A stretch of DNA of 64,000 nucleotides from Micromonospora coxensis. GTDB lineage: Bacteria; Actinomycetota; Actinomycetes; Mycobacteriales; Micromonosporaceae. Below, in pieces: positions 1 to 64,000 of the stretch. Position numbers and translations under genes: made by a program. The stretch covers positions 5,394,001 through 5,458,000 of the forward strand of contig NZ_LT607753.1 in assembly GCF_900090295.1 (NCBI RefSeq), given 5' to 3'. How positions within the stretch are numbered: the first letter of the stretch is position 1; each line of letters begins with the position of its first letter. The notes under the pieces were generated by a model. It did not search any database and was not told the origin of the DNA. It saw only the letters and a program-made list of their open reading frames with translations.

Positions 1-757
1 GGAAGGTGGCGTTCGGGCCGACCAGCAGCACGCCCCGGGTGGAGAGTTCCCGCCGGTGGGTGTAGAGCAGGTACGCCGCCCGGTGCAGCGCCACCGCCGT
101 CTTGCCGGTGCCCGGGCCGCCCTGCACCACCAGCACGCCCGGCAGGTCGGCCCGGATGATCCGGTCCTGCTCGACCTGGATGGTCTCCACGATGTCGCGC
201 ATCCGCCCGGTGCGTCCGGCGTTGAGCGCGGCGAGCAGCGACGCCTCGCCGGTCAGCTCCTCGTGGGCGGTGGGGGAGGCGGTGGCGATGTCCAGCACCT
301 CGTCGTTGAGCCCGGTGACCTTGCGCTGGCGGGTCCGCAGGTGCCGCCGGCGTCGCATCCCCTGCGGGTTGGCGGCGGTGGCGAGGTAGAACGGCCGGGC
401 GGCGGGGGCGCGCCAGTCCATCAGCAGCGGGTCGAAGTCGCCGCCGGTGTCGAAGATGCCGATCCGGCCGATGTAGTGCCGGGCGCCGTCGGCGCCGTCG
501 AGTCGGCCGAAGCACAGGCCGTTCTCCACGGCCGAGAACTGCTCGACCTGCTCGGCGTACATCCGCACGGAGCTGTCCCGCTGGGAGCGGGCCTGCAACG
601 TGCCGCCGGTGGTGCGCAGCTGCTCGGTGAGCCGCTGGGCGGCCTGCTCGCGCATGTCGTCGAGCCGGCCGTAGAGCATCGAGACGTACTCCTGCTCGCG
701 GCCGATCTCGTCGTCGTCCGGCTGCTGTCCGGCGGAACCGTCGGAGTGCGTTGACAA
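1..757 (-). CDS. helR: HelD/HelR-type RNA polymerase recycling ATPase (partial, N-terminal)
   Basis: Runs off the left edge; only about 252 N-terminal residues are present. The reading starts at a TTG at 755-757, preceded by a good ribosome site (GAGGAG, complement of 763-768). An N-terminal coiled-coil-like segment contains EQEYVSMLYGRLDDMR, followed by a segment with RIGIFDTGGDFDPLLMDWRA and then the Walker A motif GGPGTGKTAVALHRAAYLLY. This order matches the UvrD/Rep-like HelD family, which removes stalled or rifamycin-bound RNA polymerase from DNA. The conserved start region and Walker A make the family call safe. HelR rather than a generic HelD paralog is inference, because the helicase C-terminal half is outside the window. 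An inverted repeat lies in the leader. Confidence 0.85.
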   Translation of the reverse strand, partial: MSTHSDGSAGQQPDDDEIGREQEYVSMLYGRLDDMREQAAQRLTEQLRTTGGTLQARSQRDSSVRMYAEQVEQFSAVENGLCFGRLDGADGARHYIGRIGIFDTGGDFDPLLMDWRAPAARPFYLATAANPQGMRRRRHLRTRQRKVTGLNDEVLDIATASPTAHEELTGEASLLAALNAGRTGRMRDIVETIQVEQDRIIRADLPGVLVVQGGPGTGKTAVALHRAAYLLYTHRRELSTRGVLLVGPNATF

Positions 758-787
758 GCCGTCTCCTCGTCAATTAAAATCGCTTCA

Positions 788-816
788 GGAATGGCATTCG
801 ACGCCATTCCTTTTTT
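788..816. repeat. Inverted repeat in the helR leader, with a T-run on the plus side
   Basis: GGAATGGC (788-795) and GCCATTCC (803-810) form a perfect 8-bp stem with a 7-nt loop, followed on the plus strand by six T. No plus-strand gene ends here, so a simple terminator role is not obvious. It lies about 30 nt upstream of the TTG start of the minus-strand helR. It could be an operator or leader hairpin of helR, or a terminator against plus-strand read-in. Confidence 0.5.
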
Positions 817-911
817 GTGTCTGAACTGAGAAACATACCGCGCGGCGAGTCGTCCCACCAAGCGTGCCGGGCCCCCGCGCGACCACGTCACACCGGTGCC
901 GGGCGGCGGGG

Positions 912-2423
912 TCAGCGGCGCTTCGTGCAGACCTCGCGGGAGCGGCCCACGCTGTCGGTGGACCAGACCACCGCGACGGTGAAGCAGTAGTCGTTGGTGC
1001 GGTCCAGGCCGTACACGACGAAGCTCTCCGTCCCGGCGGGCAGTTCCTGGAAGGCGCGCGGCTGCTGGCCGGCCCGGCCGCCGGAGACGACCACCGGGCC
1101 CTCCGCGCCGGCCGGATACCGCCACGACAGGGCGATGTCGCCGCGCCGGTCGTCCAGGGCCACCCGGTCCGGGGGCGTGCCGGGCGCGGCGAGCGCCCCG
1201 CTGCTCGGCGACGCCGTGCCGGGGCCGGTGGACGCGACGCCGGTCGGCCCGGTCGGCGGGGCGGCCGGGGGATCGCCGCCGTCGACGCCGGACACCCCGG
1301 CGATCACCGCGACGGTGCCGAGCAGCACCACGGCCACCCCGGCCACCACGGCCGGCAGCGCCAGGTTGCGGCGCGGGGGCGGCGCGACGTGCCGCGGCAC
1401 CACGACCGGCAGCAGCCGGGACGGATCGGCCCGCTGCTCCACCCGGTGCACCCCGTCGGCCTCCTCGGCGTACCCGGCCGGCGCGGACGCGGCCACCGGG
1501 TCGTACGCGGGGTCGGGCGTGGGCCACCGGTCGGCGTCCGGGTCGTACGGGTACGCCCCGTCGACGTCCTCGGTGGGCAGGCGCTGGCCGGGCACCGTCG
1601 GCGGGTACGTCTCGTCGCTCGCGGCCGGCCCGACCGGCCAGGACGGCGGTTCGGGCGGCCCCTCGTCCGGTGGGGCGGTACGCGCCGCGGGCACCACCGG
1701 CGTCTGGGGCTCCGGTGGCGGCTCGTCGTCGCAGACGTGGTCCGGGTCGGCGGCGGAGCGGGCCAGCGTGGCGACCTGGCGGGCCAACGGGTCCTCGGCG
1801 TCCAGGTGCTGGCGGGCCAGTTCACGGGCGAGCGCGAGGTTGTCCTGCGCCTCGGTGAACCGGCCGCAGTCGCGCTGCATCGCCCCGAGCCGGGCGAGCA
1901 TCTTGATGCCGCTGGGGTGCCCGTCGCCGTAGACCTCGCGGTGCAGCTCCCAGGCGTCCTGCAGGCGCTCCCGGGCCTGCGCGCACTGGCCCCGGGCGTA
2001 CTCGACGGTGGCCAGGTCGGCGTGCGCGGCGAGCACCCGCAGCGACTCGGGGCCGTCGCGGGCGGTCAGCTCCAGGATGACCTCGGAGTAGAGCCGGGCG
2101 GCGCGGGCGTCGCTGCCGACCCGGTGCAGCACCGCCGCCAGGGTGGCCGCGGCGGAGACGGTGCGCTCGTCGGAGCGCCCGTGCAGGCGGGCCGCCGCGG
2201 CGTACGCGAAGGCCGCCCACCCCCGCGCGGAGTGCGGCTCGCCGAGCGCCACCAGCACCCGGGCCTGGAGGCCGGCCGCGTCGGCCAGTTCGGGCGAGGC
2301 GTGGTCGGGGCGCGGGTCGGCGTCGGTCAGCGCGTCGGCGAGCAGCCGCTGGGCGCCGGCCAGGTCACCGGCGGACACCAGCTGGTGCGCCTGGAGGGTC
2401 AGTTCACCGAAGCCGGAGGGCAC
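912..2423 (-). CDS. TPR-containing single-pass membrane protein with C-terminal fibronectin-III-like domain
   Basis: 503 residues. The N-terminal half (about 1-235) is alanine-rich paired helices typical of tetratricopeptide repeats. A Pro/Asp/Tyr-rich disordered linker follows (about 240-345), then one membrane helix around 350-372 (PAVVAGVAVVLLGTVAVIAG). A second Pro/Ser/Thr linker leads to a beta-rich C-terminal domain ending in YCFTVAVVWSTDSVGRS, which resembles an Fn3 strand pattern. The expected topology is cytoplasmic TPRs and an extracellular Fn3-like domain. No enzyme motif is seen; a scaffolding role is inference. It lies behind the MarR gene on the same strand with a 60-nt gap. Confidence 0.75.
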   Translation of the reverse strand: MPSGFGELTLQAHQLVSAGDLAGAQRLLADALTDADPRPDHASPELADAAGLQARVLVALGEPHSARGWAAFAYAAAARLHGRSDERTVSAAATLAAVLHRVGSDARAARLYSEVILELTARDGPESLRVLAAHADLATVEYARGQCAQARERLQDAWELHREVYGDGHPSGIKMLARLGAMQRDCGRFTEAQDNLALARELARQHLDAEDPLARQVATLARSAADPDHVCDDEPPPEPQTPVVPAARTAPPDEGPPEPPSWPVGPAASDETYPPTVPGQRLPTEDVDGAYPYDPDADRWPTPDPAYDPVAASAPAGYAEEADGVHRVEQRADPSRLLPVVVPRHVAPPPRRNLALPAVVAGVAVVLLGTVAVIAGVSGVDGGDPPAAPPTGPTGVASTGPGTASPSSGALAAPGTPPDRVALDDRRGDIALSWRYPAGAEGPVVVSGGRAGQQPRAFQELPAGTESFVVYGLDRTNDYCFTVAVVWSTDSVGRSREVCTKRR

Positions 2424-2483
2424 GCCCCATCGTGCTGGTCCGGCGACGGAATGTACAAGACCCGGAAGTGATCTGATCCGTCG

Positions 2484-2933
2484 TCAACGCGTCAGGTGCG
2501 CCACCAGGGTCTCGCTGATCCGGCGCAGCTGGTCGACCTGGGCGGGGCTGAGCGCGTCGAAGAGGTGCCGGCGCACACCCTCGACGTGGCCGGGCGCGGC
2601 GGCGGCGAGCGTGGCGAACCCGTCGTCGGTGAGCACGGCGATCTGGCCGCGCCGGTCGGTGGGGCACTCCTCGCGCCGGATCCAGCCGGCGGCCTCCAGC
2701 CGGGCGGCGGCGTGCGAGAGCCGGCTGCGCGACGAGCCGGTGCTCTCGGCCAGCTCGCTCATCCGCAGCCGCCGCTGCGGGGCCTCGGAGAGCCGGACCA
2801 GGATCTCGTAGTACGCGTGCGGCATGCCGGCGTCGCGTTGCAGCTCGCGGTCGAGGGTCTCCATCAGCGCCCGGGAGGCGGTCAGGAAGGCCCGCCAGGT
2901 CTGCTGCTCGTCGTGGTCCAGCCACCGGGTCAT
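2484..2933 (-). CDS. MarR-family transcriptional regulator
   Basis: About 149 residues from the ATG at 2933; ATGs at 2942 and 2945 are in frame and no start has a clear ribosome site. The winged-helix core is plain: recognition-helix region MSELAESTGSSRSRLSHAAARLEAAGWIRR, then the wing with ECPTDRRGQIAVLTDDG, the MarR signature D-x-R-(G/x). It is divergent from the VOC gene at 2993, and a TTGA-N4-TCAA repeat lies between them, so it probably represses that gene and itself. The ligand is unknown; MarR proteins with this layout usually sense phenolics or oxidants. Confidence 0.9.
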   Translation of the reverse strand: MTRWLDHDEQQTWRAFLTASRALMETLDRELQRDAGMPHAYYEILVRLSEAPQRRLRMSELAESTGSSRSRLSHAAARLEAAGWIRREECPTDRRGQIAVLTDDGFATLAAAAPGHVEGVRRHLFDALSPAQVDQLRRISETLVAHLTR

Positions 2934-2956
2934 GACGGCCATCATAGCGTAGGTAG

Positions 2957-2972
2957 TTGAAGGCTCAATCAA
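2957..2972. promoter_or_regulatory. Candidate MarR operator between divergent genes
   Basis: TTGA (2957-2960) and TCAA (2965-2968) form an inverted repeat with a 4-nt spacer, and a further TCAA follows at 2969-2972. It sits between the MarR start and the VOC start, where one operator could control both promoters. No footprint or motif model was available. Confidence 0.45.
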
Positions 2973-2992
2973 TTCGCGCTACCGTGGAGCCC

Positions 2993-3514
2993 ATGGGAAT
3001 CCACCGCCTCAACCACGCCGTCCTCTACGTCAGCGACCTGGAGCGCAGCGTCGCCTTCTACCGTGACGTGCTGGGCTTCCGCCCGGTCGCGATGACCCCG
3101 GACGGGTTCTCCGGCGCCGCCTTCCTCCAGGCCCCCGACTCCACCAACGACCACGACCTCGGCCTCTTCGAGATCGGCGCCTCCGCCGGCCGCTCTCAGG
3201 CCGGCCGCGCCACCGTCGGCCTCTACCACCTCGCCTGGGAGCTGGACACCCTCGACGAACTGGCCCGCACCGCCGAGCGGCTGGCCGCCGCGGGCGCCCT
3301 GGTCGGCACCTCCGACCACGGCACCACGAAGAGCCTCTACGGCCAGGACCCGGACGGGCTGGAGTTCGAGATCGTCTGGATCGTCCCGGCCGACCTGCTC
3401 GACGACGCCGCGCTGGCCGCCCGCAAGCGCATCGGCCGGCTCGACATCGACCGCGAGCGGCAGCGCTACGGCGGCCAGACCCGCGGCGGGGTGGGGATCT
3501 CCGTCCCGGCCTGA
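2993..3514 (+). CDS. VOC-family (glyoxalase/extradiol dioxygenase-like) protein
   Basis: 173 residues. The ATG at 2993 follows GTGGAG; a longer in-frame ATG at 2957 would overlap the MarR operator. The start LNHAVLYVSDLERSVAFYRDVLGF is the canonical first beta-alpha-beta module of the vicinal oxygen chelate fold. The second module has LYHLAWELDTLDEL and ends in GQDPDGLEFEIVW. Metal ligands are probably the first His (HAV), the second His (YHLAW) and the Glu of LEFEI, as in catechol-2,3-dioxygenase-like enzymes. Control by the divergent MarR suggests a role in detoxifying or degrading an aromatic or electrophilic compound; the substrate cannot be read from sequence. Confidence 0.9.
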   Translation: MGIHRLNHAVLYVSDLERSVAFYRDVLGFRPVAMTPDGFSGAAFLQAPDSTNDHDLGLFEIGASAGRSQAGRATVGLYHLAWELDTLDELARTAERLAAAGALVGTSDHGTTKSLYGQDPDGLEFEIVWIVPADLLDDAALAARKRIGRLDIDRERQRYGGQTRGGVGISVPA

Positions 3515-3538
3515 GCGCCCGTACGGTACAACGGCAGG

Positions 3539-4435
3539 ATGTCCACCGACGCCGTCCTGCGTGAACTGCTCGTCCGGCAGCTCGACCACTGGTTGCCGGG
3601 GGCGATGCACCGCTCCCGGCGGGCCACCCTCGCCCTGGCGTACGCCGGCGACCCCGGCACCGCCGAAGCGGCGCTGCGGGTGGTGGCCGAGTTCGCCGAC
3701 CGGTTCCGGGGTCGGCGGCTGACCGTCCTGGTGCTGGCCGGCGGCGGGCCCGACCTGCCCGCCCGGCTGGGCGCGGTCGAGGCGACCCTGCCGGCCGACG
3801 TCGCCGTGCACGTGGTGCCCGGCGACCCCGCCCGGCTGCCGGTCACCCTCAAGGCGGCCGGCGCGGCCGGCGCGCCGCTGCTGGCCCTCGTCGACGGCGC
3901 CGTCCCCGAGGCGGCGCTGCGCGCCGTCGCGGCCGGTGGTCGCCCGGCCGAGCTGCTGCTCACCGCCGCGACGCCGGGCAGCCTCCGGCCGGCGCTGGAG
4001 GGCGCCGGATTCCCGCTGGTCAGCGAGGTCGAGCTGGTCCCCGCCGACGGCTCGGCGACCCGGACGGTCGCCTTCGGCACCGGGCTGGACAAGAGCCTGG
4101 AGGCGTTCAAGGACACGCTCTGGGCCGTGGACGAGTTCGCCGGGGTCCGCTACCGCGACCCCGCCGACCCGGCCGGCGCGCTGCTCGACATCGCACTGCA
4201 CCCCGACCCGGCGCCACTGCGCCGTGAGCTGCTGGCCGAGCTGACCCGCTCCGGCCCGCGCACGGTCACCGAGCTGCGCCGGCACACCGTCACCGCGACC
4301 GCGTACCGGGGCGCCGACACGGTCGTCGCGCTGACCGGCCTGCTGCACTCCGGCGCGGTCGCCCGGGACCCGGCCGAGGGTCGCCTCGGCGGCGACGTGG
4401 TGATCAGCGCCGGTTCCGACCGGCCAACTGCCTGA
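3539..4435 (+). CDS. Hypothetical protein with C-terminal winged-helix-like segment
   Basis: 298 residues, not recognised as a named family. The N-terminal 150 residues alternate hydrophobic strands (RRLTVLVLAGGG, VAVHVVPGD, APLLALVDG) with helices in a Rossmann-like pattern. The last 75 residues (LRRELLAELTRSGPRTVTELRRHTVTATAYR) look like a winged-helix domain. No cysteine triad or catalytic signature was seen. Its 3' end overlaps the convergent K+ channel gene by 32 nt. Confidence 0.75.
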   Translation: MSTDAVLRELLVRQLDHWLPGAMHRSRRATLALAYAGDPGTAEAALRVVAEFADRFRGRRLTVLVLAGGGPDLPARLGAVEATLPADVAVHVVPGDPARLPVTLKAAGAAGAPLLALVDGAVPEAALRAVAAGGRPAELLLTAATPGSLRPALEGAGFPLVSEVELVPADGSATRTVAFGTGLDKSLEAFKDTLWAVDEFAGVRYRDPADPAGALLDIALHPDPAPLRRELLAELTRSGPRTVTELRRHTVTATAYRGADTVVALTGLLHSGAVARDPAEGRLGGDVVISAGSDRPTA

Positions 4436-4922
4436 CCACGATGGACGCCCCGGTCGTGATCACCCCGATGCTGAACAGCATCTGCGCGCAGACCACCACC
4501 CGGGCGATCTGCCCCTGCGCGTGCACGTCGCCGTAGCCGATGGTGGTGAGGGTGGCCAGGGCGAAGTAGAGCGCGTCGACCCGGGTCTCCATGTTGACGA
4601 ACTGCCCAGGCCTGGTGTTCGCCACCACGTAGTCGGCGAGCGCGAAGGTCAGCACCCCGGCCACCAGGGCGACGGCGAGCCGGATCAGTGCCCGGACCTC
4701 CGCGTCCCCGGTCGGGGCGTGCCCGGTGAGCTGCCGGCGGACCTGACCGGTGACCAGCAGGGCGACGGTGACCACGAGGGCCAGGGTCCCCGCCGAGCGC
4801 AGGGCCAGCCGCAGCCCGTTCGGGTCCGGCTCGACCGGCACGAGGAAGTAGGCGAGCACCAGCAGCACGCAGGTCGCCACCGCGAACCGCTGCTCCCGCC
4901 GGTACGACCCGTCCCCACCCAT
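4404..4922 (-). CDS. Two-pore-helix type potassium channel protein
   Basis: 172 residues with membrane helices near 14-32, 45-61 and 85-104, a pore loop at 118-135 and a last helix at 138-160. The pore loop reads LATLTTIGYGDVHAQG, carrying the K+ selectivity signature T-I-G-Y-G-D. No RCK/TrkA-N regulatory domain follows, so it is a short ion-channel-family (Ion_trans_2) protein that would form a tetramer in the plasma membrane. The 3' end overlaps the convergent upstream gene. Confidence 0.9.
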   Translation of the reverse strand: MGGDGSYRREQRFAVATCVLLVLAYFLVPVEPDPNGLRLALRSAGTLALVVTVALLVTGQVRRQLTGHAPTGDAEVRALIRLAVALVAGVLTFALADYVVANTRPGQFVNMETRVDALYFALATLTTIGYGDVHAQGQIARVVVCAQMLFSIGVITTGASIVVRQLAGRNRR

Positions 4923-5024
4923 GCGGCGATTCTCCTGGTCGGACGGCGGACGTACCCCGGGAACGCCGAACCCGGCCCCCGCACGTCGGCGGGGACCGGG
5001 TTCGGGGCCGTCACCGGCCCGGGG

Positions 5025-5067
5025 GGCCGAGCGGGACGCCGGTGAACCACCGGCGCCCCGCTCGGCC
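5025..5067 (-). terminator. Strong hairpin terminator of the small basic protein gene
   Basis: An 11-bp outer stem (GGCCGAGCGGG 5025-5035 with 5057-5067) continues after a 2-nt mismatch into a 7-bp inner stem (GCCGGTG 5038-5044 with CACCGGC 5048-5054). It starts 9 nt past the stop of the gene at 5076. There is no U-run, as is common in actinomycetes. Confidence 0.6.
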
Positions 5068-5075
5068 TCCGGACG

Positions 5076-5255
5076 TCACGCCCGGGTCTTGTCCTGCTTC
5101 CAGGAGAGCGGGCCCGGCAGGTCGACACGGTGCGCCTTGGCGCGGGAGTTCCAGGACCAGCGACCGATCTTGATGCTCCACGACGAGAAGCCGTTCTCGG
5201 TGAAGTTCAGGATGATCGGCCCGTACTTCTTGCGCTTGCGGAACATCAGACCCAT
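5076..5255 (-). CDS. Small basic DUF4236-like protein
   Basis: 59 residues from an ATG at 5255 with GGGAG seven nt upstream. The start MGLMFRKRKKYGPIILNFTE and the following GFSSWSIKIGRWSWNSRAK fit the DUF4236 pattern (MGxxFRKRxKxGPxxxLNxSxxGxSxSxG), a short beta-rich domain of unknown function found across bacteria. A strong hairpin lies directly downstream, so it is probably transcribed alone. It was missed as a separate ORF because a longer reading in the same frame begins far upstream, in non-coding sequence. Confidence 0.8.
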   Translation of the reverse strand: MGLMFRKRKKYGPIILNFTENGFSSWSIKIGRWSWNSRAKAHRVDLPGPLSWKQDKTRA

Positions 5256-5542
5256 CGTGGGCTCCCTTCGCCTTCCCTGTATTTCCCTGCCGTCTCGGCC
5301 CTGAACATGCCCGGATGCCGGAAATTCGAAACCCGCTCTCGAATCCGGTCTGGACGGTCCGGGATCCCGATCGAGCCGACGAGCGCTGCGACGTACGCAC
5401 GCTCGCATGTGGGCGGGAGCGGCACGGACGACGATTGCGGGTGCACGGGTGGCCGCCGGGGCGCCAACACCTGCGCCCGAACGTGGCGGCGCGCCGGCCG
5501 AGCCTCGCGACGGGTGACGGTGCGCGTCGGGACCTGGGGCGG

Positions 5543-6049
5543 TCAGGCGCGGTCGACGGCGAGGACCCGGGTGAGGCTGCCGTCGTCCTCGGTGACGTCC
5601 CGCTCGTGGACGAAGCCGAGCTTGGCCAGCAACGCCAGCGAGGCGTGGTTCTCGGCCGCGACGGTGGCGTACACCCGGGGCAGGTCGAGGGTGTCGAAGC
5701 CGTACCGGACCAGGGCGCGGGCCAGTTCGGTGCCGAGGCCACCGCCCCAGGCCGGCTTCGCCAGGGCGTAGATGATCTCGTGGCCGTCCACCTGGTCGGT
5801 CCGCTTGATCTCGGCGTGCCCGACGTACCGGCCGTCGCGGCGCACCGCCCACACGTCGAAGAGGTCGTTCGCGTAGACCGTGTCGAACAGCCGCCCGAAC
5901 AGGGCCGCCGCCTCGGCCGGGCTGAGCGGCCCGTCGCCCATGAACCGGCCCACCTCGGGGTCGGTGAGCAGGGCGACGGAGTCCTCCGCGTCGTCCGGAC
6001 GGTAGGGCTGCAGCAGCAGCCGGTCGGTGTGCAGCACGGGGGTGGGCAT
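5543..6049 (-). CDS. GNAT (RimJ/RimL-type) N-acetyltransferase
   Basis: 168 residues. The start LHTDRLLLQPYRPDDAE and the later EIIYALAKPAWGGGLGTELARALVRYGF give the RimJ/RimL-like acetyltransferase layout, with the acetyl-CoA loop around GGGLGT, then VYATVAAENHASLALLAKLGF, the family's usual V-x-x-x-N-x-x-S-x-x-x-x-x-K-x-G-F motif. The acceptor is unknown. Its ATG overlaps the stop of the upstream Rrf2 gene (TGATG), so the two are translationally coupled. Confidence 0.88.
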   Translation of the reverse strand: MPTPVLHTDRLLLQPYRPDDAEDSVALLTDPEVGRFMGDGPLSPAEAAALFGRLFDTVYANDLFDVWAVRRDGRYVGHAEIKRTDQVDGHEIIYALAKPAWGGGLGTELARALVRYGFDTLDLPRVYATVAAENHASLALLAKLGFVHERDVTEDDGSLTRVLAVDRA

Positions 6050-6504
6050 CAGCGCGGCTCCCAGGCGTCGGGCAGGGCCGTCAACCTACGGACGTGCGCC
6101 GGGAGGCGGCCACTGATTATCTCCGCGAGGCTGACCTCGTCGAGGACCTGCCGCACGGCCGCCCGGACGGCCACCCAGAGCCGGGGCAGGTTCTCCGCCG
6201 CGCCCTCGTACCTCGTCTGTTCGGGGCGCAGCCCGCGTACCCCCGCCAGGGGACCCTCGACGGCCCGCAGGATCGCGCCGACGGTGACCTCACGCGGCGG
6301 CCGGGCCAGGGTGTAGCCGCCCTCCGCACCGCGCTGGGCCCGGACGATGCCGGCCCGGCGCAGGTCCGCCAGGACCGCCTCCAGGAACTTGCGCGGCATG
6401 TCCTGCTCGGTGGCGATCGCCTGGGTGGAGAGCAGCGAAGGGTACGCGGTGGCGAGGCTCAGTGCCGCCCGGACCGCGTAGTCGCCGCGCGCGGAGATCT
6501 GCAC
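6049..6504 (-). CDS. Rrf2-family transcriptional regulator without cluster cysteines
   Basis: 151 residues. The N-terminus MQISARGDYAVRAALSLA and the winged helix with MPRKFLEAVLADLRRAGIVRAQRGAEGGYTLAR are diagnostic of Rrf2 (IscR/NsrR/CymR) proteins. The usual three cysteines that bind an Fe-S cluster are absent; the protein has no cysteine at all. It should therefore use another signal or act constitutively, like the CymR branch. It is followed with a 1-nt overlap by the GNAT gene, its likely partner in one transcript. Confidence 0.9.
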   Translation of the reverse strand: MQISARGDYAVRAALSLATAYPSLLSTQAIATEQDMPRKFLEAVLADLRRAGIVRAQRGAEGGYTLARPPREVTVGAILRAVEGPLAGVRGLRPEQTRYEGAAENLPRLWVAVRAAVRQVLDEVSLAEIISGRLPAHVRRLTALPDAWEPR

Positions 6505-6511
6505 CCTGTCA

Positions 6512-7408
6512 TCATGCCCGCCCGTTGCCGGTGGACGGCTCGGCGGGCGGGCGCGGCCGGACGATCCGCGGCGGCGGCTCGGCGCGCGCCGCCCGGAAGG
6601 CCCCCGGGCTCACCCCGACCTCCCGGGTGAAGAAGCGGCCGAAGTTGGTCGGCTCGGGGAAGCCGAGCCGGCGACCGATCCGGGCCACCGGCTCGTCGGT
6701 GGCGGCGAGCAGCCGGCTGGCCTGCAACGCCACCCGCTCGTCGACGACCTGCTTGGCGCTGCGTCCGGTCACCGCCAGGCAGGCCCGGGTGAGGGTACGC
6801 ACCGAGCAGCCCAGGCGGGCCGCGTAGTCCTCCACCCGGCGGGTGTGCTGGTAGCCGCGCTCGATCTCGCGGCAGAGCCGGCGGAAGGTGGCCACCTCCG
6901 AGCGGTGCGCGCCGTGCGCCTCCGGCCCGCCCTTCGCCGGCAGCAGGCCCAGGCGCAGCAGCAGCACCGCGAGCTGGTGGCGCAGCAGCGCGCGGGCGGC
7001 CGGGTCTCCCCGGTGCCGGCGGACGTCGACCGTCAACTGGCTGACCTCGTTGATGACCGCGTCCTCGTCCTCACCGGCGAGCTGGTGGTGGGTGGGTACC
7101 GCGTCGACCTCGACGTCCAGCCCGTGCAGCGCCTCGTCGCGCCAGCGCACCACCGTCGCGTCGAGGCCGGGGGAGCAGCGCAGCACCTGCCCGGGGCGGG
7201 CCCGCAGCAGCGTGCCGGGACGGCAGGGCAGGACGCGGAAGTCCAGCTCGGCGGTGCCGTGACCGCCGGTGACCAGCACGAGCAGGTCGGCGTCGAGCAG
7301 GACCGGGCGGCGCCAGGCGGGCTCGGGCGCCAGGTCGCCGAGGTCGAGCAGGTCGATCTCGGACAGGTCGGGACGGGTTGATGGGGAGAGCTGACCGGAA
7401 GGGACCAT
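6512..7408 (-). CDS. AraC-family transcriptional regulator
   Basis: 298 residues from ATG 7408, which has GAGG just upstream; an in-frame start at 7444 is possible. Residues 20-130 form an AraC-binding-like cupin half (RPGTLLRARPGQVLRCSPG). The C-terminal 100 residues carry two HTH motifs: VEDYAARLGCSVRTLTRACLAVTGRSAKQVVDERV and ARIGRRLGFPEPTNFGRFFTREVGVSPGAFR, the second a standard AraC signature. It is divergent from the SDR gene at 7545 with about 136 nt between starts, making that gene a probable target. Confidence 0.9.
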   Translation of the reverse strand: MVPSGQLSPSTRPDLSEIDLLDLGDLAPEPAWRRPVLLDADLLVLVTGGHGTAELDFRVLPCRPGTLLRARPGQVLRCSPGLDATVVRWRDEALHGLDVEVDAVPTHHQLAGEDEDAVINEVSQLTVDVRRHRGDPAARALLRHQLAVLLLRLGLLPAKGGPEAHGAHRSEVATFRRLCREIERGYQHTRRVEDYAARLGCSVRTLTRACLAVTGRSAKQVVDERVALQASRLLAATDEPVARIGRRLGFPEPTNFGRFFTREVGVSPGAFRAARAEPPPRIVRPRPPAEPSTGNGRA

Positions 7409-7505
7409 CACCTCGACCGTAGCCCGAGCCCGCCGTGGTCGCATCCCGGCGACGGGACTGCTGTCGCGTACGCGGGGTTGTCCGGCGGCCGGGGCGGGGC
7501 TACGT

Positions 7506-7517
7506 TACCGATCGGTA
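7506..7517. promoter_or_regulatory. Perfect 12-bp palindrome upstream of the SDR gene
   Basis: TACCGATCGGTA is a perfect palindrome 27 nt before the SDR start. Palindromes of this form are typical of TetR-family operators, but no TetR gene is adjacent; the nearby regulator is AraC-type. Confidence 0.35.
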
Positions 7518-7544
7518 GGTCCACCGACTCGGGATGGGACGGGC

Positions 7545-8321
7545 ATGACGGAACTGTTCTCGGTCACCGGCAAGACGGTCCTGGTCACGGGCGGCTCACG
7601 CGGGATCGGGCTGATGATCGCCCGAGGCTTCGTGCAGGCCGGCGCCCACGTGATCATCTCGTCCCGCAAGGCCGACGTCTGCCGGGCGGTGGCCGAGGAA
7701 CTCTCCGCCCAGGGCCGCTGCGAGGCCATCCCGGCCGACCTCGGCCACGACGCGGGCGCCGAAGGGCTCGCCGCCGCCGTCCGGGAGCGCACCGACCGGC
7801 TCGACGTGCTGGTCAACAACGCCGGCGCCACCTGGGGCGCGCCGCTGGAGGCGTACCCGGAGGCCGCGTTCGACAAGCTCTGGGCGGTCAACGTCAAGGC
7901 CGTCTTCCGGCTCACCACCGCGCTGCTGCCGGCGCTGCGCGCCGCTGCCAGCGCCGACGACCCCGCCCGCGTGATCACCATCGGCTCGGTCGACGGCCTG
8001 CGCGTGCCGTCCATGGAGGTGTACGCGTACTCGGCCACCAAGGCGGCCGTGCACATGCTCACCCGCAGCCTCGCCCACCAGCTCGCCGGCGAGCACATCA
8101 CGGTCAACGCGATCGCGCCCGGGCCGTTCGAGAGCAAGATGATGGCCTTCGCCCTGGACGACCCGCAGTCGCGCGCGGCGATCGCGCAGCAGGTGCCGCT
8201 GGGGCGGATCGGCCGGCCGGAGGACATGGCCGGGACCGCGATCTACCTGTCGTCGCGGGCCGGGGCGTACCTCACCGGTGCGGTGATCCCGGTCGACGGC
8301 GGCATCACCACCCACGGCTGA
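7545..8321 (+). CDS. SDR-family oxidoreductase (3-oxoacyl-ACP reductase/RhlG-like)
   Basis: 258 residues, the usual length for classical short-chain dehydrogenases. The cofactor site is TGGSRGIG near residue 15, then SSRKADV after beta-2 (basic, so NADP(H) is preferred), NNAG at about 92-95, catalytic Ser in ITIGSVDG, and Tyr-x-x-x-Lys in YAYSATKAAVH. The C-terminal PVDGGITTHG fits the FabG-like class. The best fit is a ketoreductase acting on a beta-keto substrate; the actual substrate is unknown. Confidence 0.92.
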   Translation: MTELFSVTGKTVLVTGGSRGIGLMIARGFVQAGAHVIISSRKADVCRAVAEELSAQGRCEAIPADLGHDAGAEGLAAAVRERTDRLDVLVNNAGATWGAPLEAYPEAAFDKLWAVNVKAVFRLTTALLPALRAAASADDPARVITIGSVDGLRVPSMEVYAYSATKAAVHMLTRSLAHQLAGEHITVNAIAPGPFESKMMAFALDDPQSRAAIAQQVPLGRIGRPEDMAGTAIYLSSRAGAYLTGAVIPVDGGITTHG

Positions 8322-8415
8322 ACCCGGCCGTCCCGGGCCGGGCGGTGGCCGTACCCGGGGACGGGAGCCGGAGCCGCGCGGACTCGGCAGATCCGCGCGG
8401 CTCCGATCGGGTGGT

Positions 8416-8847
8416 TCAGCGACCGGCGAGCAGCCGGTTCACCGCGGTGTCGACGTCCAGGTGCTCGGCCTCGCGACCGCGCGGGACGACGACGTACGTC
8501 CGCCGCAGGAAGCGCACCAGGACGCTGCGCGGCACCTCGAACAGGGCGTTGCCGTCGGGCGACGACAGCGCCAGCGCGACGAAGTCGCCGCGCGGTGTGG
8601 CCCACGGCCAGACCCGGACGTCCCCGATCCCGGCCGGCTCGTCGAGGCCGGTGACCAGCAGCTCTCGGGCGAAGGACCAGCTCACGGCCTCGCCACCGGC
8701 GGATTCGGCGTGGAACAGGACATGGACCGCATACGGGTCAGCAGGGTCGTAGCGCAGGCTGGCACGCACCGGCAATGCGGTGGCGTCAGGCGCGACGAGC
8801 CTTAGCGACGTCTCGACCTCTACGGTCGTCGGTCGGATGACACTCAT
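8416..8847 (-). CDS. ssgB: SsgA-family sporulation/cell division regulator, SsgB-like
   Basis: 143 residues. The sequence VRASLRYDPADPYAVHVLFH, then VSWSFARELLVTGLDEPAGIGDVRVWPW, is the hallmark of SsgA-like proteins, which occur only in morphologically complex actinomycetes. SsgB recruits FtsZ to sporulation septa. The length and the VSWSFARELL block are closest to SsgB, the member conserved outside Streptomyces; other SsgA-like proteins cannot be excluded. It is transcribed away from the PGPGW gene. Confidence 0.85.
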   Translation of the reverse strand: MSVIRPTTVEVETSLRLVAPDATALPVRASLRYDPADPYAVHVLFHAESAGGEAVSWSFARELLVTGLDEPAGIGDVRVWPWATPRGDFVALALSSPDGNALFEVPRSVLVRFLRRTYVVVPRGREAEHLDVDTAVNRLLAGR

Positions 8848-9120
8848 GGACGTTCTCCCCCCGGCACCGCTGCGGAACGCGCGTGTCCCGCTTTTCCCAT
8901 ACTCAGGTGCTACCTCTGGCTACGCTCCGCCATACGCTGACTTCACCCAGTGGTGGGAAGGGGGTCGGAAACGCCTCCAGAATGCGAAAATTCTTGTAGG
9001 ATTTCCGGCTCTGCCCAGTGCGGGAGCCCGTCCGAAGTCGGGTGGTTCAGTCGTCGACTTACTCCGGTAACGTCCAGTGGTCTGCGCAAGTGACGGGCCG
9101 GGGCGACACTGAGGGGTGAA

Positions 9121-9756
9121 ATGGTCACGAACCGATCCTCAATGGATGTCCGCGCCGCGACCGGCTCACCAGAAGTAGGGGTCCGAGCAGCCGAAAGGCG
9201 GGGGAACGCGGTGCCGATGGATCAGCCCGACCGGGACGGACGGACGGTCGCCGACGGTCGTTCCGGCGCTTCGCGCTCCCGCCGTCCGGCCCGAGGTGGC
9301 GCCCCCGGTCGTCCCGCCGTCAGGGGTGGCTCCGGCACCGCCCTGGCCGAGCGGCCGCGCGCCGGCTGGCGGCAGCGGGTCCGCACCACCCTCGAACTGA
9401 TCCGGTCCAACCCCACCGGCAGGGTCACCCTCAAGATCTTCATCGCGGTGGCCGGGGCGCTGGTGGTGACCGTCGGCATCGCCCTCATCCCGCTGCCCGG
9501 CCCGGGCTGGCTGATCGTGATCGCCGGCCTCGCCATCTGGGCGGTCGAGTTCCACTGGGCGCGACGACTGCTCGGCTTCACCCGGCGGCACGTGCACAAC
9601 TGGACGCGATGGGTGACCTCACGATCACTGCCGGTCCGCTTCGTGCTCGGCTCGATCGGCCTGGTCTTCGTGGCGACCGTGGTCTGGCTGTCGCTCAAGT
9701 ACAGCCTCGGGATCGACCTGGTGGCGCGGCTGCTGCACTACCTGGCGACGCACTGA
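9121..9756 (+). CDS. PGPGW-family (TIGR02611-like) membrane protein
   Basis: 211 residues from ATG 9121 (GAGGGG 4 nt upstream). A GTG at 9211 with GGGGGA upstream would give about 181 residues, and the first 30 residues look unlike a conserved domain, so the shorter form is possible. A basic disordered N-terminus leads to TLKIFIAVAGALVVTVGIALIPLPGPGWLIVIAGLAIW, two close helices around the P-L-P-G-P-G-W motif, and a third helix near the C-terminus (FVLGSIGLVFVATVVWLSL). The function of the family is unknown. Confidence 0.85.
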   Translation: MVTNRSSMDVRAATGSPEVGVRAAERRGNAVPMDQPDRDGRTVADGRSGASRSRRPARGGAPGRPAVRGGSGTALAERPRAGWRQRVRTTLELIRSNPTGRVTLKIFIAVAGALVVTVGIALIPLPGPGWLIVIAGLAIWAVEFHWARRLLGFTRRHVHNWTRWVTSRSLPVRFVLGSIGLVFVATVVWLSLKYSLGIDLVARLLHYLATH

Positions 9757-9841
9757 CCCCGTCGTGATCCACTCGGCGGGGACGCGCGGGACCCCGGGTT
9801 TTTGGTCCGGTCCCTCGATCAGGTAGAGTCAACGGCGCTGA

Positions 9842-9913
9842 GGGCGATTAGCTCAGCGGGAGAGCGCTTCGTTCACACCGAAGAGGTCACTGGTTCGATC
9901 CCAGTATCGCCCA
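9842..9913 (+). tRNA. tRNA-Val (anticodon CAC), integration target
   Basis: 72 nt. Acceptor GGGCGAT (9842-9848) pairs with ATCGCCC (9906-9912). The anticodon stem CTTCG/CGAAG encloses loop TTCACAC, anticodon CAC. The T-loop is TTCGATC and CCA is not encoded. The D-loop AGCGGGAGA is normal. A strong terminator follows at once. The 3' half from the anticodon loop onward is duplicated at 22603-22646, so this gene is the attachment site of an integrated element and its 3' end is supplied by one att half. Confidence 0.97.
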
Positions 9914-9914
9914 C
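9871..9914. repeat. att repeat, left copy (inside tRNA-Val)
   Basis: 44 nt beginning GTTCACACCGAAGAGGT, matching 22603-22646 at 41 of 44 positions. Its first 17 nt recur exactly at 18972-18988. The crossover core probably lies in the anticodon loop/stem segment common to all three. Confidence 0.85.
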
Positions 9915-9921
9915 GCAGGTC

Positions 9922-9955
9922 AAAGGCCACTTCCCGGCTTCGGGAGGTGGCCTTT
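9922..9955 (+). terminator. Rho-independent terminator after tRNA-Val
   Basis: A 15-bp stem with one G-T pair (AAAGGCCACTTCCCG and CGGGAGGTGGCCTTT), loop GCTT and a T-rich tail. Nearly the same sequence recurs at 27369-27402. Confidence 0.85.
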
Positions 9956-10109
9956 GTATTGCCGGACGGCGGCCGTGATCGGCGCTGCGGACTCGGGTGA
10001 TGGGCTCATCACGAACCACTACCACCTCATCCCTCGACCCTGTGCCCTGGATGCCCTTGCTGATCTCGTTGAGGAATCGGGGCGACGGGCACGAAGAGCG
10101 GATCGCCGG

Positions 10110-10553
10110 TCAGTGGTTGCAGGTTGAGCATCGGGATCTCGCAGAGGCGGCCTTGCCCGGCGCGAGCAGGAGGGCCAGCAGCACGAGGACGAAGCCCGCG
10201 ACCACCGGAAGGCCCGAGTGGAGGGCATCGGTGACAACGAGGTGGGCTGCGAGACAGCCCATCGCGAACAGCGCACCGACGACAACGACGGCCACGGCAA
10301 CGATGAGGCGACTCCGGCGGGATCGCCGCATCGCCAGCGGGGCCGCGGTCGAGGTGTCGAGGAAGCGGACTGTCACCGTGACGTGTCCGGTGCCGGGGAC
10401 ATCGCGAGGCGGAGTCGACGAGAGCAGCCGACCTGAGTTACGCACCAGGGCGATGGTCGCGGCAACCTCCGCCGGGGTGCCGACCACGCGACGGACCAGC
10501 ACTGCAGAGCGGTGACCGGCGGGCGTGGGCGGGGTGGATCGGGTAGGGGTCAT
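10110..10553 (-). CDS. Small two-helix membrane protein, unknown function
   Basis: 147 residues from ATG 10553, preceded by AGAGGTGA. About 85 soluble residues come first, including TAGHRSAVLVRRVVGTPAEVAATIALVRNSGRL and a beta-like GHVTVTVRFLDT. Two hydrophobic helices follow, RLIVAVAVVVVGALFAMGCLAAHLVV and LPVVAGFVLVLLALLLAPG, with basic flanks. No family was recognised. It is divergent from the XRE-deformylase gene at 10898 and is the first gene inside the integrated element. Confidence 0.65.
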   Translation of the reverse strand: MTPTRSTPPTPAGHRSAVLVRRVVGTPAEVAATIALVRNSGRLLSSTPPRDVPGTGHVTVTVRFLDTSTAAPLAMRRSRRSRLIVAVAVVVVGALFAMGCLAAHLVVTDALHSGLPVVAGFVLVLLALLLAPGKAASARSRCSTCNH

Positions 10554-10897
10554 CGGGTCACCTCTGAGGGGGAAGACGTGAGTGCTCGTACGAGAGGCCG
10601 GTCGGGCCGGTCCGTTGCTGACGTTCACAGGCGGGTGTCGATAAGCTGCGCCCGTGGGAGAGGTGCGTCCCGGGCTGTTGGCCTGTGGCGGGATGAGAGA
10701 CAGGCGGCGGCCTGGCCGAGGTGAGAGTTCCTCTTTGCTGAGTCGGAGGCGGAAGGTGGCGACCGCGTCGGGAAAGGCGAAGCTCCTGCTCTTTTCGGCA
10801 TGTCGCCATGACAGCCGGTGAGAACGGGTTGCCGACAGGGTGACCAGCGATCAACCGCCGTTCATTCCATTCACAGGGGCTACGGGGAGGACCACCG
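10554..10897. other. Divergent promoter region, 344 bp
   Basis: No gene. It holds the promoters of the 10110 membrane gene and the XRE-deformylase gene. TGGCGAC (10757-10763) and GTCGCCA (10802-10808) form a widely spaced inverted repeat that could serve the XRE regulator. Confidence 0.4.
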
Positions 10898-12406
10898 GTG
10901 AATCAGGACCGGGAGCAGCTGTCCGAGGAGCACGCCGCGTTCGTCGCTGAGCTGCGCCACTGGCGCGAGGTCGCCGGCTACTCCCAGAAGGCCCTCGCGG
11001 GATTGGTCGGTTACACGCCCTCGTACATCAGCAAGGTCGAAGGCGGCACCATCGTCCCGAGCCGGGACTTCGCAGAGAGCGCCGACCGAGGATTGAAAGC
11101 GGGGCAGGCACTCATCCGGCGTTGGCGCGACCTGCACGCCGCGACCCAGGCTCACCCGGCGCCCACTCAGCGCCGGCCCGAGGCAGCGGTACCCGACCCT
11201 CAGACCGCACCCGGTACCGCCCTGGTCGTGGAACACGAGCACGCCGAACTCACACTGGCCGACGGTGTCTACCGCACACGGGTGCGGCGGTTGCTCCGCA
11301 ACATCGGGACCGAGCCCGTCACCCGCTACCTGGTGCGCATCGCGGTCGACCGATACCCCGGCGACCCCGAGCGGTCGAACCAGCTCTACCGCAACAACCC
11401 GCTCACCTGGGAGGAAGTCAACCTCACCGCACAGTGCGCCGGCGAGCCGATGGCTTGGACGATCATGCACGACCGGGACGCCTTCAAAGAGGTCTGGTTG
11501 CAATTCGAGAACCAGGACGGCCGGTTCCCGCTCTACCCGGGCGAAGAGCGCTGGATCGAGTACGTCTACACCGTCCCGGCGCACAAGTGGGGGCCATGGT
11601 GGCAGCGCGCCATTCGACTGCCCACCCGCCGGCTGAGCCTGTCCCTCACCCTGCCCGCAGACCTCGATCCGGTTGCGTGGGGAACCGAGACGTCGATGAC
11701 CGCTGAGCCGTCTGCCTTCCGTACGCCGATCGCGAGGGAGTCTGACGGGGAGAACGTCACGTTCACCTGGGCGACGAGTGAGCCGCCCCTGCACACGCGG
11801 TTCCGCATCGCGTGGCGTTTCAAGGCAGCAACCGCGAAGGAGGACCAGGTGGACACGCTCACCCCGAGCGATCAGATGCAGCAGATCGGGATCGTGCAGG
11901 AGGGCGACCCGATCCTCACGACAGAAGCCCGCCGCTTCGACCTTCCCGCCGAATCAGAGGATGCCCGCCGGGTCATCGCGCAGATGTCCTCGATGATGGA
12001 GCGGGCCGCGCAGGTGCACGAGTTCGCCAAGGGCATGGGGATCGCGGCGCCCCAGATCGGCATCAGCCGCAACGCCAGCCTGGTACGGACGCCGGACGGG
12101 CAGATCATCGTGCTGCTCAACGCGAGGGTGATCGCAGAGACTGCCGACACCGACGAGCAGTACGAGGGATGTCTGAGCTTCTTCGATGTCCGAGGGATGG
12201 TGCCCAGGCCCCACGGCATCGAGGTCGAGCACCAGGACGTCGACGGCACCACCCGGATCACCGCGTTCACCGGGGGAGTGGCCCGTCTGGTCCAGCACGA
12301 GATCGACCATGTGTACGGCCTCCTCTACCGAGCCAGGATGCGCGACAGTGTGTCTCCCATCCCCGTGTCGCAGTACAAGGGCACTGGTAAGCCCTGGTCT
12401 CAGTAG
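10898..12406 (+). CDS. XRE-family HTH protein fused to a C-terminal peptide deformylase
   Basis: 502 residues from GTG 10898, with GGGGAGG at 10884-10890. Residues 13-65 are an XRE HTH (ELRHWREVAGYSQKALAGLV, then GYTPSYISKVEGG). Residues about 105-315 are an uncharacterised beta-rich region with many Trp and Tyr. Residues about 325-495 are a peptide deformylase with all three metal/catalytic motifs: GMGIAAPQIG (379-388), EGCLS (423-427) and QHEIDH (466-471), so Cys425, His467, Glu468 and His471 are present and the domain should be active. Deformylases are normally lone enzymes of about 180 residues. The fusion to a DNA-binding domain recalls XRE-metalloprotease regulators (ImmA/IrrE type) and suggests a sensor or phage/element regulator. 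Role is inference. Confidence 0.9.
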   Translation: MNQDREQLSEEHAAFVAELRHWREVAGYSQKALAGLVGYTPSYISKVEGGTIVPSRDFAESADRGLKAGQALIRRWRDLHAATQAHPAPTQRRPEAAVPDPQTAPGTALVVEHEHAELTLADGVYRTRVRRLLRNIGTEPVTRYLVRIAVDRYPGDPERSNQLYRNNPLTWEEVNLTAQCAGEPMAWTIMHDRDAFKEVWLQFENQDGRFPLYPGEERWIEYVYTVPAHKWGPWWQRAIRLPTRRLSLSLTLPADLDPVAWGTETSMTAEPSAFRTPIARESDGENVTFTWATSEPPLHTRFRIAWRFKAATAKEDQVDTLTPSDQMQQIGIVQEGDPILTTEARRFDLPAESEDARRVIAQMSSMMERAAQVHEFAKGMGIAAPQIGISRNASLVRTPDGQIIVLLNARVIAETADTDEQYEGCLSFFDVRGMVPRPHGIEVEHQDVDGTTRITAFTGGVARLVQHEIDHVYGLLYRARMRDSVSPIPVSQYKGTGKPWSQ

Positions 12407-12723
12407 GGGAGTAGCAGGGAAGAGGGCGGAGTCGGCTGCCGAGGAGCGGAGAGCGCGCGGACCGATGACGTACCAGGACAGCGGGAGGAATCCGTAGCGG
12501 GCTGACGGGGCCGCGTGAGGCAGCTCGTGTCGTACGGACGCCGATGCGGTGCCGGAGTTCCCGTGCCTCTGCGGGTGGAAGGTGCCGCAGCGGTTGGTGG
12601 TGTCGTGCTCGGTCTTGGTCGGCTCGGAGCTGCCTGTGATCTGTTGCCGAATTGGCCTGTACTTGGATCAAGGCGCTCCGCGCGGCGCGGGCCGGGGCGC
12701 GGCAACCGGCTCCTACGGAGCCG

Positions 12724-12751
12724 CCGCCCCGGCGCAAGGGCGCCGGGGCGG
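12724..12751 (+). terminator. Perfect 12-bp hairpin, possible terminator
   Basis: CCGCCCCGGCGC (12724-12735) and its exact reverse complement (12740-12751) with a 4-nt loop. It lies 318 nt past the XRE-deformylase stop. No U-run. Confidence 0.4.
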
Positions 12752-12893
12752 AAGAGTCAGCCGGCCCGAACCCCACGCCCCGCCCCGCGCGTCACCCCTG
12801 GGTCAGTGAAGTGACCCGGTGACGAGTCCCGGAGTACGACCGGGACCAGGACGACAACGTCTCCCTACCGTCTCTTCCCACCTCGTGACGTCT

Positions 12894-12915
12894 CACCGCG
12901 GACCGGTCTGCGGTG
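12894..12915. repeat. 22-bp near-perfect palindrome
   Basis: CACCGC, G/T mismatch, GACCGGTC, GCGGTG: symmetrical apart from one mismatched pair. Possible operator or recombinase site. Confidence 0.4.
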
Positions 12916-13102
12916 GGCGTGGCGAGTTGCCGAACGGTATCCGCCGGCCGCTTTCGGGTCCGAGGTGGGGAAGGGGTGAAGGTGAGGGAGGGACGGTGGG
13001 TTGGGGCGGGGTTGGGGTTAGGGCTGCCTCCGGCGGGGGCCAGACGACTCCAGGATGGAGTTGCCGAATGGTTCCGGGTTCGTGGGTGGTGGGGGTGGGA
13101 TG

Positions 13103-13245
13103 CCATCCCGTCCACCGCCGACCCAGGCAAGCCGAGCAGACCAGGGCCAGGGCGACAAGGTCGTACGTCCAGTAGGGCGCTCCACCTTGTCGCCCTGGCC
13201 CTGGCCCGCTCCACGGAGTGTGGGTCGGCGGCAGACGGGATGCCA
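13103..13245. repeat. Large nested inverted repeat
   Basis: Inner arms at 13141-13161 and 13184-13204 are exact 21-bp reverse complements with a 22-nt spacer. Outer arms (about 13103-13127 and 13218-13245, starting TGCCATCCCGTC and ending CGGGATGCCA) match at 22 of 25 positions. Together they would fold into a stem of over 40 bp in RNA, or a cruciform in DNA. No coding function is apparent. Confidence 0.75.
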
Positions 13246-13303
13246 AGTGCTTCCGCTGTAGCGCAAGCCCGGGCGGCGCCGGGCTTAGGGCAACCGGCAT
13301 TCT

Positions 13304-14101
13304 GTGTGGGTGACAATGCTTTCGCGGACGACGTTGGTGATCGTGCCAACGCCGTCGGAAACTGAAGTGACCGCCACCCCCTCGACTGCCGCTACCGCCA
13401 CAGTCGCTCCGACCCCGTCAACCACTCCGGCGGGGTCAAGCAATCAAGATCCGACTCTTAGCCTTGTTGTCGGCATTGTCGGTATTGTCGGCACGCTTTC
13501 CGCAGCGCTGGTCACGCAATGGCTCACCGCTCGCCGCGAGGACAAGAAGTGGCAGAGAGACCGAGAGCAGGACGAAATTAGATGGCGACGTGAAGCCGAA
13601 AAAGAGGATTTACGCTGGGAGCGAGAGCGGGCTGAGCGCCGAGAGCAATGGCAGAGAGAAGATGAATCTCGGTGGCACAAAGATCGCATGTCTACCTACT
13701 CCCACCTCCTCGGTATAATTCATCAGTGGATTTATCTGGCGCGGGACGCCTCTCCAAATTCTAATGAGCCAGACGAGAGATTCAAGTTGGATGACGTGGA
13801 TCGGAAGAATCTCGCGGACGGGTGTCATGCGATCGGGCAAGCGATTGCTCCTGTCGAGTTCCTTGCCCCGGTTGATGTCCGTTGGCAGGCATGGAGAATC
13901 TACAGCGAGAGTATGCGTTACCTAGGTCTGCTGATGGAAAGCGTCATTGATGAGCGAACCAACGCGACAACCGCTGGCGAGAGCGTGCCACTACTCGATG
14001 AGATTCAAGAGTGGTATGACCAGATGACAAGAACGGTTCGCAAAGATTTGGGCATCAAGGAAGCGCTAGTGTCAAGGACCCAGATGGAGCAGAAGGCTTG
14101 A
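13304..14101 (+). CDS. Membrane-anchored coiled-coil protein, unknown function
   Basis: 265 residues from about 13304 (start uncertain; an ATG at 13316 is in frame). A Thr/Pro-rich N-terminus of about 45 residues precedes one membrane helix (LSLVVGIVGIVGTLSAALVTQW). A highly charged segment with regular Arg/Glu/Trp spacing (WQRDREQDEIRWRREAEKED onward) predicts a coiled coil, and a helical C-terminal domain of about 130 residues follows. Proteins with this TM plus charged-coil design are common orphan cargo on actinomycete elements; no named family was recognised. Base composition is clearly lower in GC than neighbours, suggesting foreign origin. Convergent with 14136, with a 34-nt gap. Confidence 0.75.
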   Translation: MWVTMLSRTTLVIVPTPSETEVTATPSTAATATVAPTPSTTPAGSSNQDPTLSLVVGIVGIVGTLSAALVTQWLTARREDKKWQRDREQDEIRWRREAEKEDLRWERERAERREQWQREDESRWHKDRMSTYSHLLGIIHQWIYLARDASPNSNEPDERFKLDDVDRKNLADGCHAIGQAIAPVEFLAPVDVRWQAWRIYSESMRYLGLLMESVIDERTNATTAGESVPLLDEIQEWYDQMTRTVRKDLGIKEALVSRTQMEQKA

Positions 14102-14135
14102 GGTGGCTCGCCTCTCCATGGGAGCGGCGTGGTCA

Positions 14136-14852
14136 TCAGTCCTTCCAGCGCCTCTCAATACGCGCTTCTAGGCGTTTCACGATGCGGCGCCGTCGCACCT
14201 GCGAGTGACGCCTGATCCAGCGGACTGGCTCTCTGGCCCAAAAGGGCACGCCATAAGCCTCCGCAGCTAATTGAAGGATTGATGGCGTTCTCGTGTCATT
14301 GAAGGACGATCTGACTGGCTGCCCGCTTCCAGTCCTAAGCCAGCCGACGCCAGCGGCGTCAAGAAACAACATCTCCATCTCGAAGGGGCGAGGTTCCTTC
14401 GATTCCCAACTTCGCCAAGGTCTTGGGTCATCGAATTCCCATAATCCCGTGACTCGTGAGTCCGCCGTAAGGATTTGCAGGCTCTTGTGAACCTTGCCAC
14501 GGCCTGCGAACAGCTCATATTCCAAGTCATCCGACTGCCGAGGAGAGACGATGAGATTCGAGATTGGAGCGGCGCTTTCATTTCGCACAAACCAAAAAGC
14601 CCCGGTCCACCCCTCGTCCTCGTTTCCCATGTATCGCTCCACGCCTAGAACAATTAGTTGGGCCTGGGCCGATTCCGAGCTTTCCTTTTCGTCGCGTCGT
14701 ACGCGGATCTCGTGACGGAACAAAAGGCCGGTCAGCAGCACTGCCAGCGTCGACATCGCTAAGCCGGCAATGCTGCCCCACGCCTGCATCCAGTCGGTGA
14801 TCTTTGGATCTTCGGCTGCCAGCACTGCGTCAGGGTAAACGACTCCCGCCAT
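14136..14852 (-). CDS. Single-pass membrane protein, unknown function
   Basis: 238 residues. One helix near residues 24-45 (WGSIAGLAMSTLAVLLTGLLF) is followed by a charged segment and a beta-rich domain of about 110 residues (GWTGAFWFVRNESAAPISNL, then RPFEMEMLFLDAAGVGW), ending in a basic Arg-rich tail. The layout is typical of short membrane-tethered proteins of unknown role in Streptomyces and Micromonospora. Lower GC than the flanks, like 13304, so the two probably arrived together. Confidence 0.75.
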   Translation of the reverse strand: MAGVVYPDAVLAAEDPKITDWMQAWGSIAGLAMSTLAVLLTGLLFRHEIRVRRDEKESSESAQAQLIVLGVERYMGNEDEGWTGAFWFVRNESAAPISNLIVSPRQSDDLEYELFAGRGKVHKSLQILTADSRVTGLWEFDDPRPWRSWESKEPRPFEMEMLFLDAAGVGWLRTGSGQPVRSSFNDTRTPSILQLAAEAYGVPFWAREPVRWIRRHSQVRRRRIVKRLEARIERRWKD

Positions 14853-15287
14853 GTCCCGAAGGCGCTGATCTGGGCCGAAGAGGTTGGCTTGCCTGTACAG
14901 CCATCCGAGCAGCCAAGCCCTCCCGCCTGTCCCGACGAGACCCGACAGCAGACGACGTTCTCACCAGGGACGCAGCCCGCAGACCAGCCATTCGTGATCC
15001 TCTTCTAACCTCGCGCTCAGGATCGACCGCTCGGGGTAGGAGACGCACGTCACATTGGCTCGTGTAGGGACGATTCCCGCCAACGTTTGCCCAGTTCAAC
15101 GGGGCTCTTGTTCAGTCTGTGGGACTACAGCGGGGGACCGATCACACAAGCGGTCCGATCGCCGCCAAGGGGTGGTGCGTTTGATCGACCGACCAGGCAG
15201 CCCCTGCCTGGTCGGGGCCAAGTAGGGGCGGTGCGCCGATGGCAGCGGGCACCGCCCCGGCCTCTGCTCTAGTTGGAGGGCACAGGC
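14853..15287. other. Intergenic region, 435 bp
   Basis: No supported gene. It contains a perfect 12-bp hairpin at 15189-15215 (CCGACCAGGCAG, loop CCC, reverse complement) and a shorter repeat GGACCG/CGGTCC around 15137-15158. Confidence 0.5.
15189..15215. repeat. 12-bp perfect hairpin with 3-nt loop
   Basis: CCGACCAGGCAG at 15189-15200 pairs with 15204-15215. It lies 70 nt upstream of the small gene at 15288. It may be a terminator or an operator; no U-run. Confidence 0.4.
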
Positions 15288-15461
15288 ATGTCGGTAACGA
15301 GAAAGGGCGGCGGTCGGGAACGGCGGCTGCGAGGTCTGCGCTGGTGGGCTCGACTGCGAAGCTGCAGTCGACGCATCAACTACCAGTTGGTCGGTCTGGT
15401 CCTGGGTGTGGCGACCATCGTATTGACCTTCGGTCAACTCGTCGTGGCCTGCCGGGGGTGA
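15288..15461 (+). CDS. Small single-helix membrane protein
   Basis: 57 residues from ATG 15288, with GGAGGG at 15275-15280. A strongly basic N-terminus (SVTRKGGGRERRLRGLRW) is followed by one membrane helix (YQLVGLVLGVATIVLTFGQLVVAC). No family recognised. The good ribosome site supports expression. It precedes the NTPase-TPR gene on the same strand by about 440 nt. Confidence 0.5.
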   Translation: MSVTRKGGGRERRLRGLRWWARLRSCSRRINYQLVGLVLGVATIVLTFGQLVVACRG

Positions 15462-15905
15462 CGCGGCTGGGCGGCCTGTAGAAACGCTCTCTGCGGGCCG
15501 CCCCCGAATGTGCGCCGATCGGGGCTCGGTCCCTCCGGTGATGTCGTGTCACCGGCACCGCATCGTGCGGTCCGTGCTACCCGCTCGTCTAGACAGCCCC
15601 AGAGTGGGATGGCGCGGACCGGGGCGTTGGCTAGCGGTACAGCAACGAAGTACAGCAACCGAGCGGACTGCAGGAGTCACCACGGAGCGATCAGACGTTC
15701 CTCGGCTCCGGTGCTAACCGTAAGACCTCGAACCGCCCGGAGCTACGGATCAGACGGTGGCTGTATAGCCGCCGGTACGGCTAAGCGTGTCTGGAAAGCC
15801 GCGGCGTTCTGTGCTGGTGGTAAATGTGTGGCGCGTTGGCGGATGTCCGCCCGAGCGGCACGGCCGCAGTGTAGTGGCTGTCGGATTGCCCGTTGGGAGG
15901 CTGTT
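15462..15905. other. Leader region of the NTPase-TPR gene, 444 bp
   Basis: An open frame extends through most of this stretch but shows no conserved protein, and the GGGAGG/GTG signal at 15895-15908 fits the true start better. It contains the tandem GTACAGCAAC repeat at 15637-15659. Confidence 0.5.
15637..15659. repeat. Tandem GTACAGCAAC repeat, copy 1
   Basis: GTACAGCAAC occurs at 15637-15646 and again at 15650-15659, a 13-bp period. The same arrangement, with one change, occurs at 22498-22520 close to the right att copy. Such paired short repeats near att sites are typical of integrase arm-binding sites. Confidence 0.5.
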
Positions 15906-18800
15906 GTGGCTGTTGATCGGGGCGCGGATCGGCTGGGACGGCGGGACCTGGTAATGGTGGGTGCCGGGTTGCTGGTCGCAGCTGGCGTGACCGCCGCGTT
16001 GGCGAACTTTGTGACGTGGTTTGTGGCTGCGGCCCTAGGCGCTTTCTCTGGTGCAGCTGGCTTGTATGGGGGCGTGTTGTGGCAGCGTCGGGGTGAGGTC
16101 CTGGCGCGGGAGGCTGCGTGGCGGGCTGTGACGCTGGCCGGCGTCAAGGGCGCAGATCGAGCCGACGTCGAGGACGGCGGTGTGCTCACGATGGTGTCTG
16201 CCGGCCGGGCATTGGTTCCCTACAGCGTGTTGCACGATCCGCTGGCGCGGCGGGTGTTGCGCTGGGCGGGCGGGCAGGGTGACATGGTGGAGAGAGTGCT
16301 GTACGTCGATGGGTCAGCGGGGGTGGGCAAGACGAGGCTGCTGGTGGAGGCGGCAGGGCGCAGCTCTGTTCGGTGGGGCTGGGCTCGGCCGGGGTGTGGA
16401 GCGGCAGCGGTAACGGCGGCAGCGGGCCTGGGCGGTTCGGTGGTGGTGGTGTTGGAAGATGCCGAGACACGCGATGACGTGGCGGCGGCGGTAACGGCAT
16501 GGGCGGCGCTCGGCGCGTCAGAGGTCCGTCTGGTGCTGGCCGGCCGGGTCGATGCAGTGTGGTGGCAGGCAATCCGGCGCGGGCTGCCCAGCGAGGTGGT
16601 GTCGGAACTACCGTTCCGGGCTCAGATAACCGTGCCGCCCATCGTGGGTGACGAAAAGGCGCAACGCCAGATGTTTGCGCAGGCGTTGCGATCCTTCACG
16701 CCGGAGGGGGAGCCGGTGCCGTCGGTGGTCTGGGTGCCGGTGCTGCCGTCGCCATCAATCGCGTTGTTGCATGCGGGCGCGGCGTGGGCCGCGGTGACGA
16801 CCGCGAGCGGGCGGGTCGATGCCGCCGAGACCGTGGCCGGTGTGTTTGCGGTGGAGCAGGAATGGTGGCTGGCGACGGCCGAGCGGGCGGGACTCAAGGC
16901 GTTGCCGCTGGAAGTGCTCGGGCAGGCGGTGGCGCTGGCAGCGCTAGTCGGTGCGCCGGATCCGGCGACGGCGCGGCAGATGCTGATGCGGCTGCCGGGG
17001 CTTGCCCGCGCAGGTGAACCAGATCGGGAGGCGGGGCGGCTGGCTGAGTGGCTGCGTGGGCTATACCGACAGCAGGAGCCGGACTGGCTGGCGCCGCGCC
17101 TACCCGCGGTGTTGTTGGAGCGCTACGTCGCCGACCTGCTCACCGGTACGCCGGTCATGGCCGCGGTCGTGAGCGAAGCCACGAGTGGCGACCAGAGCCG
17201 CGTTAGGCGGGCCCTGACCCTACTTAGTCGAGCGTCGGCCCATACGAGTGCCGCACTGCCGGCTGTTGCCATGCTGCTGCGCCATGACCCGGTACCGATG
17301 CTCAGCGCGGCGATCGGGGTAGCGAGCGAGATGCAAACACCCTTCGACGCGTTAATCACGGAACACCTGACCGGCGATGGCAAACCCGCGCTGACCGCCG
17401 CGCAGATTCAGCAGCTGTACGACCTGATTCCCAGCGATGCGAAGCAACACGTCCTGGCTGCCACCACCAGACGTTTGCTGTGCCTGTACCTGGATCATCC
17501 AGACGTTGATGCCAACGATTTGCAAACTCTGCAGATGCGCCAAGACCTCGCGATCGTCTTGCACAGCCAGGGCCGTTACGACGAGGCGGAGACTGAGTTG
17601 CGCGAGTTGCTCGCCACCCAGACCCGGGTCCTCGGCGCGGAGCACCCCGACACCCTGACCACCCGCCACAACCTCGCGATCGCCGCGAAAGAGCAGGGCC
17701 GTCACGACGAGGCGGAGACCGAGTACCGCGAGGTGCTGGCCATCCAGACCCGGGTCCTCGGCGCGGAGCACCCGGACACCCTGCGCACCCGCCACAACCT
17801 CGCCAACGTCTTGAACAGCCAGGGCCGTTACGACGAGGCGGAGACCGAGTTCCGCGAGTTGCTCGCCACCCAGACCCGGGTCCTCGGCGCGGAGCACCCT
17901 CACACCTTGGGCGCCCGCCGCAACCTCGGCATCGTCTTGGACAGCCAGGGCCGTCACGACGAGGCGGAGACCGAGTACCGTGATGTGCTGGCCACCCAGA
18001 CCTGGGTCCTCGGCGCGGAGCACCTCGACACCCTGGGCACTCGCCACAACCTCGCGATCGTCATGAAAGAGCAGGGCCGTTACGACGAGGCGGAGACCGA
18101 GTTCCGCGAGGTGCTGGCCACCCGGACCCGGGTCCTCGGCGCGGACCACCCCGACACCCTGGGCACTCGCCACAACCTCGCGATCGTCATGAAAGTGCAG
18201 GGCCGTCACGATGAGGCGGAGACCGAGTACCGCGAGGTGCTGGCCATCCAAACCCGGGTCCTCGGCGCGGACCACCCCGACACCCTGGGCACTCGCCACA
18301 ACCTCGCGATCGTCATGAAAGAGCGGGGCCGTCACGACGAGGCGGAGACCGAGTACCGCGAGGTGCTGGCCATCCAGACCCGGGTCCTCGGCGCGGAGCA
18401 CCCGGACACCCTGCGCACCCGCCACAACCTCGCCAACGTCTTGGACAGCCAGGGCCGTCACGACGAGGCGGAGACCGAGTACCGCGAGGTGCTGGCCACC
18501 CGGACCCGGGTCCTCGGCGCGGAGCACCCGGACACCCTGCGCACCCGCCACAACCTCGCCAACGTCTTGGACAGCCAGGGCCGTTACAGCGAGGCGGAGA
18601 CCGAGTACCGCGAGGTGCTGGCCACCCGGACCCGGGTCCTCGGTACGGAGCACCCGGACACCCTGCGCACCCGCCACAACCTCGCCAACGTCTTGGACAG
18701 CCAGGGCCGTTACGACGAGGCTGAGACCGAGTACCGCCAAGTGCTGGACCCGGACCCGGCCCTCGGTGCGACCGCTGACCAGCCGTGGCGTCGACCCTGA
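15906..18800 (+). CDS. Membrane-anchored P-loop (STAND-like) NTPase with C-terminal TPR array
   Basis: 964 residues from GTG 15906 (GGGAGG ends at 15900). Two hydrophobic helices lie near residues 14-60 (VMVGAGLLVAAGVTAAL, then FVAAALGAFSGAAGLYGGVLW). An ATPase region follows, with Walker A GSAGVGKT at 136-143 and a Walker-B-like VVVVLEDAE around 178-186, then a helical middle (about 300-540). From residue 548, nine full 42-residue repeats and a partial tenth, of the kinesin-light-chain type (QGRxDEAETEYREVLAxxTRVLGAEHPDTLxTRHNLA), fill the C-terminus. The design is that of STAND signalling NTPases: repeats sense, the ATPase oligomerises, the N-terminus acts. A membrane effector in an integrated element suggests a phage- or stress-sensing role, as inference. 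Confidence 0.88.
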   Translation: MAVDRGADRLGRRDLVMVGAGLLVAAGVTAALANFVTWFVAAALGAFSGAAGLYGGVLWQRRGEVLAREAAWRAVTLAGVKGADRADVEDGGVLTMVSAGRALVPYSVLHDPLARRVLRWAGGQGDMVERVLYVDGSAGVGKTRLLVEAAGRSSVRWGWARPGCGAAAVTAAAGLGGSVVVVLEDAETRDDVAAAVTAWAALGASEVRLVLAGRVDAVWWQAIRRGLPSEVVSELPFRAQITVPPIVGDEKAQRQMFAQALRSFTPEGEPVPSVVWVPVLPSPSIALLHAGAAWAAVTTASGRVDAAETVAGVFAVEQEWWLATAERAGLKALPLEVLGQAVALAALVGAPDPATARQMLMRLPGLARAGEPDREAGRLAEWLRGLYRQQEPDWLAPRLPAVLLERYVADLLTGTPVMAAVVSEATSGDQSRVRRALTLLSRASAHTSAALPAVAMLLRHDPVPMLSAAIGVASEMQTPFDALITEHLTGDGKPALTAAQIQQLYDLIPSDAKQHVLAATTRRLLCLYLDHPDVDANDLQTLQMRQDLAIVLHSQGRYDEAETELRELLATQTRVLGAEHPDTLTTRHNLAIAAKEQGRHDEAETEYREVLAIQTRVLGAEHPDTLRTRHNLANVLNSQGRYDEAETEFRELLATQTRVLGAEHPHTLGARRNLGIVLDSQGRHDEAETEYRDVLATQTWVLGAEHLDTLGTRHNLAIVMKEQGRYDEAETEFREVLATRTRVLGADHPDTLGTRHNLAIVMKVQGRHDEAETEYREVLAIQTRVLGADHPDTLGTRHNLAIVMKERGRHDEAETEYREVLAIQTRVLGAEHPDTLRTRHNLANVLDSQGRHDEAETEYREVLATRTRVLGAEHPDTLRTRHNLANVLDSQGRYSEAETEYREVLATRTRVLGTEHPDTLRTRHNLANVLDSQGRYDEAETEYRQVLDPDPALGATADQPWRRP
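17547..18740 (+). repeat. 126-bp tandem coding repeat array (TPR units)
   Basis: Nine full 126-bp units and one partial, in register from 17547 (next unit 17673; tenth 18681). Units are almost identical at DNA level, including silent positions, which implies recent duplication or gene conversion rather than old TPR divergence. Confidence 0.9.
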
Positions 18801-19012
18801 CCACGCAGGCCCTCCGAGCTACTGCCCACGACGACTTCCACTGGCTAGGGCAGCAAGGAGGCAGCGGATGGGTCGCCTAAGAGCGACAAATCCCGCCAGC
18901 GGGCGGCGTAGTGGCTGAGCCGAACGGCACGGAATGACAGCAGATGGCAGCGGACGGTGCGCCGTAGCGGCGTTCACACCGAAGAGGTTTGGCGTGGCTG
19001 TCGCTGCCAACG
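18801..19012. other. Intergenic with internal att core
   Basis: No gene; contains the 17-bp att core copy at 18972-18988. Confidence 0.5.
18972..18988. repeat. att core, internal third copy
   Basis: GTTCACACCGAAGAGGT matches the tRNA-Val anticodon-loop/variable segment exactly (9871-9887) and 22603-22619. The match ends there, so it looks like an attP-derived or hybrid junction between two integrated segments. Confidence 0.7.
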
Positions 19013-19276
19013 TCAGTGCTCCCGCGCCGCTCGGAGGACATGACCTGGCTCTACGTCAGACCCTGCTACGTCAGGCAGTACGAGGGACGCGGTGCCGGGA
19101 CGCGAGTGCAGCTCAACGAAGGCGCGGGTTGTGGCCACGACGTTGCCGTCACACAGCACCTCCACCATGTCGCCTTGGCGCAGCCCGGTCGGACTACAAG
19201 ATCCGAACACGATCACTGGGCGGCCCGTGACGTTGAAAACCTGGGAGATCACCATCTCGAAGCTCGGTTCCGGCAC
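19013..19276 (-). CDS. Mini protein resembling a translation-factor domain 2 (EF-Tu-like beta barrel)
   Basis: 87 residues from GTG 19276; an in-frame ATG at 19315 would add 13 residues. The sequence MVISQVFNVTGRPVIVFGSC, then GLRQGDMVEVLCDGNVVATTRAFVELHSRPG and VLPDVAGSDVEPGHVL, matches the pattern of EF-Tu/IF2 domain 2 (VFxVxGRGxVxxGxVxxGxxxxGDxVEV), but without a GTPase domain. A TACACT box ends 6 nt before the GTG, as expected for a leaderless transcript. The function is unknown; binding to RNA or another protein is possible. Its position beside the internal att core suggests element cargo. Confidence 0.6.
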   Translation of the reverse strand: MPEPSFEMVISQVFNVTGRPVIVFGSCSPTGLRQGDMVEVLCDGNVVATTRAFVELHSRPGTASLVLPDVAGSDVEPGHVLRAAREH

Positions 19277-19315
19277 GAGCCGAGTGTAGGAACGGCTGGG
19301 GCACAGATGGGGCAC

Positions 19316-19813
19316 AAGACAACGTGAAACGTCGGCGACCAGCCACCAATGACGTGAGCCCAGGACGGGGCGTGACCAGTGTGTCGACCAGGCCGATGCA
19401 GGTCACGGAAGGCCCCATCTAAGTTCCGCTTCAACGTCTGAGTTGAGCGTTGCCGTCCGCGTGCGTCGCTTGGTTGAATCCGTCTGTCCTCGCCCAAGGC
19501 GTGGTGGCTCCGGATGACCACGCCCGCAAGATGGAGAGGGTGGCAGCCCGTTCGAGTCGGGCCGAGTCCGGGGAGCCCCGCTGGTTGCGGGGCTCCCAAG
19601 CCTCCCGCACCGTCTGCGGCGACAGCCCTGACAGCAATGCTGACAGAAACGAGCCAGGACGAGGGCAGCGGCCGGCAGTCGAGCGCGAACCATCGCCCGA
19701 GGCCGCGTACATGGATGGATGCTGCTGGACGGAGCGCCCAGAACTTACAAGCGAGGGGTCGAGGTCGGTGAGGGCCATGAGCCCCTAGGTAGATCTACGG
19801 ATGTTCTTGGGGC
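19316..19813. other. Non-coding region, about 500 bp
   Basis: No supported gene. It holds a T-arm-like sequence (stem GCCCG/CGGGC around TTCGAGT, about 19551-19567) directly followed by a strong hairpin, but no complete tRNA could be folded. Confidence 0.5.
19571..19597. terminator. Strong hairpin in non-coding region
   Basis: GGGAGCCCCGC (19571-19581) and GCGGGGCTCCC (19587-19597) with loop TGGTT. It could terminate the minus-strand HD gene read-through or an upstream plus-strand RNA. Confidence 0.5.
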
Positions 19814-20395
19814 TTACTCCTGAAGCGGGGGAGGAGTGAGCCAGGCGAGGGGTTGTCCGCTGAGGGCGGCGTCGGCGAGGCGATGGGCGCTGGCGGTCTT
19901 GAGCGCCGCCCGTGAGCTGTCAATCCAGCGCTGGACGTTGTCGGCGCCCTGGTGGCGGTATTCGACGGCTTGGACCAGGCATTCCAGCTTGTCGGCGTCG
20001 CGGGCCACGACGGCTTCCAGCGTCTCGCCGGCTTCGTACTCGGCGACGGCGGCGGTGATGACGTCGGCGACGGCTGGGGGACAGGTGGCGACCTGGTCGG
20101 CGGTGACGGCGGTGTTCGGTACGGCGGTGAGGTAACGCTTGGCGATGTGCGGGATGTCGGTGATCCGGGTTTCCTGGGTGTCGTGCAGCACGCACAGCAT
20201 CGACACCTGGGCCGGGTCGGCGCCTTCCATGGCAGCGAGCACCATTCCGATGAGCGCCGTGCGGAAGGAGTGTTCGGCGATGGACTCGGGGTGCTTCACG
20301 CCGGCGAACCACCAGCCGGTACGCGCCGCCCGCTTGAGGACGCCGGCTTCGAAGATGAAGCTCATCGCTCCGGCGGCGTCGTGGTCGTCGGTCAT
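19814..20395 (-). CDS. HD-domain hydrolase (YfbR/HDDC2-like 5'-deoxynucleotidase)
   Basis: 193 residues. Metal-binding motifs are HPESIAEHSFRTALIG (His-x-x-x-x-x-E-H) near residues 34-49, HDTQET (HD) near residue 71, and a distal Asp in VVARDADKLECLVQAVEY. The VKHPESIAEHS...LHDTQE order is that of the HDDC2/YfbR group, which removes phosphate from deoxynucleoside monophosphates. Its ATG overlaps the stop of the upstream HTH gene by 4 nt (ATGA), so the two proteins are coupled. A nucleotide-depleting defence role is possible but is inference. Confidence 0.88.
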   Translation of the reverse strand: MTDDHDAAGAMSFIFEAGVLKRAARTGWWFAGVKHPESIAEHSFRTALIGMVLAAMEGADPAQVSMLCVLHDTQETRITDIPHIAKRYLTAVPNTAVTADQVATCPPAVADVITAAVAEYEAGETLEAVVARDADKLECLVQAVEYRHQGADNVQRWIDSSRAALKTASAHRLADAALSGQPLAWLTPPPLQE

Positions 20396-21519
20396 CTGCC
20401 CGTCCCTGTGCCGGTGAGTCCGTCCGCCCGCAGGCTGTAGACGATTGAGGTTAGTTCCTGCCGCGACTGCGCGGAGATCCGGTCACTGTCCAGGAGCGGG
20501 ACACTGCGGTCGAGGAGTGCCCGAGTCGCGGCGGGGTTGTCGAGAGCGAGACCGCGTCGTGCGGCCAGGAGAGCCCAGACGTTGTGGATGTTGAGATCCA
20601 CGAAGGGATGTCCAGGTTCTAGGCGTTGGACCAAGTGCCGAAGAAGTACCGAGCCATGCCAGTCAGCGAGCGTCCCGGGCATGAAGGAGTCGTCGCGGTG
20701 GCGGTAAGGGATCTCGCCCACCCAGTAGGCCGAGTAATTGAGGGCTGCTCGCTCGCAGGCGTCGTCCGGATGTGCGCGAGCGATGAAGTCCCGCAACGGT
20801 TCCGGGTCGCCCTGGTTTGCGAGGGACGTGACAACGGAGCGTGCGTCGGGCCACAGCGGCGACCAGGTGCTGAAGGTGGTCACTCGGCGGGCTCGGGCGG
20901 TGGTCTGGGTGAGCCATCCCGCCGCTGTCTTGGTGGGGTCCATGCCGGCGAGGAAGCAGGCTTGCCGGTGCAGCAGCACGTTCCGATGCCGTCCGGCTGC
21001 GGCGCGATCGGCGAGCACATGAAGGTGAGCGAAGAACGCGCGTTGCTCGTCGACGGTCAGGGTCGGCCCGGACGCGACCGGACCTCGCCGGGGAGGGGCG
21101 ATGGGTAGCTCTCTGGCGAAGGTCGGTGTCTGCCCGAGGACGGCCCAGAGGATCAAGTCGGTCAGACGGTGGGTGAGTACGGACCAGCCGAGCGGCTGTT
21201 CGGCGATGTCGCAGCGGTCGACCTGGCCTTCGAGGACAGCGGCGAGGATGAGATCCGCTTCGGCGGCGTCGTCGAGTGCGGCGAGCAGAACTGTGTTCGC
21301 GCCGAGCCGTCCGAGCCTGTGCCGGACGGCGATCACGTGTCCGAGCGGCACCGCAGTGAATGGCCGGCGCCCGGATTCCCAGCTCTGCACGGTCACGCGG
21401 TCGACGTCCAGGTCGACGGCGAGTTGCTCCTGCGTGAGCGGGATGGACTCCCGGATCAGCTTGAACAGGTAGCCGGTTACCTCGCCGCGATGTGGTGCTG
21501 ATCGTCCGCGACCTGTCAT
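20392..21519 (-). CDS. XRE-family HTH protein with large C-terminal helical domain
   Basis: 375 residues. Residues about 14-60 are an XRE HTH (LFKLIRESIPLTQEQLAVDLDVDRVTVQSWESGRRPF). The rest is a 300-residue helical region of unknown function, containing HRNVLLHRQACFLAGMDPTK and a Trp-rich section, similar in style to the long XRE regulators of actinomycete integrative elements. It overlaps the HD gene downstream and is divergent from the small-gene operon at 21721. Probably the operon regulator of both directions, by analogy. Confidence 0.85.
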   Translation of the reverse strand: MTGRGRSAPHRGEVTGYLFKLIRESIPLTQEQLAVDLDVDRVTVQSWESGRRPFTAVPLGHVIAVRHRLGRLGANTVLLAALDDAAEADLILAAVLEGQVDRCDIAEQPLGWSVLTHRLTDLILWAVLGQTPTFARELPIAPPRRGPVASGPTLTVDEQRAFFAHLHVLADRAAAGRHRNVLLHRQACFLAGMDPTKTAAGWLTQTTARARRVTTFSTWSPLWPDARSVVTSLANQGDPEPLRDFIARAHPDDACERAALNYSAYWVGEIPYRHRDDSFMPGTLADWHGSVLLRHLVQRLEPGHPFVDLNIHNVWALLAARRGLALDNPAATRALLDRSVPLLDSDRISAQSRQELTSIVYSLRADGLTGTGTGR

Positions 21520-21720
21520 CCGTCATCCCTACGTTGACCGGTAGTCGACGTTTCCGCCGTGAACCAGTGCTGCGGCAGCACATCTGGCCTGCTCACTCGT
21601 ACCACGGGTGAGTCCAACCGCCGTCGTCGTGATCGTAGCGTCGCAGTTACCGAACGTTCCAGATCCGGTCCCGTGGTTCGGGGTCGGCCATGCAGTGCTG
21701 CCCGGCGGAGGGAGCCAGTG

Positions 21721-21873
21721 ATGCGGGACAGGACACCACCGTGGCGACGAGTGTCCTACGACCAGTACCTGATCGCCGTCGCGATGACCCTGGCACGGCG
21801 ACACCGCCCGACATGGTCGTGGCGGAAGTGGAACTGGGTCTGCCGCTGTGGGGCGGAGCTGCCCCTGTCGTAG
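21721..21873 (+). CDS. Small Trp/Arg-rich protein, CxC motif
   Basis: 50 residues from ATG 21721 with GGAGGGAG upstream. The text is MRDRTPPWRRVSYDQYL, then RRHRPTWSWRKWNWVCRCGAELPLS: short, basic and aromatic, with a C-terminal Cys-Arg-Cys that could bind metal. The length and style match tiny proteins encoded beside XRE/HD pairs in actinomycete elements. First of four small genes. Confidence 0.6.
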   Translation: MRDRTPPWRRVSYDQYLIAVAMTLARRHRPTWSWRKWNWVCRCGAELPLS

Positions 21874-21924
21874 CCGGCACCGCATCCCGATCAACCGGGG
21901 GCACTGGCCCGCCGAGGAGGAGCA

Positions 21925-22104
21925 ATGAGCAACGAGGCGGAGCGGCGGGTCCTGGTCGTGCATCTGCCGGGCGGGGACGGCCTGTGCATCGGTTGCCGGG
22001 CGTGGTGGTCGCGGCTGACGCCGTACCCGTGCTGGCAGGTGGATTGGGCGATCAGCCGGCAGGCGCGGTCCCTGACGGCGGCGGTGCTCGGAGGTCGCGC
22101 ATGA
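21925..22104 (+). CDS. Small Cys/Trp-containing protein
   Basis: 59 residues from ATG 21925, with GAGGAGGAG about 5 nt upstream. Contains LCIGCRAWWSRLTPYPCWQVDWAISRQ; three Cys and clustered Trp suggest a small metal-binding fold. Overlaps the next gene by 4 nt (ATGA at 22101). Confidence 0.6.
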   Translation: MSNEAERRVLVVHLPGGDGLCIGCRAWWSRLTPYPCWQVDWAISRQARSLTAAVLGGRA

Positions 22105-22319
22105 CCACGCACGGCCCGGTGCTGCCGATCTGGAGCTGTGGTGGCTGCGATGCGCCGTGGCCCTGCCGTACCCGGCAGCGCGAGCTGCGCGCGGAATTCG
22201 ACGGCGCTCCCATTTCCCTGGCCCTCTACCTGAGTGCCCAGCTGGTGCGTGCCTCCGAGGACCTGACCTGGGTGCCGGCGGGGGCACTGCACCGGCGCTT
22301 CCTCGGCTGGCTGCGGTGA
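22101..22319 (+). CDS. Small Cys-rich protein
   Basis: 72 residues. The N-terminus MTTHGPVLPIWSCGGCDAPWPC has a C-x-x-C plus a further Cys, likely zinc-binding; a helical tail follows (ISLALYLSAQLVRASEDL, ending HRRFLGWLR). Coupled to both neighbours by 4-nt overlaps (ATGA at its start, GTGA at its end). Confidence 0.6.
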   Translation: MTTHGPVLPIWSCGGCDAPWPCRTRQRELRAEFDGAPISLALYLSAQLVRASEDLTWVPAGALHRRFLGWLR

Positions 22320-22489
22320 GCATCCTGCGACCCGGCGACGAGAAGTTCCATTACAGCGACGGCTCCCACAAGTGGATCCCACCGGACCCGGACTACGACC
22401 AGGAGGTCTGGGACGAGCAGGTCCGCCAGCACAAGCAGGGCCACCTCAAGAACGAACGCCCGAAGATCCGCATCCAGCGCCTCGTCTGA
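22316..22489 (+). CDS. Small charged protein
   Basis: 57 residues from GTG 22316, overlapping the previous stop. Rich in Asp/Lys/Pro (DGSHKWIPPDPDYDQEVWDE), with a basic end KNERPKIRIQRLV. No family recognised. Last of the four-gene operon; the tandem GTACAGCAAC repeat and the right att copy follow. Confidence 0.55.
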   Translation: MSILRPGDEKFHYSDGSHKWIPPDPDYDQEVWDEQVRQHKQGHLKNERPKIRIQRLV

Positions 22490-22497
22490 TGCCTGCA

Positions 22498-22520
22498 GTA
22501 CAGCAGCGAAGTACAGCAAC
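22498..22520. repeat. Tandem GTACAGCAAC-type repeat, copy 2
   Basis: GTACAGCAGC (22498-22507), GAA, GTACAGCAAC (22511-22520): same spacing as at 15637-15659. It lies 83 nt before the right att copy. Candidate integrase arm sites. Confidence 0.5.
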
Positions 22521-22602
22521 CGAACCAGCCGAACCGGGCCGAGAAGCGCACCACCAGGCCGTCTGACCTCGCATCGAGCCCGATCCGGCCCGCTCGCCGA
22601 GA

Positions 22603-22646
22603 GTTCACACCGAAGAGGTCACTGGTTTGATCCCAGTGTTGCCCAC
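22603..22646. repeat. att repeat, right copy
   Basis: 44 nt matching tRNA-Val 9871-9914 at 41 positions. The differences are in the T-loop and the acceptor strand. It marks the distal end of the integrated element. Confidence 0.85.
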
Positions 22647-22649
22647 CAT

Positions 22650-22792
22650 GATCGGCATAGCCGTCCGGGTCGGTGCTCACCGTGACTCGGGCCAACACTG
22701 CGCCGGTGCGGGTATCCAGCATCGCGGCGGTGAGTGTCTTGATGCGTGTCGACGCCGATGGCGACCTCGACCAGTTCTGCCAGCACGGACAT
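22650..22792 (-). pseudogene. IS110-family transposase, N-terminal remnant
   Basis: Begins at ATG 22792 with GGAGGGA upstream and reads SVLAELVEVAIGVDTHQDTH, the DEDD-type RNase H start of IS110 transposases (IGVDTHKxxH). A frameshift then moves into the frame reading MLDTRTGAVLARVTVSTDPDGYA. The reading breaks off at the att repeat, so only about 47 of some 400 codons remain. It cannot be active. Confidence 0.8.
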
Positions 22793-23039
22793 GCGTTCCC
22801 TCCTCACCGTGGAGACGCAAGGCCAGGTCCGGTGCGGAGATGGCAGGACTGATGAGACACGCCAGCCGCCACCTGGCGGTCATGCTCCTGATCAGGCCAC
22901 ACGTCTCTCGCCGGGTCGGCGCCGGCAGCAGCAGGCGGGACAGACTCAAAGGCACGAAGGCCGGTTCAGAGCAGGAGTCACGCCGACCGCTGCCGGCCAT
23001 CAGCTCACCACCGCTGAACCGACCGCACCAGACTCACGG

Positions 23040-23621
23040 TCAGCGCACCGTCCCGTCCCACTGCCATTGGCGCCGGCGGCCGAGTCCGGGCAACGGTTCG
23101 CGGCCGGTGCACCACAACAGAGTGTCGGCGGGGCTGTGGCCGGCGGGACGATCCGGGAACAGCCGTTCGAGCGCAGCCCGGCACAGCGTGTCCGGCGGCC
23201 GCCAGCCCAGCTCGAACGTGCGGGCGATGTCGTACGTGTGCACGGCCAGCTCGACGATCCCCATCGCGGCGAAGCCGGGCCCGTCGGAGTGCCCCCAGGG
23301 ATGCCAGGCCTGGACCTCCGGAGTCGCCTCCCGTACGGCGGACGCGAGGATGCTCGCGGCGATCCGGATGCCCTCCAGACAGGCCGGTATCGGCGCGTGC
23401 TCGTCGAGTGAGGCGAAGAGCGTGACGTACCGGTCGGCCGGACGGGCGATCAGCAGCCCGGCGTAGCCGACGATGCCGAGGGCGAGATGATCCAGCGTCT
23501 GCCGGCAGGTCCAGTCCAGATCAGCGGCGCCGGTGTTCCAGTCCTGGTCGGCTGCTTTCTCCAGGACGAGCACGCTCTCGTCGGCCGCTGAGGTGACCAG
23601 GCCGGGCCAGAAGTCGCTCAC
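23040..23621 (-). CDS. DinB/maleylpyruvate isomerase N-terminal-domain protein (mycothiol-dependent type)
   Basis: 193 residues from GTG 23621, overlapping the stop of the upstream oxidoreductase (GTGA). Features are WTCRQTLDHLALGIVGYAGLL near the start, with a metal His, and GIVELAVHTYDIARTFELGWRPP later, the H-x-x-D pair of the maleylpyruvate isomerase/DinB four-helix bundle. The family uses mycothiol in actinomycetes. Translational coupling to an imine-reductase-like enzyme suggests the two handle one substrate. Confidence 0.8.
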   Translation of the reverse strand: MSDFWPGLVTSAADESVLVLEKAADQDWNTGAADLDWTCRQTLDHLALGIVGYAGLLIARPADRYVTLFASLDEHAPIPACLEGIRIAASILASAVREATPEVQAWHPWGHSDGPGFAAMGIVELAVHTYDIARTFELGWRPPDTLCRAALERLFPDRPAGHSPADTLLWCTGREPLPGLGRRRQWQWDGTVR

Positions 23622-24505
23622 GCCCGCGCCGCCGGAGCGCCGAAGTACTCGACGATCCGAGCGTAACTGTCCCGGGCGTGACCGTCGGACACCGCCTTCT
23701 CGACGAGCGTCCTGGTGTACTCGGCGATCGACGCGTCGACGCCCCGCGCCCGGCTCTCCTCGATGAGGTGCCCGATCGGCGAGAGATGGGTCTCCAAGGT
23801 CGCGTCGCTCGCCGCGTAGTCGCCGCTGTCGATCTGCTCGGCGTACAGGCTGAGGAACGAGGAGACCCCCAACAGCCAGTCCTTCACCAGCGGGAGAAAG
23901 GTGCTCGCGGCGATCCCCTCCGTGCCGACCAGCGCCACGGCATGCATGAAGCTGTTGAGGGTGCCCCACATGACCCCGAGCAGTGCCACGTCGTACACCG
24001 ACGGCAGGCCGGGGTCGGCACCCAGGAACGTGGTGCCGCCACCGAGGACGCGCAGTGCCGGTTCATTGGCGGTGAAGTCCTCCGGCGCTCCGCCGTAGAG
24101 GATGACGGCCTCAGGGGTACCGATGCCCGGCGGCGTCATCATGATCGCCCCGTCGAGGTATCCGGCTCCTCGCCCGGCGACCCGGCCGGCCATCTCCCGG
24201 GCCTCCGCCGAGGTGCCGGACGTCAGGTTCACCAGCACCCGGCCGGCGAGCGCGTCGCGCGCCGTGCCGAGGATCTCCTCCGCAGCCGGGTAGTCGCGCA
24301 CACAGACCACGACCAGAGGACTCGCCGCGATCGCGGCGGCGGCGGTGTCCACGGCGACCGCTCCGGCCGCCACCAGCTCGTCGGCCCGCCCGGGCGTGCG
24401 GTTCCACACCGTCGTCGGATGGCCGGCGGCCAGGAAAGCCCGGGCCAGGGCCCTGCCCATCATCCCCAGACCGAGCACCGTCACCGGCACACGCGCATCG
24501 TTCAT
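23618..24505 (-). CDS. NAD(P)-dependent oxidoreductase, imine reductase/beta-hydroxyacid dehydrogenase type
   Basis: 295 residues, the family's usual length. N-terminal Rossmann motif VLGLGMMGRALARAFLAAGHPTTVWNRT near residues 9-36, then VLVNLTSGTSAEAREMA and YLDGAIMMTPPGIG, the imine-reductase/GNAT6PGDH pattern (LDGxIMxxP). The C-terminal half is helical and mediates dimer formation in relatives. Divergent from the GlxA-family regulator at 24626, with a TGGCAGG/CCTGCCA repeat in between. Substrate unknown. Confidence 0.88.
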   Translation of the reverse strand: MNDARVPVTVLGLGMMGRALARAFLAAGHPTTVWNRTPGRADELVAAGAVAVDTAAAAIAASPLVVVCVRDYPAAEEILGTARDALAGRVLVNLTSGTSAEAREMAGRVAGRGAGYLDGAIMMTPPGIGTPEAVILYGGAPEDFTANEPALRVLGGGTTFLGADPGLPSVYDVALLGVMWGTLNSFMHAVALVGTEGIAASTFLPLVKDWLLGVSSFLSLYAEQIDSGDYAASDATLETHLSPIGHLIEESRARGVDASIAEYTRTLVEKAVSDGHARDSYARIVEYFGAPAARA

Positions 24506-24585
24506 CGTCGTCCCCCTCGTTCATCAGGCCCCGCCTCGGGTCCGTGCGGGGACAACGCTCGCACCAGGGCAGGGGCACCGAACAG

Positions 24586-24620
24586 TGGCAGGCCTGACGA
24601 CATTCACCAGTTTCCTGCCA
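24586..24620. promoter_or_regulatory. Spaced inverted repeat in divergent promoter
   Basis: TGGCAGG (24586-24592) and CCTGCCA (24614-24620), a perfect 7-bp pair 21 nt apart, ends 5 nt before the regulator's ATG. Candidate binding site of the GlxA-family regulator for autorepression and control of the oxidoreductase operon. Confidence 0.4.
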
Positions 24621-24625
24621 CTAGC

Positions 24626-25651
24626 ATGGAGGCCGTGGGCAGGCACATCGTCGCCGTCGCGGTGATCGACGACGTGACCCTCAGCCCTTGGGACATGTAC
24701 GAGCTCGGCATCGCCTGCGCGGTCTTCGGCGGCGCGCACACCGACCTGGCCGACCCCTGGTACGAGTTGCGCCTGTGCGGCATCCGGCGAGGCGCCCCGC
24801 CCCGTACGCCGGGCTTCGTGGTGAACACCGGCTACGGGATGGCGGACCTGGCCGGAGCCGACACCGTGGTCGTTCCCTCGGTGCCCGACGATTGCGTCCT
24901 GGGTGACCGCCCGCTCCCGCCCGAGCTGCTCGACGGGCTGCGCCAAGCACACGCCGCCGGCGCCCGCATCGTCTCGCTCTGCAACGGCGCGTTCGCCCTC
25001 GCCGCCGCCGGGCTGCTCGACGGCCGGCGAGTCACCGCCCACTGGTCGCACACCAGCCTGCTGGCGAAACGCCATCCGGACGTCGACGTCGACGACTCGG
25101 TGCTGTACGTCGACGAGGGTCAGGTGCTCACCAGCGCCGGGCTCAGCGCCGGACTGGACCTGTGCCTGCACGTGGTCCGCTGCGACTTCGGCGCGCACGT
25201 CGCGAACCAGCTGGCCCGCCGGATGGTGGTGCCCGCTCACCGGCCCGGCGGGCAGGCGCAGTTCGTCGAGCGCCCGGTCGCGCCGGCCGACGACGACAGC
25301 CTCGGCCCGGTCCTGCACTGGGCACTGGAGAACCTCGACCGTCCGTTGTCGGTGGACACCCTGGCGGCGCGAGCGCGGATGAGCCCGCGCACGTTCCACC
25401 GGCGGCTGCTCGCCGCGACCGGGCTCACGCCGATGAAGTGGCTGCTCAGCCAGCGCATCGCCCGAGCGCAGGCGCTCCTGGAGTCCACCGAGCTGCCGAT
25501 CGACAAGGTCAGCGAGCACAGCGGGCTCGGCACCGCGAACAACCTGCGCCGGCATTTCGCCGCGCAGGTGGGCGTCTCACCGACCGGCTACCGGCTGGCA
25601 TTCAGCGTTGGTGGGCAGCCGGGGGTCCGTCCCCGAGATCGGCGTAGCTGA
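24626..25651 (+). CDS. GlxA-family transcriptional regulator (DJ-1/PfpI domain plus AraC HTH)
   Basis: 341 residues from ATG 24626; no ribosome site precedes it. The longer open frame upstream runs antisense through the oxidoreductase and is not coding. Residues 5-185 form an amidotransferase-like DJ-1/PfpI domain, with the nucleophile-elbow SLCNGAFALAAAGLLDGRRVTAHW. Residues about 220-325 hold the AraC HTH pair: SVDTLAARARMSPRTFHRRL and TELPIDKVSEHSGLGTANNLRRHF. Likely regulator of the divergent oxidoreductase/DinB pair. Confidence 0.9.
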   Translation: MEAVGRHIVAVAVIDDVTLSPWDMYELGIACAVFGGAHTDLADPWYELRLCGIRRGAPPRTPGFVVNTGYGMADLAGADTVVVPSVPDDCVLGDRPLPPELLDGLRQAHAAGARIVSLCNGAFALAAAGLLDGRRVTAHWSHTSLLAKRHPDVDVDDSVLYVDEGQVLTSAGLSAGLDLCLHVVRCDFGAHVANQLARRMVVPAHRPGGQAQFVERPVAPADDDSLGPVLHWALENLDRPLSVDTLAARARMSPRTFHRRLLAATGLTPMKWLLSQRIARAQALLESTELPIDKVSEHSGLGTANNLRRHFAAQVGVSPTGYRLAFSVGGQPGVRPRDRRS

Positions 25652-25807
25652 GAAGCATGACGGCGAGAACAGCGTGGACGCCGATGCGCGGCGAGCCCTA
25701 CAGGCGCCCAACCGCAGCCAGACGCGCTGTCGACGTGCGGGTCAGCAGGAGGTGGTTGCCGTCCTGGATCAGAGCCGCGTCCTCGTCCCGACGGGCACGC
25801 GGTCCGG

Positions 25808-26050
25808 TCATGAACCCTCATCCCGCAACCGGGCTCGTGCCTGCTGGACCCGCTCGCCGTACTGCGGCGAGAACGGCTCGACCAGCTCCCGTTCCAGTAG
25901 GCACGTGAGATTCCACAGCGCCCGTTGCTCCGCCTGATCCTCGGCCAGGTCGGCAAAGTCGTTGGTCAGCTCGTCGGTGCGATACAGCCACTCGAACAGA
26001 ACCAGCGCCTCATCGCGACTGAGCCGCACGACCACCTCGTCCTCCGCCAC
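25808..26050 (-). CDS. Small acidic helical protein, unknown
   Basis: 80 residues from GTG 26050. Strongly acidic, reading VVVRLSRDEALVLFEWLYR, then LAEDQAEQRALWNLTCLLERELVEPFSPQY: a three-helix pattern. Proteins of this kind in actinomycetes are unannotated; a small immunity or antitoxin-like role is a guess. No operon partner. Confidence 0.6.
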   Translation of the reverse strand: MAEDEVVVRLSRDEALVLFEWLYRTDELTNDFADLAEDQAEQRALWNLTCLLERELVEPFSPQYGERVQQARARLRDEGS

Positions 26051-26288
26051 GCCCAGCAGCGTACGGACACCTCTTCGGTAGCACGAAGATCACGACCGAC
26101 ACGGCCCGAACGGGTCCGGTCAGGGCAGCGGGCGTGACCGTTCGTGCCCCCTGGCGACCGTCCGGGGTACTCGATACTGGCACCTGGATGGGCGCGACGG
26201 CCGCCGTCTGCCTCGCAAATGTCCTCGTGGTCGACCCGAGCCACTCTCGCTTGACTTCAACCGAACTTCAGCTTGAAGACTCGAGCGC

Positions 26289-27323
26289 ATGACGGGTTCC
26301 GTCCTCGACGAGGCATACGAACGGGTGCGCCACACTGGCCCGGAGCGGGACGGTTGGCTGTCCAACCACGCCCCCATGGCGGTGGAGGCCCTGGTCCACC
26401 ACGGCCACGAGCGGGCAGTTCACCGCTGGATCGACGGCTACGCGGACAAGTTGGAGGAGCGGCCACGGGGTATCCGACCCATCCCGAGTGATGAGTGGCG
26501 CGACCCGCTCGGCGACCCGGTTCGTACCGGAGACTGGCTCAACCATTTCGACCGCGAGTTGGCCGGCGAACCCTGGCGGGAGGTGCTGGTCCGGTGGTGG
26601 CCGCGCCTGCTACCTGGCATAGCCGCCGGCGCGACCCACGGAGTCATCCGGGTCGGCCACGCCGTACGCGCACTGCTCGACGAGGAGACCCAGCCGCGCG
26701 TCGCCGAACTCGGTCAGGGGCTGGCCTACTGGGCCGCCCGGTGGCAGCCCCTCGCACCACCCGGCGCCGGACCGTACCCGACGACCGACGCCCGGTCCGC
26801 GCTCGACGCGGTACCCCGCGTACCCGACCAGCGGTCCGGCATCCGAGCCCGCCTCGCTCAACTGGCCGACCTGCCCCGGTGGCCCTCAGTAGCCGGCGCA
26901 GTGCCCGGCACCAACGAGGACGACGTGCCGACACGGCTCGGCGGCATCGTCGACGCCGCGGTCGTCCGGCACGGCACCCACGGGTACGCCAGCCCCGTCA
27001 TGCTCGTCCACGCCGCCACCGCGCCGAACGCGGTCCTGCGGGCCTTGCCGGCGCTACCGCCAACGCTCTGGGCGCCGAGCCTTGCGGCCGCCTGGGCGGC
27101 GTCGGCTGCGGTCACCGCGGCCTACGCCCCGGCCGAGGCCCGGCCCGTCCCGCCCGCTGGCACCGACCTGAGCCTCGATGAGGTCATGCGCCGGGCGGCA
27201 GACTCCGGAGATGCGCACGCGATCAAGTTCATCGATACGGTGAGTGACACGTACACCCGCTCCGGTGATCCCGCCCTGCTCGCCATCGCCGCGCAATCCA
27301 CCGAGCAGATCGCCGCCGACTGA
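26289..27323 (+). CDS. Questin oxidase-like (DUF4243) protein
   Basis: 344 residues. The start LDEAYERVRHTGPERDGWLSNHAPMAVEALVHHG is the characteristic opening of the questin-oxidase-like family, and the later LLPGIAAGATHGVIRVGHAVRAL contains its conserved G-x-x-H-G-x-I-R-x-x-H. TRSGDPALLAIAAQS closes the protein. Family members include fungal Baeyer-Villiger-type questin oxidases; bacterial ones are uncharacterised. Stands alone. Confidence 0.85.
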   Translation: MTGSVLDEAYERVRHTGPERDGWLSNHAPMAVEALVHHGHERAVHRWIDGYADKLEERPRGIRPIPSDEWRDPLGDPVRTGDWLNHFDRELAGEPWREVLVRWWPRLLPGIAAGATHGVIRVGHAVRALLDEETQPRVAELGQGLAYWAARWQPLAPPGAGPYPTTDARSALDAVPRVPDQRSGIRARLAQLADLPRWPSVAGAVPGTNEDDVPTRLGGIVDAAVVRHGTHGYASPVMLVHAATAPNAVLRALPALPPTLWAPSLAAAWAASAAVTAAYAPAEARPVPPAGTDLSLDEVMRRAADSGDAHAIKFIDTVSDTYTRSGDPALLAIAAQSTEQIAAD

Positions 27324-27368
27324 CGACTGTGTGCCGTCTGCCCTGACAGGCGGCCGCCCATGCAGGTC

Positions 27369-27402
27369 AAAGGGCCACTTTCCGGCTTCGCCGGTGGCCT
27401 TT
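27369..27402 (+). terminator. Second copy of the tRNA-Val downstream terminator
   Basis: AAAGGGCCACTTTCCGG, loop, CCGGTGGCCTTT. With the preceding GCCCATGCAGGTC it aligns with the sequence directly after tRNA-Val (GCCCACGCAGGTCAAAGGCC). It terminates the questin-oxidase-like gene now, but may be the original tRNA terminator displaced by insertion. Confidence 0.65.
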
Positions 27403-27475
27403 CGTGCAGCAGTGGTCAGCGGGCGGGCGACGACGGGGCGGGTGGATGTCCGCCGGTGCTGTTACCTTGCCGGCC

Positions 27476-28078
27476 GTGGACGATCAGCTGACGTGGATCG
27501 ACCGGATCATCGACGTGACCGGATGGCACCAGGAACCCGAGGACGGCGCCGGCTGGGAGGCGACGGAGGCCGAGCTGGGCGTGGCGCTGCCGACGGACTT
27601 CAAGGAACTGTGCCGGCGGTTCGTGCCCGGGTCGTTCTACGCGTACCTGGACCTGCTGCGGCCGACTGACGAGCACATGTCGCGGGAACTGATCGCGGCA
27701 TGGGCGTTCTGCCGGAGCGAGTCCTTCGCGAGTGGGTACGCCCCGTGCAGGATCTATGGGCCAGGGAAGGGGCCAGGGCTGATCCAATGGGGTGACGACG
27801 AGGTCGAGGGGCAGTACTACTGGCTGGCGGATCCCTCGGTGGAGCCCGACCGGTGGCCGGTGGTCGCCCGGAGGTGCGGCGATCCATGGCATCGGTTCGA
27901 CATGCCGACGACGGAATTCATCCACCGGATGATCGCGGACCCCGAGTTCGCACCGTTCACGGTGGCCGACCCCGGGCGGCGGGCCTTCTACCTGCCTCAC
28001 TGGCAGACGATCTCCACCGCAGAGGAGTGGAAGGCTCTCACCGACCCGAAGCGGGAGAGCCGGACGGCGCATCCCTGA
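27476..28078 (+). CDS. SMI1/KNR4-family (SUKH) protein
   Basis: 200 residues from GTG 27476; an in-frame start at 27404 would read through the terminator region and looks worse. WEATEAELGVALPTDFKELCRRF is the SUKH opening (LGxxLPxDFKxL), with a later LIQWGDDEVEGQYYWLADP (GDxxGxxYYW). SUKH proteins are often immunity proteins of polymorphic toxins, though no toxin is adjacent here. Confidence 0.82.
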   Translation: MDDQLTWIDRIIDVTGWHQEPEDGAGWEATEAELGVALPTDFKELCRRFVPGSFYAYLDLLRPTDEHMSRELIAAWAFCRSESFASGYAPCRIYGPGKGPGLIQWGDDEVEGQYYWLADPSVEPDRWPVVARRCGDPWHRFDMPTTEFIHRMIADPEFAPFTVADPGRRAFYLPHWQTISTAEEWKALTDPKRESRTAHP

Positions 28079-28102
28079 GTTGCGCGACCAGTCGTCGGGA
28101 GG

Positions 28103-28474
28103 TCAGCGCCGGTCAGCCTGGCGGAGCATCGCGTCCGTCTCGGGATCGGGCATGAGCTGCCGGACCTCCTGCGCGCAGCGGCACGCGGCAGCGATCCTGG
28201 TGGCCCACGCCAGCGCCTCCCCGCGGGAGGCCACGTCGACGATCGTGAAGCCGCCGACGACCGCCTTGGTCTCCGGGTAGGGGCCGTCGGTGACCGTCCC
28301 GTCCGTGGCCACGACGCTCGCCCGCTGCCTCTCCAGTCCGGCGCCGAACACGAACACGCCGGCGTCGACGGCCTCCTGGACGACCGCGTGCGCGGCCTTG
28401 CCCACGTCGGGCATCTCCTCGTCGGGGATGTGGTCCATCGCGCCGGCGTCGAACGAGATCAAGTAACGCGTCAT
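28103..28474 (-). CDS. YciI/YCII-related protein
   Basis: 123 residues from ATG 28474 with GGGAG 8 nt upstream. MTRYLISFDAGAMDHIPDEE, then DAGVFVFGAGLERQRASVVATDGTVTDGPYPETKAVVGGFTIVDVASRGEAL, is the YCII alpha-beta ferredoxin-like fold of the type that usually accompanies ECF sigma factors (DGPFxExKExxGGFxIxD). The nearest sigma gene, sigJ, is about 1 kb away on the same strand. Confidence 0.85.
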   Translation of the reverse strand: MTRYLISFDAGAMDHIPDEEMPDVGKAAHAVVQEAVDAGVFVFGAGLERQRASVVATDGTVTDGPYPETKAVVGGFTIVDVASRGEALAWATRIAAACRCAQEVRQLMPDPETDAMLRQADRR

Positions 28475-29077
28475 CCCATCGCTCCCTTGTCCCGGCGGCC
28501 TTCTCCGGCCGCCTCTCACCTGTTCCGCGAACGACTCGCCCGGATCGACGCTATGCCAGGAGGACCTCTCACGTGACCCCGTCGCTCGGCGTCTGCCTGG
28601 GAGTGTCGCCCCTGTTCGCGGAGGACCTCGCCGGCGGCAGCACACCGACCGCTCCGTGCTCGTCGACCGACCAGCACGGCCGCTCGTCGCGGATGTCCGC
28701 GAGGAGATCACGTGGCCGAACAGGCACTGGCGCGGCCATCGGCGACAGGTGAGCATGCCCGCACGGATCGTGCTGCGGCGGCCGTCGCTGCCGGGCCACT
28801 ACGGCCCGCCGTACCTGGTACCTGGTCGCGGCGCTGATCGCCGTCCAAGGCGGTGGCGGTGCTGGCCGCCGCCGGGCTGGCATCCCTCGGCATGCTGGCC
28901 GGCACCGTGTCGGCGGTGGTCGTCGCGGTCCGGCGGCGGCGCTCCTCGCAGGCGTCGTGGGCGACCCCCGCTTGACCCCGACCGGGAGCAGGGACAGCTG
29001 GGCGAGCCACGCCAGGAGCACCGGTGGGTCGAACAACGCGATTCCCGAACCGACCGGGTCAGGGGCAGACTGTCGGT
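28475..29077. other. Intergenic, possibly decayed coding DNA, about 600 bp
   Basis: No intact gene. A short plus-strand reading ending near 28975 (VAVLAAAGLASLGMLAGTVS plus a basic tail) looks like the end of a small membrane protein, but upstream it is out of frame with a matching LVAALIAV-like stretch. It may be a frameshifted remnant. Confidence 0.4.
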
Positions 29078-29204
29078 GGACCGGTGGCAGAGCCGGGTCA
29101 TCGCAGCGCCGAGACGCCGACTGCTGCGCACCCGTGGCGGCTCACGGCGCATGGGGCCACTGGCGTGCCATGCCCCATCGGGGGTTCGAATCCCCTCCGG
29201 TCCG
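29078..29204 (+). ncRNA. Class-II tRNA-like RNA with expanded anticodon arm
   Basis: The acceptor GGACCGG (29078-29084) pairs perfectly with CCGGTCC (29197-29203). U8 is present. The D-loop (29091-29100) has the canonical A14-R15, G18-G19 and A21. The T-arm is GGGGG-TTCGAAT-CCCCT (29180-29196). A long variable arm has a perfect 7-bp stem (29151-29157 with 29172-29178). The anticodon stem GCGCC/GGCGC (29106-29110 with 29146-29150) is perfect, but it encloses 35 nt instead of 7, so no anticodon can be assigned. It could be a decayed tRNA-Ser, a tRNA with an insertion, or a tRNA-mimic regulatory RNA. Total 127 nt. Confidence 0.5.
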
Positions 29205-29268
29205 CTCATGCTCCCCGCACCGCCGACCGTGGGGACGTCGACGGCGTCCGATCCGGGCGCGCGGTGGG

Positions 29269-30183
29269 TCAGCGGCCGGTCTCGATGCGGTGGACGGTCC
29301 GGGCGCCGACGGCGTGGAGCTTGTCGGGGTTGGCGACGTTGTGGATGCCCGCGATGCGGCCGTCCTCGGCGAGGTCGAGGGTGAGCGTGGCGATGACACG
29401 GCCAGCGCCGCTGAACACGATGCCCGCCTGGCCGTTCAGCTCGACCAGCTCGACCGTCATGTCGGCGGGCTCGACGCCCTGGTAGGGGCGGGTGGCGATG
29501 CCCGCGAACCAGGCGCCGACCCGGTCCGCGCCGGTGACCGGGCGCATCGCCTGGCGGACCTTGCCGCCACCGTCGGTCCACAGCGTCACGTCCGGTGCGA
29601 GCAACTGCATCAGCAGGTTGATGTCGCCGCCGGTGGCGGCGGTGACGAAGCGCTCGGTGACCTCCCGCTGGCGTACCCGATCGGCGGGGAAGCGGGGCCG
29701 CCGGGCCCGCACGTGCCCCCGCGCGCGGTGCGCGGCCTGCCGTACGGCGTCCTCCGAGCGGTCGACGGCCTCGGCGATCTCGGCGTGGCTGAAGCCGAAG
29801 GCCTCCTTCAGGACGAACACCGCGCGCTCCAGCGGGGTCAACGTCTCCAGCACCACGAGCAGGGCCATCGACACCGCGTCCGTGGCGGCCACGTCGTCGG
29901 CGGTGTCGGTGCTGGTCAGGATCGGCTCGGGCAGCCACGGGCCGACGTACGTCTCGCGCCGGACCCGGGCCGAGCGGAGCCGGTCGAGCGCCAGGTTCGA
30001 CACGATCCGCGCCAGGTAACCCTTGGGGTCGGCCACCCGGGACCGGTCGGCCGCCGACCAGCGCAACCAGGCGTCCTGCACCGCGTCCTCGGCGTCGGCC
30101 GCGCTGCCGAGGATGCGGTACGCCACGGAGAACAGCAGGTGCCGGTACTCGTCGAACACCTGCCCGCGCGGGTCGGGGGTCAT
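29269..30183 (-). CDS. sigJ: ECF41-type RNA polymerase sigma factor SigJ
   Basis: 304 residues from ATG 30183, which overlaps the upstream stop (ATGA). Sigma region 2 is FDEYRHLLFSVAYRILGSAADAEDAVQDAWLRW; region 4 is LTPLERAVFVLKEAFGFSHAEIAEAVDRSEDAVRQAAHRAR. A linker WLPEP and a C-terminal SnoaL-like domain ending in NPDKLHAV are the two signature motifs of ECF41 factors, in which the C-terminal domain tunes activity instead of a separate anti-sigma. The coupled flavoprotein gene upstream fits the ECF41 habit of neighbouring an oxidoreductase. Confidence 0.93.
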   Translation of the reverse strand: MTPDPRGQVFDEYRHLLFSVAYRILGSAADAEDAVQDAWLRWSAADRSRVADPKGYLARIVSNLALDRLRSARVRRETYVGPWLPEPILTSTDTADDVAATDAVSMALLVVLETLTPLERAVFVLKEAFGFSHAEIAEAVDRSEDAVRQAAHRARGHVRARRPRFPADRVRQREVTERFVTAATGGDINLLMQLLAPDVTLWTDGGGKVRQAMRPVTGADRVGAWFAGIATRPYQGVEPADMTVELVELNGQAGIVFSGAGRVIATLTLDLAEDGRIAGIHNVANPDKLHAVGARTVHRIETGR

Positions 30184-31340
30184 CGGGTGTACCGGCCGCC
30201 GCGACGCCACGCGAGCAGGCCCACCGACGGGAACCGCTTCAGCCGCGCGAACGACGGCCACGGCGACGAACTCACCGTCTCCTTGTACCAGGCGGCGGGA
30301 CGGCCGGTCAGACAGAGCCGCCGGGGGCTGTCGTCGGGGTGGGTGAACTGGACGACCGCGTCGCGCCGGCCCAGGCTTACCGGGGCGTGCAGGTACCCGA
30401 ACCGGAACCGACCGGGCTGTCGGCCGGTCAGCTCACGCGCGATCGACTGCGCGGCGTGCACACCGGTCGGCATGCCGCTCTGGCAGGTGCCGTGCACGAT
30501 CCCGTAGCCCTGCCGGACGGCGGCGGCGTCACCGACGGCGTACACCTGCGGGTGCGACACCGAGCGCAGCGTGGGGTCGGTGACGACCCGGCCGCGCTCG
30601 TCGACCCGCAGACCCGCCGCGGCCGCCAGCGGCGACACCCGTACCCCGCTGGTCCACAGCACCAGGTCGGCGGGGACGCTGTCGCCGCCGGCGAGGTCCA
30701 CCGCCCCGGGCCGCACCGTGACGATCTCCGCGCCGCTCACCACCCGCACCCCCAGCAGGGCGAGCGCGCCGTGCAGGTACGCCCTGGCCTTCGGCCCCAT
30801 CGTCGATCCCGGCTCCTGCCGGCCGATGAGCACCACGTCCAGGGCGGGGTGCCGTTCGGCCAGCTCGGCCGCCGCCTCGACCCCGGTCAGCCCGCTGCCG
30901 CAGACGGCCACGGTGCCGCTGCCCAGGCCGGCCAGCCGCCGCGCCAGCAGCTCGGCGTCGGGGGCGCTGTTCAGCGTGTACGCGTGGTCGTCCACCCCGG
31001 GTACGGCGGCGGTGTCGGTGACCGAGCCGAGCGCGTAGACCAGCCGGTCGTACTCCAGCGACCGCTCGTCGTCGACGCGGACGGTACGCGCGGCGGCGTC
31101 CACGCCGGTGACCCAGCCGCGTACGAAGTCCACCCCGGTGCCGTCGAGCAGGTGCGGGATGCGCAGCTCGGCCAGTTGCTGCCCGGACGCGGTCTGGTGC
31201 AGCCGCAGCCGCTCGGTGAACCGCTCGTCCGCGTTGACGAGGGTGATGTGCACGTCGTCGCGGCGCGTGGTGCGGGCGGCCAGGCTCACCGTCGCGGCCA
31301 TGCCCGCGTACCCCGCGCCGAGGATCACGATCCTGTTCAT
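30180..31340 (-). CDS. NAD(P)/FAD-dependent oxidoreductase (type II NADH dehydrogenase-like)
   Basis: 386 residues from ATG 31340 with AAGGAG 7 nt upstream. FAD motif MNRIVILGAGYAGMAATVSLA (G-x-G-x-x-G), second dinucleotide site VAVCGSGLTGVEAAAELAE, and the C-terminal FAD motif PQVYAVGDAAAV. HGTCQSGMPTGVHAAQSIAREL is typical of NDH-2-like quinone reductases. No membrane anchor is evident. Its stop overlaps sigJ's ATG, so sigma factor and enzyme are coexpressed and the enzyme is the probable regulon partner. Confidence 0.9.
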   Translation of the reverse strand: MNRIVILGAGYAGMAATVSLAARTTRRDDVHITLVNADERFTERLRLHQTASGQQLAELRIPHLLDGTGVDFVRGWVTGVDAAARTVRVDDERSLEYDRLVYALGSVTDTAAVPGVDDHAYTLNSAPDAELLARRLAGLGSGTVAVCGSGLTGVEAAAELAERHPALDVVLIGRQEPGSTMGPKARAYLHGALALLGVRVVSGAEIVTVRPGAVDLAGGDSVPADLVLWTSGVRVSPLAAAAGLRVDERGRVVTDPTLRSVSHPQVYAVGDAAAVRQGYGIVHGTCQSGMPTGVHAAQSIARELTGRQPGRFRFGYLHAPVSLGRRDAVVQFTHPDDSPRRLCLTGRPAAWYKETVSSSPWPSFARLKRFPSVGLLAWRRGGRYTR

Positions 31341-31439
31341 GTGCCTGCTCCTTCTCGCGTGGAGGACGACCTCGGAACGAGAGGGAGGGGACGGATCGTG
31401 AGGTGCGGTGACCGGGGTCACACGCTTCCGGTGGCCGGC

Positions 31440-31844
31440 CTACTGCTCGGCGCCGCTGAGGCCCGGGCTCACCGGATCGGCGCCGTCGGGCTCGCCGACG
31501 AGGGTGTCCGGGACGCGCATGTGCCACGCGTCGGTGACGAGTTCCTCCAGGCGCGCGACGTCCACCTGGGCCAGCCGCAGCATGACCAGGGGCAGCCCGT
31601 CGTACCCGGACGTGGTGAAGAAGAGCTCGGGCTCGCCGAGGAGCAGCGCCTGCTTCTCCGCCTCGTCGCCGACGTACAGCACGGCGATGTCGGTACGGAT
31701 GCGGCGTGGCGTGCCGGGGGTGCGCTCGGGATAGGACCAGACGAAGCCCTTGCCGCCGACCCGGAAGTCGAAGCCCTCGCTGTCGATCTCGACCACGTCG
31801 GGCAGCGCCAGCGCCAGGCGGCGGACGTCGTCGGCGTCAGCCAT
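31440..31844 (-). CDS. MmcQ/YjbR-family protein
   Basis: 134 residues from ATG 31844, GGAG upstream. MADADDVRRLALALPDVVEIDSEGFDFRVGGKGFVW opens the YjbR fold, and DVARLEELVTDAWHMRVPDTL closes it. Double-wing fold of unknown function, found singly in many actinomycetes; a second, diverged copy lies at 40544. Confidence 0.85.
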   Translation of the reverse strand: MADADDVRRLALALPDVVEIDSEGFDFRVGGKGFVWSYPERTPGTPRRIRTDIAVLYVGDEAEKQALLLGEPELFFTTSGYDGLPLVMLRLAQVDVARLEELVTDAWHMRVPDTLVGEPDGADPVSPGLSGAEQ

Positions 31845-32030
31845 CGAGGTTGCTCCGGGACACCGCCTCCTGCATGCGCACAGGCTAGCCGCTACGGCCG
31901 ACATCGCCGCCGCGGGCTCGCGGGATCCGACGGTGGGTCGGCCCGCCGGGTGGCCGAGCGGCGGCGTACCGGCTCACCCGGCGCGCCGCCGGCGGCCCGC
32001 GCGGGACCGGTGCCCCACCCCGACGCGACG

Positions 32031-32084
32031 CCGCCCTCCCTCGCCGCGCTGCTCCGGCCCGGGCCGCGCGGCGAGGGAGGGCGG
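32031..32084 (-). terminator. 18-bp perfect hairpin terminator of the secreted protein gene
   Basis: CCGCCCTCCCTCGCCGCG (32031-32048) pairs exactly with 32067-32084. It begins 12 nt past the stop of the gene at 32096. Confidence 0.7.
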
Positions 32085-32095
32085 CGGGGCGTCCG

Positions 32096-32524
32096 TCACC
32101 GGCAGACCGTCTGCAGGTACGTGCCCCCGGGGTTGCTCGGGTCGAAGGGCAGGTCGACGGCGACCGCCTTGCCCGTCACGCAGGTGCCGGTCGGCAGGTC
32201 GGCCCACGACCCGGGCGTCCACTCCTGGTTGGGGTTGAGGGTCTGGACGCCGAAGTCGCCGCTCTGTCCCCGGGTGCTCTCCCAGCTCAGCTGTACCCGC
32301 ACCTGGTGGCCGGTCGACGAGTAGTGCTGGTAGCGCACGTCCAGGCCGGTCCACCAGCCGAGGAACTGGTTCATCTTGACGCAGAGCACGTCGGCGCCCT
32401 GGGCCCGGGTGCAGTGCCACTGGTCAGGGGCGAGGGCGGCCTGGGCCACGCCCGGCGTGAGCGCCAGCACGGTGAGGCCCACCGTCGTCGCCGCCACCGC
32501 CCGGTACCACCGTCGGCTCGTCAT
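32096..32524 (-). CDS. Secreted protein, unknown function
   Basis: 142 residues from ATG 32524 (GGGAG upstream). Signal peptide with basic start MTSRRWYRAV, hydrophobic core and cleavage site near AQA/A at about residue 29. The mature part of about 113 residues has four Cys (WHCTRAQGADVLCVK, GTCVTGK, QTVCR), consistent with two disulfides, and Trp-rich beta strands. No enzyme motif. It ends in a strong terminator, so it is expressed alone. Confidence 0.8.
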   Translation of the reverse strand: MTSRRWYRAVAATTVGLTVLALTPGVAQAALAPDQWHCTRAQGADVLCVKMNQFLGWWTGLDVRYQHYSSTGHQVRVQLSWESTRGQSGDFGVQTLNPNQEWTPGSWADLPTGTCVTGKAVAVDLPFDPSNPGGTYLQTVCR

Positions 32525-32672
32525 GTCCGTCTCCCGTCGTCGTCGGGTCCTGCCGCGAGGGTAGGAATCCGCGGGCGGCCGGGATGACGTCGATCGGTCA
32601 CGCGGCGCGCGAACATCGGACAGCGTGCTGACGGTGGGGCGGTGCCGGCCGGCTCCCGGCGGCGCCGCCCGG

Positions 32673-33428
32673 TCAGGGCTGCTGGCGGGGCGCGACGAAT
32701 CCGGGGGCGGGTTGCGGGGACTGGCCGCTGACCTGCGTGACGATCTCCGTGGCGACGTCACGCAGCTTGCGGTTGCGGTGCTGTGACGCCTGCCGGAGCA
32801 GGGCGAACGCCTCCGTGGCGGTGCACCGTTGCTGGCCCATCAGCACCCCGAGGGCCTGGTCGATGACGCTGCGGGAGGCCATCGCGTCGGTGAGTTGCCG
32901 GTGCAGGAGCGCCTGGTCGGCCTGGCGGATGATGACGGTCAGCGCCGCCGTCGCCTGGGCGGTGAACGCCTCGGCGTGCCGGCGCGCGGGTCCGTCGAAG
33001 GCGGCCGGGTGGGTGGCGTAGAGGTTCAACGCGCCGACGGTCTCGTGGTCGACCGTCATCGGCAGCGACAGCGAGCTGACGATGCCGAGCCGCAGCGCGT
33101 GTTCCCGGTAGCGGCGCCACCGTTCGTCGTCGCGCAGGTCGGCGACCTCGACGACGTGCCCCCGACGCAGGGCGTCGAGGCAGGGCCCCTCGTCGGTGCC
33201 GTACTGGATCTCGTCGCCCTTCGCGGCGAGTTCGCCGCTGCCGGCGACGGTGAAGACGCCGCCGTCCCGCCGTACGGTCAGCCCGCAGGCCGCCGCCGGG
33301 GCCACGACGTCCGCGGCGACCCGGACGACCTGGTCGAGGAACTGGTCGACGTGCAGCGAATCCGCCAGCAGGGTCAACAGTCGGCCGTACGCCGAGGCCA
33401 GATGCGATTCCGCAGCATCGGACACCAC
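32673..33428 (-). CDS. GAF and ANTAR domain protein
   Basis: 251 residues from GTG 33428 (GGGAGG 6 nt upstream; a second GTG follows immediately). GAF domain roughly 15-165, with YGTDEGPCLDALRRGHVVEVADLRDDERW and LSLPMTVDHETVGALNLYA. ANTAR domain roughly 175-230, with ASRSVIDQALGVLMGQQRCTATEAFALLRQASQHRNRKL. ANTAR domains bind paired hairpins in RNA and prevent termination; a GAF domain would supply the signal. Target RNAs are unknown. Confidence 0.92.
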   Translation of the reverse strand: MVSDAAESHLASAYGRLLTLLADSLHVDQFLDQVVRVAADVVAPAAACGLTVRRDGGVFTVAGSGELAAKGDEIQYGTDEGPCLDALRRGHVVEVADLRDDERWRRYREHALRLGIVSSLSLPMTVDHETVGALNLYATHPAAFDGPARRHAEAFTAQATAALTVIIRQADQALLHRQLTDAMASRSVIDQALGVLMGQQRCTATEAFALLRQASQHRNRKLRDVATEIVTQVSGQSPQPAPGFVAPRQQP

Positions 33429-33676
33429 CGCTACCTCCCGAGAACCACGTGTCGTCGTTGCACCGCTGGTGAGGGCAGCGCCCCGGCCCACGCTCGGGGG
33501 CCGACGGCGGGCGCGGTCGCGCACCGATCTGCGGCCTCGCCGACGGGCAGGGTGCGGATCGGGCGCGAGGCGGCTACTGTCGGTGTGGGTTCGGACATGA
33601 GCCCAGGACCAGTGCCGCCCGCCGACGGCGGGCCGAGCGCCGACCCGGTCCCGACTCCCTCACCGAGGAGCAGCTC

Positions 33677-34039
33677 ATGTCCGTCCATCAGGCACCGCCC
33701 GTGACGACGCCGGAGACCACCCGCCCGCCGACCCTGTCCCTCGCGGTCGCCCGGGACGGCCCGGCGACGGTGGTGACGGTGCGTGGGCCACTCGACATGG
33801 ACACCGTCGACTCGCTGGTGGACCTCGTCGACGGCGTGATGTCCGGCCTACCACCGCCGGTGCTGGTGCTCGACCTCAGTGGGGTGGACTTCTTCTGCGC
33901 CGCCGGGGTGACGGCCCTGCTGACGGTGCGCCGGCGGGTCGCCTCCGACGGATCCGCGCTGGTCGTACGCGAGCCGTCGCGGATCACCGTCGCCGTCCTG
34001 GACATGGTCGGCCTGCGGCACGAGTTCACCACTGACTGA
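33677..34039 (+). CDS. STAS-domain (anti-sigma antagonist-like) protein lacking the phospho-serine
   Basis: 120 residues from ATG 33677, GAGGAG upstream. The fold is clear: ATVVTVRGPLDMDTVDSLVD, VLVLDLSGVDFFCAAGVTALLTVRR, LVVREPSRITVAVLDMVGL. In SpoIIAA-type antagonists the position after the fourth strand is D-S-S-G, with the phosphorylated Ser; here it reads C-A-A-G, so regulation by an anti-sigma kinase at that site is not possible. It may be constitutive or have another role. Divergent from the GAF-ANTAR gene. Confidence 0.88.
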   Translation: MSVHQAPPVTTPETTRPPTLSLAVARDGPATVVTVRGPLDMDTVDSLVDLVDGVMSGLPPPVLVLDLSGVDFFCAAGVTALLTVRRRVASDGSALVVREPSRITVAVLDMVGLRHEFTTD

Positions 34040-34494
34040 CCTGCCTTCCTCCACGTCTGTCGGGTCGTACCCGGTGCTGACCCGGTGGGACGTACCCACC
34101 TGTTGATCAACTCAAACCCGCCGCGCGCGCCCGGAGTGCCGGGCTGCTCCGCCGGGCCGCGTCGCGCGCCGGTGAGCCGGTGCGGCTGCGGAAAAGCGGT
34201 GGAGGTTGGGCGAGGGGCGGTGCGAGGATCTGGGGCGTTCCGACGACGGGCGCCGCGGGGCGCCGAGGCCGGCGACGGTCGAAACCGGTGGAGGGTCACG
34301 AGGCGACCTTCGGGACGGGTCGCACGGCGTGGCGCGCGATCGGCAGTCCAAAGTGGTCCCCACCGGACCCGCACCGAGGAATCCCGCCGGCCCACGTCCC
34401 GCCCTCGGGTGCGGGGGCGAGCACATCACGGGAACCTCCCGACGGCTGGTGGTTGTTAGACTCCGCCCTCCACGATCATCACGGGGGAGGGATC
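34040..34494. other. Intergenic, 455 bp, upstream of the toxin operon
   Basis: No supported gene. It should hold the promoter of the toxin operon; TAGACT near 34457 is a possible -10 element. Confidence 0.4.
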
Positions 34495-34932
34495 ATGGAC
34501 GCCGGCGTTGCGGGCGGGGGCGGTGTGCTGGACCCGGACGGCGCCAGGGAGCGGCTGTCGGCCTGGAAGGGCCGTATCGACAAGATGGCGGCCGACACCA
34601 GGGCCATGAGCGACCGTCTCCAGCAGCTGCGGGTGACCGCGACCGACGACAACGGGCTGGTCGAGGTCACGATCGATTCCGCCGGCGCGGTGGTGGACCT
34701 GCGGTTGGGCCGCCAGATCCAGCGGGTCGCGCCCGAGGTCGTCGCCAGGACGATCATGGACACGATCCGGGACGCCAAGGGGCAGGTGGCCGACCGGTCG
34801 CAGGAGATCATCGCCGAGACCGTGGGGACCGGGTCGGCGGCGGCGCGCGCGATCGCCGAACGGGTCGGGCAGCAGTTGCGGGGCCCGGACCCGGTCGCGG
34901 GGACCGCCGACGAGCACCGCGGCTGGCGGTGA
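34495..34932 (+). CDS. YbaB/EbfC-family protein (type VII cluster type)
   Basis: 145 residues from ATG 34495, with GGGGGAGG 5 nt upstream. LSAWKGRIDKMAADTRAMSDRLQQLRVTATDDNGLVEVTIDSAGAVVDLRLG is the YbaB tweezers fold: long helix, beta hairpin (GLVEVTIDSAGxVxDL), then helix. In actinomycetes this kind of YbaB protein commonly opens ESX/type VII substrate loci and may act as a chaperone or nucleoid-like factor. First of five overlapping genes. Confidence 0.88.
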   Translation: MDAGVAGGGGVLDPDGARERLSAWKGRIDKMAADTRAMSDRLQQLRVTATDDNGLVEVTIDSAGAVVDLRLGRQIQRVAPEVVARTIMDTIRDAKGQVADRSQEIIAETVGTGSAAARAIAERVGQQLRGPDPVAGTADEHRGWR

Positions 34933-35258
34933 GTCCGATGGGTGACGGATTCGCGGCCGACGCGGAGGAGATCCGCAGGCACGCGCACCAGATCGAGGCG
35001 CTGACGGCGCGCTTCGACGCGGTGAAGGCCGCCAGCGCGCACATCACCCGGGACGACGCGGCGTACGGGCTGCTCTGCGGCTGGATCTCCGGGGTCCTCG
35101 AGGGCCGGCACGCGCGGCAGGACGAGCTGATCGCCGCCGTCGAGGAGAACCTGTCGCTGGCCGTGAGCGGGCTGCGCCGCACCGCCGACAGCTACGACTC
35201 CGCCGACTCCGACAACGCCACCCTGATCAACAGGGTGGGAAGTCAGTTGGCCCGATGA
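34929..35258 (+). CDS. EspC-like ESX secretion-associated protein
   Basis: 109 residues from GTG 34929 (GTGA overlap with the YbaB stop; an ATG at 34938 is the alternative). Two long helices are predicted. GFAADAEEIRRHAHQIEALTARFDAVK and YGLLCGWISGVLEGRHARQDE fit the EspC/DUF2580 type of WXG100-related partner, and the C-terminal YDSADSD matches the type VII export signal Y-x-x-x-D/E. It would be co-secreted with, or chaperone, the following proteins. Stop overlaps the next ATG. Confidence 0.82.
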   Translation: MSPMGDGFAADAEEIRRHAHQIEALTARFDAVKAASAHITRDDAAYGLLCGWISGVLEGRHARQDELIAAVEENLSLAVSGLRRTADSYDSADSDNATLINRVGSQLAR

Positions 35259-35956
35259 CCGACACGTCGCTGGTCGCCGACGTCCGCTCTTCCCGGGAGG
35301 TCTGGACCGGCGCTTCCCTCGCCGACGGTGTCGAGGGCCTGGTCGACGCGATCAGGAGTGAGGGCTGGGTCGACGACCTGCTCGCCGGCGCCGGGCTCGG
35401 GATCGAGGTGGTGGCCTCGGCGCTGGACCCGTTCAGCGCGTTGCTGGCCAACGGGCTCGGCTGGGCGATGGAGTACTTCGAGCCGCTGCGCCAGATCCTC
35501 GACGACCTCACCGGGATGCCCGACGTCGTCGCCGCGCACGCGGCCACCTGGGACAACATGGCCGCCGAGTTGCACGGCACGGCCGGCGAGCTGCGGTCAC
35601 GCCTGGACGGGGACCTGCCCGAGTGGCGGGGCCGGGCCGCCGAGGCGTACCACGGGTTGATGGCCCACAACGTCGAGGCGATCGGCGGTCTCGGCGCGGT
35701 CTCCGCCGCGATGGCGGCGGCCACCCAGGCCGCCGGGAACCTGGTGGCCTTCACCCGCGACATCGTGCGCGACCTCATCGCCGACCTCGTGGCGCGCGTG
35801 GTCGTCTGGGCGGTCGAGGCCATCTTCGTCGTCACGATCCCGGTGATCGCCGCGCAGATCGCCGCGGCCGTCGTCAAGTGGGCCGGGCGCATCCTCACCT
35901 ACGTCGGCGCCCTGATCACCAGCCTGACCAACCTCTCCCGGCTCCTCAACGGATAG
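35255..35956 (+). CDS. WXG100-like type VII secretion protein with hydrophobic C-terminus
   Basis: 233 residues, ATG overlapping the previous stop. Helix-turn-helix with LPEWRGRAAEAYHGLMAHN, the W-x-G turn of the WXG100 superfamily, at about residue 126. The C-terminal 70 residues are hydrophobic (LIADLVARVVVWAVEAIFVVTIPVIAAQIAAAVVKWAG), giving one or two membrane-active helices. It precedes the EndoU toxin by 7 nt and is probably the N-terminal partner that guides it to the ESX machine. Confidence 0.85.
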   Translation: MTDTSLVADVRSSREVWTGASLADGVEGLVDAIRSEGWVDDLLAGAGLGIEVVASALDPFSALLANGLGWAMEYFEPLRQILDDLTGMPDVVAAHAATWDNMAAELHGTAGELRSRLDGDLPEWRGRAAEAYHGLMAHNVEAIGGLGAVSAAMAAATQAAGNLVAFTRDIVRDLIADLVARVVVWAVEAIFVVTIPVIAAQIAAAVVKWAGRILTYVGALITSLTNLSRLLNG

Positions 35957-35963
35957 GGCAGCC

Positions 35964-36719
35964 ATGGCGACCCCCAAGAAGCCCGACGGCCCGGACGGTG
36001 GTGACGGCACCGCCGGCACGCCCTCGAAGTACGGCGGCATCGACGCGGGCAGCGGCATCTCCAGCGCCCAGGCCGCCATCGCCCAGGCCGTGCAGAAGGG
36101 TCACCCCGGGGGCGCCGGACAGGGCCCGACGCCTCCGTCGAAGCCGCCCACGCTGGACCCGTCGACCAGGCCGACCGCGCCGCCGGACATGGACGACATC
36201 CACCACAGCGAGGCGTCGCGGCAGCACATCATCGAGGGCGACGGCGGCCGGCAGGGCGGTCATCTCGCCGGCACCGGCTTCTCGAAGAAGACGGAGTTCC
36301 CGAAGGACTGGGACGAGGCGAAGATCCTCGACGCGGCGCACCGGGTGACGCAGCAGGGGCCGCCGGCGAAGGGGCCGTACCTGACCAAGGACGCCGACGG
36401 CAAGCCGGCGTGGGCCTACGACTACCAGGGCACGGTCGACGGGGTCGAGGTCAAGACGACGGTGCTCGCCAACGGCGAGATCCGGACCGCCTATCCGCCC
36501 AACGGCGCCGACCCGGGCGTCATCACCAACCCGCCCGCCCCGAACCCCGCTCCGAAGGGCGTGCCGATGAGCAACCCGCCCCGTTACAGTCACCCTGACG
36601 TCGGCGGCGACGGCAGTTGGACGTGGGAGGGCCCGAAGGGCAACAAGATCATCAGAGTGGTCCAGGACGCCCAGGGCAACGTCACCACGACAGTGCTCGG
36701 CGACTACAAGAAGAAATGA
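35964..36719 (+). CDS. EndoU-type RNase toxin (polymorphic toxin)
   Basis: 251 residues. The N-terminal 80 residues are Pro/Gly-rich and disordered. Residues about 84-185 match the bacterial EndoU nuclease: catalytic His88 (RQHIIEGD), His100 (GGHLAGTG), FPKDW at 112-116, the GPYLTKDADGKPAWAYDYQG strand, Lys164 and IRTAYP at 173-178. EndoU domains cleave RNA and serve as toxin tips in contact-dependent and type VII systems. An extra 65-residue tail ending VLGDYKKK is unusual and unassigned. The stop overlaps the next ATG, the expected toxin-immunity coupling. Confidence 0.9.
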   Translation: MATPKKPDGPDGGDGTAGTPSKYGGIDAGSGISSAQAAIAQAVQKGHPGGAGQGPTPPSKPPTLDPSTRPTAPPDMDDIHHSEASRQHIIEGDGGRQGGHLAGTGFSKKTEFPKDWDEAKILDAAHRVTQQGPPAKGPYLTKDADGKPAWAYDYQGTVDGVEVKTTVLANGEIRTAYPPNGADPGVITNPPAPNPAPKGVPMSNPPRYSHPDVGGDGSWTWEGPKGNKIIRVVQDAQGNVTTTVLGDYKKK

Positions 36720-37318
36720 ACGTCATGGATGCGAAGACCTACGCGGCGGTCGCCGACGTGTGCGCGCGGCTCGCGGGCCGGCTGTCCGACGACACCCTGG
36801 GCACCGTGCGCGAGCACTACGCCGCGGGTGAGTGGGACCTGGCCGACGCGACGCTCCTGCTCAACCTGGCGTTCGAGAACGTCGGCATCACCCCCGGGGA
36901 GCAGGAGCTGATCCGCTCCATCCTCGGCGATCCGGACAGTCCCGAGCTGCGCGACGTGCCGGTCGTCGCCGAGGCGCCGCCGCCCGCGTACCGGTTCGGC
37001 CCGACCGGCCCGGCGGACGCGCCGGACCCGACCCGGGCGGACGCCCTGCTCTCCGCCGACGCCCCCCGCCACGGCGGTCACCGGCTGTTCCGCACGTGGC
37101 GGCAGCCCCACGACGGCGCGCGCGACGCGGCGGGCTGGGTGTACGTGCTGCTGGTCGCCGAGGGCGCCGACCCGCTCTCGGCGTACTCGGGCCTGTCGTC
37201 ACGGCTGTGGACGGCGCTGCGGGAGAAGTGGCCGCTGGAGGTGGTCGTCGACGGTGCGTCGCCGCCGCCGTACCAGGCCGCCGCGCTGGCCGCCGCCCAG
37301 CCGGTCCCGGTCGGCTGA
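36716..37318 (+). CDS. Probable immunity protein for the EndoU toxin
   Basis: 200 residues from ATG 36716 (ATGA overlap with the toxin; MDAK at 36725 is an alternative start). Residues 5-75 are a helical bundle (YAAVADVCARLAGRLSDDTLG, LLLNLAFENVGITPGEQELI). The rest is an alpha-beta segment with WVYVLLVAEGADPLSAYSGLSSRLW. It is acidic, as expected for a partner of a basic nuclease. No named immunity family was recognised; the call rests on coupling and position. Confidence 0.7.
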   Translation: MNVMDAKTYAAVADVCARLAGRLSDDTLGTVREHYAAGEWDLADATLLLNLAFENVGITPGEQELIRSILGDPDSPELRDVPVVAEAPPPAYRFGPTGPADAPDPTRADALLSADAPRHGGHRLFRTWRQPHDGARDAAGWVYVLLVAEGADPLSAYSGLSSRLWTALREKWPLEVVVDGASPPPYQAAALAAAQPVPVG

Positions 37319-37361
37319 CGTACCGGGTCGAGGGGGCGGACCCGCGCCGGGTCAGGCGTCG

Positions 37362-37763
37362 TCAGCCCGGGGCGGCGGGCCCGCCCCGACCCGGCCGCGC
37401 GGTGCCCGCGTCCGTCGTCGTGACCGCGGGCAACTCCTCGACGACGCTGACGCCGCTGCCCGGCCGCGACTCCCACCACCAGGTCTCGCGCAGCCGGAGC
37501 CGGCCGTCGGGCAGCATGGACACCTCCGAGACGCAGTGTCCCGAGGAGGTCTGTCCGTCGGCGTTGAGCTGGACGTACCGGAAGTCCAGCCGGTCGCCGT
37601 GCCGGGTGCCGACGAGATGGCCGCGCCGGATGGAACCGCCGGCGTAGTCGGCCCACACCTCGCCGTCGGCCTCGCGGTACGTGAAGACGGTCTCGGTGCC
37701 GACCTCGCCCGCGACGACATCCGCCACGGCGGCGAAGCGGCGCCCGTCCAGTGAAGGCGTCAT
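37362..37763 (-). CDS. Small beta-barrel protein, commonly annotated 'n-acetylglutamate synthase'
   Basis: 133 residues. DGRRFAAVADVVAGEVGTETVFTYREADGEVWADYAGGSIRRGHLVGT, then LDFRYVQLNADGQTSSGHCVSEVSMLPDGRLRLRETWWWES, is the repeated-strand pattern of a lipocalin-like barrel found in Bacillus and actinomycetes. The enzyme name often attached to this family has no support from the sequence, which lacks an acetyl-CoA fold. Convergent with the toxin operon. Confidence 0.75.
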   Translation of the reverse strand: MTPSLDGRRFAAVADVVAGEVGTETVFTYREADGEVWADYAGGSIRRGHLVGTRHGDRLDFRYVQLNADGQTSSGHCVSEVSMLPDGRLRLRETWWWESRPGSGVSVVEELPAVTTTDAGTARPGRGGPAAPG

Positions 37764-37800
37764 GGTCCGGACCCTATCCGTGCGGCGGACGGCCGCCGCG

Positions 37801-38757
37801 TCACGCCGGCTCGTAGCGGGCGGCGGCGGCCCGCAGTTCCCGCGCCACCCGCTCGCGCATCCCGGCGGGCCGGAGCACCTCCACGGCGGCGCCCAGGCTC
37901 AGCAGGGCCTCACCCGCCCAGGCGTCGCTCTCGAACGGGACCGTCACCTCGACCCATCCGGTCGCGGTGACCGGCACCTCGGCCTGCCCGTGCACCGGCA
38001 CCAGGCGCCGCAGGCGCGGCAACGCCCCCGGCGCCACCCGGACGGTCACCTCGACGGCCGTCCGCTCCCGCTCCCACTCGCGGCGCGACTCGGCCCAGGA
38101 CCGGGCCAGGTCGAACCCGGCCGGGCGGCGGACCGGCTCGTCGAGGGGCTGCGCGGTGCGCACCCGGGACACCCGGTAGGTGCGTCGCCGGCCGTCGCGC
38201 AGGGCCATCAGGTACCAGTCCCCGGCGGCGAGGACGAGCCCGAGCGGGTCGACCTCCCGGGTGGTCTCCCGCCCGTCGCGCACGTACCCCAGCCGCACCC
38301 GGCGGTCGCGCCACACGGCGTCGGCGAGCGCGGTCAGGCACGGCACCGGCTCGGGCGTGCCGAACCAGCGCCACGGGTCGAGGTGGAACCGCTCGGCGGT
38401 CCGGCCGGCCCGTTCCCGGGCCTCGCCGGTGAGGCTGGCCCAGACCTTGATCCGGGCGCCCTCCAGCATCTCGCCGAGCCCCAACTGCTGCGCCGGGCCG
38501 GCGAGGCCGAGGAAGGTCAACGCGCCCGCCTCGTCGAGGCCGACCCCGGTCAGCCGGGTGCGGTAGCCACGGTCCAGCCGGTAGCCGCCCGCCGGTCCCC
38601 GGGTCGAGCGCACCGGTATCCCGGCGGCGACCAGCGCCTCGACGTCGCGTTGCACGGTGCGTTCGCTGACCTCCAGCAGCCGGGCCAGCTCCGGGCCGGT
38701 GGCCCGGCCACGGACCTGGAGCTGCAACAGCAGGGTCATCATCCGGGAGGCGCGCAC
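37801..38757 (-). CDS. WYL-domain (YafY/PafC-type) transcriptional regulator
   Basis: 318 residues from GTG 38757; the open frame extends much further upstream, but antisense to other genes. N-terminal winged HTH (MRASRMMTLLLQLQVRGRATGPELARLLEVSERTVQRDVEALVAAGIPVRS). WYL domain around residues 140-215 with VDPLGLVLAAGDWYLMALRDGRRRTYRVSRV, and a C-terminal WCX segment. WYL proteins respond to nucleic acid ligands or other effectors. Divergent from the pterin dehydratase-VOC fusion, its likely target. Confidence 0.9.
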   Translation of the reverse strand: MRASRMMTLLLQLQVRGRATGPELARLLEVSERTVQRDVEALVAAGIPVRSTRGPAGGYRLDRGYRTRLTGVGLDEAGALTFLGLAGPAQQLGLGEMLEGARIKVWASLTGEARERAGRTAERFHLDPWRWFGTPEPVPCLTALADAVWRDRRVRLGYVRDGRETTREVDPLGLVLAAGDWYLMALRDGRRRTYRVSRVRTAQPLDEPVRRPAGFDLARSWAESRREWERERTAVEVTVRVAPGALPRLRRLVPVHGQAEVPVTATGWVEVTVPFESDAWAGEALLSLGAAVEVLRPAGMRERVARELRAAAARYEPA

Positions 38758-38856
38758 GCCCTCATGGTGGCGCACGTACCCGACAGCAGGTGTCGGGAAC
38801 TCGGGTGAGACTCGGGCGGCGGCACGATCGCGCGCCGCGCGACGGGAGGAGGAGCC

Positions 38857-39588
38857 ATGACCGAGGGGGCGACGCAGGTGACCGGACGGGTCACGCCCCG
38901 GCAGTTCCACGAGAGCGCCGGTGTGCGGGACTGGCGGGTGCTGGGGGACGGGGTGAGCACGTACTTCCGTACCGGCTCGTTCGCCGCCGGCGCCCGGCTG
39001 GTGCGGGCGATCGGCGAGCTGGCCGGCCTGGACGAGCACCACCCCGACGTCGACGTGCGGCACGCGGGCGTGACCGTGCGGCTGGTCACGATCACCGACG
39101 ACCACTTCGGGCTGACCGGACGCGACGTCGAGCTGGCCCGGCGGATCTCGGCGGTCGCCCGCGACCTGGGCCTCGTCGCCGACCCGTCGGCCGTGCAGCA
39201 CGTCCAGGTCACCGTCGACGCGCTCGTCGGCCCCGAGGTGACGCCGTTCTGGCGCGCCCTGCTCGGGTACGTCGACCGCGCCGGCAGCCCCGAGGACCTG
39301 ATCGACCCGGGCGGCCGGGGGCCGTCGTTCTGGTTCCAGCGGATGGACGCGCCCCGCCCGCAGCGCAACCGGGTCCACGTCGACGTCTGGGTGCCGTACG
39401 ACCGGGCCGAGGAGCGGGTCGCGGCGGCGCTCGCGGCGGGCGGCCGGTTGGTGACCGACGCGTACGCGCCGTCGTACTGGGTGCTGGCCGACGCCGAGGG
39501 CAACGAGGCGTGCGTCGGCGCGGCGGGTGGGACCGGACCCGACCCCGCACCGGTCGACGGTGACACCCACGGGCAGGCGGTAGCGTGA
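38857..39588 (+). CDS. Pterin-4a-carbinolamine dehydratase-like domain fused to VOC/glyoxalase-like domain
   Basis: 243 residues, GGAGGAG upstream. The N-terminal 105 residues carry the dehydratase signature: LDEHHPDVDVRHAGVTVRLV, then TDDHFGLTGRDVELARRI (H-H-P, distal H and D). The C-terminal half (about 113-225) is a glyoxalase-like domain with VQVTVDALVGPEVTPFWRALLGY, RNRVHVDVWVPYDRAEERV and SYWVLADAEGNEACVG. Both domains are complete. The partner enzyme that would form a carbinolamine is not in the window, so the pterin role is uncertain. Confidence 0.85.
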   Translation: MTEGATQVTGRVTPRQFHESAGVRDWRVLGDGVSTYFRTGSFAAGARLVRAIGELAGLDEHHPDVDVRHAGVTVRLVTITDDHFGLTGRDVELARRISAVARDLGLVADPSAVQHVQVTVDALVGPEVTPFWRALLGYVDRAGSPEDLIDPGGRGPSFWFQRMDAPRPQRNRVHVDVWVPYDRAEERVAAALAAGGRLVTDAYAPSYWVLADAEGNEACVGAAGGTGPDPAPVDGDTHGQAVA

Positions 39589-39642
39589 CCGCGGGTGGCA
39601 TCCGGCGGCCGGGCCGGAGGAGAGCGGGCGGGGGCGGTGCCG

Positions 39643-40245
39643 ATGGCTGAGACGATCACCGTGCTCCCCGCCAACGAGGTGAGCTGGGACGACCTGCAGA
39701 CCGTCTTCGGCCGTCGTGGCGACGCCGCCCACTGCCAGTGCCAGCGGTACAAGATCCGGGAGTGGCTGCCGTCGGTGCCGCCCGAGGTCCTCGCCGGGCG
39801 GCTGCGCGAGCAGACCGACTGCGGTCAGCCCGGAGCGGACCGGACCACCGGGATCGTCGCGTACCTGGACGGGGAGCCGGTCGGCTGGTGCGCCGTCGAG
39901 CCGCGCACCGCGTACGAGCGCCTGGTGAGCGGGCGTACCCCCGTCCCCTGGCGCGGCCGGGACGAGGACCGCGCCGACCCGGGCGTCTGGGCGGTGACCT
40001 GCTTCGTCACCCGGGTGGGATTCCGGCGTCGCGGCGTCAGCCGTGCCCTGGCCCGCGCGGCGGTGGACTTCGCCCGGGAGCGCGGCGCGCGCGCCGTCGA
40101 GGGCTACCCGATGATCACGCAGCCGGGACGGGAGGTGGTCTGGGGGGAGCTGCACGTCGGCAGCCGGAGCATCTTCGCCGACGCCGGCTTCGTCGAGGTC
40201 AGCCACCCGACCCCACGGCGCGTCGTGATGCGGATCGACTTCTGA
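39643..40245 (+). CDS. GNAT-family N-acetyltransferase
   Basis: 200 residues from ATG 39643; GTG 39637 is equally possible. The conserved Cys-rich start FGRRGDAAHCQCQRYKI is typical of a subgroup of bacterial GNATs. AVTCFVTRVGFRRRGVSRALARAAVDFAR is motif A with the acetyl-CoA loop (R-R-x-G-V-S). GSRSIFADAGFVEVSHPTPRRVVMR is motif B. Acceptor unknown. Plus-strand neighbour of the PCD-VOC gene with a 54-nt gap, possibly cotranscribed. Confidence 0.85.
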   Translation: MAETITVLPANEVSWDDLQTVFGRRGDAAHCQCQRYKIREWLPSVPPEVLAGRLREQTDCGQPGADRTTGIVAYLDGEPVGWCAVEPRTAYERLVSGRTPVPWRGRDEDRADPGVWAVTCFVTRVGFRRRGVSRALARAAVDFARERGARAVEGYPMITQPGREVVWGELHVGSRSIFADAGFVEVSHPTPRRVVMRIDF

Positions 40246-40286
40246 GCACCGGCCGGGCCGGCCGGGTCGGCGAGAGGAGACGGTGG

Positions 40287-40520
40287 GTGGCGAGCGACAG
40301 CGAACAGCCACGGTTGTGGAAGGTGGTGGTCGCCCTGTCCGCCACCGAGCGCCGCAAGGACGAGATCTGCGACCGGATCGTCGACCTCATCTGCGCGGAC
40401 CCGAACCACGAGGGGCCCTGCGACACCCCGTGGGCGTTGCACGTCGTGGACGGGGACTCGCTCGGCCGGGGCGAGCGGAGGCGGCTGCAGGCCGAGATCG
40501 ACGACACCATGGCGGGCTGA
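40287..40520 (+). CDS. Small hypothetical protein
   Basis: 77 residues from GTG 40287 with AGAGGAGA 7 nt upstream. ERRKDEICDRIVDLICADPNHEGPCDTPWALHVVDGDSLGRGERRRL is charged, with two Cys, helix-strand pattern. No family recognised. Directly follows the GNAT gene and may be in its transcript. Confidence 0.6.
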   Translation: MASDSEQPRLWKVVVALSATERRKDEICDRIVDLICADPNHEGPCDTPWALHVVDGDSLGRGERRRLQAEIDDTMAG

Positions 40521-40543
40521 TCCCCGACGGGGTGACGGCGGCG

Positions 40544-40936
40544 TCAGGCCGTGGCGGCGCGGTGCGCGGCGGCGAGCCGCTTCGGCGCGCGGGCGTACCA
40601 GGCGTCGAGGATCAGCTCCGCCAGCTCCGACTCGCTGATCCGGTCCAGCCGGACCAGCACCGACGGGTGGCCGTCGAAGTGCGGCGTGGTGAAGTGGACC
40701 GTGGGGTCGTCGGCGAGCAGGGCCTCCTTGACGCCGAGGTCCGCGACCAGCACGCCGAGGACGGGCCCGTCCGGGGCGGCGTCGCCCAGGGCCTCACGGT
40801 CCGCCCGGCGCAGCGGCCGTTCCCAGACGAACGACTTGTCCCGCACCCGCCAGGCCGGCAGACCGTCGTACGACGGCCGCTCCGTCGTCTCCGGCAGGGC
40901 GAGCGCGAGCCGGCGTACGTCGTCCCAGGTGGCCAT
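40544..40936 (-). CDS. MmcQ/YjbR-family protein
   Basis: 130 residues from ATG 40936. MATWDDVRRLALALPETTERPSYDGLPAWRVRDKSFVW, then PSVLVRLDRISESELAELILDAWYARAPKRL, is the YjbR domain. Related to but diverged from the copy at 31440. Function unknown. Convergent with the small gene at 40287. Confidence 0.87.
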   Translation of the reverse strand: MATWDDVRRLALALPETTERPSYDGLPAWRVRDKSFVWERPLRRADREALGDAAPDGPVLGVLVADLGVKEALLADDPTVHFTTPHFDGHPSVLVRLDRISESELAELILDAWYARAPKRLAAAHRAATA

Positions 40937-40992
40937 GGTCCGACGATACGACGGCCGGGCCCGGCGCAGGGGGCGCGCGGGTGCGGCGCGTG

Positions 40993-41508
40993 TCAGGGCA
41001 GGGGGTGGGCGATGTGGCGGGCGTGGTCGGCGACGGCGGCGGCGGTGACGGTCGCCTCCAGCGGGAGCATCTCCAGGCAGCGGCGTACGGCGGCGGCCAT
41101 CAGCGTGTTCGGCACCCGCATCGACAGGGTGCAGTGCGGCACCCACCGCCCCGGCAGGTACTGCTCCGACAGGGCGATGCCGGCCCGGGCCAGCCGGTCG
41201 TGCACCCGGGCGTGGTGGGCGAGCAGGTCGGCGGTGGGGGTGACGCCGAGCCACAGCACCCGGCCGACGAACTGGCCGGCGTACTGGAAGCTCAGCCGCA
41301 GCGGGGCGGCCACCGGGGTGCCGTGCAGCGCCTCGGCGACCCGGTCCGGGTCGAAGCGGGGCGCCACCGCCAGCGACACGTGCGGCCGGTGCCGCTGCTC
41401 CAGCAGCGAGCGCATGCTCTGCACCCCCTCGGCCTCCAGCGCGTCCCAGAGCACCCGGATGCGCCGGGTGGCGTCGGTGTCCAGATACAGCTCGAGCGCC
41501 GCGACCAC
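40993..41508 (-). CDS. 2'-5' RNA ligase-family protein (2H phosphoesterase superfamily)
   Basis: 171 residues. The two catalytic His motifs are present: RPHVSLAV (H-x-S) near residue 42 and VPHCTLSM (H-x-T) near residue 124. LELYLDTDATRRIRVLWDALEAEGV opens the fold. Members act on 2',3'-cyclic phosphates or 2'-5' linkages in RNA or nucleotides. Starts 80 nt from the divergent DinB gene. Confidence 0.88.
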   Translation of the reverse strand: MVAALELYLDTDATRRIRVLWDALEAEGVQSMRSLLEQRHRPHVSLAVAPRFDPDRVAEALHGTPVAAPLRLSFQYAGQFVGRVLWLGVTPTADLLAHHARVHDRLARAGIALSEQYLPGRWVPHCTLSMRVPNTLMAAAVRRCLEMLPLEATVTAAAVADHARHIAHPLP

Positions 41509-41588
41509 GTGATCACCCTAGAGGTCGGGGTTTGTCCGCCCCCGGCGGCGGTACTGAGCCGGGGACCGGACGGCGTGAGGAGCATCCC

Positions 41589-42098
41589 GTGGACGTGAGC
41601 GACCTGCTGACCGAGACCTACGACCGGCTGCCGGACCTGGTGCGCGCGGCGGTGGACGGGCTGAGCCCCGACCAGCTGCGTCGGGCCCCGGGGCCCGGGG
41701 CCAACCCGGTCGGCTGGCTGGTCTGGCACCTGACCCGGATCCAGGACCACCACGTCGCGGACCTGCGCGGCGAGGAGCAGGTCTGGGTCTCCGGCGACTG
41801 GGCGGGCCGGTTCGGGCTGCCCGCCGACCCGGACGACACCGGCTACGGGCACACCCCGCAGCAGGTCGCGGCCGTACGCCCGGAGAGCGCGCAGGCCCTC
41901 GTCGACTACCACCTGGCGGTGGCCGCGCGGACCCGGACGTTCCTGGCCACGCTGACCCCGGCGGACCTGGACCGGGTGGTCGACGAGGCGTGGGATCCGC
42001 CGGTGACCCTCGGCGTACGGCTGGTCAGCGTGGCCGAGGACGACCTCCAGCACGTCGGGCAGGCCGCCTACGTGCGGGGACTGCTCGCCCCGGACTGA
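41589..42098 (+). CDS. DinB-superfamily (mycothiol transferase, DUF664) protein
   Basis: 169 residues from GTG 41589 with GAGGAG 6 nt upstream. GANPVGWLVWHLTRIQDHHVADLRGEEQVW gives the first metal His and H-x-x-R-I-x-D-H, and later VSVAEDDLQHVGQAAYVRGLL gives the third. This is the DUF664 branch common in actinomycetes. The 3' end overlaps the convergent GH88/105 gene by 31 nt. Confidence 0.87.
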   Translation: MDVSDLLTETYDRLPDLVRAAVDGLSPDQLRRAPGPGANPVGWLVWHLTRIQDHHVADLRGEEQVWVSGDWAGRFGLPADPDDTGYGHTPQQVAAVRPESAQALVDYHLAVAARTRTFLATLTPADLDRVVDEAWDPPVTLGVRLVSVAEDDLQHVGQAAYVRGLLAPD

Positions 42099-43054
42099 CC
42101 CGCGCGGCGCAGGGCGGCGTGGGCGAGCAGGTGGAACGCCTGCGCCTCGGCGGAGGTGCCCGGGCGGTCGAAGTGCGGGGCGCCGCTGACCGGCCGCACC
42201 AGCCCGTGCCGGTCGACCTGACGGTCGGCGGTGGCGAGCAGGTCCCGCCCGGCGTCGGCGTACGACGGCGGCAGCCAGCCGTCGGCCGCGCCGGTCAGGG
42301 CCGCGTACGCCAGCATCTGCGCGAGGTTCGTCTCCACGTGGCTGCCCCGGTCGTCGAGCACGTCGTGGAAGAGCCCGTCCGCACGCCGGTGCGCCAGGCA
42401 GGCGTCGAGCACCTGCCGGGCGTGCCCGGCCAGCTCGGCACGCAGGCCGTCCGGCCAGTGCGGCAGCAGCCGCAGCGCCCGGGTGATCCCGGCGACCACC
42501 CAGCCGTTGCCGGTGCCCCAGAGCTGAGGCTGCACCAGGGCACCGGTGTCGGCGTCCCAGCGGGCGGCGTAGAGGCCGGCGTCCGGGTCGTACAGCCGGC
42601 GGCGGTGCCCGTCCACCTGGGCCGCCGCCCGCTCCGGGTGCCCGCAGACGGCGAGCAGCGGCACCACCATGTACACGGTGTCCGCCCACACCTGGCGGTT
42701 GCCGAGCAGGTGGAACAGGGTGCCGTCGGCGGCCCGGGGCGCGTCGGCCAGCAGCCAGTCGAGCTGCCGCCGCAGCGCCACGGTCCACCGCCGGTCGGGG
42801 TGCAGACGGGCCGCGAGCCGGACCGCCTCACCGCAGGCCGCGCCGTTGACCGCGCCCTGCTCGCCGGAGACGTCACCGAGCCGGCCGTCCGGGTGCTGCC
42901 GGGTCACCGCGGCGTCGGCGAGCAGCACGACCTCCTCGTCCCACCCCAGGTCGAGCAGGGCGTGGGCGGTCACGCCCTGCTCCCAGGACTGCCGCTGCAT
43001 GGTCAGCAGCGCCGTGAGCGCCCGGTCCAGCCGGGGGTCGTCCAGTGCGCGCAT
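42068..43054 (-). CDS. Glycoside hydrolase family 88/105-like (unsaturated glucuronyl/rhamnogalacturonyl hydrolase)
   Basis: 328 residues forming an (alpha/alpha) barrel. QRQSWEQGVTAHALLDLG near the start, VWADTVYMVVPLLAVCG in the middle (D in the W-x-D-T-x-Y-M motif is the expected catalytic residue) and QPQLWGTGNGWVVAGITRAL later are characteristic of YteR/GH105. No signal peptide, so it is cytoplasmic and would act on imported unsaturated oligouronides. No transporter is adjacent. Confidence 0.83.
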   Translation of the reverse strand: MRALDDPRLDRALTALLTMQRQSWEQGVTAHALLDLGWDEEVVLLADAAVTRQHPDGRLGDVSGEQGAVNGAACGEAVRLAARLHPDRRWTVALRRQLDWLLADAPRAADGTLFHLLGNRQVWADTVYMVVPLLAVCGHPERAAAQVDGHRRRLYDPDAGLYAARWDADTGALVQPQLWGTGNGWVVAGITRALRLLPHWPDGLRAELAGHARQVLDACLAHRRADGLFHDVLDDRGSHVETNLAQMLAYAALTGAADGWLPPSYADAGRDLLATADRQVDRHGLVRPVSGAPHFDRPGTSAEAQAFHLLAHAALRRAGQSGASSPRT

Positions 43055-43143
43055 CCTGCCTGTCGTACCACGGAACCGGGCGGTTCACCCGCCGCGGGTG
43101 ATCCGGACCCACCCCCGCCAGCGGCGTGTCGGCACGACCCCGG

Positions 43144-43860
43144 TCAGCGCCGGCCGGCGGGGCGGCCCTGCACGACCTCGTCCGCGTCGCCGCGTGGGGC
43201 GGGCACGGCCGGGTCGACCGCCGGCCCCCGGCCCGGACGCCGGGACAGCCCCCGGTCGATGCCGACGAAGAGGAGCCCGAGCAGCCAGAACGCGAAGGCG
43301 AAGAAGACCGCGCTGAGCGAGACGCCGGCGTAGCCGAGTTCTCCGGCATCGATGAACGGGTACGGATACCGGTGGACGACCAGCCCGCGCACCAGGGCGA
43401 AACCGAGGTACGCCAGCGGGAACGCCAGCCACCAGGCGGCGTAGCGGAGCCGCAGCCGACCGCGCTGGTCGAACAGCGCCCAGTCGGCGATGGCCAGCAG
43501 CGGCACGACGGTGTGCAGGAACTGGTTGCCCAGCGCCTCGCCGAGCGCCCGGTCCGGCTGGGGCATCGCGAACGGGCTGGCCGGGTTGGCCAGGACCAGG
43601 TGGTAGACCACGCCGGTGATGGTGATGTAGAGCGTCACCGCGCCCTTGAGTGCCGACGGCGGCTCCGGCAGTTCCTGCCAGGCCCGCCAGGCCGCGTAGC
43701 CGGCGAAGAGGCCCACCGCCACGTTGCTCTGGATGGTGAAGTACGGCAACAGGCCGGTGACCGTGGCCGGACCGAGCGCGGTGAGCACGATCCCGGCCAG
43801 CACACTGATGACGATCGCCAGGCGGAAGAGCACCGCCAGACGTCGACGCCGCAGACTCAT
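43144..43860 (-). CDS. Pr6Pr-family integral membrane protein
   Basis: 238 residues with about six membrane helices. LLPYFTIQSNVAVGLFAGYAAWRAW, then GAVTLYITITGVVYHLVLAN, NQFLHTVVPLLAIADWALF and HRYPYPFIDAGELGYAGVSLSAVFFAFAF are the conserved blocks of the Pr6Pr (FAR-17a/AIG1-like) family. The conserved His in TGVVYHLVL and LHTVVP may be functional. Basic C-terminal tail. Function in bacteria unknown. Confidence 0.9.
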   Translation of the reverse strand: MSLRRRRLAVLFRLAIVISVLAGIVLTALGPATVTGLLPYFTIQSNVAVGLFAGYAAWRAWQELPEPPSALKGAVTLYITITGVVYHLVLANPASPFAMPQPDRALGEALGNQFLHTVVPLLAIADWALFDQRGRLRLRYAAWWLAFPLAYLGFALVRGLVVHRYPYPFIDAGELGYAGVSLSAVFFAFAFWLLGLLFVGIDRGLSRRPGRGPAVDPAVPAPRGDADEVVQGRPAGRR

Positions 43861-44257
43861 CGGGGCAAGCTACCAGCCCACCGGCCCGCGTCGATCGACG
43901 GTGCCCGGCCACCCCGGACCGGGCCGCCGCCGTGCTCCCGCCGGTGCGGGCGTGGACCGGGCCCGGACCTCCGGAGCCGGTGGCGCGCGCCGCACCGGGT
44001 GCCGGAGCACCCGGCTCGGTCACGGGTGGTCCATGTCGACGTCCACCCATGTCATCCGCTGGCGACGCCGGCCCCGCGCCGGGTCGTCGACCGGCGGATC
44101 GGGTACGCCCGCGCCGCCCGGCGGGACACATCGGCGGCCGTGGCCGGCGTACCGTACCCGCGTCGGCCACCCTTCTCCGGTCACCGGAGGCGCCGCCCGG
44201 TGACCGGGCCGCCGGCCCGGGGTGCCGTGCCCGGCCTGACCACGACGGGAGCCGACC
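43861..44257. other. Intergenic, about 400 bp
   Basis: No gene, repeat or clear hairpin was seen; it should hold the divergent promoters of the Pr6Pr and molybdopterin genes. Confidence 0.4.
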
Positions 44258-44944
44258 GTGCCGCTGACCGATGGGTCCTCCGCCGGGGCCGCCCGGCCGT
44301 TGCCGCCGGGGCAGCGCGTCGCGCCGCTGCGCCGCTTCGGGCTGCCCTGGTTCGCCGGCCGGGTCCCGGCCCCGCCCGTCGCACCGGTGATCACCATCGG
44401 TGGGGTGGTCCGCCGGCCGACCCAGGTCCCGGTCGCCGAGTTGACGTCCCTGGGCCCGCGCCGCGACCTCGTCGCCGACCTGCACTGCGTCACCACCTGG
44501 ACGGCGACCGGCCTGCGCTGGGGCGGGACGCCGTTCGCCATCGTGCACCTGCACCTCGCCGACCTGGTGCACCCGCACCCCCGGGCCCGCTGGATCGGGG
44601 TGACCGGTCTCGACGGCTACCGGGCCTGCCTGCGGCTCGACGACGCGCTCGCCGACGACGTGCTGCTCGCCGACACCTTCGACGGCGCGCCGCTGACCGG
44701 CCCGGTCGGCGCCCCGGTACGTCTCGTCGCCCCGCGCCAGTACGGCTACAAGAGCGTCCGGCACGTCTGCGCGATCGACTACCTGCTCGACCACGAGGGC
44801 GGCTCGGCCGGCTGGCTCGGGCACCCCCGGGCCCGGGTGGGACGGGAGGAGCGCAGCCGCTTCCTGCCCGGACGGGTGTGGCGGCCCATCTGGCGGCGGG
44901 CCCAGCCCCGGGTGCGCCGCGCCTACCATGCCGTCGACGGCTGA
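44258..44944 (+). CDS. Molybdopterin-dependent oxidoreductase (sulfite-oxidase-type fold)
   Basis: 228 residues from GTG 44258, GGGAG upstream. The Mo-ligand cysteine region is DLHCVTTWTATGLRWGGTPF. LVAPRQYGYKSVRHVCAIDYL matches the conserved (R)-x-Y-x-x-K-x-x-(K/R) part. Short single-domain enzymes of this type (YedY-like without the Tat signal) are common in actinomycetes. No Tat or Sec signal is seen, so it is cytoplasmic. Substrate unknown. Confidence 0.87.
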   Translation: MPLTDGSSAGAARPLPPGQRVAPLRRFGLPWFAGRVPAPPVAPVITIGGVVRRPTQVPVAELTSLGPRRDLVADLHCVTTWTATGLRWGGTPFAIVHLHLADLVHPHPRARWIGVTGLDGYRACLRLDDALADDVLLADTFDGAPLTGPVGAPVRLVAPRQYGYKSVRHVCAIDYLLDHEGGSAGWLGHPRARVGREERSRFLPGRVWRPIWRRAQPRVRRAYHAVDG

Positions 44945-45037
44945 CCGGCTGCGGGCGATCCGGGCCCGGGGTGTGCGTCGGAGTCGTCGGTCGAGCCCGG
45001 GTTCGACGCAGGCCGGCCGGGGACGTCGACAGCCGCC

Positions 45038-45838
45038 CTAGTCGGGGCGGGGCGGGTCCGTCCGGTCCGGCGCGGGCAGGGTCGGCTTGCCGGCCGGGAC
45101 GGGTGGCTCGGTCGGGACCGGCGGCGCCGAGGTGGGCGGGGCCGTCGGAGCGCCGGTGGCATGCTGCGTAGGGCGCCTGCTCGACCCGGCGGTGGGCGTG
45201 GCGTCGCCCCGGTCGGTCGCCGCGCCCGGGCTCTGTGCGTCCCTGATCGCCCGCTCGCAGTAGGCGGCGACCTTGTTGCGACCCCCGGCCGTGGTGATGA
45301 GGTCCGTGAAGACCGGGTTCTCCAAGGTCCGCCCGGGGTTGTCGCCGGCATCGGCCCGGTAGGCGCGGCACAGGCCGAGGATCGACGCCGTGGGGGAGGA
45401 GGGCGGCGCGTCGGTCGCCGCGGGGCTGCCCGACGGGTCGGCGCCGGCCGTGGCGGACGCGGTGGGCACCGGGGCGGCGGACGGCCGTGTGCCGGGATCG
45501 TCCCGCTCCGGCTGGCCGGGCAGCGTGCCGGTGACGGCGGCGAGCGCGACGCCACCGGTCGCCGCCACGGCGAGGGCGGCCAGCGCGACCTTCAACCCGG
45601 CCAGTCCGGCCAGGACACCGGTTCGGGTGGAGGGGGCACGGACGGGGAGCGGCGCTCCCGCGCGTGCCCGCTGGAACGCCTGCATGGCGGCGGCCTCCCC
45701 GCGCAGTTCGGCGGGGTGGGGCGCGGCGCGGACCGCTGCCAGGAGTCGTACCAGCGACGCCGGGCCGTCCTGGGGGTCGACGGCCGGACCGACGAGCAGG
45801 CGCTCGACGGTTTCCTGGTCCATGCGATGTGCGTTCAT
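45038..45838 (-). CDS. Single-pass membrane protein, anti-sigma-like layout
   Basis: 266 residues (starts at 45838 or at the second ATG, 45823). Short helical N-terminus (DQETVERLLVGPAVDPQDGPASLVRLLAAVRAAPHPAEL), a membrane helix near 86-104 (LKVALAALAVAATGGVALAAV), then a Ser/Pro/Thr-rich extracellular part with a helical segment RNKVAAYCERAIRDA. In this genus such genes usually sit behind a sigma factor, but none is next to this one, so anti-sigma function is unproven. Confidence 0.7.
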   Translation of the reverse strand: MNAHRMDQETVERLLVGPAVDPQDGPASLVRLLAAVRAAPHPAELRGEAAAMQAFQRARAGAPLPVRAPSTRTGVLAGLAGLKVALAALAVAATGGVALAAVTGTLPGQPERDDPGTRPSAAPVPTASATAGADPSGSPAATDAPPSSPTASILGLCRAYRADAGDNPGRTLENPVFTDLITTAGGRNKVAAYCERAIRDAQSPGAATDRGDATPTAGSSRRPTQHATGAPTAPPTSAPPVPTEPPVPAGKPTLPAPDRTDPPRPD

Positions 45839-46022
45839 CTCGTGTCCCTCAGCGCCGCCGGGCGGCGGGGCGTCACATCCACCGGGATCGGGGTGGTGTC
45901 GATCACGCCGAGGGTCGGGGAGGCGTCGGACCGTGGCCGGCCCGGGCGCGGACTCGCGGGCGAAGGACGGGCGGTGGGCCGTTCCCGGCGGGCCGTTCCC
46001 GGGCCCGCCGGGGCTGCCCGGG

Positions 46023-46529
46023 TCAGCCCATCGTCTTGGCCCCGTCGATGCTCTCGCGCAGGATGTCGGCGTGCCCGGCGTGCTGCGCGGTCTCGGCGAT
46101 CAGGTGCAGCAGCACCCGGCGCGCCGACCAGGTCGCGCCCGCCTCGAACCAGGGTGCCTGCGGCAGCGGCCAGGCGGTGTCGAGGTCGAGGGTGCCGATC
46201 AGCTCGTCGGTGCGGGCGGCGACCTCGGCGTACCGGTCGAGGAGGCCGGACAAGGTCTCACCCTCGGTCATCCGGAACGCGTTCTGCCAGTCGAGCGGCT
46301 CGGCCTGCATCGCCTCCTCGCCCCCGACCATGAACCGCGCCCACCGCTCCTCCACGGTCGCGACGTGCTTGACGAGCCCGCCGAGGCAGAGCTCGCTGAC
46401 CGTGCTGCGGGTCGCGGCCTGCTCGTCGGTCAGCCCCTGCACGGTCTGCCGCAGGAAGCCGCGGTGCAGGGTGAGGGTCTGTGCCAGATCGGCCCGCTCA
46501 CCGGTCAGAACCCGCTCCGAAGTGGTCAT
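46023..46529 (-). CDS. DinB-family protein (DUF664 type)
   Basis: 168 residues. TLHRGFLRQTVQGLTDEQAATRSTVSELCLGGLVKHVATVEERW carries the first metal His; RVLLHLIAETAQHAGHADILRESIDG carries the second and third in the typical H-x-x-x-E-x-x-Q-H-A-G-H-A-D motif. Conserved mycothiol-dependent transferase fold. Substrate unknown. Confidence 0.92.
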   Translation of the reverse strand: MTTSERVLTGERADLAQTLTLHRGFLRQTVQGLTDEQAATRSTVSELCLGGLVKHVATVEERWARFMVGGEEAMQAEPLDWQNAFRMTEGETLSGLLDRYAEVAARTDELIGTLDLDTAWPLPQAPWFEAGATWSARRVLLHLIAETAQHAGHADILRESIDGAKTMG

Positions 46530-46637
46530 CCGTCCGCCCTCCGTCGATGTCGTCGAGGTTCACCGTAGGCGGGACCACCGACAGTTTTCCGCCGTCGCGG
46601 GTTGTCGTGGCGGCCGTGGCGGGTAGCACTGAACGAC

Positions 46638-47534
46638 ATGGGTGAGATTCGAGTGGGCACCTCCTCCTGGGCGGACCGGACGCTGCTGCGCGCGGGCTGG
46701 TACCCGCGATCGGTGCGGACCCCCGCCGACCGGCTCGCCCACTACTCCCGCCACTTCGGACTGGTCGAGGTGGACACCTCCTACTACGCGGTGCCGGTGC
46801 CGGAGACCACCGCCGGTTGGGTGGCCGCCACCCCGCCCGGGTTCACCTTCGACGTCAAGGCGTTCAGCCTCTTCACCGGGCACCCGACCCCGGCGGCGAT
46901 GCTGCCCCGGGACCTGCGTCCGGCCACCGGCGGAACCCGGGTCCGCCGCCGGGACCTGCCGGAGGAGTCGTACGAGGAGTTGTGGCGCCGGTTCCGGGCG
47001 GCGCTGCAGCCGCTGGCGGCGGCCGACCGGCTCGGCGTGGTGCTGTTGCAGTTCCCGCCGTGGCTGGTGTGCGGCGCGGCCGCCCGGCGGCGCATCGTCG
47101 AGCTGGCCCGCCGGTGCCGGCCCTGGCGGGTGGCGGTCGAGCTGCGGCACGGATCCTGGTTCGAGGGCGCGGCGGCGGCCGAGACGGTGACCTTCCTGGC
47201 CGACCACGACCTGAGCATGGTCTGCGTGGACATGCCGCAGGGGCATCCCTCCTCGGTCCCGCCGATCATGGTGGCCACCGCCGAGCCGGGGCTGGTCCGG
47301 TTCCACGGGCACAGCCCGCACTGGACCGACGGCGGCAAGGAGGACCGCTTCCGGTACGCGTACTCCGACGGAGAGCTGCGCCGCTGGGCGGACCTGCTGA
47401 CCGACCTGGCCGGCACCACCGACGAGCTGCACGTGCTGTTCAACAACTGCTGCGAGGGGCAGGCCCAGCGGGACGCCGGCCGGCTGGCCGGGCTGCTCGG
47501 CGTGACCCCCGCGACGGAGCCCGCCGAGGTCTGA
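46638..47534 (+). CDS. DUF72-domain protein
   Basis: 298 residues from ATG 46638. IRVGTSSWADRTLLRAGWYPRSVRTPADRLAHYSRHFGLVEVDTSYYAVP is the diagnostic DUF72 opening. FTFDVKAFSLFTGHPT, VVLLQFPPW, VAVELRHGSWF and VRFHGHSPHWTDGG follow the TIM-barrel layout. LHVLFNNCCEGQAQRDA is the conserved end (N-N-C). Unknown function, suspected nuclease or sugar-related barrel. Confidence 0.93.
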   Translation: MGEIRVGTSSWADRTLLRAGWYPRSVRTPADRLAHYSRHFGLVEVDTSYYAVPVPETTAGWVAATPPGFTFDVKAFSLFTGHPTPAAMLPRDLRPATGGTRVRRRDLPEESYEELWRRFRAALQPLAAADRLGVVLLQFPPWLVCGAAARRRIVELARRCRPWRVAVELRHGSWFEGAAAAETVTFLADHDLSMVCVDMPQGHPSSVPPIMVATAEPGLVRFHGHSPHWTDGGKEDRFRYAYSDGELRRWADLLTDLAGTTDELHVLFNNCCEGQAQRDAGRLAGLLGVTPATEPAEV

Positions 47535-47596
47535 TCATGGCCGTTTGCGCCCCGGCGGGACGGGTACCGCGGCAGGGACGACAGGGAGGTGCGGTG

Positions 47597-47773
47597 ATGA
47601 CGCACGAGCAGCAGCGGCCGGGCGTGCCGGACGACGCGGAGGCCCGCCGGGTCCGCGAGGCCGAGGAGGCGCACGGCGGCAGCATGGCCCCGGGCGTGGT
47701 GGACGAGACCGGCCGGCCGGTGGCCGAGCCGCCGCCGGCGCCGGCCGGCGACGAGGACGGCACCGGCTCCTGA
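47597..47773 (+). CDS. Small acidic hydrophilic protein
   Basis: 58 residues from ATG 47597, with GGGAGG at 47584-47589. MTHEQQRPGVPDDAEARRV, then a Pro/Glu-rich stretch. Disordered, no family recognised. Good ribosome site and position 62 nt after DUF72 support expression. Confidence 0.6.
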   Translation: MTHEQQRPGVPDDAEARRVREAEEAHGGSMAPGVVDETGRPVAEPPPAPAGDEDGTGS

Positions 47774-47908
47774 CCGGGTACGACGACGCCCGGGACCGCC
47801 ACCTCGCGGTCCCGGGCGTCGTCGTGCGCGCGTCCGGTGTGGACCCCGGTGCCCGGACGCGACGCGTGCCGGCGACGGGGACGCGTCGCCGGCACGGCGC
47901 GCCGCCGG

Positions 47909-48703
47909 TCAGCCGGTGGTGGCGCTCAGCGCCGGCAGGTAGCCGGCGGAGTGCCCACTGGCGTTCGGGTGGTACGACTCGACGATCGGCCAGGTGGTCC
48001 CGTTGATCCACGGGCTGGACGCGCACACCCCGTGCCCGGCGAACCGGCTCCGGACGTCGACGTAGCTGAAGCCGGCCGCCCCGGCGCGCGCGGAGATCAC
48101 GCCGGACATCGTGTCCGAGCCGCCGTTGAGCAGGCTGCGCTTGTACTCGCTGATGCTGCCGAAGCCGCAGGAGCCCAGCTCGAACAGGCGCGGGTAGCCG
48201 AGCACCACGACCCGGGCCCCCGGCGCCCGGCTGCGGATCGCCCGGTACGTCTCGTCGAGGCGTCCCGGCAGCGTGTTGGTGATGTACGACTTGGCGGTGT
48301 TGACCGCGCCGGCGCAGCTGCTGTCGCTGCCGAGCCGGCAGGTGGTGACCACGTCGGCGAAGCCGGCGTCGTTGCCGCCGATGGAGATGGTCACCAGGTC
48401 GGTGCCGGAGTTCAGCGCGCCCAGCTGGTTGTTCAGCACCTCCCGGGTGGTGGCCCCGGAACAGGCGACGAAGCGGAAGGTGGCCACGGTGTGGCTGTTG
48501 GCCCACAGTTGCGGGTAAGCCTTGGGGCTGCGCAGGCAGGAGCCGCTGGTCCCGTCGTAGCTGTTGATGCCGACGCCGGAGGAGTACGAGTCGCCGAGCG
48601 CGGCGTAGTCGGTGCCGGCGGCGGCGGCCGGGGTGGCGAGCCCGAGGGTGAGGAGCAGACCGGCGACGAGGGAGCCGACCGCGGGGGTGGGGCGGAGACG
48701 CAT
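47909..48703 (-). CDS. Secreted SGNH/GDSL lipase or esterase
   Basis: 264 residues. Signal peptide (MRLRPTPAVGSLVAGLLLTL, cleavage near AAAA/G, residue 29). Catalytic blocks: YAALGDSYSSGVGI (nucleophile Ser), FVACSGATTREVL (block II Gly), ISIGGNDAGF (block III N-D), and SYHPNASGHSAGY (catalytic His, with D/Y-H-P). Six Cys pair as in Streptomyces SGNH lipases. Exported; acts on lipid or other esters outside the cell. Confidence 0.94.
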   Translation of the reverse strand: MRLRPTPAVGSLVAGLLLTLGLATPAAAAGTDYAALGDSYSSGVGINSYDGTSGSCLRSPKAYPQLWANSHTVATFRFVACSGATTREVLNNQLGALNSGTDLVTISIGGNDAGFADVVTTCRLGSDSSCAGAVNTAKSYITNTLPGRLDETYRAIRSRAPGARVVVLGYPRLFELGSCGFGSISEYKRSLLNGGSDTMSGVISARAGAAGFSYVDVRSRFAGHGVCASSPWINGTTWPIVESYHPNASGHSAGYLPALSATTG

Positions 48704-49280
48704 TCAGGGACCTCCGTGGTGAGGGGGGCCCACTTCGTAACATGGCGTCTACTCGCTGGTAACATTTCGACGGGTCGATCCCGCGCCTGGCGAAAAGCTG
48801 GCGGATCGGGGTTGCCGATCGCACGTTGATCGAAGACCATGGATGTGTTTGTGCCCGTGGTCCCCGGTGACGCCGGGCGATCGGCTGCGCACGCCGCGCT
48901 CCGCCGGCTCCCGAGGCACGCACGACGCGGCGGCCCGGACGAATCCGGACCGCCGCGTACGAAGACGGCTCAGGTCGGTGCGGCGAGCGCCCGCCGGGCG
49001 CGGACGTGCCGTCACCGGGTGACGCGTCGACGCGGTGGTTCGTCAGCCGGCCGGTGCGAGCGCCATGCCGGGCACCCTCCACCGCCGAGGGTGCGGAGCG
49101 CGCGGTGGCCGGACCGGGGCGCCGGTTCCGGGGCTGCGGGCCGTGCGTCGGGTCAGCGGCGGGGGCGGGTGACGTACGGCGGCGCGAGCCGCCCGCCCGG
49201 CGGCCTGCTCCCCGCCCTCGACGGCCCGCTCACGACCCTGCGTGCCCGATCCGGCGCGCCGGTGGGGTCCGGACGCGCGT
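48704..49280. other. Intergenic, about 580 bp, with lipase promoter
   Basis: No supported gene. ATGTTAC occurs twice on the minus strand within about 48740-48770, with an imperfect palindrome TACTCGCTGGTA between, a candidate operator for the lipase. A hairpin GCACCCTC/GAGGGTGC lies at 49072-49094. Confidence 0.4.
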
Positions 49281-49318
49281 GGGCCGTGCCCCAGGGCTCC
49301 TCGCCCCGGGCACGGCCC
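49281..49318 (-). terminator. Hairpin terminator of the disordered-protein gene
   Basis: GGGCCGTGCCC (49281-49291) pairs exactly with 49308-49318. It begins 17 nt past the stop at 49335. Confidence 0.6.
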
Positions 49319-49334
49319 GCTCGTCGTCGTCGTG

Positions 49335-49724
49335 TCAGTCCCGGCTGACCCCCTCCGGGTGCATCCCGGTGGCCTCCTCCAGGGCGTTGTCCGGCAGGTC
49401 GCCGCCCGCCGTGTCGTCCGGGAAGGTGCGGCGGGCCGGCGCCGGATCGGGTGGGGCGCCGGGGCCCGCCTCGGGGACCCGGGTCGGCTCGACCGGGCCG
49501 AAGCCGTGCCGCCCGGCCGGTCCGGTGGGCGCCGCCGGTTCTCCGGCCCGCCGGTCGCCGCGCCGTCCCGGCGGCACCGCGGTCTCCTCGCTCCCCTCGC
49601 CCATCGGGTCGTCCTCGCCGGCGCCCCAGGGCGGGCCCGCGTCGAAGCCACCCGTGGTGCCCCAGGGAGCGGCGGACTCCGGTCCGCGCTGCCCGCCGCC
49701 CGTCGGTCCCTCGTTCGCCGTCAT
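49335..49724 (-). CDS. Disordered hydrophilic protein, unknown
   Basis: 129 residues from ATG 49724 with GAGGTGA just upstream. Nearly all Gly, Pro, Glu and Arg (MTANEGPTGGGQRGPESAAP, ending PDNALEEATGMHPEGVSRD). No fold or family recognised; ribosome site and downstream hairpin argue that it is a gene. Confidence 0.55.
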   Translation of the reverse strand: MTANEGPTGGGQRGPESAAPWGTTGGFDAGPPWGAGEDDPMGEGSEETAVPPGRRGDRRAGEPAAPTGPAGRHGFGPVEPTRVPEAGPGAPPDPAPARRTFPDDTAGGDLPDNALEEATGMHPEGVSRD

Positions 49725-49828
49725 GGTCACCTCGCTGCTCGTCGTGGCGTCCGGCCTCGACCTCCGGCGTGGCGGCCGCCGTCGCCACTGCGACGCGCGG
49801 CCGCCGACCGGCCCGGTCGGGTACGACC

Positions 49829-50455
49829 TCAGCCCGCCATCGCCATCCGGCGCTTCGCCGTACCCATCGCGGCGATCTTGCCCATCGTCTTCGGCGCGCT
49901 CATCATCCCGCCCGCGCGCCCGAGCATGCCCCGGAACACCTGACCGGGCTTCTGCTGCTCGCTCATGTACGAGGTGACCACCACCAACGCCCCGGTCAAC
50001 GCCGGGATCGTCCACTGGAGCACCTTCATCTTCCGCTGGCACGACGCCACGTCGCTGGGCGTCTGGTAGTTCGGCTCGGTGGTCCCCTCGACCGGCTGGT
50101 TGCCGGCCTTCTCCAGCCGCATCCCGAGCAGCCGGCTGTACCCGGTCACCGCGAGCGCGCCCACGGTGAGCGCCGTCTTGACCGCGCTCATCCGGCCCAC
50201 GCCCCGCTGGGTGAGCACCCGGGGGCTCTCGGTGACCAGTTCACCGGCCGCGCCGGCCAGGTGGGCCCCGATCGCCGCCGCGTTCACCGGCGTCCATCGG
50301 GACCACCCCGCCGAGGCGACCGGCAGCCGCTGGGTCGAGTCGCTGATCCGTGCCGCCGCCCCGTTCACGCCGAGCGCTCCCATCAGGGAGCCGCCGAACC
50401 AGGCCGCCAGACCCAGGTCGTGCATGGAGCGCAGTGCGGTGTGCCGTTCGGACAT
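49829..50455 (-). CDS. Multi-pass membrane protein, unknown function
   Basis: 208 residues from ATG 50455 with GGAGGGGATC upstream; the open frame runs much further, but antisense to the phosphatase gene. ALRSMHDLGLAAWFGGSLMGALGVNGAAARI, AAIGAHLAGAAGELV, VKTALTVGALAVTGYSRLLG and LQWTIPALTGALVVVTSYMSEQQKPGQVFRG give three or four membrane segments and a basic end. The family is common in Micromonosporaceae and unannotated. Divergent from 50635. Confidence 0.75.
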   Translation of the reverse strand: MSERHTALRSMHDLGLAAWFGGSLMGALGVNGAAARISDSTQRLPVASAGWSRWTPVNAAAIGAHLAGAAGELVTESPRVLTQRGVGRMSAVKTALTVGALAVTGYSRLLGMRLEKAGNQPVEGTTEPNYQTPSDVASCQRKMKVLQWTIPALTGALVVVTSYMSEQQKPGQVFRGMLGRAGGMMSAPKTMGKIAAMGTAKRRMAMAG

Positions 50456-50634
50456 CTGATCCCCCTCCACCGTATTCGGGCGCAGCGGCTTACCCATCGT
50501 CGACGGGGCTACGCACCCGGGCCCGGTCCGTCCGCCGTTGCGTCGCTCGTCCGGTCCGCGCCGGTGGGCAGGGGGAGTCGCGGGGCGGACGGCGGGTAGG
50601 CCGTCGTCGACCGGACGACAGGGAGGAGATCGCG

Positions 50635-50805
50635 ATGTCGCAGCCGGACGAGAGCCGGGAGAAGACCCGCTCGACCGACGCGGTGCTGATGCACCCGGGC
50701 AACGATCCGCGCCGGGAGGCCGCGCAGGAGAAGCCGCCGCCCGAACGGGGACGGACCCTCGTCGAGCGGAACGGCCGGATGGTCCCCGTCGACCAGGACG
50801 GGTGA
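50635..50805 (+). CDS. Small hydrophilic protein
   Basis: 56 residues from ATG 50635 with GGGAGGAG upstream. SQPDESREKTRSTDAVLMHPGNDPRREAAQEK, ending LVERNGRMVPVDQDG; charged, probably unstructured. No family recognised. Confidence 0.6.
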   Translation: MSQPDESREKTRSTDAVLMHPGNDPRREAAQEKPPPERGRTLVERNGRMVPVDQDG

Positions 50806-50908
50806 CCGGGCGCGCGGTCGGGTGACGGGCGTCGCCCGACCGCGCCACCCGGTCGCGATTGGCGCGACCGGGATCCGGGCATGATCGCGGGTCGTGGACG
50901 GGAGGACG

Positions 50909-52693
50909 ATGAGCGGGGGACGGAGCCCGGCGGGGGAGCCGGGGCGGCTGGACCACGCCCGCCTGTTCCGGGCCACCCCGACGCCGTACCTGGTGCTCGA
51001 CCCGGACCTGGTGATCGTCGAGGTGAACGACGCCTACCTGCGGGCCACCGGGCGCTCCCGTGCGGAGCTGCTCGGCTGCTACCTCTTCGACGCGTTCCCG
51101 ACCAACCCGCAGGGGCCCGACGTCAGCGGGGTGCCGAACCTGCGGGCCTCGCTGGAGCGGGTCCGGGACACCGGCCGACCCGACACCATGGCGCTGCAAC
51201 GCTACGACATCCCGGACGGCGCCGGCACCTTCGCCGTGCGGTACTGGAGCCCGGTGAACGTGCCGGTGCGGGACGACGACGGCCGCACCGTGCTGCTGCT
51301 GCATCGGGTGGAGGACGTCACCGACTTCGTCCGGGAGCGGGAGCAGGGGCGGGCGGAACGGGCCCGCGGCGAGGACTACCGGCGCCGCGTGGTCGAGGCC
51401 GAGGCCGACCTCTACGCGCGGGCCCGTGAGCTGCGTACCGCCCTGGAGTCGGAGGCGCTGGCCACCCGGCGGTTGACCACCCTGGTCGACCTGGCCGGCC
51501 AGCTCGCCGGATGCGAGACCGTCGCCGCGCTGACCGAGGTGGTGATCGACCGGGGGCTGGCCGCGCTGGGCGCCGACGGGGGAGCGGTCGCCGTCCGGGA
51601 CGGCGACCGGATGCGTCTGACGCTCACCGACAGCCTCGGCGGGCACACCCGGGAGCGGTACGCCGACCTGCCGTCGCACGGCCCGCTGCCGGCCTCGGTC
51701 GCGGCCCTGCGCGGCGAGAACGTGCTGCTGCCCGACCGCGACGCCGCGCTGGCCTGGTCCGACGCGATGGCGGACGTGCTCGCCGACACCGGCCTGCACC
51801 GCTGGGCCTCGCTGCCGCTGCGGGTGGGTGACCGGCTGCTCGGCTCGCTGACGGTGGGCTGGCGCGACGGCCACCCCTTCGCGCCCCGTGAGGTGGAACT
51901 GCTGGGCGCGTTCGCCGCCCAGTGCGCGCAGACCCTGGACCGGATCCGGGTGCACCAGGCGCAGCGGCAGACCTCGGAGACGCTGCAACGCAGCCTGCTC
52001 ACCGAGCCGCCGCACACCCCGGGGCTGGCCGTCGCGGTGCGGTACCACCCGGCGACGGCACACGACCAGGTCGGCGGGGACTGGTACGACGCCTTCCCGG
52101 CCGCCGACGGCGCGACGACCCTGGTGATCGGCGACGTGACCGGGCACGACCGGCGGGCGCTCGCCGCGATGGCGCAGATCCGCAACACGTTGCGCGGCGT
52201 CGCGTACCTGATGGGGGCGCCCCCGGCGGCGATCCTGGCCGGCCTGGAACGGGTGCTGGCCGGCCTGCGGGTGCCGAGCCTGGCCACGGCGGTGCTGGCG
52301 CACGTGTGGGCGCCCGGCCAGCCGGGCGGGGCGCCGGACGGGGCCCGCATGCTCTGGTGCAACGCCGGCCACCCGCCGCCGGTGCTGATCGGCCCGGACG
52401 GCGACGCGCGGCTGCTGGAGGCGCCCGTCGACCCGCTGCTCGGGCTGCGGCCACCCCGGGAGCGCCACGACCACGAACTGCTGCTGGCGGCCGGCTCGAC
52501 CGTGCTGTTCTACACCGACGGGCTGGTCGAGCGCCCTGGCTGCCCGCTGGACGAGGGGCTGCACCGGCTGCGGGTGACCGCCGGCCGGTTGGCCCACCTG
52601 CCGGTCGAGCGGCTCTGCGACGCGGTGCTGGCCGACCTGGTCGACGCGCCCCGCGACGACATCGCCCTGCTGGCGCTGCGCGTCACCGGCTGA
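50909..52693 (+). CDS. PAS-GAF-SpoIIE (PP2C) serine phosphatase
   Basis: 594 residues from ATG 50909 (GGGAGG upstream; a GTG 15 nt earlier is in frame). PAS domain about 15-135 (RATPTPYLVLDPDLVIVEVNDAYLRATGRSRAELLGC), short coiled coil, GAF domain about 175-335 (LVDLAGQLAGCETVAALTEVV), then the SpoIIE/RsbU phosphatase about 360-590: DQVGGDWYDAFP, VIGDVTGHDRRALAAMA, MLWCNAGHPPPVLI and FYTDGLVERPG, with the manganese-binding Asp residues present. Such enzymes dephosphorylate anti-sigma antagonists; no partner is adjacent. Confidence 0.93.
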   Translation: MSGGRSPAGEPGRLDHARLFRATPTPYLVLDPDLVIVEVNDAYLRATGRSRAELLGCYLFDAFPTNPQGPDVSGVPNLRASLERVRDTGRPDTMALQRYDIPDGAGTFAVRYWSPVNVPVRDDDGRTVLLLHRVEDVTDFVREREQGRAERARGEDYRRRVVEAEADLYARARELRTALESEALATRRLTTLVDLAGQLAGCETVAALTEVVIDRGLAALGADGGAVAVRDGDRMRLTLTDSLGGHTRERYADLPSHGPLPASVAALRGENVLLPDRDAALAWSDAMADVLADTGLHRWASLPLRVGDRLLGSLTVGWRDGHPFAPREVELLGAFAAQCAQTLDRIRVHQAQRQTSETLQRSLLTEPPHTPGLAVAVRYHPATAHDQVGGDWYDAFPAADGATTLVIGDVTGHDRRALAAMAQIRNTLRGVAYLMGAPPAAILAGLERVLAGLRVPSLATAVLAHVWAPGQPGGAPDGARMLWCNAGHPPPVLIGPDGDARLLEAPVDPLLGLRPPRERHDHELLLAAGSTVLFYTDGLVERPGCPLDEGLHRLRVTAGRLAHLPVERLCDAVLADLVDAPRDDIALLALRVTG

Positions 52694-52717
52694 CCCGTCG
52701 CCGGCCGTGCCGGTGGG

Positions 52718-53581
52718 TCAGCGTGGCGGCAGGCCGGCGGCGAAGTCGGCCACCCGCCGGGCCAGCGGCGCGCCGGCCCGGACCCAGGTGAAGTGGTCCA
52801 GCGGGGCGCCCGCCTCGGCGACGGTGTACCGGTCCCGGGTCACCGGCGCGGCGGTGAGCTTCGCGCAGAGGTGGTCCAGCGTGGCGTGCGGGGTGTACTG
52901 GTCGTCGTCCACGCCGACCGCGAGCACCGGCGTGGTCAGCCGCCGCACGGCCGCCTCGGCGTCCACCCCGTCCAGCACCGGGAACCGCCCGGTCCGGGCG
53001 GTGTACGCCCAGTCCCGGATCACCCCGCGCGCCTGGCGTCCGCCGAAACCCCACCCGGGCCAGACCCCGAGCGTGCGCGCCACCGCCGCGATCCCCTGGG
53101 TGTACGGCAGCACGCCGTACCCGCGCAGGCCCGGGTAGCTGCGCCAGTACGGCACGCCGACGGTGAGCAGGGCCAGCCCGTCGACGGCGTCCGCGCCGTG
53201 CACGGCCAGGTGCAGCAGGGCCGCCTGCCCGCCGAGGGAGTGCCCGAGCAGCAGCCGGGTGCGCCCGTCCAGCCGGGGCTTGAGCGCGTCGAGGACCGCG
53301 CCGACGTCGGTGGCCAGCTCGGCGTAGCCGTACCGGCAGGCGCGCCCGGGCGGGGGAGTGCTGGCTCCGGTGCCGCGCAGGTCGGCCACGGCCACCGCGA
53401 GGCCCGCGTCGCGCAGCGCGGCGGCGAACGGACGGTAGTAGCGGGCCCGGACCCCCATCGCGGGCCAGATCACCACCATCGGCGCGCCGGGCGGGCCGTC
53501 CGGCTCCGGGTACACCTGCACGCCGATGCGTGCCCCGTCGACCTCGACGTGTTCCTGCGTGTACTCCGGCTCCCCGCTCAT
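52718..53581 (-). CDS. Alpha/beta hydrolase
   Basis: 287 residues. MVVIWPAMGVRARYYRPFAAAL, VAVADLRGTGAS, nucleophile elbow LLLGHSLGGQAALLHLAVHG (Ser in G-H-S-L-G), acid in VLAVGVDDDQYTP and His in AGAPLDHFTWVRAG complete the triad. Resembles the YheT-like/serine aminopeptidase-type hydrolases. Substrate unknown. Ends the minus-strand block beside the glycan operon, 21 nt past its last gene. Confidence 0.9.
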   Translation of the reverse strand: MSGEPEYTQEHVEVDGARIGVQVYPEPDGPPGAPMVVIWPAMGVRARYYRPFAAALRDAGLAVAVADLRGTGASTPPPGRACRYGYAELATDVGAVLDALKPRLDGRTRLLLGHSLGGQAALLHLAVHGADAVDGLALLTVGVPYWRSYPGLRGYGVLPYTQGIAAVARTLGVWPGWGFGGRQARGVIRDWAYTARTGRFPVLDGVDAEAAVRRLTTPVLAVGVDDDQYTPHATLDHLCAKLTAAPVTRDRYTVAEAGAPLDHFTWVRAGAPLARRVADFAAGLPPR

Positions 53582-53602
53582 CCGTCCAGCGTACGACGGA
53601 AG

Positions 53603-54559
53603 CTACCGGCCGGTAACCAAGGGGGTGCGGCGGACCGTCGCGCCCTGTTCGACCCGGTCGACGGCGGCCAGCACCGCCGGCACGTCCAGCGCCGCCAGCG
53701 CCGGGTGCACCGCCTCGGCGTCGGCCGGGGCGCGCGGGCCGACCCAGAGCGCCTGGTGCCAGGGGCGGTCCGGCGGCGGACCCCACTGCGCGGGCGGAAC
53801 CGGCCCGAACAGCAGCACGGACGGGGTGGCGTACGCGGTGGCCAGGTGCCCGATGCCGGTGTCCCCACCGACCACCAGCCGGGCGTGGGCCACCAGCGCG
53901 GCCAGCTCCCCGAGGTCGGTCTCCCCGGCCAGCACCGCCCGGGCCGGCAGCCCGGCCAGGACGCGGACCTGCTCGGCGATGCTCCGCTCGCCGGGGCTGC
54001 CGGTCACCACCACCCGGTGACCCCGGGCGGTGAGCGCCCGGGCCACCCGGGCGAACCGGGCCGGTGGCCAGCGGCGTTGCGCCGCCTTGGCGCCCGGGTG
54101 CACGATGCTCACTCCGGTCGGCAGCCGCCCCGGCGCCGGCCGGCGCAGCGCCAGGTCGGTGCGGTCGGCGGGCACGCCGTACCAGGCCAGCAGCCGGCAC
54201 CAGCGGTCGATCTCGTGCTCCTCGGCGTACCACGCCGGACCGTCGTGGTGGCCGGCCTCGGCGTTGGCGAAGGCCAGCAGCCGGCGCGGACGGGCGCCGG
54301 CGAGCATCCGGTGCGACTGCGGGCCCCGCCCGTGCAGGTTCACCGCCAGCCGCGGCGGCGGGCCGGACCAGGCCAGTTCGCCGAGCCCGTCGGCCTCGAC
54401 CAGCCGGTCGACGCCGCCGATCAGGTCGACCAGCGGCGCCGTCCAGCGCGGCGCGACCAGCGCCAGCTCCTCGTCCGGGTACGCCGCGCGCAGCGCGCGC
54501 AGCGCGGGGACCCCGGTGGCGAGGTCCCCGACGCCCAGCGCCCGCAACACCAGGATCAC
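53603..54559 (-). CDS. Glycosyltransferase family 9 (heptosyltransferase-like)
   Basis: 318 residues from GTG 54559, overlapping the SDR stop (GTGA). LRALGVGDLATGVPALRALR is the GT9 start (GD in place of the N-terminal catalytic Asp region), SIVHPGAKAAQRRWPPARFARVA the middle substrate motif, and LVVGGDTGIGHLATAYATPSVLLFGP the nucleotide-sugar motif (D-T-G-x-x-H). Presumed to transfer heptose or a related sugar in the glycan operon. Last gene of the operon. Confidence 0.92.
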   Translation of the reverse strand: MILVLRALGVGDLATGVPALRALRAAYPDEELALVAPRWTAPLVDLIGGVDRLVEADGLGELAWSGPPPRLAVNLHGRGPQSHRMLAGARPRRLLAFANAEAGHHDGPAWYAEEHEIDRWCRLLAWYGVPADRTDLALRRPAPGRLPTGVSIVHPGAKAAQRRWPPARFARVARALTARGHRVVVTGSPGERSIAEQVRVLAGLPARAVLAGETDLGELAALVAHARLVVGGDTGIGHLATAYATPSVLLFGPVPPAQWGPPPDRPWHQALWVGPRAPADAEAVHPALAALDVPAVLAAVDRVEQGATVRRTPLVTGR

Positions 54560-55251
54560 GGGTACGACGACTCCTGCTCGGCGCAGACCACCAGCTCCCG
54601 TACCGCACAGCCGGGCGGCTGGGAGAGCGCGAACATGACCGCGGCGGCGGTGTCGGCCGGGTCGTTGAGGATCGCGTCCGGACCGGGCTTGTACTGCGCG
54701 TCGCGGTCGTCGAAGAACGCCGTGCGCATGCCGCCGGGGATCAGCAGGGTGACCCCCACCGTCCCGGCCAGCTCGGCGGCGAGCGCCCGGGTGAAGCCGA
54801 CCACCCCGAACTTCGCCGCGCAGTACGCGGTGGCGTCGCTGACCGCCTTGATCCCGAGCGTGGACGCGACCGTCACCACCGTGCCGTGCGAGCGCTCCAG
54901 GTGCGGCAGCGCGGCCCGCACCACCGCGGCGGTGCCGAGCAGGTTGACCGCCACGATCCGGTCCCAGGTGGCCCCGTCGACGTCGGCCAGCCGCCCCGGC
55001 ACGTCCATCCCGGCGGCGGTGACCAGGCCGGTCAGCCCGCCGGCCTGCTCGGCGACGCGCCGGGTGGCCTCCTCGGCGGCCCGGGTGTCGGCCAGGTCGC
55101 ACTCCACCCACTCCACCCCGTCGGCCGGCGCCTGCCGGTCCAGCACGTACGGCCGTCCACCGGCCTTGGTCACCGCGGTCACCACCGCCGCGCCGAGGCC
55201 GCTCGACCCGCCCGTGACGAGTACCGCCGAACCGTTCAGATCCCTGCTCAT
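54556..55251 (-). CDS. SDR-family oxidoreductase in heptose-glycan operon
   Basis: 231 residues from ATG 55251, overlapping the hldE stop by 4 nt. TGGSSGLGAAVVTAVTKAGG, VTVASTLGIKAVSDATAYCAAKFG (Ser and Y-x-A-A-K) and LIPGGMRTAFFDD. Acidic residue in YVLDRQ after beta-2 suggests NAD(H). Probably modifies a sugar or sugar nucleotide in the pathway; exact step unknown. Confidence 0.9.
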   Translation of the reverse strand: MSRDLNGSAVLVTGGSSGLGAAVVTAVTKAGGRPYVLDRQAPADGVEWVECDLADTRAAEEATRRVAEQAGGLTGLVTAAGMDVPGRLADVDGATWDRIVAVNLLGTAAVVRAALPHLERSHGTVVTVASTLGIKAVSDATAYCAAKFGVVGFTRALAAELAGTVGVTLLIPGGMRTAFFDDRDAQYKPGPDAILNDPADTAAAVMFALSQPPGCAVRELVVCAEQESSYP

Positions 55252-56672
55252 CGTGCTCCCTTGACCAGTCGGGCGCCGCGCGAGCGCGCGGCGGTGATCG
55301 TGGCGGTGGTGGAGCGGCCCGCCAGGTACGGCACCGTCACCACCCGGCCGCCCCAGCCGCGGACGAGGTCGGCCTCGGGCAGCTCCGGGGCGCCGTCGCC
55401 GGAGTAGTCGCCGCCCTTGACCCAGACGTCGGGGCGCAGCCGGGCCAGCGCGGTGGACGGCGTGGACTCGTCGAAGACCACCACCGCGTCCACGCAGTCC
55501 AGCGCCGCCAGCAGCCGGGCCCGGTCCGCCTCGCCGTTGACCGGGCGCTCCGGACCCTTGAGGGCGCGGACGCTGCGGTCGGAGTTGAGGCAGACCACCA
55601 GGCAGTCGCCGAGCCGGCGGGCGGCCTGCAGGGTGGCGACGTGCCCGGCGTGCAGGATGTCGAAGCAGCCGCCGGTGGCGACCACCGTGCCGCCGTCGGC
55701 GCGTACCCGGGACACCAGCTCCTCGACGGCGGAGGCCGGCGGGCGCGGTGCGGCCGACACGCGGTCGGCCCGGGCCAGTCCGGCGGCCCCACCGGCGGCG
55801 ACGTACGCCGACGCGGCGGCGACCGCCTCCCGCACCGCCTCGGAGGTGACCGCCCCGGCGGCGAGCGCGGTGGCGGCGGTGGCGGCGAAGCGGTCGCCGG
55901 CGCCGCAGGTGTCCTCGACGTGGTCCACGCCGGACGGTGGCGGCACCACCAGCGGGGTGCCGCCGGAGTGGCAGAGCACCGCGCCGTCCGGGCCCATGGT
56001 CACCGCGACCGCCCCGACCCGCCAGCGCTGCCGCAGCTCGTGCCCGGCGCGGGTGGCCGTGGACAGCGCCGTGCCGGCCCCGGCGTCGCCGGTGAGCCGG
56101 CGCAGCTCGCCGAGGTTCGGGGTGACCAGCCGGGCGCCGGGCACCGCCACCGGCCCGTTCGGGTGCGGGTCCCAGACCAGCGGGGCGCCCGCCCCGGCGA
56201 GCGCGGCGCGCAGCGCCGGCTGCCGGAGCAGCCCTCGGCCGTAGTCGCTGACCAGGATCGCGCCGGCGGCGGCGAGCACCTCCAGCGCCGCCTCCGGCGG
56301 CTCGCCGGCGGCCTGCGGGTCGCCGCCCCGGTCCAGCCGCAGCAGCGTCTGCCCGCCGGAGCGGAGCCGGATCTTCTCCGGCGTCGCCCCGGGCAGCCGC
56401 AGCGGGTAGAGGCGCACCCCGGCGGTGGTGAGCAGTTCGGCGATGCGGGCCCCGGCGGCGTCGTCGGCGAGCGCGGTGACCAGCGCCACCTCGACGCCCT
56501 GGGCGGCGGCGAGCAGCGCGGCCAGGCCGGCCCCGCCGGGCCGGTCGGTGGCCCCGCGCTCGTCGAGCACCGGCACCGGCGCGTCCGGGCAGACCCGGGA
56601 GACGGTGCCGTCGACGTCCCGGTCGAGCAGGGCGTCGCCGACGACGACCAGCGGCCCGCTCACGACGGACAC
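55248..56672 (-). CDS. hldE: Bifunctional heptose-7-phosphate kinase/heptose-1-phosphate nucleotidyltransferase (HldE-like)
   Basis: 474 residues, the usual length of HldE. N-terminal PfkB kinase (about 5-310): GDALLDRDVDG, SDYGRGLL, VTPNLGEL, and catalytic EDTCGAGDRFAATAATAL. C-terminal cytidylyltransferase-fold domain (about 335-465): GGCFDILHAGHVATLQ with the H-x-G-H motif, NSDRSVRALKGPERPVN, and VWVKGGDY. Together they phosphorylate D-glycero-D-manno-heptose 7-phosphate at C1 and, after GmhB removes the 7-phosphate, attach the nucleotide. Overlaps GmhA gene by 13 nt. A complete HldE in a Gram-positive is notable. Confidence 0.93.
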   Translation of the reverse strand: MSVVSGPLVVVGDALLDRDVDGTVSRVCPDAPVPVLDERGATDRPGGAGLAALLAAAQGVEVALVTALADDAAGARIAELLTTAGVRLYPLRLPGATPEKIRLRSGGQTLLRLDRGGDPQAAGEPPEAALEVLAAAGAILVSDYGRGLLRQPALRAALAGAGAPLVWDPHPNGPVAVPGARLVTPNLGELRRLTGDAGAGTALSTATRAGHELRQRWRVGAVAVTMGPDGAVLCHSGGTPLVVPPPSGVDHVEDTCGAGDRFAATAATALAAGAVTSEAVREAVAAASAYVAAGGAAGLARADRVSAAPRPPASAVEELVSRVRADGGTVVATGGCFDILHAGHVATLQAARRLGDCLVVCLNSDRSVRALKGPERPVNGEADRARLLAALDCVDAVVVFDESTPSTALARLRPDVWVKGGDYSGDGAPELPEADLVRGWGGRVVTVPYLAGRSTTATITAARSRGARLVKGAR

Positions 56673-57478
56673 CCCCGCCGGTCGGGGCGGTGCCCGTTCG
56701 TGTCGTGTCCGTTGACGCCGTGTCCGTTGCTGCCGTGCCCGTTCGCGCCGTGGCCGTTGAGGCCGTGGCCGTTCGCGCCGTGGCCGTTGAGCGGGTAGCC
56801 GTTGACCACGGCCAGCGCCCGGTCACCCCGGCCGGCCGGCAGCCGGCCGGCGACCGCGACGCCGCGCTGCCGCGGCACGGTCGTCGTCCGGGGGAGCCGG
56901 CGGACCAGCGGCAGCGCCTCGTCGACGTACTCGCAGAGCAGGTGCAGCGAGACCAGGTGCAGCTCCTGCACCACCTGGCTGTCCGGGGACGGGACGGCAA
57001 GCACCTCGTCACAGACCTCCGCGAGGGGGTTGGGGGCGGGGCCGGTGAACGCCCAGCAGCGCACCCCGGTCTCCCGGGCCGCCTCGACCGCCCGCAGCAG
57101 GTTGACGCTGCTGCCGCTGGTCGACAGCAGCAGCAGCACGTCGCCGTCCCGCCCGTGGGCGCGCACCTGCCGGGCGAAGACCTCGTCGTAGCCGTAGTCG
57201 TTGCCGATCGCGGTCATCGAGGAGGTCTCCGCGTGCAGGGCGATCGCCGAGTACGGCTCCCGGTCGTCGCGCAGCTTGCCGACCAGTTCGGCGGTGAGGT
57301 GCTGGGCCTCGGCGGCGCTGCCGCCGTTGCCGGCGGCCAGCAACCGGCCGCCACCCGCGAGGGTCCAGGCCAGCTCGGTGCCCCAGTCGGCGAGGCGTCC
57401 GGCGGCCTGCCGGTACGGCAGCAGCGCGGCGGCGAGCCCGGCCAGATGCGTGTCCAGGGTGGACAGCGGAGCGCTCAT
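56660..57478 (-). CDS. gmhA: Phosphoheptose isomerase (GmhA-like, SIS domain) with repeat tail
   Basis: 272 residues; the first about 195 form the SIS enzyme: LAAGNGGSAAEAQHLTAELVGKL, TAIGNDYGYDEVFARQV, LLLLSTSGSSVNLLRAVEAA and DSQVVQELHLVSLHLLCEYVD, closely following GmhA. It would convert sedoheptulose 7-phosphate to heptose 7-phosphate. A C-terminal extension follows with six or seven five-residue repeats of N-G-H-G-x (about 237-266), encoded by near-identical 15-bp units. Standard GmhA ends near 195. The His-rich tail could bind metal. ATG overlaps the upstream GT4 stop. Confidence 0.92.
   Translation of the reverse strand: MSAPLSTLDTHLAGLAAALLPYRQAAGRLADWGTELAWTLAGGGRLLAAGNGGSAAEAQHLTAELVGKLRDDREPYSAIALHAETSSMTAIGNDYGYDEVFARQVRAHGRDGDVLLLLSTSGSSVNLLRAVEAARETGVRCWAFTGPAPNPLAEVCDEVLAVPSPDSQVVQELHLVSLHLLCEYVDEALPLVRRLPRTTTVPRQRGVAVAGRLPAGRGDRALAVVNGYPLNGHGANGHGLNGHGANGHGSNGHGVNGHDTNGHRPDRRGCPS
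56705..56795 (-). repeat. 15-bp tandem repeats encoding NGHGx
   Basis: Six or more units of 15 bp encoding Asn-Gly-His-Gly/Asp plus a variable residue, at the 3' end of gmhA. Length variation by slippage is likely. Confidence 0.8.
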
Positions 57479-58695
57479 CAAGCCACCGCCGGGGCGACGC
57501 GGCCGACCTGGGCGACGCTGGCGTAGACCGCGCCGAGCTGCTGGGCGCACCGCTTCCAGGAGTACCGGCTGCGGATGCGGTCCAGCGCCGCCGTGGCGTA
57601 CGCGAAGCGGCGGACCTTGTCGGCGAACAGCCGGCGCAGCGCGGTGCCCAGCGCGCGGGGGTCGCGCGGCGGCACGAGGTCACCGGTGAGCCCGTCCACG
57701 ACGGTGTCGGCGATCCCGCCGACGTTCGTGCCGATCACCGGGACGCCGCAGGCCATGCCCTCCAGCGGGGTGAGCCCGAACGGCTCGTACCAGGGGGCGG
57801 CGACCAGCACGTCGGCCGAGCGGTACCAGGCGCCCATCTCCTCGCGCGGCACCGCGCCGACGAGCTTGACCCGGTCGGCGACGCCGCAGGACTCGGCGAG
57901 CGCGGTGAGCCGGCGGGCGAAGCCGTCGGCCGGCAGCAGCTCGGCGGGCGGCCCACCGACCACCACGCACTCGGCGTCCGGCACGGCGGGCAGCGCGCGG
58001 ATGACGTCCTGGAAGCCCTTGCGCTCGACCATCCGGCCGACGGTGAGGATCCGGTGCCGGGCCGGGTCGCGCGGGGCGACCGGCCCCTCCGGGCGGAACA
58101 TCTGCTCGTTGACCCCGGACGGGACCAGCGCCATCTTCGCGCGGGGCACGCCGAGCCGGACCAGCTCGCCGACCTCGTCCTGGCACTGCACGATCACCCG
58201 GTCGGCGGCGCGTCCCAGCGCCCGCTCGTAGCCGATCCGGCCCGGTGGGCTGGTGTCCTTCGTCCCCTGGTGCCGCCGCTTCACCGCGCCGAGCGCGTGG
58301 TACGTCAGCACCACCGGCGTGTTGGTGCGCCGACCCGCGTGCAGGGTGGCCAGGCCGCTCATCCAGAAGTGGGCGTGCGCCACGTCGGGACGCCAGCCCC
58401 CGTGCCGCCACTGGTCGGCCAACCAACGGCCGAACTCGCCCATGTACGGCAGCAGCTCGTCCTTCGGCACCCGCAGCGCCGGCCCGGCCGGCACGTGCAG
58501 CACCTGGTACCCGGCGGAGGCGTCCACCACATCGGGCAGCTCCGACGAGTCACGGCGGGTGTAGACCCGCACGTCGTGGCCTTCGCCGACCAACGCCGCC
58601 GCCAGTTCGGCGACGTGCGTGTTCTGACCACCGGCGTCCTCCTCGCCGAGGACGGCGAGCGGGCTGGCGTGCTCCGAGATCATCGCGATGCGCAT
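57478..58695 (-). CDS. Glycosyltransferase family 4
   Basis: 405 residues from ATG 58695 (GGAGGAGG upstream). MRIAMISEHASPLAVLGEEDAGGQNTHVAELAAAL is the start typical of GT4 enzymes related to sucrose-phosphate synthase and MshA (G-G-x-x-x-H). C-terminal GT-B domain: ILTVGRMVERKGFQDVIRAL, WYEPFGLTPLEGMACGVPVIGTNVGG (E-x-F-G-L-x-x-x-E). Member of the operon; acceptor unknown. Confidence 0.92.
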   Translation of the reverse strand: MRIAMISEHASPLAVLGEEDAGGQNTHVAELAAALVGEGHDVRVYTRRDSSELPDVVDASAGYQVLHVPAGPALRVPKDELLPYMGEFGRWLADQWRHGGWRPDVAHAHFWMSGLATLHAGRRTNTPVVLTYHALGAVKRRHQGTKDTSPPGRIGYERALGRAADRVIVQCQDEVGELVRLGVPRAKMALVPSGVNEQMFRPEGPVAPRDPARHRILTVGRMVERKGFQDVIRALPAVPDAECVVVGGPPAELLPADGFARRLTALAESCGVADRVKLVGAVPREEMGAWYRSADVLVAAPWYEPFGLTPLEGMACGVPVIGTNVGGIADTVVDGLTGDLVPPRDPRALGTALRRLFADKVRRFAYATAALDRIRSRYSWKRCAQQLGAVYASVAQVGRVAPAVA

Positions 58696-59654
58696 GTTTC
58701 CTCCTCCAAGATCCGGTCCCAGTCGGCGAGGAACCGGTCGAGCCCGAAGCGTTCTTTCGACACCTCCCGCGCCCGCGCACCGAGCCGGTACGCGGCGTCG
58801 CGGTCCTCCGCGAGCCACCGGGCCGCCTCGACGAGCGTGTCGACCCGGGTGGAGAGCACGCCGGCGTCGGGCGGCACCGCGTCGACGGCCTCGGTGGTGG
58901 CCAGCGCGACGACGGGCATGCCGATCGTCATCGCCTCGATCAGGCTCAGCCCGAGCGAGGTCCACCGGCACAGGTGCAGGTACGCCCGCCGCCGGGCCAT
59001 CTCGGTGTGCATGACGTCCTGCGGCAGGTCCTCGTGGGCGGTCAGCCGCTCCGACGGCAGGCCCAGGTGGTCGGCCAGCCCGGTCACCCCCATCCCGAAC
59101 ACGTCCAGCGGGGCGACGGCCGCGAAGCGGGGCATCAGGTCGGTGCCGGTGACCCGGGCCCGCCGTACCGGCTCGTTGGTCACCACGGCGAGCCGGTCCA
59201 GCTCGCCGGTCCACTCCACCCGGGGCGGCACGATGCCGTGCTCGACGACGGCGGTGCGGGTGCCGCCGTTGTCGTAGAACAGCTCGTTGAAGTGGGTGAC
59301 GTGGGTGAGCAGCAGGTCGTCACGGTCGGCCATCGGGTGGCGGGTGTTCGGCACGTCGCCCTTGGGGGTGTTGTGCTCGACGTAGACGGCCGGTACGTCC
59401 CGGCCGGGGCGGCGGCGCGACCAGCGCTCGGCCAGCTCCAGCTCCTCGGGACGTTGCAGCACGACCACGTCGACGTCCGCGTCGGCGAGCTGCTCGGGGG
59501 TCACCTCGACCACGGTCTCCGGCCATGGGTAGGTACGCGCCCGGCCCCGCCCGTACGGGCCGCGGTCGGGCGTGACGGGCACCAGGTAGCGGTGCCGTCC
59601 GTGCACGAAGGACGTGGTCCAGGAGCCGTGCACGTGCCAGAGCAGGACGTTCAT
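58680..59654 (-). CDS. Glycosyltransferase (GT4/GT-B type)
   Basis: 324 residues. WHVHGSWTTSFVHGRHRYLVP at the start, VVVLQRPEELELAERW, YVEHNTPKGDVPNTRHPMADRDDLLLTHVTHFN in the middle, and TSLGLSLIEAMTIGMPVVALATTEAVDAVP (E-A-M-x-x-G-x-P-V-V) in the nucleotide-binding half. Ends 16 nt inside the next gene. Similar enzymes occur next to GmhA/HldE genes in other actinomycetes, as far as I recall. Confidence 0.88.
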   Translation of the reverse strand: MNVLLWHVHGSWTTSFVHGRHRYLVPVTPDRGPYGRGRARTYPWPETVVEVTPEQLADADVDVVVLQRPEELELAERWSRRRPGRDVPAVYVEHNTPKGDVPNTRHPMADRDDLLLTHVTHFNELFYDNGGTRTAVVEHGIVPPRVEWTGELDRLAVVTNEPVRRARVTGTDLMPRFAAVAPLDVFGMGVTGLADHLGLPSERLTAHEDLPQDVMHTEMARRRAYLHLCRWTSLGLSLIEAMTIGMPVVALATTEAVDAVPPDAGVLSTRVDTLVEAARWLAEDRDAAYRLGARAREVSKERFGLDRFLADWDRILEEETCASR

Positions 59655-59663
59655 GACCCTCCT

Positions 59664-61268
59664 TCAGCTGTCGGATCTGGTGGTGAGCAGGCGCACCGCC
59701 GCGACGACCTCGGCCGGGTCGATCCCGGCGGTCAGGCAGGGGTGCTCGGGCACCGGGCAGCGGGTGGCGCGGCTGTCCCGGCAGGCGGCGGTGGCGTCGC
59801 CGAGGCGGACCAGCGGCACCCGGTAGGGCGCCCACTGGCCGAACGAAACGGTGGGCGCGAAGAGGCTGACGACCGGGGTGCCGACGGCGGCGGCGAGGTG
59901 GGCCGGTCCGGTGTTGCCGACCACCACGCACTGCGCCCCGGCGATGACTCCGGCCAGGCCCGCGAGGTCGGTGCGTCCGCCGAGGTCGGTGCCACCGGCT
60001 GCGGCGACCCGGGAGGTCAGCGCGGTCTCGACCGGCCCCCCGGTCACCACTACCCGATGGCCGGCCGCGGCAATCGCGGCGACGATCTCCGCGCACCGCC
60101 ACGGCGGGCAGGCCCGCGCCGGCACCGACGCGCCGGGGTGCACCACGACGTACGGCTCGGCGTCCGGGACGACGGCGGGGCGGGTGGCGCGCACCCGCAA
60201 CGTCGGCTCGTCCCCGGCGGGCAGGCCGAACCCGGCCGCGGCGGCCAGGGAGAGGGCCCGCTCCGGCTCGGGGACGCCGACCGGCACGCGGTGCCGGACG
60301 TCGAGCAGGGCGCCGGGGTAGTCGTCGCTGATCGCGCTGATCCGCGCCACGCCGGCCATCCGCAGCAGCAGCGCGAGGGGGAGGGCGGACTGGTGGAAGG
60401 AGGTGAAGACGACCGCCTCGTCGGCGCCGACGGCGGCGAGCCGGTCGGTGAGGCGGCGCATGTCGTCCGGGTCGACCGGGGCGGGCTCGCCGTCGATCCA
60501 CGGCAGCGGCCACTCGATCAGCTCGTCGACGCCGGGCAGCAGGCCGGCCGCGGCGCGTCCCCGGGGGCCGCAGAGCAGCACCACCCGGTCGGCGTTGGCC
60601 GCCACGGCCCGGATCGCCGGGCCGGTCACCAGCACGTCCCCGGCCGAGTCGCTGCGGACCACCAGCACGGTGCCGGCCCGCCTGGTCGCGGCCGGGCGGA
60701 CGGCCGCCTGCCGGCGCAGGATCTCGTCGACAGCGGTGGGCAGGTCACGGGCGACGTGCGGGGCGGCGGCGATCTCCTCGGGCCGGGTGACCGGGGTGGG
60801 CACCAGGAAGCCGGTGGCGCCGGCGGCCAGGGCGGCGGTCATGTCCCGGCCGATGTCGCCGACCATGACGCAGCGGGCGGGCCGGGTGCCGAGCGCGGCG
60901 GCGCCGGCGTGGACCATGCCGGGGGCCGGCTTGCGGCAGCCGCAGCCGTCGCCGTCGTCGTGCGGGCAGATCTGCCAGGTGTCGAAGGGACCGAGCAGCT
61001 CCTCGACCCGGGCGTGCACCGCCCGCATCGCCTCGGCGGTGAACAGCCCCTTCGCCAGCCCGGACTGGTTGGTCACCACGCCCAGGCGCAGCCCGGCCGC
61101 GCGCAGCCGGTCCAGCGCCTCCCGGGCGCCCGGCATCGGGCGCACCTTGTCCGGATCGCCGTTGTACGGCACGTCCTCGATCAGGGTGCCGTCGCGGTCC
61201 AGCAGCACGGCGTCGAAGAGGCCCCCGTTCATGGGCAAGCAGTTGCCCCGGGCAAGAGGAGTAAACAT
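59664..61268 (-). CDS. GmhB-like heptose bisphosphatase fused to glycosyltransferase family 9
   Basis: 534 residues from ATG 61268, which overlaps the GT2 stop (TGATG; a GTG 3 nt earlier is in frame). Residues about 18-180 are a HAD phosphatase: AVLLDRDGTLIEDVPY, VTNQSGLAKGLF, the zinc loop CPHDDGDGCGCRKPAPGM (C-x-H...C-x-C) and MVGDIGRDMTAA, matching GmhB. Residues about 200-530 are a GT9 domain: VVRSDSAGDVLVTGPAIRAV, YVVVHPGASVPARACPPWRCAEIV and VVVGNTGPAHLAAAVGTPVVSLF (G-N-T-G-x-x-H). GmhB and heptosyltransferase are normally separate proteins; fusion links bisphosphate removal to transfer. Confidence 0.93.
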   Translation of the reverse strand: MFTPLARGNCLPMNGGLFDAVLLDRDGTLIEDVPYNGDPDKVRPMPGAREALDRLRAAGLRLGVVTNQSGLAKGLFTAEAMRAVHARVEELLGPFDTWQICPHDDGDGCGCRKPAPGMVHAGAAALGTRPARCVMVGDIGRDMTAALAAGATGFLVPTPVTRPEEIAAAPHVARDLPTAVDEILRRQAAVRPAATRRAGTVLVVRSDSAGDVLVTGPAIRAVAANADRVVLLCGPRGRAAAGLLPGVDELIEWPLPWIDGEPAPVDPDDMRRLTDRLAAVGADEAVVFTSFHQSALPLALLLRMAGVARISAISDDYPGALLDVRHRVPVGVPEPERALSLAAAAGFGLPAGDEPTLRVRATRPAVVPDAEPYVVVHPGASVPARACPPWRCAEIVAAIAAAGHRVVVTGGPVETALTSRVAAAGGTDLGGRTDLAGLAGVIAGAQCVVVGNTGPAHLAAAVGTPVVSLFAPTVSFGQWAPYRVPLVRLGDATAACRDSRATRCPVPEHPCLTAGIDPAEVVAAVRLLTTRSDS

Positions 61269-62290
61269 CACCTCTGCGCCCCGGCGACGTCACCGTCCGT
61301 CGTGGAACTGCGGGTGCGCCACCAGCCGCGTACCCAGTGGGTGACCGCGACCGGGGGGATCAGCGCGCTGGTGGCCAGCATGGTGAGCACCTCGTCGCGG
61401 GTCCGGGGCCCGGGGGCGATGCGGGCCCGGGCGAACTCGGCGGTGCCCGCCGCCCAGCCCAGCGCGCCGGTCGCGGCGAGCGCGCCGAGCACCCGGCGCG
61501 ACGCCGCGTCGCGCGGCAGCCCGGCCCGCAGCGCGACGGCCGTCAGGGCGAGCGCGCCGGCGGTGGTGACCGCGACGTGCCGGGGGCGGCGGCCCGGTGG
61601 CAGCCGCAGCTCCTGCCGCCAGTTCGGGCCGTAGCGGCGGCGCAGCAGCGCGTCGTCGGCGTTGCCGCGCTGCACCAGCAGGCTGACCCAGCGGCCCTCG
61701 GGACGCACCGGGTGGGCGACCACGCGACGGCCGCGCACCAGCTCCCAGCCGGCGAGCCGGACCCGGTGGGCCAGTTCGGCGTCCTCCCGGTAGGCGCGGG
61801 GGAACCGCTCGTCGAAGCCGCCGACCTGCTCCAGCGCGGCCCGCCGGTAGGCCATGTCGGCGGTGATCCACTCACCCTCGGCCAGGCCGGCGGTGCTCCG
61901 CTCCCAGTCGGTCGGGCGGCGGTCGGCCGGCAGCGGCACCTCGACCACGCCCTGCACCCCGCCGACCCGGTCGCCGACCGTGAGGTCGTCGCGCAGCCGT
62001 CGGGCCCAGTCCGGCGCCGGCACCACGTCGTCGTCGAGGAAGACCACCCACGGCTGCCGGGCCGCCCGCCAGCCGACGTTGCGGGCCGCCGCCGGGCCCG
62101 CGCCGCGCCCGGTGAGCACCTTCGCGTACCCGGACGACGTCGCCGGCACGGCCGGCTCGCCGGTCGGGTCCCGGCGGTCGTCGACCAGCAGGATCTCCGC
62201 GTCGGGCAGCTCGGCGAGCTGCCGGGCGAGGGCGTCGAGCAGCACGGTGAGGCTGGGCCGGCCGACGGTCGGCACCACGATGCTGATCAC
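61268..62290 (-). CDS. Glycosyltransferase family 2 with C-terminal membrane segments
   Basis: 340 residues. GT-A motifs: MISIVVPTVGRPSLTVLLDAL, LLVDDRRD, WVVFLDDDVVPAPDW (D-D-D metal site), MAYRRAALEQVGGFDERFP and EDAELAHRVRLAG (E-D). The last 100 residues include two hydrophobic stretches (VAVTTAGALALTAVALRAGL, LATSALIPPVAVTHWV), so it is probably membrane bound. ATG region overlaps the carbamoyltransferase stop by 4 nt. Confidence 0.93.
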   Translation of the reverse strand: MISIVVPTVGRPSLTVLLDALARQLAELPDAEILLVDDRRDPTGEPAVPATSSGYAKVLTGRGAGPAAARNVGWRAARQPWVVFLDDDVVPAPDWARRLRDDLTVGDRVGGVQGVVEVPLPADRRPTDWERSTAGLAEGEWITADMAYRRAALEQVGGFDERFPRAYREDAELAHRVRLAGWELVRGRRVVAHPVRPEGRWVSLLVQRGNADDALLRRRYGPNWRQELRLPPGRRPRHVAVTTAGALALTAVALRAGLPRDAASRRVLGALAATGALGWAAGTAEFARARIAPGPRTRDEVLTMLATSALIPPVAVTHWVRGWWRTRSSTTDGDVAGAQR

Positions 62291-63939
62291 CGGTCACCGC
62301 CGAGCGCGTCGCGGCGCACCGCGAACGGGCCGAGGGCCAGCAGGTCCACCGGCGCCGAGCCGAACAGCTCCATCGCCTCGCGCGGGGTGTCCACCATCGG
62401 CCGGCCGGCGGTGTTCAGCGACGTGTTCACCACCACCGGCAGCCCGGTGAGCCGCTCGAACTCGGCCAGCATCTCGGCCACCAGCGGTTCGGTGTCGGTG
62501 TGCACCGTCTGCACCCGGGCGGTGCCGTCGACGTGGGTGACCGCGGGGATCCGCTCGCGCCACTGCGGCCGGACCCGGTGCACGAAGAGCATGTACCGGC
62601 TGGGGTACACGCCGTCGAAGATGTCGGCGAAGCGCTCGGCGCGCACCATCGGCGCGATCGGGCGGAACTGCTCGCGGCCCTTCACGTCGTTCATCCGGCG
62701 GGTGGTGTCCGGGTCGCCGGGGTGGGCCAGCAGCGAGCGGTGGCCCAGGGCGCGCGGGCCGTACTCGCTGCGGCCCTGGTACCAGGCGACGATGCCGTTG
62801 CCGGCGAGCACCCGGGCGGCCTCGGCGGCGATCGAGTCGGGCCGGGAGTACGGCAGCGCCGCGCGGCGCAGCTCCGCCTCCAACTCCTCGTCGGACCAGC
62901 CGCGCCCGAGGTCCGCCCCGGTCATCGGGGTGCTCCGGTCGCCCAGCTCGCCGGCCACGTGCAGGGCCGCGCCGAGCGCGGTGCCGGAGTCGCCGGCCGC
63001 CGGCTGCACCCAGACGTCGCGGTACGGCCCCTCGGCGGCGATCCGGGCGTTGGCCACGCAGTTCAGCGCCACCCCGCCGGCCATGGCCAGCGTCGAGGCC
63101 CCGCCGGAGGCGTCGTACAGCCAGCGGGACAGGTCGAGGACGACCTCCTCCAGCCGCTGCTGCACGCTGGCGGCCAGGTCGGCGTGCTCGTCGGTCGGCT
63201 CGCCACCCGCGCCGACCGCCTTGGCCATGCCGGCCCAGTCGATCCGGTCGACGTGGAAGCCGCCGTCGTCGGTGACCCGTACCAGCTCACGCAGCAGGCC
63301 GAGGTGCTTCGGCTCGCCGTACGAGGCCAGCGCCATCACCTTGTACTCGTCGCTGGAGTGCATGAACCCGAGGTGTCGGGTGAGGTCCTCGTAGAGCAGG
63401 CCGAGCGAGTGCGGCAACTGCTGCGAGAACAGCGGGGTGAGCGCGCCGTCGCGGTAGACACCGGCCAGGTGGCTGGCGACCTCGCCGCGGCCGTCGAGGA
63501 CCAGCACGGCGGTGTCGTCGCCGGCCGGCGGGGCGGCCAACCCGGCCGAGGCGGCATGCGCCACGTGGTGCGGGACGAAGCGCACCTTGTCCGGGTCCAG
63601 GCCGGGCAGCGCGGCGGCGAGGAACTGCGGGGCGCGGCGGGCGTAGTCGACGCGCAGCCAGTCCCAGGGATCGCTGAGTCCCAGGTCGGCGACGTCCCGG
63701 CAGAGACCCGGATCGAAGGAGTAGGCCACCGCGTCGAGGCTGTCGACGTCGATGCCGGCGCTGCTCAGGCACCAGGCGGCGGAGAGTTCGGGCAGCTCCC
63801 AGGCGGAGAACGGGACGGGCCGCTTGCCGTGTTTCCGACGGCTGAACCGTTCCTCCTCGGCGGCGGCCACCACCTGTCCGTCGACCACCAGGGCGGCGGC
63901 CGGGTCGTGGAAGATGGCATTGATTCCGAGGACGCGCAT
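62287..63939 (-). CDS. NodU/CmcH-type O-carbamoyltransferase
   Basis: 550 residues. MRVLGINAIFHDPAAALVVDGQVVAAAEEERFSRRKHGKRPVPF is the family opening. N-terminal Kae1-like domain with VPHHVAHAASAG (metal His pair H-H-V-A-H), VLDGRGE and MAGGVALNCVANARI; C-terminal domain with WYQGRSEYGPRALGHRSLLA and REQFRPIAPMV. It transfers a carbamoyl group from carbamoyl phosphate through carbamoyl-AMP to a hydroxyl on a sugar or antibiotic. First gene of the heptose operon, so the product is expected to carry a carbamoylated sugar. Confidence 0.94.
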   Translation of the reverse strand: MRVLGINAIFHDPAAALVVDGQVVAAAEEERFSRRKHGKRPVPFSAWELPELSAAWCLSSAGIDVDSLDAVAYSFDPGLCRDVADLGLSDPWDWLRVDYARRAPQFLAAALPGLDPDKVRFVPHHVAHAASAGLAAPPAGDDTAVLVLDGRGEVASHLAGVYRDGALTPLFSQQLPHSLGLLYEDLTRHLGFMHSSDEYKVMALASYGEPKHLGLLRELVRVTDDGGFHVDRIDWAGMAKAVGAGGEPTDEHADLAASVQQRLEEVVLDLSRWLYDASGGASTLAMAGGVALNCVANARIAAEGPYRDVWVQPAAGDSGTALGAALHVAGELGDRSTPMTGADLGRGWSDEELEAELRRAALPYSRPDSIAAEAARVLAGNGIVAWYQGRSEYGPRALGHRSLLAHPGDPDTTRRMNDVKGREQFRPIAPMVRAERFADIFDGVYPSRYMLFVHRVRPQWRERIPAVTHVDGTARVQTVHTDTEPLVAEMLAEFERLTGLPVVVNTSLNTAGRPMVDTPREAMELFGSAPVDLLALGPFAVRRDALGGDR

Positions 63940-64000
63940 GAGTCGTCCCTACCCTGGCCCTCTCCTCCTAACCTGTAGATCATCGACTTCTCGACGGGGC

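Follow-up and report, generated by a model that had tools for sequence, protein, structure and literature searches.

A Micromonospora coxensis operon, probably for heptose glycan assembly, that is colinear with the cwg operon of Streptomyces coelicolor

Results

Gene layout and bounds of the operon

In the window, i.e. the entire 64,000-nucleotide stretch of Micromonospora coxensis DNA analysed here, nine genes on the minus strand span positions 53603-63939. The preliminary description of this DNA had named them as almost fully overlapping, and its coordinates turned out to be exact: seven of the eight junctions overlap by 1 to 16 bases and the remaining one is a gap of 9 bases. The features of the operon and its immediate surroundings are listed below, cwg designations referring to predicted orthologues in Streptomyces coelicolor.

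63968..63992, minus strand: 25-base element upstream of the carbamoyltransferase gene, a possible promoter or regulator site, conserved in the upstream alignment
62287..63939, minus strand: carbamoyltransferase (CT) of NodU/TobZ type, 550 aa, cwgB orthologue; Pfam Carbam_trans_N and Carbam_trans_C
61268..62290, minus strand: family 2 glycosyltransferase (GT2), 340 aa, cwgC orthologue; Pfam Glycos_transf_2, 59.9 bits
59664..61271, minus strand: GmhB-type phosphatase fused to a GT9 heptosyltransferase-type domain, 535 aa, cwgD plus cwgE; NCBIfam GmhB, Pfam GT9
58680..59654, minus strand: GT-B/GT4-like glycosyltransferase (GTB), 324 aa, cwgF orthologue; Pfam Glycos_transf_1, 33.1 bits
57478..58695, minus strand: GT4 glycosyltransferase, MshA-like, 405 aa, cwgG orthologue; NCBIfam MshA
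56660..57478, minus strand: GmhA-type sedoheptulose-7-phosphate isomerase, 272 aa, cwgH orthologue; TIGR00441, aligned with solved GmhA proteins
55248..56672, minus strand: two-domain HldE (kinase and nucleotidyltransferase), 474 aa, cwgI orthologue; TIGR02199, TIGR02198
54556..55251, minus strand: classical SDR oxidoreductase, 231 aa; Pfam adh_short, 128.7 bits
53603..54559, minus strand: GT9 heptosyltransferase-type enzyme, 318 aa, cwgJ orthologue; Pfam GT9, 96.4 bits
52718..53581, minus strand: alpha/beta hydrolase, 287 aa, probable last gene of this copy; Pfam Hydrolase_4, 21 bases downstream of the GT9 gene

Matches to Pfam and NCBIfam models bear out the previously proposed set of GmhA, HldE and GmhB, five glycosyltransferase domains and a NodU-type carbamoyltransferase. 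Since the Pfam scores exceed the curated cut-offs (215.8 and 188.6 bits for the two CT domains, 81.2 and 96.4 bits for the GT9 domains of the fusion protein and the separate enzyme, 71.1 bits for SIS_2, 94.7 bits for PfkB and 62.0 bits for CTP_transf_like), this gene-family content is far beyond chance. The equivalog cut-offs of NCBIfam are mostly unmet, as for GmhB (118.9 bits against a whole-protein cut-off of 178), MshA (226.8 against 462.5), TIGR00441 with GmhA (161.3 against 209.45) and TIGR02198 with HldE (139.7 against 345). The only pathway model to reach its cut-off is rfaE_dom_II (TIGR02199), which HldE narrowly exceeds (182.2 against 181.5 bits). The carbamoyltransferase carries both Pfam domains of its family and its relatives by sequence in the PDB are 7xb6, novobiocin carbamoyltransferase, TobZ and GdmN, the HHxAH and D-G motifs aligning in 7xb6. 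In NodU/TobZ carbamoyltransferases the HHxAH motif has a role in metal binding. GmhA ends in a C-terminal tail rich in Asn, Gly and His, and the AlphaFold2 model of GTB reaches a mean pLDDT of 82.6. The SDR gene, which the preliminary description had left unnamed, has counterparts with 60-93% identity in most of the non-Streptomyces loci among the 80 loci compared in this study.

Among the 80 loci, only L063-L066, L072 and L068, which is truncated, have the alpha/beta hydrolase after the GT9 gene; it is present, too, in L043, L045 and L047. The suggestion that the operon may run on to the right did not hold once the sequence beyond 64 kb was inspected: a flavohaemoglobin-like gene on the same strand (64042-65295 in window numbering, identified by inspecting its sequence) is separated from the operon by a hairpin of 17 pairs (-34.5 kcal/mol, z -3.95), and the two together rule out such a continuation. 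When six upstream regions are aligned, the 25-base element stands out amid diverged flanks, slightly altered in L064 and L072. As it is present in a single copy in the genome, even at three mismatches, a genome-wide regulon was rejected.

The Pfam scan recognised no transport, polymerase, ligase or phosphoglycosyl-transferase gene in the operon. Hydropathy above 1.6 over 19-residue stretches is reached by just GmhB-GT9, GTB, HldE and SDR, whose hydrophobic stretches look like the cores of soluble folds; GT2 contains no such stretch.

Orthology to the Streptomyces cwg operon

As judged from gene order and sequence, the nine-gene operon is orthologous to and colinear with the cwg operon (SCO6179-6190) of Streptomyces coelicolor. 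As the reference we used L162, the locus with the exact published cwg promoter, which matches in only one of 392 Streptomyces genomes; we take its genome to be that of S. coelicolor or of a near twin. Between the end of the promoter and the first gene lie 147 bases, in agreement with the published distance, and twelve genes follow in a single direction: UXS-CT-GT2-GmhB-GT9-GTB-GT4-GmhA-HldE-GT9-GT2-GT2. The published annotations of cwgB to cwgJ (without cwgF), as far as the available portions of the literature give them, fit this order, cwgH being annotated as a putative phosphoheptose isomerase and cwgE as a putative heptosyltransferase. Another of the three promoter-bearing loci examined, L164, contains behind the promoter just GT2, part of GmhB and GT4.

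Nine counterparts in the order CT-GT2-GmhB-GT9-GTB-GT4-GmhA-HldE-GT9 are shared by L162 and the window at 53-70% identity (CT 70%, GT2 53%, GmhB 58%, the adjoining GT9 59%, GTB 61%, GT4 53%, GmhA 65%, HldE 53% and the distal GT9 55%). The two loci differ at their ends, since the window copy lacks the UDP-xylose-synthase-like cwgA (UXS) at its head and the two GT2 genes cwgK/L at its tail. Furthermore, GmhB and GT9, which in the Streptomyces locus are encoded about 340 bases apart, are fused in the window, and the SDR, for which L162 holds no match, is added between HldE and GT9, where the S. coelicolor-type locus has no counterpart. A UXS relative is present elsewhere in the M. coxensis genome, and no UXS occurs in any Micromonosporaceae locus among the 80 compared. 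Hence, we treat cwgA and cwgK/L as variable rather than defining genes.

According to the accessible parts of the published work, the cwg operon of S. coelicolor is induced by vancomycin and depends in part on sigma-E. Within 300 bases upstream of the window operon no sigma-E-type promoter was found: the best site scores 4.4 bits, below the median of random stretches (5.8 bits, 95% point 10.9 bits), and a sigma-E promoter for this copy was rejected. Scores above 10.9 bits, with gene starts estimated, are rare among its relatives: none of five other Micromonospora copies with CT, one of 37 copies without CT, three of 19 other Micromonosporaceae and one of ten scans of five Streptomyces loci. 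In view of these few cases we regard the sigma-E site as a regulatory trait of S. coelicolor, not as a general one.

Distribution and copies in the genome

A second cwg operon resides 185 kb away in the same genome (5639012-5646784), beside a topoisomerase-IB-like gene. It comprises GmhB-GT9, GTB, GT4, GmhA, HldE, SDR and GT9 in the same order as the window copy, at 67-82% identity, and lacks the carbamoyltransferase and GT2; this is the version present in most Micromonospora loci among the 80. In addition, the genome contains a third HldE-like gene, at 4007712-4009976. Thus, the deletion of a single hldE gene would be confounded and its outcome would mislead.

Of 36 other genomes in the genus, 35 contain a match to the GmhB-GT9 protein at E <= 1e-40, in keeping with a core function. 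Across the phylum the distribution of the GTB gene, which served as marker of the operon in genome scans, is patchy (23 of 198 genomes; none of the seven listed genomes of the genus taken as Streptomyces), and at least 577 relatives of the marker were confirmed in one scan of species genomes. Gene order is conserved in several families among the 80 loci; the Streptomyces loci L119, L121, L132 and L133 are colinear, L137 shows another order, and L131 and L135 are truncated. The initial impression that heptose genes are unexpected in a Gram-positive organism does not survive these observations: the operon is real yet not a new kind of system, similar operons being found in many actinomycetes, cwg of S. 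coelicolor among them. Our literature search on Micromonospora heptose, actinomycete heptose glycopolymers and carbamoyl-heptose gave nothing on the operon among the matches listed, and the main text of an Actinoplanes exopolysaccharide paper (PMC13390465), in its accessible part, contains neither "heptose" nor "carbamoyl".

Heptose pathway enzymes and the altered HldE

All three enzyme families of NDP-heptose formation, GmhA, HldE and GmhB, are present in the operon, and no HldD epimerase reaches the cut-off in the genome (best match 115.2 against 274.6 bits). The route to NDP-D-glycero-D-manno-heptose had been called complete; the enzyme families are in place and HldD finds no match above its cut-off, but the HldE kinase domain departs from E. 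coli HldE. At the positions of E. coli N55, K154 and K179 the window enzyme contains Leu, Arg and His, such that these canonical kinase residues find no match, and the heptose may accordingly not be the canonical one. In an alignment of 83 rows representing 81 genes, the equivalents of N55, K179 and N346 are replaced in all 81 cwg HldE genes (N55 by Leu or Met, K179 by His, N346 by Gly) while catalytic residues are retained. The altered positions stay conserved among the canonical enzymes compared. The S. coelicolor-type cwg HldE shares the changes GGA-xL, WDPHP and GGCFD with the window HldE; in contrast to the latter, the HldE of the Streptomyces cwg locus lacks the xxxGxST motif. An arginine linked to CTP/UTP use is present in 70 of the 81 genes. 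These residue replacements in cwg-type HldE are a new observation.

Discussion

Starting from the observed gene content and order, orthology to cwg and conserved motifs, we infer the reactions, the carbamoylation target and the surface location that follow. GmhA would convert sedoheptulose 7-phosphate to a heptose 7-phosphate, from which the kinase domain of HldE together with the GmhB domain would generate heptose 1-phosphate; the HldE nucleotidyltransferase domain would then form an NDP-heptose, probably not just with ATP. The two GT9 domains may transfer heptose, and the GT4, GT-B and GT2 enzymes may add further sugars, possibly including xylose in relatives with the UDP-xylose-synthase-like gene. 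The SDR might adjust a sugar or precursor, and the carbamoyltransferase might cap a hydroxyl group. As initially proposed, the set of GmhA, HldE and GmhB together with heptosyltransferase-type GT9s and a carbamoyltransferase most likely feeds a non-LPS glycan. The cwg operon very probably directs the synthesis of a sugar chain that contains heptose and is decorated with carbamoyl, and the nine genes represent a cwg operon whose product is most likely a cell-envelope glycan exported by genes elsewhere.

A different reading concerns the location of this product: the operon would yield a heptose oligosaccharide that stays dissolved in the cytosol, as a sugar for storage, stress or carrier purposes. 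In line with this, the operon has no recognisable exporter, flippase, ligase or enzyme for priming a lipid carrier. Most of the 59 related loci checked share no family of exporters, either within the locus or next to it, and no clear membrane protein is found among the operon proteins or the twelve proteins of the Streptomyces cwg locus. Moreover, GT4 is closest to MshA, an enzyme which glycosylates a soluble acceptor. Small flippases may, however, have escaped the scan, and the genes that export wall polymers can be found at other places in a genome. As the S. coelicolor operon, according to the available excerpts of the literature, responds to a cell-wall antibiotic and an envelope-stress sigma factor, we consider a soluble oligosaccharide improbable. 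A biosynthetic cluster whose product is a diffusible secondary metabolite with heptose, of the septacidin or hygromycin kind, is far less probable still. Actinomycete natural products with heptose from sedoheptulose 7-phosphate are known, as the literature available in part attests, and PDB entry names place carbamoyltransferases of the same family in antibiotic pathways; yet none of the ten operon proteins is a scaffold, resistance or efflux protein, and GmhB-GT9 throughout most of the genus and an order kept in several families look like core physiology. Operon content, genus-wide GmhB-GT9 and the neighbourhoods of the 59 loci led us to reject a septacidin-type cluster as the main reading. 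Glycosylation of protein or flagellin with heptose is very unlikely as well: protein heptosylation is known in bacteria and a pair resembling PseB/PseC, as identified by inspection, is encoded about 15 kb further right, but gyrase/topoisomerase-type and other genes separate it from the operon, and no oligosaccharyltransferase or flagellar gene is among the ten.

Returning to the envelope glycan, one might go further and regard cwg-type HldE as a separate lineage (N55 to Leu/Met, two Lys to Arg/His, N346 to Gly, usually with the promiscuity Arg), the operon building a widespread actinobacterial glycan from a CDP-, UDP- or ADP-heptose other than the canonical D-glycero-D-manno form, carbamoylated in full versions and assembled in the cytosol by way of no dedicated lipid carrier or exporter. 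In this extended form the proposal is speculative and rather doubtful.

The gene set ties many actinomycetes to heptose chemistry that is commonly linked with LPS, as well as to an envelope-stress operon whose product is, in the literature accessible in part, still called just a predicted or putative cell wall glycan. The enzymes, paralogues and altered HldE residues described here narrow the question of the cwg glycan to a few tests. As NDP-heptoses are immune agonists, it is useful to know which actinomycetes can make them.

Two further known systems bear comparison. In NDP-heptose synthetases the STTR5 motif xxxGxSTT (Tang et al. 2024, reported in PMC11461863 and PMC11573728, as far as their accessible parts show) has Arg at position 5, in common with the motif YLAGRSTT of the putative window enzyme, and Phe or Leu at position 1, where the window has Tyr. 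The wapO gene (PA5005) of the Pseudomonas LPS core, in the available portion of PMC8005017, is described as a putative carbamoyltransferase gene, with carbamoyl on HepII. By description, both systems place a putative carbamoyltransferase beside heptosyltransferases, one in Gram-negative LPS and the other in an actinomycete operon, and capping by the window enzyme might resemble the action proposed for WapO on LPS heptose.

Layout and borders of the operon

The window covers positions 5394001-5458000 of a one-contig genome of 6.77 Mb. Judged by the GTB protein, the nearest named relatives belong to Micromonospora, with 98% to M. coxensis. The preliminary description had placed nine genes at 53603-63939, and these coordinates proved exact. 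Adjoining genes overlap at seven of the eight junctions, the remaining one being a gap of 9 bases.

Features of the operon and its right border (window numbering)
53603-63939, minus strand: NodU/TobZ-type carbamoyltransferase (CT), GT2, GmhB-GT9 fusion, GT-B/GT4-like glycosyltransferase (GTB), MshA-like GT4, GmhA, HldE, SDR, second GT9
63968-63992, upstream of CT: conserved 25-base element, GAGAAGTCGATGATCT, three bases, then GGTTAG
64042-65295, same strand as the operon: flavohaemoglobin-like gene, the first gene rightward (named by sequence inspection)

The proposed continuation of the operon to the right was not borne out, since the flavohaemoglobin-like gene comes next and a hairpin of 17 pairs (-34.5 kcal/mol, z -3.95, none of 200 shuffles equally good) lies between it and the CT gene, which is thus the most likely start of the operon. 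Farther on come an Rrf2-type regulator gene in divergent orientation, a GDSL-type hydrolase gene and genes of the gyrase/topoisomerase type, all named by sequence inspection. Some 15 kb to the right of the operon, at genome positions 5473045-5475230 (L010), inspection reveals a PseB/PseC-like pair of the nonulosonic acid type. At the opposite end an alpha/beta hydrolase gene follows 21 bases after the last GT9; among 80 GTB loci it recurs only in the CT-type Micromonospora copies L063-L066 and L072 and in the truncated L068.

No sigma-E-type site above background is observed upstream of the window CT, nor is such a site general among its relatives. Although its flanks have diverged, the 25-base element is shared by six upstream regions, L064 and L072 showing slight changes; the window genome contains it once. 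Its exact pattern occurs in seven of 195 fetched loci, all of them CT-type Micromonospora copies, with L151 repeating the window's own.

Orthology with the cwg operon of Streptomyces coelicolor

Searching one genome per species with a GTB profile gave at least 577 confirmed relatives, and around GTB in the best 80 of these, several of which are short contigs, the operon genes were found again, CT being present in 34 of the 80 by manual count. Four Streptomyces loci (L119, L121, L132, L133) share the order UXS-CT-GT2-GmhB-GT9-GTB-GT4-GmhA-HldE-GT9, UXS denoting a UDP-xylose-synthase-like gene, and it was this order that suggested cwg of S. coelicolor. Among the other Streptomyces loci L137 differs in order and L131 and L135 are truncated; in the Streptosporangiaceae-type loci L134, L136, L138 and L139, GmhB and GTB run divergently to the remaining genes.

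Excerpts of five papers, whose accounts refer back to Hong, Paget and Buttner 2002, describe cwg as 12 genes (SCO6179-6190) with a predicted role in cell wall glycan synthesis, vancomycin-induced and in part sigma-E-dependent, with putative functions given for cwgH (phosphoheptose isomerase) and cwgE (heptosyltransferase) (PMC5839063, PMC5882110, PMC6767563, PMC13011467, PMC3902916). As a test of orthology, the published 29-base cwg promoter was sought in 392 genomes of the genus, which turned up a single exact match, plus five matches that differ at one or two bases. At the exact match (L162) 12 co-directional genes follow in the order UXS-CT-GT2-GmhB-GT9-GTB-GT4-GmhA-HldE-GT9-GT2-GT2, and the 147 bases from promoter to first gene equal the value given in PMC6767563. 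From the exact promoter and this distance we infer S. coelicolor, or a strain almost identical to it, as the host of L162. The promoter-bearing L163 harbours the same 12 genes.

Identity of window proteins with those of L162 (percent)
CT 70, GT2 53, GmhB 58, GT9a (first GT9 domain) 59, GTB 61
GT4 53, GmhA 65, HldE 53, GT9b (second GT9 domain) 55

The best explanation, and in our judgement a likely one, is that the window operon is a cwg operon, a probable cell-envelope glycan locus. Our confidence is slightly lowered by two observations. The distribution of the operon is patchy, GTB being detected in 23 of 198 genomes sampled across the phylum and not in any of the seven listed there for the genus taken to be Streptomyces. 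Furthermore, at L164 (genome G384) the promoter, with one mismatch, is followed only by GT2, part of GmhB and GT4, which has the appearance of a reduced or decayed cwg operon. The initial recognition of a heptose operon was correct overall, while the surprise attached to it is lessened by the operon being of a known type.

Heptose pathway and residues of HldE

Alignment to solved structures pairs GmhA with GmhA, GmhB with GmhB, HldE with HldA and HldC types, and CT with TobZ, GdmN and others. The best match in the search for HldD scored 115.2 bits and did not reach the cut-off of 274.6; a canonical pathway would therefore be expected to give a D,D-type heptose.

HldE was aligned with that of E. 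coli K-12 in 83 rows from 91 loci, each row exceeding 430 aligned residues and nine loci being excluded; these rows represent 81 genes, as two of them hold the window gene and L044 and L098 denote a single place. In all 81, Asn55 is replaced by Leu, Lys179 by His and Asn346 by Gly, while the catalytic Asp264, the HxGH histidines and Lys431 are retained. Position 154, Lys in E. coli, holds Arg in 76, Leu in four and Asn in one. Asn55 we take to be the counterpart of the sugar-binding Asn of ribokinase. Position 5 of the xxxGxSTT motif, at which arginine is linked to CTP/UTP use, is Arg in 70 genes, His in seven, Gln in two and Tyr in two. In L162, the Streptomyces cwg locus, HldE carries the GGA-L, WDPHP and GGCFD changes; the xxxGxST motif is absent from it.

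Within the phylum sample HldE is found in 27 of the 198 genomes, including all 23 with GTB. Thirty loci were listed, two from the window genome and two being pieces of one G143 gene. Leu or Met occupies the Asn55 position in 22, with His at 179 and Gly at 346 wherever readable; six hold Asn at both 55 and 346, with Lys (five) or His (one) at 179; two are unreadable at 55. As three of these six also possess the motif arginine, the latter is not specific to cwg. Canonical HldE lies 2.1 kb from a GTB relative in G188 and 4.2 kb in G247, and in G068 (C15:138312-145046; L193, L178) canonical and cwg-type HldE are 4.0 kb apart. To judge from these sequences, the residue pattern is a mark of the main cwg lineage and not of every GTB-linked cluster. 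The G068 pair might reflect parallel synthesis of two distinct heptoses.

Paralogous copies in genome and genus

Heptose loci elsewhere in the window genome (genome positions)
5639012-5646784 (L011, L012): second cwg operon, GmhB-GT9-GTB-GT4-GmhA-HldE-SDR-GT9, without CT and GT2
4007712-4009976 (L195:9713-11977): third heptose locus, HldE-like protein of about 755 residues

The second operon adjoins a topoisomerase-IB-like gene. Its GmhA has a different end from that of the window, where Asn-Gly-His units repeat along the C-terminal tail encoded by 56660-56800. The GmhB-GT9 protein is matched at E <= 1e-40 in 35 of the 36 other genomes of the genus (exception G023); two full-length copies are present in five of the 37, the window genome included, and a second piece lies on another contig in two more.

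A tree was built on four concatenated proteins, with 90 of the 91 loci represented (all but L103; L044 and L098 denote a single place). In it the window copy clusters with six other Micromonospora loci, CT-type or truncated (clade support 1.0), and the common CT-less copies form, with the own second copy, a separate clade. In Micromonospora mirobrigensis (L072, L098) the CT copy, L072, is the neighbour of that genome's CT-less copy in the tree, which suggests that gene conversion may have occurred between the two operons. CT, GT2 and topoisomerase IB stand together in one locus in Phytohabitans (L104, L110). The simplest reading would be an old duplication after which the topoisomerase-linked copy lost CT and GT2.

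In the third-locus protein, which GT2 and GT9 genes adjoin, the kinase match is split by about 150 residues and a nucleotidyltransferase domain is present; it is possibly a tridomain synthetase. The useful new facts are these three heptose loci in one genome and the HldE residue pattern, the latter not claimed to be absent from print.

Export, location and composition of the product

Multi-helix proteins were sought within 4 kb of the operon by simple gene calls (at least 90 residues) and simple hydropathy in 59 of the 80 loci, each extending at least 1.5 kb past both ends of the operon. Within the 59 operons a single call has three hydrophobic stretches; it is an extended GmhB-GT9 frame in L070 and was considered an artefact. 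Next to the operons, 47 multi-helix genes occur in 35 loci, with families recurring in 11, 8 and 6; a four-member family is again the extended GmhB-GT9 frame. Two of the three recurrent families resemble drug-type MFS and ABC-2 proteins and one an MFS protein. This MFS family lies on either strand within 4 kb of the operon in L117, L122, L124, L125, L132 and L133 (Actinoplanes group and Streptomyces); as an exporter it is a weak lead. Hydropathy exceeds 1.6 only in GmhB-GT9, GTB, HldE and SDR of the window operon and only in GmhB, GT9a, GTB and GT9b of L162, there with two stretches each at most. Neither the window operon nor L162 nor the 59 loci with their 4-kb flanks showed a recognisable exporter, ligase or priming enzyme dedicated to the pathway, in a scan that small flippases could escape. 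By analogy with the regulation in S. coelicolor, a product located in the cell wall is plausible.

Loci outside Micromonosporaceae often contain an added UXS-type epimerase gene, and a UDP-glucose-dehydrogenase-like gene is added in two of them (L057, L061), both genes being named by sequence inspection; a UXS relative, 57% identical, lies at 3423544-3424482 of the window genome. It is therefore likely that xylose is among the additional sugars in the UXS-bearing species outside Micromonosporaceae, and possible that it is in the window species. For a carbamoyl group on heptose there is a precedent in Pseudomonas LPS, the heptose of which is carbamoylated, a modification ascribed in the excerpted text of PMC8005017 to the putative carbamoyltransferase WapO.
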